Source: Tridacna crocea
Taxonomy: Eukaryota; Mollusca; Bivalvia; Cardiida; Cardiidae
DNA length: 64,000 nt
NCBI GenBank assembly: GCA_943736015.1
Contig: OX031065.1
Span: 2,239,501-2,303,500 of the forward strand
Direction of reading: 5' to 3'
Part shown: positions 1-64,000 of the stretch, piece by piece
Layout of the letters: the number at the start of each line of letters is the position of its first letter
Numbering within the stretch: position 1 is the stretch's first letter
The notes under the pieces: model-generated
What the model saw: only the letters and a program-made list of their open reading frames with translations
Told to the model about the DNA's origin: nothing
The model's database searches: none
Translations under genes and position numbers: made by a program

Positions 1-1
1 A

Positions 2-904
2 GATAATTTCTTCAGCCGCCGCGCCATTGTATGTGATCGGGTTGAAGTAAAACACGAATTGGATCAGTGGAATTGTGCGATAACTGGAATGTGTGGACTG
101 GAGAACAAAAGGTGGGTAGTCTGTGATCGTCAAAATGATAGTATTAAAATATTTAAAGTAGGAAGTCACGTGTTACAACGTTATATACGGTTTGTAGAGT
201 TTGGCTCTGGACCTTGGTGTGTTACAGAAATACATATAAAACAGAATTCTACTGAACCGAACTTGGTGTCCGGCAGTAGTTCTGATATTTCTGCAACAGA
301 CCGGGCTGATCCGGGTAAACAATGTTTGATAGCAGTAGTGTTACCAGGGAAACGTCAAATAATGTTTATAGATTTAAGTAAAAAACCCGCAAAACCTCTA
401 AAAGTCATCAAAACAGAGGGAGAATGTTACGATATACAGTTTTATGATGACAAGATTTTTACCGTCTGTGAAGAAGATGGTCATGAACCTTGCTGTGTTT
501 CTATACTCTCTACAAACGGAGAGACGCTAAACAAGTTTGACACTAATTTCTATGAACCTCATCTCGCCGTTGTTTCTGAACGAGTCTTGTTGACCAGTGG
601 GTTCACTGACAAAGTACAATGTAGAAATGTTGAGGGGGAAGTGGTCTCACAAATTACAATTGAAGGGTCGTGGCCTAAAGCAATCAGTGTAGACCCAGAT
701 AACAACGTCTATGTGTGTGGAAAGTCAGACCACAAAGTTTATAAACTGGATTCTGATCCGACTCGATACAAGTCGGTGTCAAATCAGACTGCAGGGTATA
801 TAGTGGTTCCCGGGGCTCTGTGTTGTTATAGAGACAAATTATATATCGGCCATGTCGCCGGGCCGCCATTAAATAACTTTGTTACTGTGGTCCGACTGCT
901 GTGA
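2..904 (+). CDS. TRIM/NHL-like beta-propeller protein, C-terminal part (5' end cut by window)
   Basis: The reading frame is open from base 2 to a TGA at 902-904, about 300 codons, with no start needed inside the window, so this is the 3' end of a larger gene. The protein has repeated beta-propeller blades: phrases such as VVCDRQNDSIKIF, CYDIQFYDDKIFTVC, AISVDPDNNVYVCGKSDHKVYKL and ALCCYRDKLYIG follow the NHL/six-bladed pattern of molluscan TRIM56/TRIM71-like proteins. These families carry RING, B-box and coiled-coil domains upstream, often acting as E3 ubiquitin ligases; those parts are outside the window and are inferred. The gene is convergent with MCM4. No frameshift is seen. It could also be a stand-alone NHL protein. 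Confidence 0.75.
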   Translation, partial: DNFFSRRAIVCDRVEVKHELDQWNCAITGMCGLENKRWVVCDRQNDSIKIFKVGSHVLQRYIRFVEFGSGPWCVTEIHIKQNSTEPNLVSGSSSDISATDRADPGKQCLIAVVLPGKRQIMFIDLSKKPAKPLKVIKTEGECYDIQFYDDKIFTVCEEDGHEPCCVSILSTNGETLNKFDTNFYEPHLAVVSERVLLTSGFTDKVQCRNVEGEVVSQITIEGSWPKAISVDPDNNVYVCGKSDHKVYKLDSDPTRYKSVSNQTAGYIVVPGALCCYRDKLYIGHVAGPPLNNFVTVVRLL

Positions 905-1043
905 TGGCACCTCGACCTGGACATTGTAGATCATCCTGTACTTCAGTCATCCAACATCTTATTCTGCACCATAATGTATTCCATCGTTACCATGGTTACG
1001 GTGAGTCTCTTTTATAACTTATATGTGACTGATTATGCCTTTT

Positions 1044-1109
1044 GCGGAGAATGCAGACAAAGATCAGCCTGCACATACGTGCAGTCTGATCTTTGTCTAC
1101 CCTCTCCGC
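1044..1109. repeat. Interspersed palindrome (GATCAG..GCAC / GTGC..CTGATC family), copy 1
   Basis: Inverted repeat: AGACAAAGATCAGCCTGCAC and GTGCAGTCTGATCTTTGTCT face each other across a 4-base loop, with one mismatch. A second outer stem, GCGGAGA/TCTCCGC, extends it. The same core recurs at 2335-2382 and 6127-6172, with half copies near 27990 and 57282, so it is a dispersed repeat and not a unique terminator. Confidence 0.8.
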
Positions 1110-1690
1110 TTTTAATATTTAAAGTTTTATCAAACTGAGCTCCATTTTCTTCTAATGAACTCCACAAATGTATGTTTGTGATAGTTTATGACAGACTTTC
1201 GGCGGGATATGAGATAATTTACTTTATTCTCAACATTTCATTGTACTTTGTTTAGTTATCAAGCTGTCGTTGAAAATCTTGTCATCATATAATTGTTTAT
1301 TTTTGCTCAATTTATTTATTTATTAACGCCTTTTTCCCCACCCACTCCCTTCCAGTAATAAGCTAATTATGAATAGAATTTACCCCACCCACTCCCCGTT
1401 TGAAAAAAAAAAATTCACAATTCTGGAGAATCTATAAACATTATTTGAGTACCAAAGGTGAATCTATCAAACATTGTTTATCCGTCAAACAGTGCGACAG
1501 CAGTTGATATTTATATGCACCGTTAACGCCGTTCTGAAATGTTTTCTTTCTACAAAAACTGCTGTCAAATCGCAGACTACCCTATTTTTTATCTAGTCTT
1601 CATAATCCACATGCGAATAAAATTGTGTGTAATTTTCATTTTATATTACGGGTTTCTATTTGTTCATCTCCGGTCCAATTCGTGTTTTAC

Positions 1691-1710
1691 GAGAGAGAGA
1701 GAGAGAGAGA
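1691..1710. repeat. (GA)10 microsatellite
   Basis: Twenty bases of perfect GA dinucleotide repeat. Confidence 0.95.
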
Positions 1711-2334
1711 ATTAGCTCCTGTTTTATGCATATTTGCTTTATTTCATTTTCACCTTTAGACTCAAATTCATGCATTTTTGATAAAAAAAAAAAAAACGAG
1801 CAATTCCGTCAATTCTTTAAGAAATTGTTGTCTAATTGTTTATAGCTATGATTTATCCACCAAAAGACCACTTATTTCATTAAACAAATGACATAAAAAG
1901 AACTTACGTTTTGTGTGTCTCTTCCATATCTGTTTTTGATTTACCATATACTGTCTTACATAGTCCAGTGTTAATTTGAATAAGATGTTCAGTTTTGTTA
2001 TAAAAAAATTCTGTAATACTAAATATGTCTTCATTTGAGCAAAATGTTAATTAGATCTACATAAACAATTTATCAAGCATTTTCCTCGTTTTCTATTTTG
2101 ATTGAATGTACTTTATCCTCTATATTTTATCACGAATAAATTATGGCATATTTGTACATATGAAAACTTGTTGTTTTGTTATTGTTTCTACACAACAGTG
2201 AGAAACACTGAAAGCTTCTTGTGTTATATTAATTCCTATCCTGCTAAATGAGTGAAATGAAAGTTGCAATAAATCCCAAATTATGTTGTTTCAAAGGTAC
2301 TTTCCGGAGAAAGAGATCTCCTTATCGGCAAGTA

Positions 2335-2382
2335 TAGATCAAAGATCAGACTGCACATTCTGTGCAGTCTGATCTTGATCTA
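2335..2382. repeat. Interspersed palindrome, copy 2
   Basis: Arms of about 20 bases around AAGATCAGACTGCACA and TGTGCAGTCTGATCTT with a 3-base loop. A smaller hairpin (CCGGAGAAAG..CTCCTTATCGG) lies just upstream, as in copy 1, so the repeat unit is longer than the palindrome. Confidence 0.8.
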
Positions 2383-2871
2383 CACTGTCCAAAAAAGGTC
2401 AGTAGTATCACTTAAGAGTTGCGAAAAGGTGAGGTAACCAACTTCATAGTACATTTGTGATAGTTTATGAACAAGAATATCAACCTCGGCTGTTTTATAA
2501 GGACTGACTTGCTTGGTTTGGTTTTTAACACCATTTTCAACCAAAATCCAGTTATATCATGGCGGTCAGTGCACCTGTGCAGGCTTTTTCCCGAGCTTCT
2601 TACATCAGTACTTCACACATTTCTTTCACCAAGTTGCTGGATGCTTTCCAACAAAGACATCATGGGAGACTGCCGAGTCATATCCAATTTGCCATGCTCA
2701 ATTTTTGAAGACAAGATTGGTAGAGCTTAGGCTTAAACTGGCAACCCTTGGATTGCAAACCCAGTACTACTTTACTGCCTGAAATACCACCCTTGGCATA
2801 TAATGTCTGCAATAATGAAGGTGTAAGTTCAAATCCCTTAACAAGACATTTGTATTGGAGTTTAACGATGT

Positions 2872-3053
2872 TGTAACTCTTTACCAAACAACAAAATTTT
2901 AGGCTTGTCCAAATTGAAAGCATTTACAGAGGACAAAATAAAAGTGACAGAAAATTTGAAATTTCTTTGTGAAGGGTAGAATACATTGTGAGAAATGGAG
3001 AAAATGCTTCTATCTCGGTCGTCATAAGTAGGGATTGTGTGGTAATGGCTTAA
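2872..3053 (-). mobile_element. TTAA-type palindromic MITE, internally deleted copy
   Basis: Begins ..TAACTCTTTACCAAACAAC and ends GTGTGGTAATGGCTTAA, matching the 228 bp family described at 10820-11048. The second arm of the internal palindrome is missing, leaving a copy of about 180 bp. Confidence 0.7.
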
Positions 3054-3057
3054 CAGC

Positions 3058-3352
3058 CTAGGTCATGTCACTGTGTTCAGTGCACCAATGGAAGTATTTA
3101 CTGGCTTTCTCACAACAATACTGCCTAGGTCATGTCACTGTGTTCAGTGCACCAACGGAAGTATTTACTGGCTTTCTCACAACAATACTAACACAACTTT
3201 CTAAGTCTCTGACTACTTTTCTCGGATATATCTGATCAGAGGCGAAAAAAGGATGAAAAGAAAGTTTGCTTCCATCTAGTATCGAACCCTGAACCACAAA
3301 GTCACATGATTTAGATGTGTTAACCGCAGAGTTATTCAGCCGGGCTGGACTA
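3058..3352 (-). mobile_element. tRNA-derived SINE, degraded, with a duplicated tail segment
   Basis: On the minus strand a tRNA-like head carries a B-box-like stretch GGTTCGATAC-type (GGGTTCGATACTAG), followed by the body shared with copies at 16367-16615 and 36845-37106. Within the body a 65 bp segment (GTCATGTCACTGTGTTCAGT..) is tandemly duplicated. The A box is decayed. Confidence 0.55.
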
Positions 3353-3738
3353 GACATATCAGGCCTCTTACATATGGATTGTGAGTTCAAACCCCAGGAC
3401 CTGACACACTGATCAGCCTTGTTAACCGGAATGATAATGAATTAATAACTAGAGGCGCTTGAGCGCCTGTATCGCTCCACAGGCCTGATTTTTCTGTACC
3501 GGTGAAGAGAAGTCTTTTTACAATTACCATTCATTCCTGCATTTTAGGTCACTAAAGAAAAAAGGCTATGAAAATCATTGTGAGAAAAGAAGAAAATAAA
3601 AGTTACCTGCATTTTCTTAGTTTGACACAATAATTTCTACCCTTTTTGATACAAGTTTTACTAATTTGAAGATTTATTATGTTGCCTGCAACATCTTTCA
3701 ATTATGGCCAGTTATAAAAATTTTGTCTTCTAGTTTAG

Positions 3739-3905
3739 TTAACTCATTACCAAATCACAACATTCTATGGTTGTCCAAATGGAAAGCATTTGTAGATGAA
3801 AAAATAAAAGTGACTGAAAATTTGACAGTTGTTTTGTGAAGGGTAGATAACATTGTGGGAAAAGGTTACCAGCATTTTCTCTTTTTCCCACAATGTTTTT
3901 TAAAC
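3739..3905 (-). mobile_element. TTAA-type palindromic MITE, truncated
   Basis: Starts TTAACTCATTACCAAA and keeps the first arm and second arm of the palindrome (GTGGGAAAAGG.. TTTTTCCCACAATG) with a deletion between them; the distal end has decayed. Nested in H1. Confidence 0.6.
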
Positions 3906-4085
3906 TCTTCTTTGTCAGTGATCAGTTTGATTGGAGAACAAAATGCCTTATCACAACAGTAAAGCCCTGTCCCTCTTTCTACCAGGTCACCAGGAGGTCA
4001 ACAAACCTTTACCAGAACTAATCAAAGTGCAGAGTTTCCCTTGCTTTATATGAAAAGGATTACAGATTATGTAAAGCAACCATCT

Positions 4086-4314
4086 TTAACTCTTTACCAA
4101 ACGACAAAACTTGGGATGTGACCAAACTGAGAGCATTTGCAGACAACAAATTAAACATTGATGAAATGATGATTTCTCTCTTTCATAGAGTAGAAAACAC
4201 TGAGGTAAAAGGAGAAAATGCTGATTACCAGCATTTTCTCCATTTCCAAGAGTGTTTTCCAAAGACTTCTTCTTTAGGGTCCTTAAAAGTCAGGATTGTA
4301 CGGTAAAGACTTAT
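4086..4314 (-). mobile_element. TTAA-type palindromic MITE, diverged full length
   Basis: TTAACTCTTTACCAAACGAC at the left and GTACGGTAAAGACTTA at the right, with the palindrome around GGAGAAAATGCTGATTACCAGCATTTTCTCC. About 229 bp. Nested in H1. Confidence 0.75.
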
Positions 4315-5192
4315 CACCATTGGAACTAACCTTCAATACAACAATGAAATCAAAACAAGTAGTTTGAGAGAAGAAATTTTTCAAAGATTTTACTTTATAC
4401 CATAAAAGGAAAATGAGTCTCCCATAAAAGCCATGTTTTTTGACGGATCTTTTTTTTTTAAGGAATTCTGTAGACCTATATCTAAGGAACATTCCTGCAA
4501 AAAAATAATGCTATCCAATTAGCGGTTTGGGAGGAGAAGATTTTTAAAGGTTTTTTACTTTGGTTGCCATGGCAACCAGAATTATTCATGGAACACAATT
4601 ATTTGAAGGAATTTGAAAGAGGACCACCTAAGGAACATACCTGTGAAATTTGGTAAAAATCCAGTCAATAGTTTCTGAGGAGAAGTTTTTTAAAGAAAAA
4701 GTTTACGGACGCACGCACGGACGAACGGACGAACGGACGGACGGACGGACGCACGACGGACACAACGCCATGACAATAGCCCGCTGGCCTTCGGCCAGTG
4801 GAGCTAAAAAGGGTACTTGAGAGAAAAAATAAATGAAAGAATGAAGTAACCGTGCTGTGATTATACTTTTAAATTCAACCTCTGTTCTAATTAATCCTTA
4901 ATCTGCTAGACCAAAAAATAACTAGAACTATCACTGAAGGTGATGACTACCCCCACAAGCTCCGTGTCAGAAAATAACGCTTTTTCACAGAAATGCACAA
5001 TGCTTAAGTTCCATATGGCCGACTTGTTCCTGGTCATTAACGAAGAAAGTTCAAGTGGAGATAATTCTGCAACACATCGAAGCAGGGTTATGGAAATTGC
5101 ACATGCACAACTTCATATATAAAGATATACATGTAAATGAACACTGTGTAAATTTGAGTTCAGTGCCTGAAGAAATATCCGAGTATTTCCCG

Positions 5193-5622
5193 AGACAAAT
5201 CTGTCTCTACGGACGATGAGACAGTCATGGCGTTTCCAATATAGCCCCTTCCATCTCGTTGTGGGGTGTATTATCGTTACAGAAGGTGTAGATCAAGATA
5301 AAACATTAAGTCTAATGACTCAACAACCGGTTGTTAGACAAATCTGTCTCTACGGACGATGAGACAGTCATGGCGTTTCCAATATAGCCCCTTCCATCTC
5401 GTTGTAGGGTGTATTATCGTTACAGAGGGTGTAGATCAAGATAAAACATAAAGTCTAATGACTCAACAACCGGTTGTTAGACAAATCTGTCTCTACGGAC
5501 GATGAGACAGTCATGGCGTTTCCAATATAGCCCCCTCCACCTCGTTGGGGTGTATTATCGTTACAGAGGGTGTAGATCAAGATAAAACATAAAGTCTAAT
5601 GACCCAACAACCGGTTGTTTGA
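5193..5622. repeat. 144 bp tandem repeat, 3 copies
   Basis: Units beginning GACAAATCTGTCTCTACGGA start at 5193, 5337 and 5480 and end with CAACAACCGGTTGTT, itself a small palindrome. Copies are nearly identical, implying recent expansion. It lies in the intergenic region between the two convergent genes. Confidence 0.9.
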
Positions 5623-5716
5623 CAAAATTGATTTTATTGATCCATGGTTACATGATTTACTTGGTATGTTACCATGGAGATGCATTAAGCTCCCTTTTGC
5701 CAGAGTATGAATCTAT

Positions 5717-5928
5717 TTAAATCTTCACAAAACGACAAAATTTTAGGCTTGTCAAAACTGAAAGTATCTGCAGACGACAAAGTAATCATTAACTCAAAAA
5801 TTGAAATTTGTTTCCAGCAGGACAGAAAACATCGCTGGTTACCAGCATTTTCTCCTTTTCCCACAATGTTTTCAAAAGGCTTCTATCTCAGGGTCGTAAA
5901 AATCAGGGGTTGTTTGGTATAGGGTTAA
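5717..5928 (-). mobile_element. TTAA-type palindromic MITE, internally deleted
   Basis: TTAA..CAAAACGACAAAATTTTAGG to GGTATAGGGTTAA, with only the second palindrome arm fully kept (GGTTACCAGCATTTTCTCC). Confidence 0.75.
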
Positions 5929-6126
5929 ATCACACTGTGTTAGAATACAGAAGTAATTGTGAAAATGGTGATCTGTTATTGGACGGTCCGTCCGGATATT
6001 GGTTGTCAGTAGAAAAATGAATTTTTACCTATATCCTGCTAAATAATTGGACTGAATTTATTGAGTCTTTATATAAACCAAAAATTTGACATTTTGGTTG
6101 ACTAGATGTCCTCATTATGCTGTCTA

Positions 6127-6172
6127 GGTCCAAGATCAGACTGCACGTTCTAAGCAGTCTGATCTTGATCTG
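6127..6172. repeat. Interspersed palindrome, copy 3
   Basis: CAAGATCAGACTGC and GCAGTCTGATCTTG around a short loop; same family as 1044-1109 and 2335-2382. Confidence 0.75.
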
Positions 6173-6894
6173 CACTTTTCCCAAAAGATCAGTGAGTGGT
6201 GTTTAGCAGCCTATGAATTAAAAACTACGTAAAATATTGCAAGGTAGCTTGGTCATTTGTTTGCATTTTAACTGGTTTTGAATTTTGCATACAACAATCA
6301 AACTAAATGTTGTACCGATCAAGGGATTTGCGTTTGAATAGAAGAAGAGTTATGCGACAAAAAGAGAAACTGCTGGTTACCAGTGTGTTATCGTTTTTCC
6401 AAAATATCAGATGGAAGACATTTGTAGATAACAAGTGTCTAATGATGTGATTTCTCTTTGAAGGGGTATGATACATTTTCGAATAAGGAGAAAATTCTAG
6501 TAATCAGCATCATTGCAAGAGACATTTACAAGCAATGCCTTTAATACAGACACACCATAGATAAGCCTGCAAGTTCACAATGCTTGAAAAAATCATAGTT
6601 CCTGTTACCCTTTACCAAACAATCCATTATTTTAAAGTAAAGAGCATGTAGACAAAGGCTTTGGATAGACTGAAAAAACAGAGAACATACTGTCTGCCAG
6701 CATTTTCTATTTTTTCCTTTAATGTTTTTACCCTTTCAAAACAATTTCATGATTGAAACCTGCTTTAATTGTCGCCTGAAAAAAACTTTTGATTAGAAAG
6801 CTTCTAAAATTTTGTAGTTTGGTTCAGGCTTAAACAACATCATGAGATTCCAGTGAGATGCTATCCCTTCACACCATACACATTTGATAACGTC

Positions 6895-56823
<49,929 letters not shown>

Positions 56824-56870
56824 CTGTAAATGTATGTCAATGACATCTTTGCAAGTTACAACATAGCATT

Positions 56871-57099
56871 TTAACCCATTACCACACAATCCCTACTTTT
56901 GACGCCCCTAAAAAAGAAGCCTATAGAAAACATTGTGGAAAAAGGAGAAAACGCTGGTAACTAGCATTTTCTCCTTTTCCCACAATGTTTTCTACCCTTC
57001 ACAAAACAAATTTCAAATTTTCAGTCACTTTTATTTTGTCGTCTCCAAGCGCTCTCGATTTGGACAAGCCTAAGATACTGTCGTTTGGTAATGAGTTGA
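56871..57099 (+). mobile_element. TTAA-type palindromic MITE plus adjoining half copy
   Basis: TTAACCCATTACCACACAAT to GTTTGGTAATGAGTTGA; a second, partial copy (from AGCATTTTCTCCTTTTCCCA to GGTAAAAGAGTTGAAA) follows to about 57240. It lies only 47 bases from the MCM4 exon. Confidence 0.85.
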
Positions 57100-57764
57100 A
57101 ACAGCATTTTCTCCTTTTCCCAAAATGTTTTCTGCCCTTCAAAAATCAAAATTCAATTTTTCATTCACCTTTATTTTGTTGTCTGCAAATGCTTTCAATT
57201 GGGGCTAGTCCAAAATCTTGTCATTTGGTAAAAGAGTTGAAACATCTTTCCCAGCTTCAATCACTTTTGCAGCCAGTGCAGATTAAGATCAGACTTCACA
57301 AAAAACTAATCATAAACTATTCTGTCCTGTTTACCACGATGTTCATGGGCAAGCCCCAGTGCACCTCCACTTGTGTTTGGGACTTTGAACAACACTTTCT
57401 TACACCATCGGCTGCTCACCCATAAAGACATTGCGAAAATAATACTGAGCAACAAGAGAGGAATAAATCCTGAATATTGTCTATCCTCAGATAGAGCTTG
57501 CCTAGACTGGAATGCAAGCTTACAAACCCTGTAGTTTACCATTTAATCCACAGAGTAACTAAGCCAAGTCTTAGCCCTGTACCACACAGCAAGATTTCAG
57601 ATTTGTCACATTGAACCCATTTGCAAAAAATAATTTCAATGCAGCCCAAAAGAGATTTGTCTTCAAAATTGTAGAAAACATTGTGCAACAGGAATATTTT
57701 TTCTCTTTTTTCCTTAATATTTCCAAAAGCCGTTGCCCTCAGGGTCAAAAAAACATTAAATTGT

Positions 57765-58425
57765 ATAATAAAAACTTAATCATTGTCGATTCTAATTAAT
57801 GACACAAATCTATATCCTAGTCTTTTTGGACAAGTCTGATCACATGTCATTTAATTGCATCATAAAAACTTTGTCATTATCGATTCTAACTGTTGACACA
57901 AATCTATATCCTAGTCTATTTGGACAAGTCTGATCACATGTCATTGAATTGGATCATAAAAACTAAATCATTGTCGACTCTAACTGTTGACACAATTCTA
58001 TATCCTAGTCTATTTGGACAAGTCTGATCACATGTCATTGAATTGGATCATAAAAACTTAGTCATTGTCGACTCCAACTGTTGACACAATTCTATAACCT
58101 AGTCTATTTGGACAAGTCTGATCACATGTCATTGAATTGGATCATAAAAACTTAGTCATTGTCGACTCCAACTGTTGACACAATTCTATAACCTAGTCTA
58201 TTTGGACAAGTCTGATCACATGTCACTGAATTGTATCATAAACACTTAGTCATTGTAGATTCTAACTGTTGACACATATCTATGGTCTAGTCTTTTTGGA
58301 CAAGTCTGATAACATGTCATTGAATTGTATCTTAAAAACTTAATCATCATCGATTTTAATTGTTGACACAAATCTATATCCTAGTCTATTTGGACAAGTC
58401 TAATAACATGTCATCTGGTAGAGGT
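57765..58425. repeat. 94 bp tandem repeat, 7 copies, grown from a MITE end
   Basis: GACAAGTCTGATCACATGTC recurs at exactly 94-base steps (57829, 57923, 58017, 58111, 58205, 58299, 58393). The phrase TTTGGACAAGTCT..TGTCAT..TGG resembles the right arm of the TTAA MITE (TTTGGACAAGTCTAAAATTT..GTC..TGGTAA), and a decayed MITE lies immediately left (57575-57750). Confidence 0.85.
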
Positions 58426-58826
58426 ACCTCAACGACAAAATGTTTGACTCCAAACATTTATGGCAGACAAATGTAGCTCAAGTGATGATTTCTGTCTATG
58501 ACATGGTAGGAATCATTTTGAGAAAATCAAAAAAAGCCATTCACAATGCTTTCAAAAAAGTCATCATCTTCTGTTATTCTTCTCTCAACCTGTTATTCTA
58601 CAGTAGGTCCAAGTCTAAGTCATCGACAGAATTTTTTTGAAGACTACATAAAGAGTTGCCAAGTTGCTGTGTTTAAAGTTACTTTTACCATGTTCTAAAT
58701 TCATTTTCTGCCAGTTACTAACACTTAGACCAACTGTACATTCTAACATTACACCTGAATTTGGCACTATAAACATAGTGTAATGAAATCGTGGTTAAAA
58801 ACTATGTTATTCTACAAAGTAATTAG

Positions 58827-58867
58827 TGACGTCATTCTATGTAGAGAGACGTCATTCTGTATAAAAG
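58827..58867 (+). promoter_or_regulatory. Promoter-like cluster: two CRE sites and a TATA box
   Basis: TGACGTCA at 58827-58834, a second GACGTCA about 20 bases on, then TATAAAAG at 58860-58867, in the order and spacing of an animal core promoter on the plus strand. No transcript unit was recognised downstream, and this is antisense to MCM4. Confidence 0.3.
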
Positions 58868-58939
58868 AAGTAAGTTATTAAAAGGAATACAATCTGCATC
58901 ATCCTTTTTTCTCTCAATGTGAACTTGTTTTCCTTTGAT

Positions 58940-59110
58940 TAAGAGTTGGTCATGTTAGAATCAAAATAATCTTTCTTTCTTTCATGCTTTATCTTTCATT
59001 TAACCACGTTGTGAGTTATGAGGAGCAATAAATAAACCACATGATTGCCAATTTGGATTATTCATTGTGCATCATAACTCATAATTGTTGTTTATTAAAT
59101 GACAAACCGT
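58940..59110. repeat. Inverted-repeat element CATTTAA..GTTATGAG, copy 1
   Basis: CATTTAACCACGTTGTGAGT and its partner ACTCATAATTGTTGTTTATT are imperfect inverted arms about 100 bases apart. A second copy is at 61155-61335. Confidence 0.6.
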
Positions 59111-59120
59111 GATAGAAAAA

Positions 59121-60656
59121 GCAAGAGGGCCAAGATGGCCCTGGATCACTCACCTGAATTTTTGAGAGGACCATAGCCCCACTTTTTCTTAACCCATACC
59201 ACACAATCCCTACTTTTGACGCCCCTGAGAAAGAAGCCTTTTGAAAACACCGTGGGAAAAGGTGAAAATGCTGGTAACCAGCATTTTCTCCTTTTCCCAC
59301 AGTGTTTTCTACCCTTCCCAGAACAAATTTCAATTTTTCAGTCACCTTTATTTTGTTGTCTGCAAATGCTTTCAATTTGGACCAGTCTAAATTTTTCTTG
59401 TGTGGTAATGGGTTAAGGTATTGAAACACTGGAAACAAAATTAGTATTTTGCCAAGCAATTTTTAAAAGGTCACCTGTAAAAGTCCTTTCAAAATCTGAC
59501 CAGCAGTTTCAGAAAAGAGGAATTTATAGGAGTTTCTTGATTTCCGTACAATGCAAGAAGCCCCCATTCACCACAGCCATGTTTCTTGACCTATCAATAT
59601 TTCGAGAACAAATTTTGAAAAGGGTCATTCAAAGGGGAACATTTCTGTGAAATTATTTTCAAATCTGACCAGCGGTTTCAGAGAAGAATTTTCAAGAATT
59701 TCTTCATTTCCATATAGTGCAAGTAGCCCCCATTCACCAGAGCAATGTTTCTTGACAAATCAAAATTTCACGAATAATTTTTAAAAAGGGTAACCCAAGG
59801 AATATGTCTGTGAAATTATTTAAAAATCTGACCAGCTGTTTGAGAGAAGAAGAATTTTTAAGAATTTCTTCATTTCCATATAGTGCAAGTAGTCCCCATA
59901 CACCGGAGCCATATTTCTTGACGGATCATAATTTCACAAACAATTTTGAAAAGAGTCACGCAAGGAACATCTCTGTGAAATTATTTTAAAATCTGACCAG
60001 CGAGTTCAGAGAAGAAGAGTTTTTAAGAATTTCTTCATTTCTGTATTGTGCAAGTAGCCCCCATTCACCAGAGCCATGTTTCTTGACAAATCAAAATTTC
60101 ACGAGCAATTTTTGAAAAGGGTCACCCAAGGAACATCTCTGTGAAATCATTTTAAAATCTGGCCAGCTGTTTCAGAGAAGAAGATTTTTAAAGAATTTCC
60201 TAAAAAATTCCATTTCGTTGCCATGGCAACCAGAGTTTTTGACGGAATCAAATTCTGTGGACAATTTTTTAAAGAGGACCTCCCAAGGAACATTCCAGCC
60301 AAGTTTGGTCCAAATTGGCCCAGCGGTTTAGGAGGAGCTGATGTCTAAAGAATTGTTGACGATGCACAACGGAGGTAAATAGTAACAAACTTTATCTTTT
60401 ATAACTAGAGTTACTTCCCTTGATGAATGTCTAAATTGAAGTGACTTCATATAGAAGCCCATGTTAAACTTGTGATCCCTGAAATGGAGCCAATTTTGAC
60501 TCCAGGCCAATTATATGAAGAAACTTGTCAAAGATTTATTATATAAAGCTACATGCCAAATTCTGTAGCATTGGGCCTTGTGATTTCATGACGGACGACA
60601 GACACCGGGTGATCCTAAAAGCTCCTCTTGAGCATGCTGTGCTCAGGTGAGCTAAA
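59121..60656 (+). mobile_element. Helitron-like element H16, both ends present
   Basis: Left end GAGGGCCAAGATGGCCCT then GGATCACTCACCTGA; right end TTGAGCATGCTGTGCTCA hairpin into GGTGAGCTAAAAC. CTCACCTGA pairs with TCAGGTGAG. It has five array units (59480-60190), then CGTTGCCATGGCAACCAGAG, and a stretch like H7 (CCCATGTTAAACTTGTGATC). A full MITE is nested at 59189-59416. Confidence 0.7.
59189..59416 (+). mobile_element. TTAA-type palindromic MITE nested in H16
   Basis: Host reads CCATAGCCCCACTTTTTC before and GGTATTGAAACACTGG after; in H15 the same host sequence runs on without interruption (ATCATAGCC..GAGGTATTGAAACACTGG). TTAA bounds both ends. Confidence 0.9.
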
Positions 60657-60666
60657 ACTATATTCC

Positions 60667-61119
60667 TTAACCCTTTCCCAAACAAGCCCTGGTTTTTACG
60701 TGTCTGCAGTAAAAGACTTTTGAAAACACTGTGGGAAAAGGAGAAATTGCTCATAACGAGCAATTTCTCCTTTTCCCACAGTGTTTTCTACCATTTTTGA
60801 GAACTTTCTGACATTTTCTCCAAATCTAGAATTGTTGTCTGCAAACTCTTTTGGTTTGGAAGAGTCCAAATTTTGTCGTTTGGGAAAGGGTTAACCCTTT
60901 CCCAAATAATTCCTGGTTTTTAGGACCCTGAGGTAGAAGCCTTTTGAAAACATTGTGGAAAAAGGAGAAAATGCTGGTAACCAGCATTTTCTCCTTTTTC
61001 CACAATGTTTTCTACCCTGCTGGAAACAAATTTCAATTTTTGAGTAACATTTAATTTGTCGTCTGCAAGTGCTTTCAATTTGGACCAGTCTAAAATTTTG
61101 TCATTTGGTAATGAGTTAA
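60667..61119 (+). mobile_element. Two TTAA MITEs in tandem sharing one TTAA
   Basis: The first copy spans 60667-60894 (TTAACCCTTTCCCAAACAAG to TTTGGGAAAGGGTTAA), and the second starts on that same TTAA at 60891 and runs to 61119 (GGTAATGAGTTAA). The hairpins differ: ATTGCTC/GAGCAAT in the first, AATGCTGG/CCAGCATT in the second. One copy evidently inserted into the terminal TTAA of the other. Confidence 0.9.
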
Positions 61120-61154
61120 ATAACATATGGTCATATTGACAATAATTCCCATAC

Positions 61155-61335
61155 TTTTAAGAGTAGGTCATGTTAGAAACGAAATAATCTTCTTTCTATC
61201 ATGCTTTATGGTTCATTTAATCATGTTGTGGGTTATGAGGAGCAATGACTAAACAAACCAATTGCCCATGCGGATTACCTATTGTGTATAACTCACAATT
61301 GTGGTTTGTTGAATGACAAACCACAATAGAAATAA
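61155..61335. repeat. Inverted-repeat element, copy 2
   Basis: CATTTAATCATGTTGTGGGT and CTCACAATTGTGGTTTGTTG with the same middle (TTATGAGGAGCAAT) as 58940-59110. Confidence 0.6.
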
Positions 61336-61673
61336 AATATTCCTTAAATAAGATATGATCATTTTGACAATAATTCACATTCTTTTAAATAGCACAATTC
61401 AAATTTTAAGTATTTTAACACATGCATTATTTACTTTTGCTAATTATTGGGCCTTTAACCCTTTACCTGATTTGCCAAGTTGAGGCTTTTCCATTTCAGC
61501 AGCAAACAAGCAATTTCGTTGAAATGATATCCCCCGCCGAAAAAGACCTTTTTTGATACAAACGTATAGGAGGTATTCTGTTTTGCATGTACATGTGGCC
61601 TTTTTGTTATTGGTCCATGAAGAAATTATACGTTAAGCTCCCTTGTTCCATGGCACAGGATTTCATTAGATAA

Positions 61674-63050
61674 AAGAAGAGCCGTCAGAGACGGGTTATG
61701 CTCCCCGAACGAGTGCTTGTCATAAAATATATGAAATTGAAAAAAATTCACTTCGTTTATGCTAAAAGAACCTGTTCATGCCCCCCAAAATTTGAAGTGA
61801 AAAGGCAATTACTATCTTGGAGATAGCCAACACAAACTTGTAGAGGACAATAAGCCCCCTTTAAGCCCCCTTTTCCCATAAGACAATATTGGATCATTGA
61901 AATAAAAACAACGGGTGTGTGATTTGTGGCATTTTTAAATAATAATTCAAAATTCGAAATTTCATAAAATTTTGAGCAGTCATGTAGTAAATATTACATA
62001 AAACAATTTTTTACATGAAGCCCCCTTTTCCCGAGACGCAGCCTGAAATTGAGAAACAGGAAGAGAGGTACCTGGGCAACGTTCCAACAAGTTCAGATTT
62101 GAAATTTAACAAAGTTTTGAGCACCGATAAAGGAGATATAAGTGAAAAACAATTTTTTCCATGAAGTCGCCTTTTTCCGAGATGCAGCCTCAATTTGAGA
62201 AAGCAGGAAAGACATATTTGCGCATTAATAATTAATAGATTGAAAAAAACAAAGGGCACATGTTGAAACTTGTAGAAAAAGATAGAACCATGAAATTTCA
62301 TGAAATTTTGACAAAAACTGAACAAGATATAAGTAAAAATTGCAATTTTGCATTAGGGCCCCTTTTTCCTTGTCATTATCCAAGGAACCCCCTTTTTCCA
62401 TGACAGAGGGTCAAATTGAAAAACACATAGATAAAGAAACAAGAGCACATGGTGAAACTTTGAAAAAACAATATAACCATGGAGTTTAATGAAATTTTGA
62501 ACAAAACTGAATGAAATATTAGTAAAAATTTAAATTTTGCAAGAAACCCCCTTTTTCCATGACAGAACGTCAACTTAAAAAACGTCCAGATTAAAAATAA
62601 CAAGGGCACATGCTAAAACTTTCCATAAACAATATAACCATAAAGTTTCATGATATTCTGACAAAAACTGAATGAGATATTGGTAAAAATTGCAATTTTG
62701 CATTAAGCCCCTTTTTTCCATGACACGGGGTCAAATTGAAAATCAAGGAAAGATACGTCGGCGCCTTACCCCAAGGAATTCATATATGAAGTTTTATCCA
62801 ATTTGGTCCAGGGGTTGTGGAGAAATCGAGTTTTGAAGAGAAGACTCCAAACATTGAAAGTGTACTTCAGTGTAACTTAAGTGAAACTTAAAATCGCTCT
62901 CAGTCGGCCATTTTGCATCAAATCAAAAAAACAAAAAAAGTGTCTCGGGAGAATGGGTCATTGTATATGTATATAAAGTTTCACGAAATTCCGTCCAATG
63001 GTATTGGAGATATTTGCCGGGACGGACACACGGACAGACCAACCTAATAG
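61674..63050 (+). mobile_element. Helitron-like element H17, sister of H6
   Basis: Left end AGAGACGGGTTATGCTCCCC then GAACGAGTGCTTGTCAT, as in H6 but with the CTCCCC that pairs with H6's right end. About five units with CATGAAGCCCCCTTTTCC or CCCCCTTTTTCCATGACA follow. Near the end GACGGACACACGGACAG matches the tracts before other right ends, but the hairpin is missing. Confidence 0.6.
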
Positions 63051-63471
63051 TGTTAAGGTGGTAAATACATTATGTGGAAAAAAATGTCCTTCTTTATGTT
63101 TTAACAAAAATGGTACCAACATTAGGGGTTTATGGGGTTTTATGGTTTACGGGGTTTGATGTCCAAGATAAGGTGTAAAGCTGTACTGTCCATGCTTTCG
63201 TTTTCACAGCTGAATTCTTGTTATGAATATCAGTAAGTATATCAAAAAAACACTTGAGCCATCACATGATCATAATTACATAGAATCCATTTTAACTTAA
63301 AATCAACAGAATCTTGAGGGACACTGGTCCTTTAACTTACATAAAATTGACCAATAGCGAAAATTTTCGGCCTAGGTCGGCCTGTGCAGGTTGATCTTGG
63401 TCGATATATTTCAAATTTGCATCAAGCCCCCTTTTAACAGAGCATGGCTCACTTTTATGTGGAAATGTATT

Positions 63472-63695
63472 TTAACCCTTTACCAAACAATCCCTGGTTT
63501 TTACGGCCCTGAGACAGAAGCGTTTTGAAAACATGGTGGGAAAAGAAGAAAATGCTGGTTACCAGCATTTTCTCCTTTTCCCACAATGTTTTCTACCCTG
63601 CTGGAAACAAATTTCAGTTTTTGAGTTACGTTTGTCATCTACAAGTGCTTTCAATTTGGACTAGTCTAAAATTTTGTCGTTTGGTAAAGAGTTAA
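63472..63695 (+). mobile_element. TTAA-type palindromic MITE, full length
   Basis: TTAACCCTTTACCAAACAAT to GTTTGGTAAAGAGTTAA with the common palindrome. Another copy appears to begin at the very end of the window (GGAAAAGGAGAAATTGCTTG at about 63978-63997), cut by the edge. Confidence 0.85.
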
Positions 63696-64000
63696 GCTAA
63701 AATAAATACATGCTCATATCAGATGAGCTTGTTGATTAACTAGAATAAAACAACTTGGGTAATTAATAAAACAACTTGGATAGTTCATTAACAAACTATT
63801 TATTGAAAATTACTAGTTATTTCTTCAAACAAATTCATAAAAAAAAAAGATCTTTCATTAATCGTCTCCGTGAAATAACAATTTTCAGATCTTTCAATTT
63901 AAAAACTAAGTGCAGAAATGTTTTCAAAACTGGGACAAATGTGTGAAATGACAGTCAAATTTGAGCAAACAAATGTAGGAAAAGGAGAAATTGCTTGTTT

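Follow-up and report, generated by a model that had tools for sequence, protein, structure and literature searches.

The window, a 64,000-nucleotide stretch of Tridacna crocea DNA (contig OX031065.1, positions 2,239,501 to 2,303,500), harbors a series of repeat elements, many of them lying between exons of an MCM4 gene. In a full element, read 5' to 3', a T-rich end is followed by a subterminal inverted repeat (the 5' subTIR), a short IR partly complementary to it, a (CCGT)n tract in some, tandem units often of ~155-167 bp, the 3' subTIR, a spacer of ~5-7 nt, a 3' palindrome and a CTTGTT-type end (Table 1). This canonical orientation corresponds to the minus strand of the window. An earlier note, which read the plus strand, had placed a left hairpin and a subterminal sequence X at one end and a right hairpin and X' followed by TAAAAA-type sequence at the other. 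The order of parts is real, but the polarity is inverted: the right end (X' with TAAAAA) is the canonical 5' end, reading TTTTTAGCTC..., and the left hairpin is the canonical 3' palindrome. Left-type and right-type ends are named below as they lie on the plus strand.

Table 1. Loci in the window, with the ends recovered by profile search (left-type at E 7e-4 or better; right-type, finishing near the position given, at E 4e-9 or better).
Locus	Coordinates	Strand	Left-type end	Right-type end	Features
E1 (H7 type)	3448..4808	-	3448	4808	internal palindromic repeats; ACGG/CCGT tract 4705-4761
One-ended	9042..9547	-		9547	5' end, subTIR GCTCCACAGGC; body related to E6; 3' end not found
E2	10548..12193	-	10548	12193	H16b-type 3' end at 10548, 5' end at 12193
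E3 (H16 type)	12840..13807	-	12840	13807	124-bp and 62-bp tandem units
E4 (H5)	14549..15384	-	14549	15384	complete HINE; exact subTIRs 15370-15380 / 14577-14587; ~155-bp units 14659-15305
E5 (H6)	16122..17704	-	16122	17704	5' end 17704, 3' end 16122; tandem units 16983-17595 (periods 76-222)
E6 (H7)	18328..20014	-	18328	20014	complete HINE; 5' TTTAGCTCCACTGGC... at 20014, 3' palindrome ...AGGGCCATCATGGCCCTCTTGT at 18328; exact subTIRs 20000-20010 / 18355-18365; (CCGT)n 19927-19967; ~165-bp tandem units 18929-19762
One-ended	28174..28480	-	28174		3' end and truncated body; right limit by eye
One-ended (H16b type)	30083..30188	-	30083		3' end; second H11-like start adjoins at 30189 (by eye)
Array	30189..32549	-			~161-bp units; ACGG/CCGT tract 32515-32549; start by eye; 5' end not found
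One-ended (H16b type)	33954..34080	-	33954		truncated 3' end; right limit by eye
E9 (H11), HINE-like	35896..36370	-			exact 9-bp inverted pair 36361-36369 / 35922-35930; ~156-bp tandem units
One-ended (H16 type)	37824..38890	-	37824		3' end and array, without 5' end; right limit by eye
One-ended (H16 type)	51495..51603	-		51603	5' end and CCGT tract; no 3' end recognized
Array related to E6	53428..54497	-			orientation as E6; no ends recognized
One-ended (H16 type)	55462..56564	-	55462		3' end and array, without 5' end
E12 (H16 type)	59121..60656	-	59122	60656	~166-bp units; nested TTAACCC palindromic repeat ~59188-59418
One-ended (H17 type)	61675..62753	-	61675		3' end and E5-related body, without 5' end

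All 16 loci with a recognizable end share one orientation, with a lone weak opposite candidate at 37303-37229, and 13 of them sit between exons of the MCM4 gene, which is encoded on the canonical (minus) strand of the elements. A search with short motifs found no N-terminal MCM4 exons above 56.5 kb. Signals with the potential to make one orientation harmful were counted in 16 intervals (15,455 bases) on the plus and the MCM4-sense strand, giving 11 and 8 for AATAAA, 10 and 5 for ATTAAA, and 15 and 6 for a pyrimidine tract plus AG; the corresponding counts were 0 and 3 for GTAAGT, 0 and 2 for GTGAGT and 0 and 5 for GTATGT. As these counts are small, no conclusion on orientation harm is drawn. 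Among the literature matches listed (titles and abstract openings, few subscription papers covered), none pointed to Helitrons in introns being biased in orientation. Should the single orientation seen in this long gene prove general, it would offer a simple handle on HINE insertion into, or weeding from, introns.

Recognition of the ends and their flanks

Profile searches for the end types were performed on both strands of the window and recovered 13 left-type and nine right-type ends (Table 1). The profiles were built from these very ends, so that their E-values are partly circular. Weaker left-type matches were obtained at 35896 (E 0.13) and at 33449 (E 0.35), the latter not among the seeds. 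The first of these belongs to E9, which has the most deviant ends of all the elements: its right end (36370), not used as a seed, was missed by the right-end profile, and its predicted folds gave no clear 3' palindrome. The opposite-strand candidate at 37303-37229 matched the right-end profile at E 0.01. Its 11-base X' string has no other exact copy in the window and a one-mismatch copy at 31291 inside another array, and it is therefore kept as a weak candidate only.

A nearly family-blind rule for right ends, demanding a stem of at least 6 followed by a tail like AGC(T)AAAA, identified nine sites on the plus strand, seven of them right ends of elements, and one on the minus strand. Across 30 first-order Markov resamples of the window, the sum over both strands averaged 3.3 and reached at most 10; since the observed total of 10 was equaled by chance, this rule alone is weak evidence. 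The corresponding left-end rule returned 55 sites on the plus and 41 on the minus strand (resamples: mean 31, maximum 44 over both strands), a count swamped by a different palindromic repeat.

An A precedes all 14 listed left ends, corresponding to a T after the canonical 3' end, and at least two further As directly follow seven of the ten listed right ends, the pattern that insertion between T and T would be expected to give. The 24 outer flanks, 300 bp each, are unrelated at E 1e-3 except for one pair (left of 37824 and right of 60656), which is similar in two pieces on opposite strands, a similarity apparently due to another palindromic repeat. A Pfam scan of 10 of the 26 listed ORFs of the window found no Helitron-type domain. 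Exact-pattern scans turned up no copies in contig collections of viral, bacterial and archaeal DNA, whose composition means that missing copies there say little.

Class of the elements

The anatomy gives good support to the assignment made in the earlier note, which had placed the elements with the Helentron/HINE/pearl type. Subterminal inverted repeats of the ~11-15 bp described for HINEs are present in the eight two-ended elements, over 9 bp only in E9. A palindrome lies outside the 3' subTIR; eleven of the 16 left ends folded have a predicted stem of 6-8 bp and 61675 has one of 5 bp, while the predicted folds of the remaining four (E5, E9, 30189 and 33449) contain no clear palindrome. Pairing of the 5' subTIR with a neighboring IR that partly complements it, a form that is one of the two variants in print, is predicted in nine of the ten right ends folded. 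A GTCY/CCGT microsatellite and central tandem repeats are also present, the arrays often in units of ~155-167 bp; ACGG tracts begin at 4705, 19927, 32515 and 51497, and in most elements any such tract is too short for Tandem Repeats Finder. Canonical Helitron features (5' TC, 3' CTRR, A/T insertion) do not match the ends as read by eye, which at most listed loci, in canonical orientation, are (T)TTTAGCTC... and ...CTTGT-T.

Match between the two ends and its explanation

X and X' had been described as complementary within each subfamily and as changing together across subfamilies. All five reported pairs occur in the window, but the subTIRs are exact inside a single element only in E4, E6 and E9, three of the eight two-ended elements. 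Out of 11 positions, one is mismatched in E1, two in E12, three each in E3 and E5, and four in E2. No element contains both exact strings of the H16 pair, and the H17/H6 pair takes one string from an end at 61.7 kb and the other from an end at 17.7 kb, in different elements. Joint change across subfamilies is supported by a permutation test restricted to the eight two-ended elements: the two ends of an element agree at 73 of 86 positions, where 51.9 would be expected (summed over the match matrix), a score reached by 12 of 40,320 partner arrangements, the observed one included. E2 and E5 were placed in register by hand on a GCTC motif, a choice that favors the match; with both out of register the result was likewise 12 of 40,320. 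With one element per family (five), only the observed arrangement of 120 scores as high. Against this pattern, E2 pairs better with other elements, its X matching the X' of E3 and E12 at 10 of 11 positions and its own X' at 7. The poorly matched ends of E2, E3 and E5 may reflect decay or composites, and E2 is perhaps a decayed element or two elements.

Taken as a whole, these features are very probably best explained by several families of HINEs, that is, non-autonomous Helentrons. We infer that a Helentron Rep/helicase presumably mobilizes them in trans by rolling-circle replication, as proposed for the group, and that a family-specific protein most likely recognizes a single site, of which X and X' are two inverted copies. 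Both copies would be taken together from one source element, so that the ends would change jointly without end-to-end pairing. The earlier note had instead held that matched change implies that such pairing matters for mobility. That conclusion is not established: inverted protein-binding sites inherited within each family explain the same pattern, and subTIRs that are matched within and differ between families already belong to the published description of the group, as far as the available text goes.

A structural switch would account for the same complementarity in another way, with the single-stranded 5' subTIR pairing either with the adjacent IR as a hairpin or with the 3' subTIR to join the ends, thereby forcing X, X' and the IR to remain complementary. 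We regard this as unlikely, and the broader proposition that the 5' subTIR, IR and 3' subTIR form a selected single-strand switch across families, with Helentron ends matched by base pairing and not by protein sites alone, as slightly less likely again. The overlap of X' with the right hairpin arm, reported earlier, is seen in prediction: folds computed with DNA parameters join part of X' to an upstream IR in all right ends except 9547 among the ten; this arrangement is also described in the available published text, and in several families the IR is similar to X. Predicted local folds of ~50-nt stretches, computed on the native sequences alone, range, depending on strand and element, from -5.3 to -16.3 kcal/mol, the hairpin of 51495..51603 being the lowest of the ten right ends. 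X:X' duplexes range from -8.6 to -15.3 kcal/mol (n=8, seven elements and one H16 composite, E2 left out), values to which the penalty for the 0.4-1.7 kb loop would have to be added. However, comparable energies on paper tell nothing about use in cells, 13 of the 86 positions are mismatched within elements, and shared descent alone yields matched ends. Among the matches listed, again titles and abstract openings with few subscription papers covered, no report of end-to-end pairing of Helentron subTIRs was found.

The elements are short and non-coding with inverted repeats near both ends, as would be expected if they formed a cut-and-paste MITE family carrying subterminal inverted repeats, the class in which pearl and DINE-1 elements have been placed; pearl elements are called MITEs in the available text of PMC5139131. 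Such a family is very improbable here, as the ends are asymmetric, with a palindrome only outside the 3' subTIR and with the IR and the CCGT tract confined to the 5' end, and PMC4067079, in its available part, moved DINE-1-like elements to the Helentrons. That unrelated repeats resemble one another at their ends by chance or through the reader's selection has a negligible probability. The pairs were picked by eye, and the nearly family-blind right-end count equals the maximum of the 30 resampled sequences, but the permutation test, the sequence profiles and the constant order of parts in full elements speak against chance.

Comparison with known elements

The observation itself is real, and the elements look like members of a kind already in print, namely HINEs as found in oysters and fruit flies. 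The pattern is mostly known already because HINEs carry matching inverted end sequences that differ by family. The window adds HINE-like families, several of them inside one gene; the end pattern itself is not new. In the parts of the HINE and DINE-1 descriptions available to us (PMC2374699, PMC4067079, PMC7492417), the group has family- or species-specific subTIRs matched at both ends, an IR that is partly complementary to the 5' subTIR or has one side nested in it, a (CCGT)n(CTGT)n or GTCY microsatellite, central repeats, a 3' stem-loop and TT insertion.

By its published description, seen in part, Cg_HINE of Crassostrea gigas (PMC7492417) resembles the present elements in a subTIR normally of 11-12 bp, a complementary IR beside the 5' subTIR, a GTCY/GTCC microsatellite in several elements, satellite-like tandem units, and a 3' subTIR with a palindrome; T-rich/TT insertion is reported for it. 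Eleven such elements are described, with element-specific changes of subTIR and IR; in most of them, a single subTIR mismatch is what is seen most often. In contrast to the one orientation of this window, Cg_HINEs are reported in both. The available descriptions of Drosophila DINE-1 (PMC2374699, PMC4067079) similarly give 13-bp subTIRs that are species-specific yet matched at both ends, with one mismatch in D. mojavensis, an IR next to the 5' subTIR, (CCGT)n(CTGT)n, central repeats and a 3' stem-loop, and they report TT insertion. Finally, the bivalve pearl elements CvA, DTC84 and MgE are described, in the portions available (PMC5139131, PMC7492417), as modular with short satellite-like repeat arrays, those of CvA being related to BIV160/Cg170 and containing a microsatellite-like segment. 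The arrays of this window fit the view in that literature that satellite-like units of mollusks travel within rolling-circle elements.

Ends and layout of the elements

In order to locate the element ends, both strands of the window were searched with profiles built from the recovered ends themselves, 33449 excepted. This search identified 13 left-type ends at E 7e-4 or better, weaker left-type ends at 35896 and 33449, and nine right-type ends at E 4e-9 or better; the right end of element E9, which was not a seed, was missed by the right-end profile. All five pairs of subterminal sequences listed in the earlier note, X at the left end of an element and X' at the right, were found in the window, and the common layout claimed there holds as a single order of parts in the full elements. 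From left to right, this order comprises a hairpin with X, tandem units, an ACGG tract in some elements, a hairpin overlapping X', and TAAAAA. The tandem-unit periods are often 155-167 bp and lie at 62-222 in E3 and E5. Counting right ends by a rule that is almost blind to family gave nine on the plus strand and one on the minus strand, seven of them true. In 30 resampled sequences the mean was 3.3 and the maximum 10, no lower than the observed total; the case therefore rests on sequence similarity and end pairing, not on hairpins alone.

Relationship to HINE elements

The published anatomy of non-autonomous Helentrons (HINE/DINE-1), as given in PMC2374699, PMC4067079 and PMC7492417, includes a 5' subterminal inverted repeat (subTIR), beside which one variant carries a short inverted repeat (IR) that partly complements it. 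The microsatellite reads (CCGT)n(CTGT)n or GTCY in Drosophila, and GTCY, GTCC or GTCK in several oyster elements. Central repeats specific to the species or family are followed by a 3' subTIR and then a 3' stem-loop, and insertion is in TT. The reverse complement of the window elements fits this description, in agreement with the earlier Helentron/HINE-type assignment, so the left end as first read is the canonical 3' end and the right end the canonical 5' end. In this direction the elements start TTTAGCTC... with the 5' subTIR, and X' is predicted to pair with the upstream IR in nine of ten right ends folded. The (ACGG)n tract becomes (CCGT)n, and beyond the arrays lie the 3' subTIR and, about 5-7 nt further on, the 3' palindrome. 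Among 16 left ends folded, the predicted palindrome stem is 6-8 bp in 11 and 5 bp in one, and a clear palindrome is lacking in E5, E9, 30189 and 33449. An A directly precedes all 14 listed left ends and at least two As follow seven of ten right ends, the pattern to be expected if targets are T-rich. The 5' TC and 3' CTRR ends of canonical Helitrons were not seen at the window elements. The original observation is correct, and the elements look like ordinary HINE families. Their likeness to bivalve elements in print suggests a bivalve host.

Other repeats and edges were also noted. The core of a second abundant repeat is a long palindrome, perfect or nearly so (like GGAGAAAATGCTGGTAACCAGCATTTTCTCC); some copies have TTAACCC-type ends, and the repeat is nested in some HINEs. 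GGGCCAT-rich repeats adjoin ACGG tracts at 32515-32996 and 51300-51500; by eye, the junction module has opposite orientations relative to the tract at these two sites. The repeats may be a further element family, with the microsatellite as the point of joining. By eye, two HINE copies without a 5' part (about 38865 and 56560) both stop near AAAACAGTATT and perhaps represent a common truncated lineage. The edges of interrupted HINE bodies at 28478-28495 and 53105-53125 carry, again by eye, ACTACTGCAG and TTGCAGTAGTG, possibly the inverted terminal repeats that bound an inserted element.

Window positions of elements, loci, repeats and gene segments
Feature	Positions	Strand	Best chain, E, residues
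Elements with both ends assignable	E1 3448-4808; E2 10548-12193; E3 12840-13807; E4 14549-15384; E5 16122-17704; E6 18328-20014; E9 35896-36370; E12 59121-60656		
Same-orientation loci	3448, 9547, 10548, 12840, 14549, 16122, 18328, 28174, 30083, 33954, 35896, 37824, 51603, 55462, 59121, 61675		
Palindromic-core repeat	4207, 10889, 27522, 46957, 50515, 53200-53428, 59188-59418, 60736, 60960, 63541		
MCM4 ORF segment	56575-56889	-	6raw_4, 1.5e-18, 136-205
MCM4 ORF segment	23788-24120	-	22vt_4, 5.8e-37, 276-359
MCM4 ORF segment	8288-8530	-	8ouw_4, 4.4e-31, 643-721

Matched ends and their possible basis

In the eight elements with both ends assignable, X and the reverse complement of X' were compared at 11 positions (nine for E9). 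One-ended loci were excluded, and E2 and E5 were put in register by a GCTC motif, a choice that favours a match. Own pairs are identical at 73 of the 86 positions, a score reached by 12 of 40,320 partner permutations when the observed one is counted among them. When each family is represented by a single element, the observed arrangement is the sole one of 120 to reach its score. Taken together, the families carry matched, family-specific ends. The complementarity described for each subfamily is nevertheless looser than the list of pairs had suggested. Exact complementarity inside a single element is confined to E4, E6 and E9, and the X of E2 agrees better with the X' of E3 and E12 (10 of 11 positions) than with its own X' (seven). 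In subfamily H16, exact X (30110, 33981, 55489) and exact X' (13794, 51590, 60643) never occur in the same element. The two members of the H17/H6 pair belong to different elements, the left end lying at 61.7 kb and the right end at 17.7 kb; E5's own ends differ at three of 11 positions. Oyster HINEs, too, commonly have loosely matching subTIRs, a single mismatch predominating in most families (PMC7492417).

The earlier note took matched change to imply end-to-end pairing. This step is not supported, because the same pattern between families would be expected from pairing and from copied protein sites alike. In the mechanism proposed in the literature, a Helentron Rep/helicase would move such elements in trans by rolling-circle replication, and the 3' stem-loop may serve as terminator. 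The simplest reading of matched subTIRs is that both are inverted copies of one recognition site and were inherited as a pair. Yang and Barbash describe DINE-1 inverted repeats that keep their structure despite changed primary sequence; across 11 species they count five different subTIRs, and within D. willistoni three subtypes (PMC2374699). A 2014 paper defines Helentron families by identical subTIRs of at least 11 bp (PMC4067079). The proposed pairing mechanism is unproven. For the right ends, local folding is predicted at -5.3 to -16.3 kcal/mol (nine with IR; no shuffled control), and X:X' duplexes come out at -8.6 to -15.3 kcal/mol, loop cost excluded (seven elements and one composite). 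Since these energies are of similar size, a switch between the local fold and X:X' pairing is possible.

Shared orientation along MCM4

The MCM4 exon segments span nearly 50 kb on the minus strand (56889-8288), with many repeats in between. The 16 loci at which an end can be recognised all run in one direction, along MCM4, and 13 lie between the outer two exons (outside: 3448, 59121, 61675); the weaker starts 30189 and 33449 agree in orientation and were left out of this count. An opposing sign is the weak right-type match that the profile search gave at 37303-37229 (E 0.01). Body searches with eight elements gave 24 minus-strand intervals; E1 and E12, whose nested repeats have palindromic cores, account for 23 of them, and the remaining one is a 30-bp self-palindrome in E3. 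With a test picked after the data were seen, the two-sided fair-coin probability is about 3e-5 for 16 of 16 and about 3e-4 with one opposing of 17. Local duplication is unlikely, as just one similar pair was found among 24 outer flanks. Selection in introns, insertion preference and local chance are candidate causes of the pattern in this one window. In contrast to the single direction here, both orientations are reported for oyster HINEs (PMC7492417).
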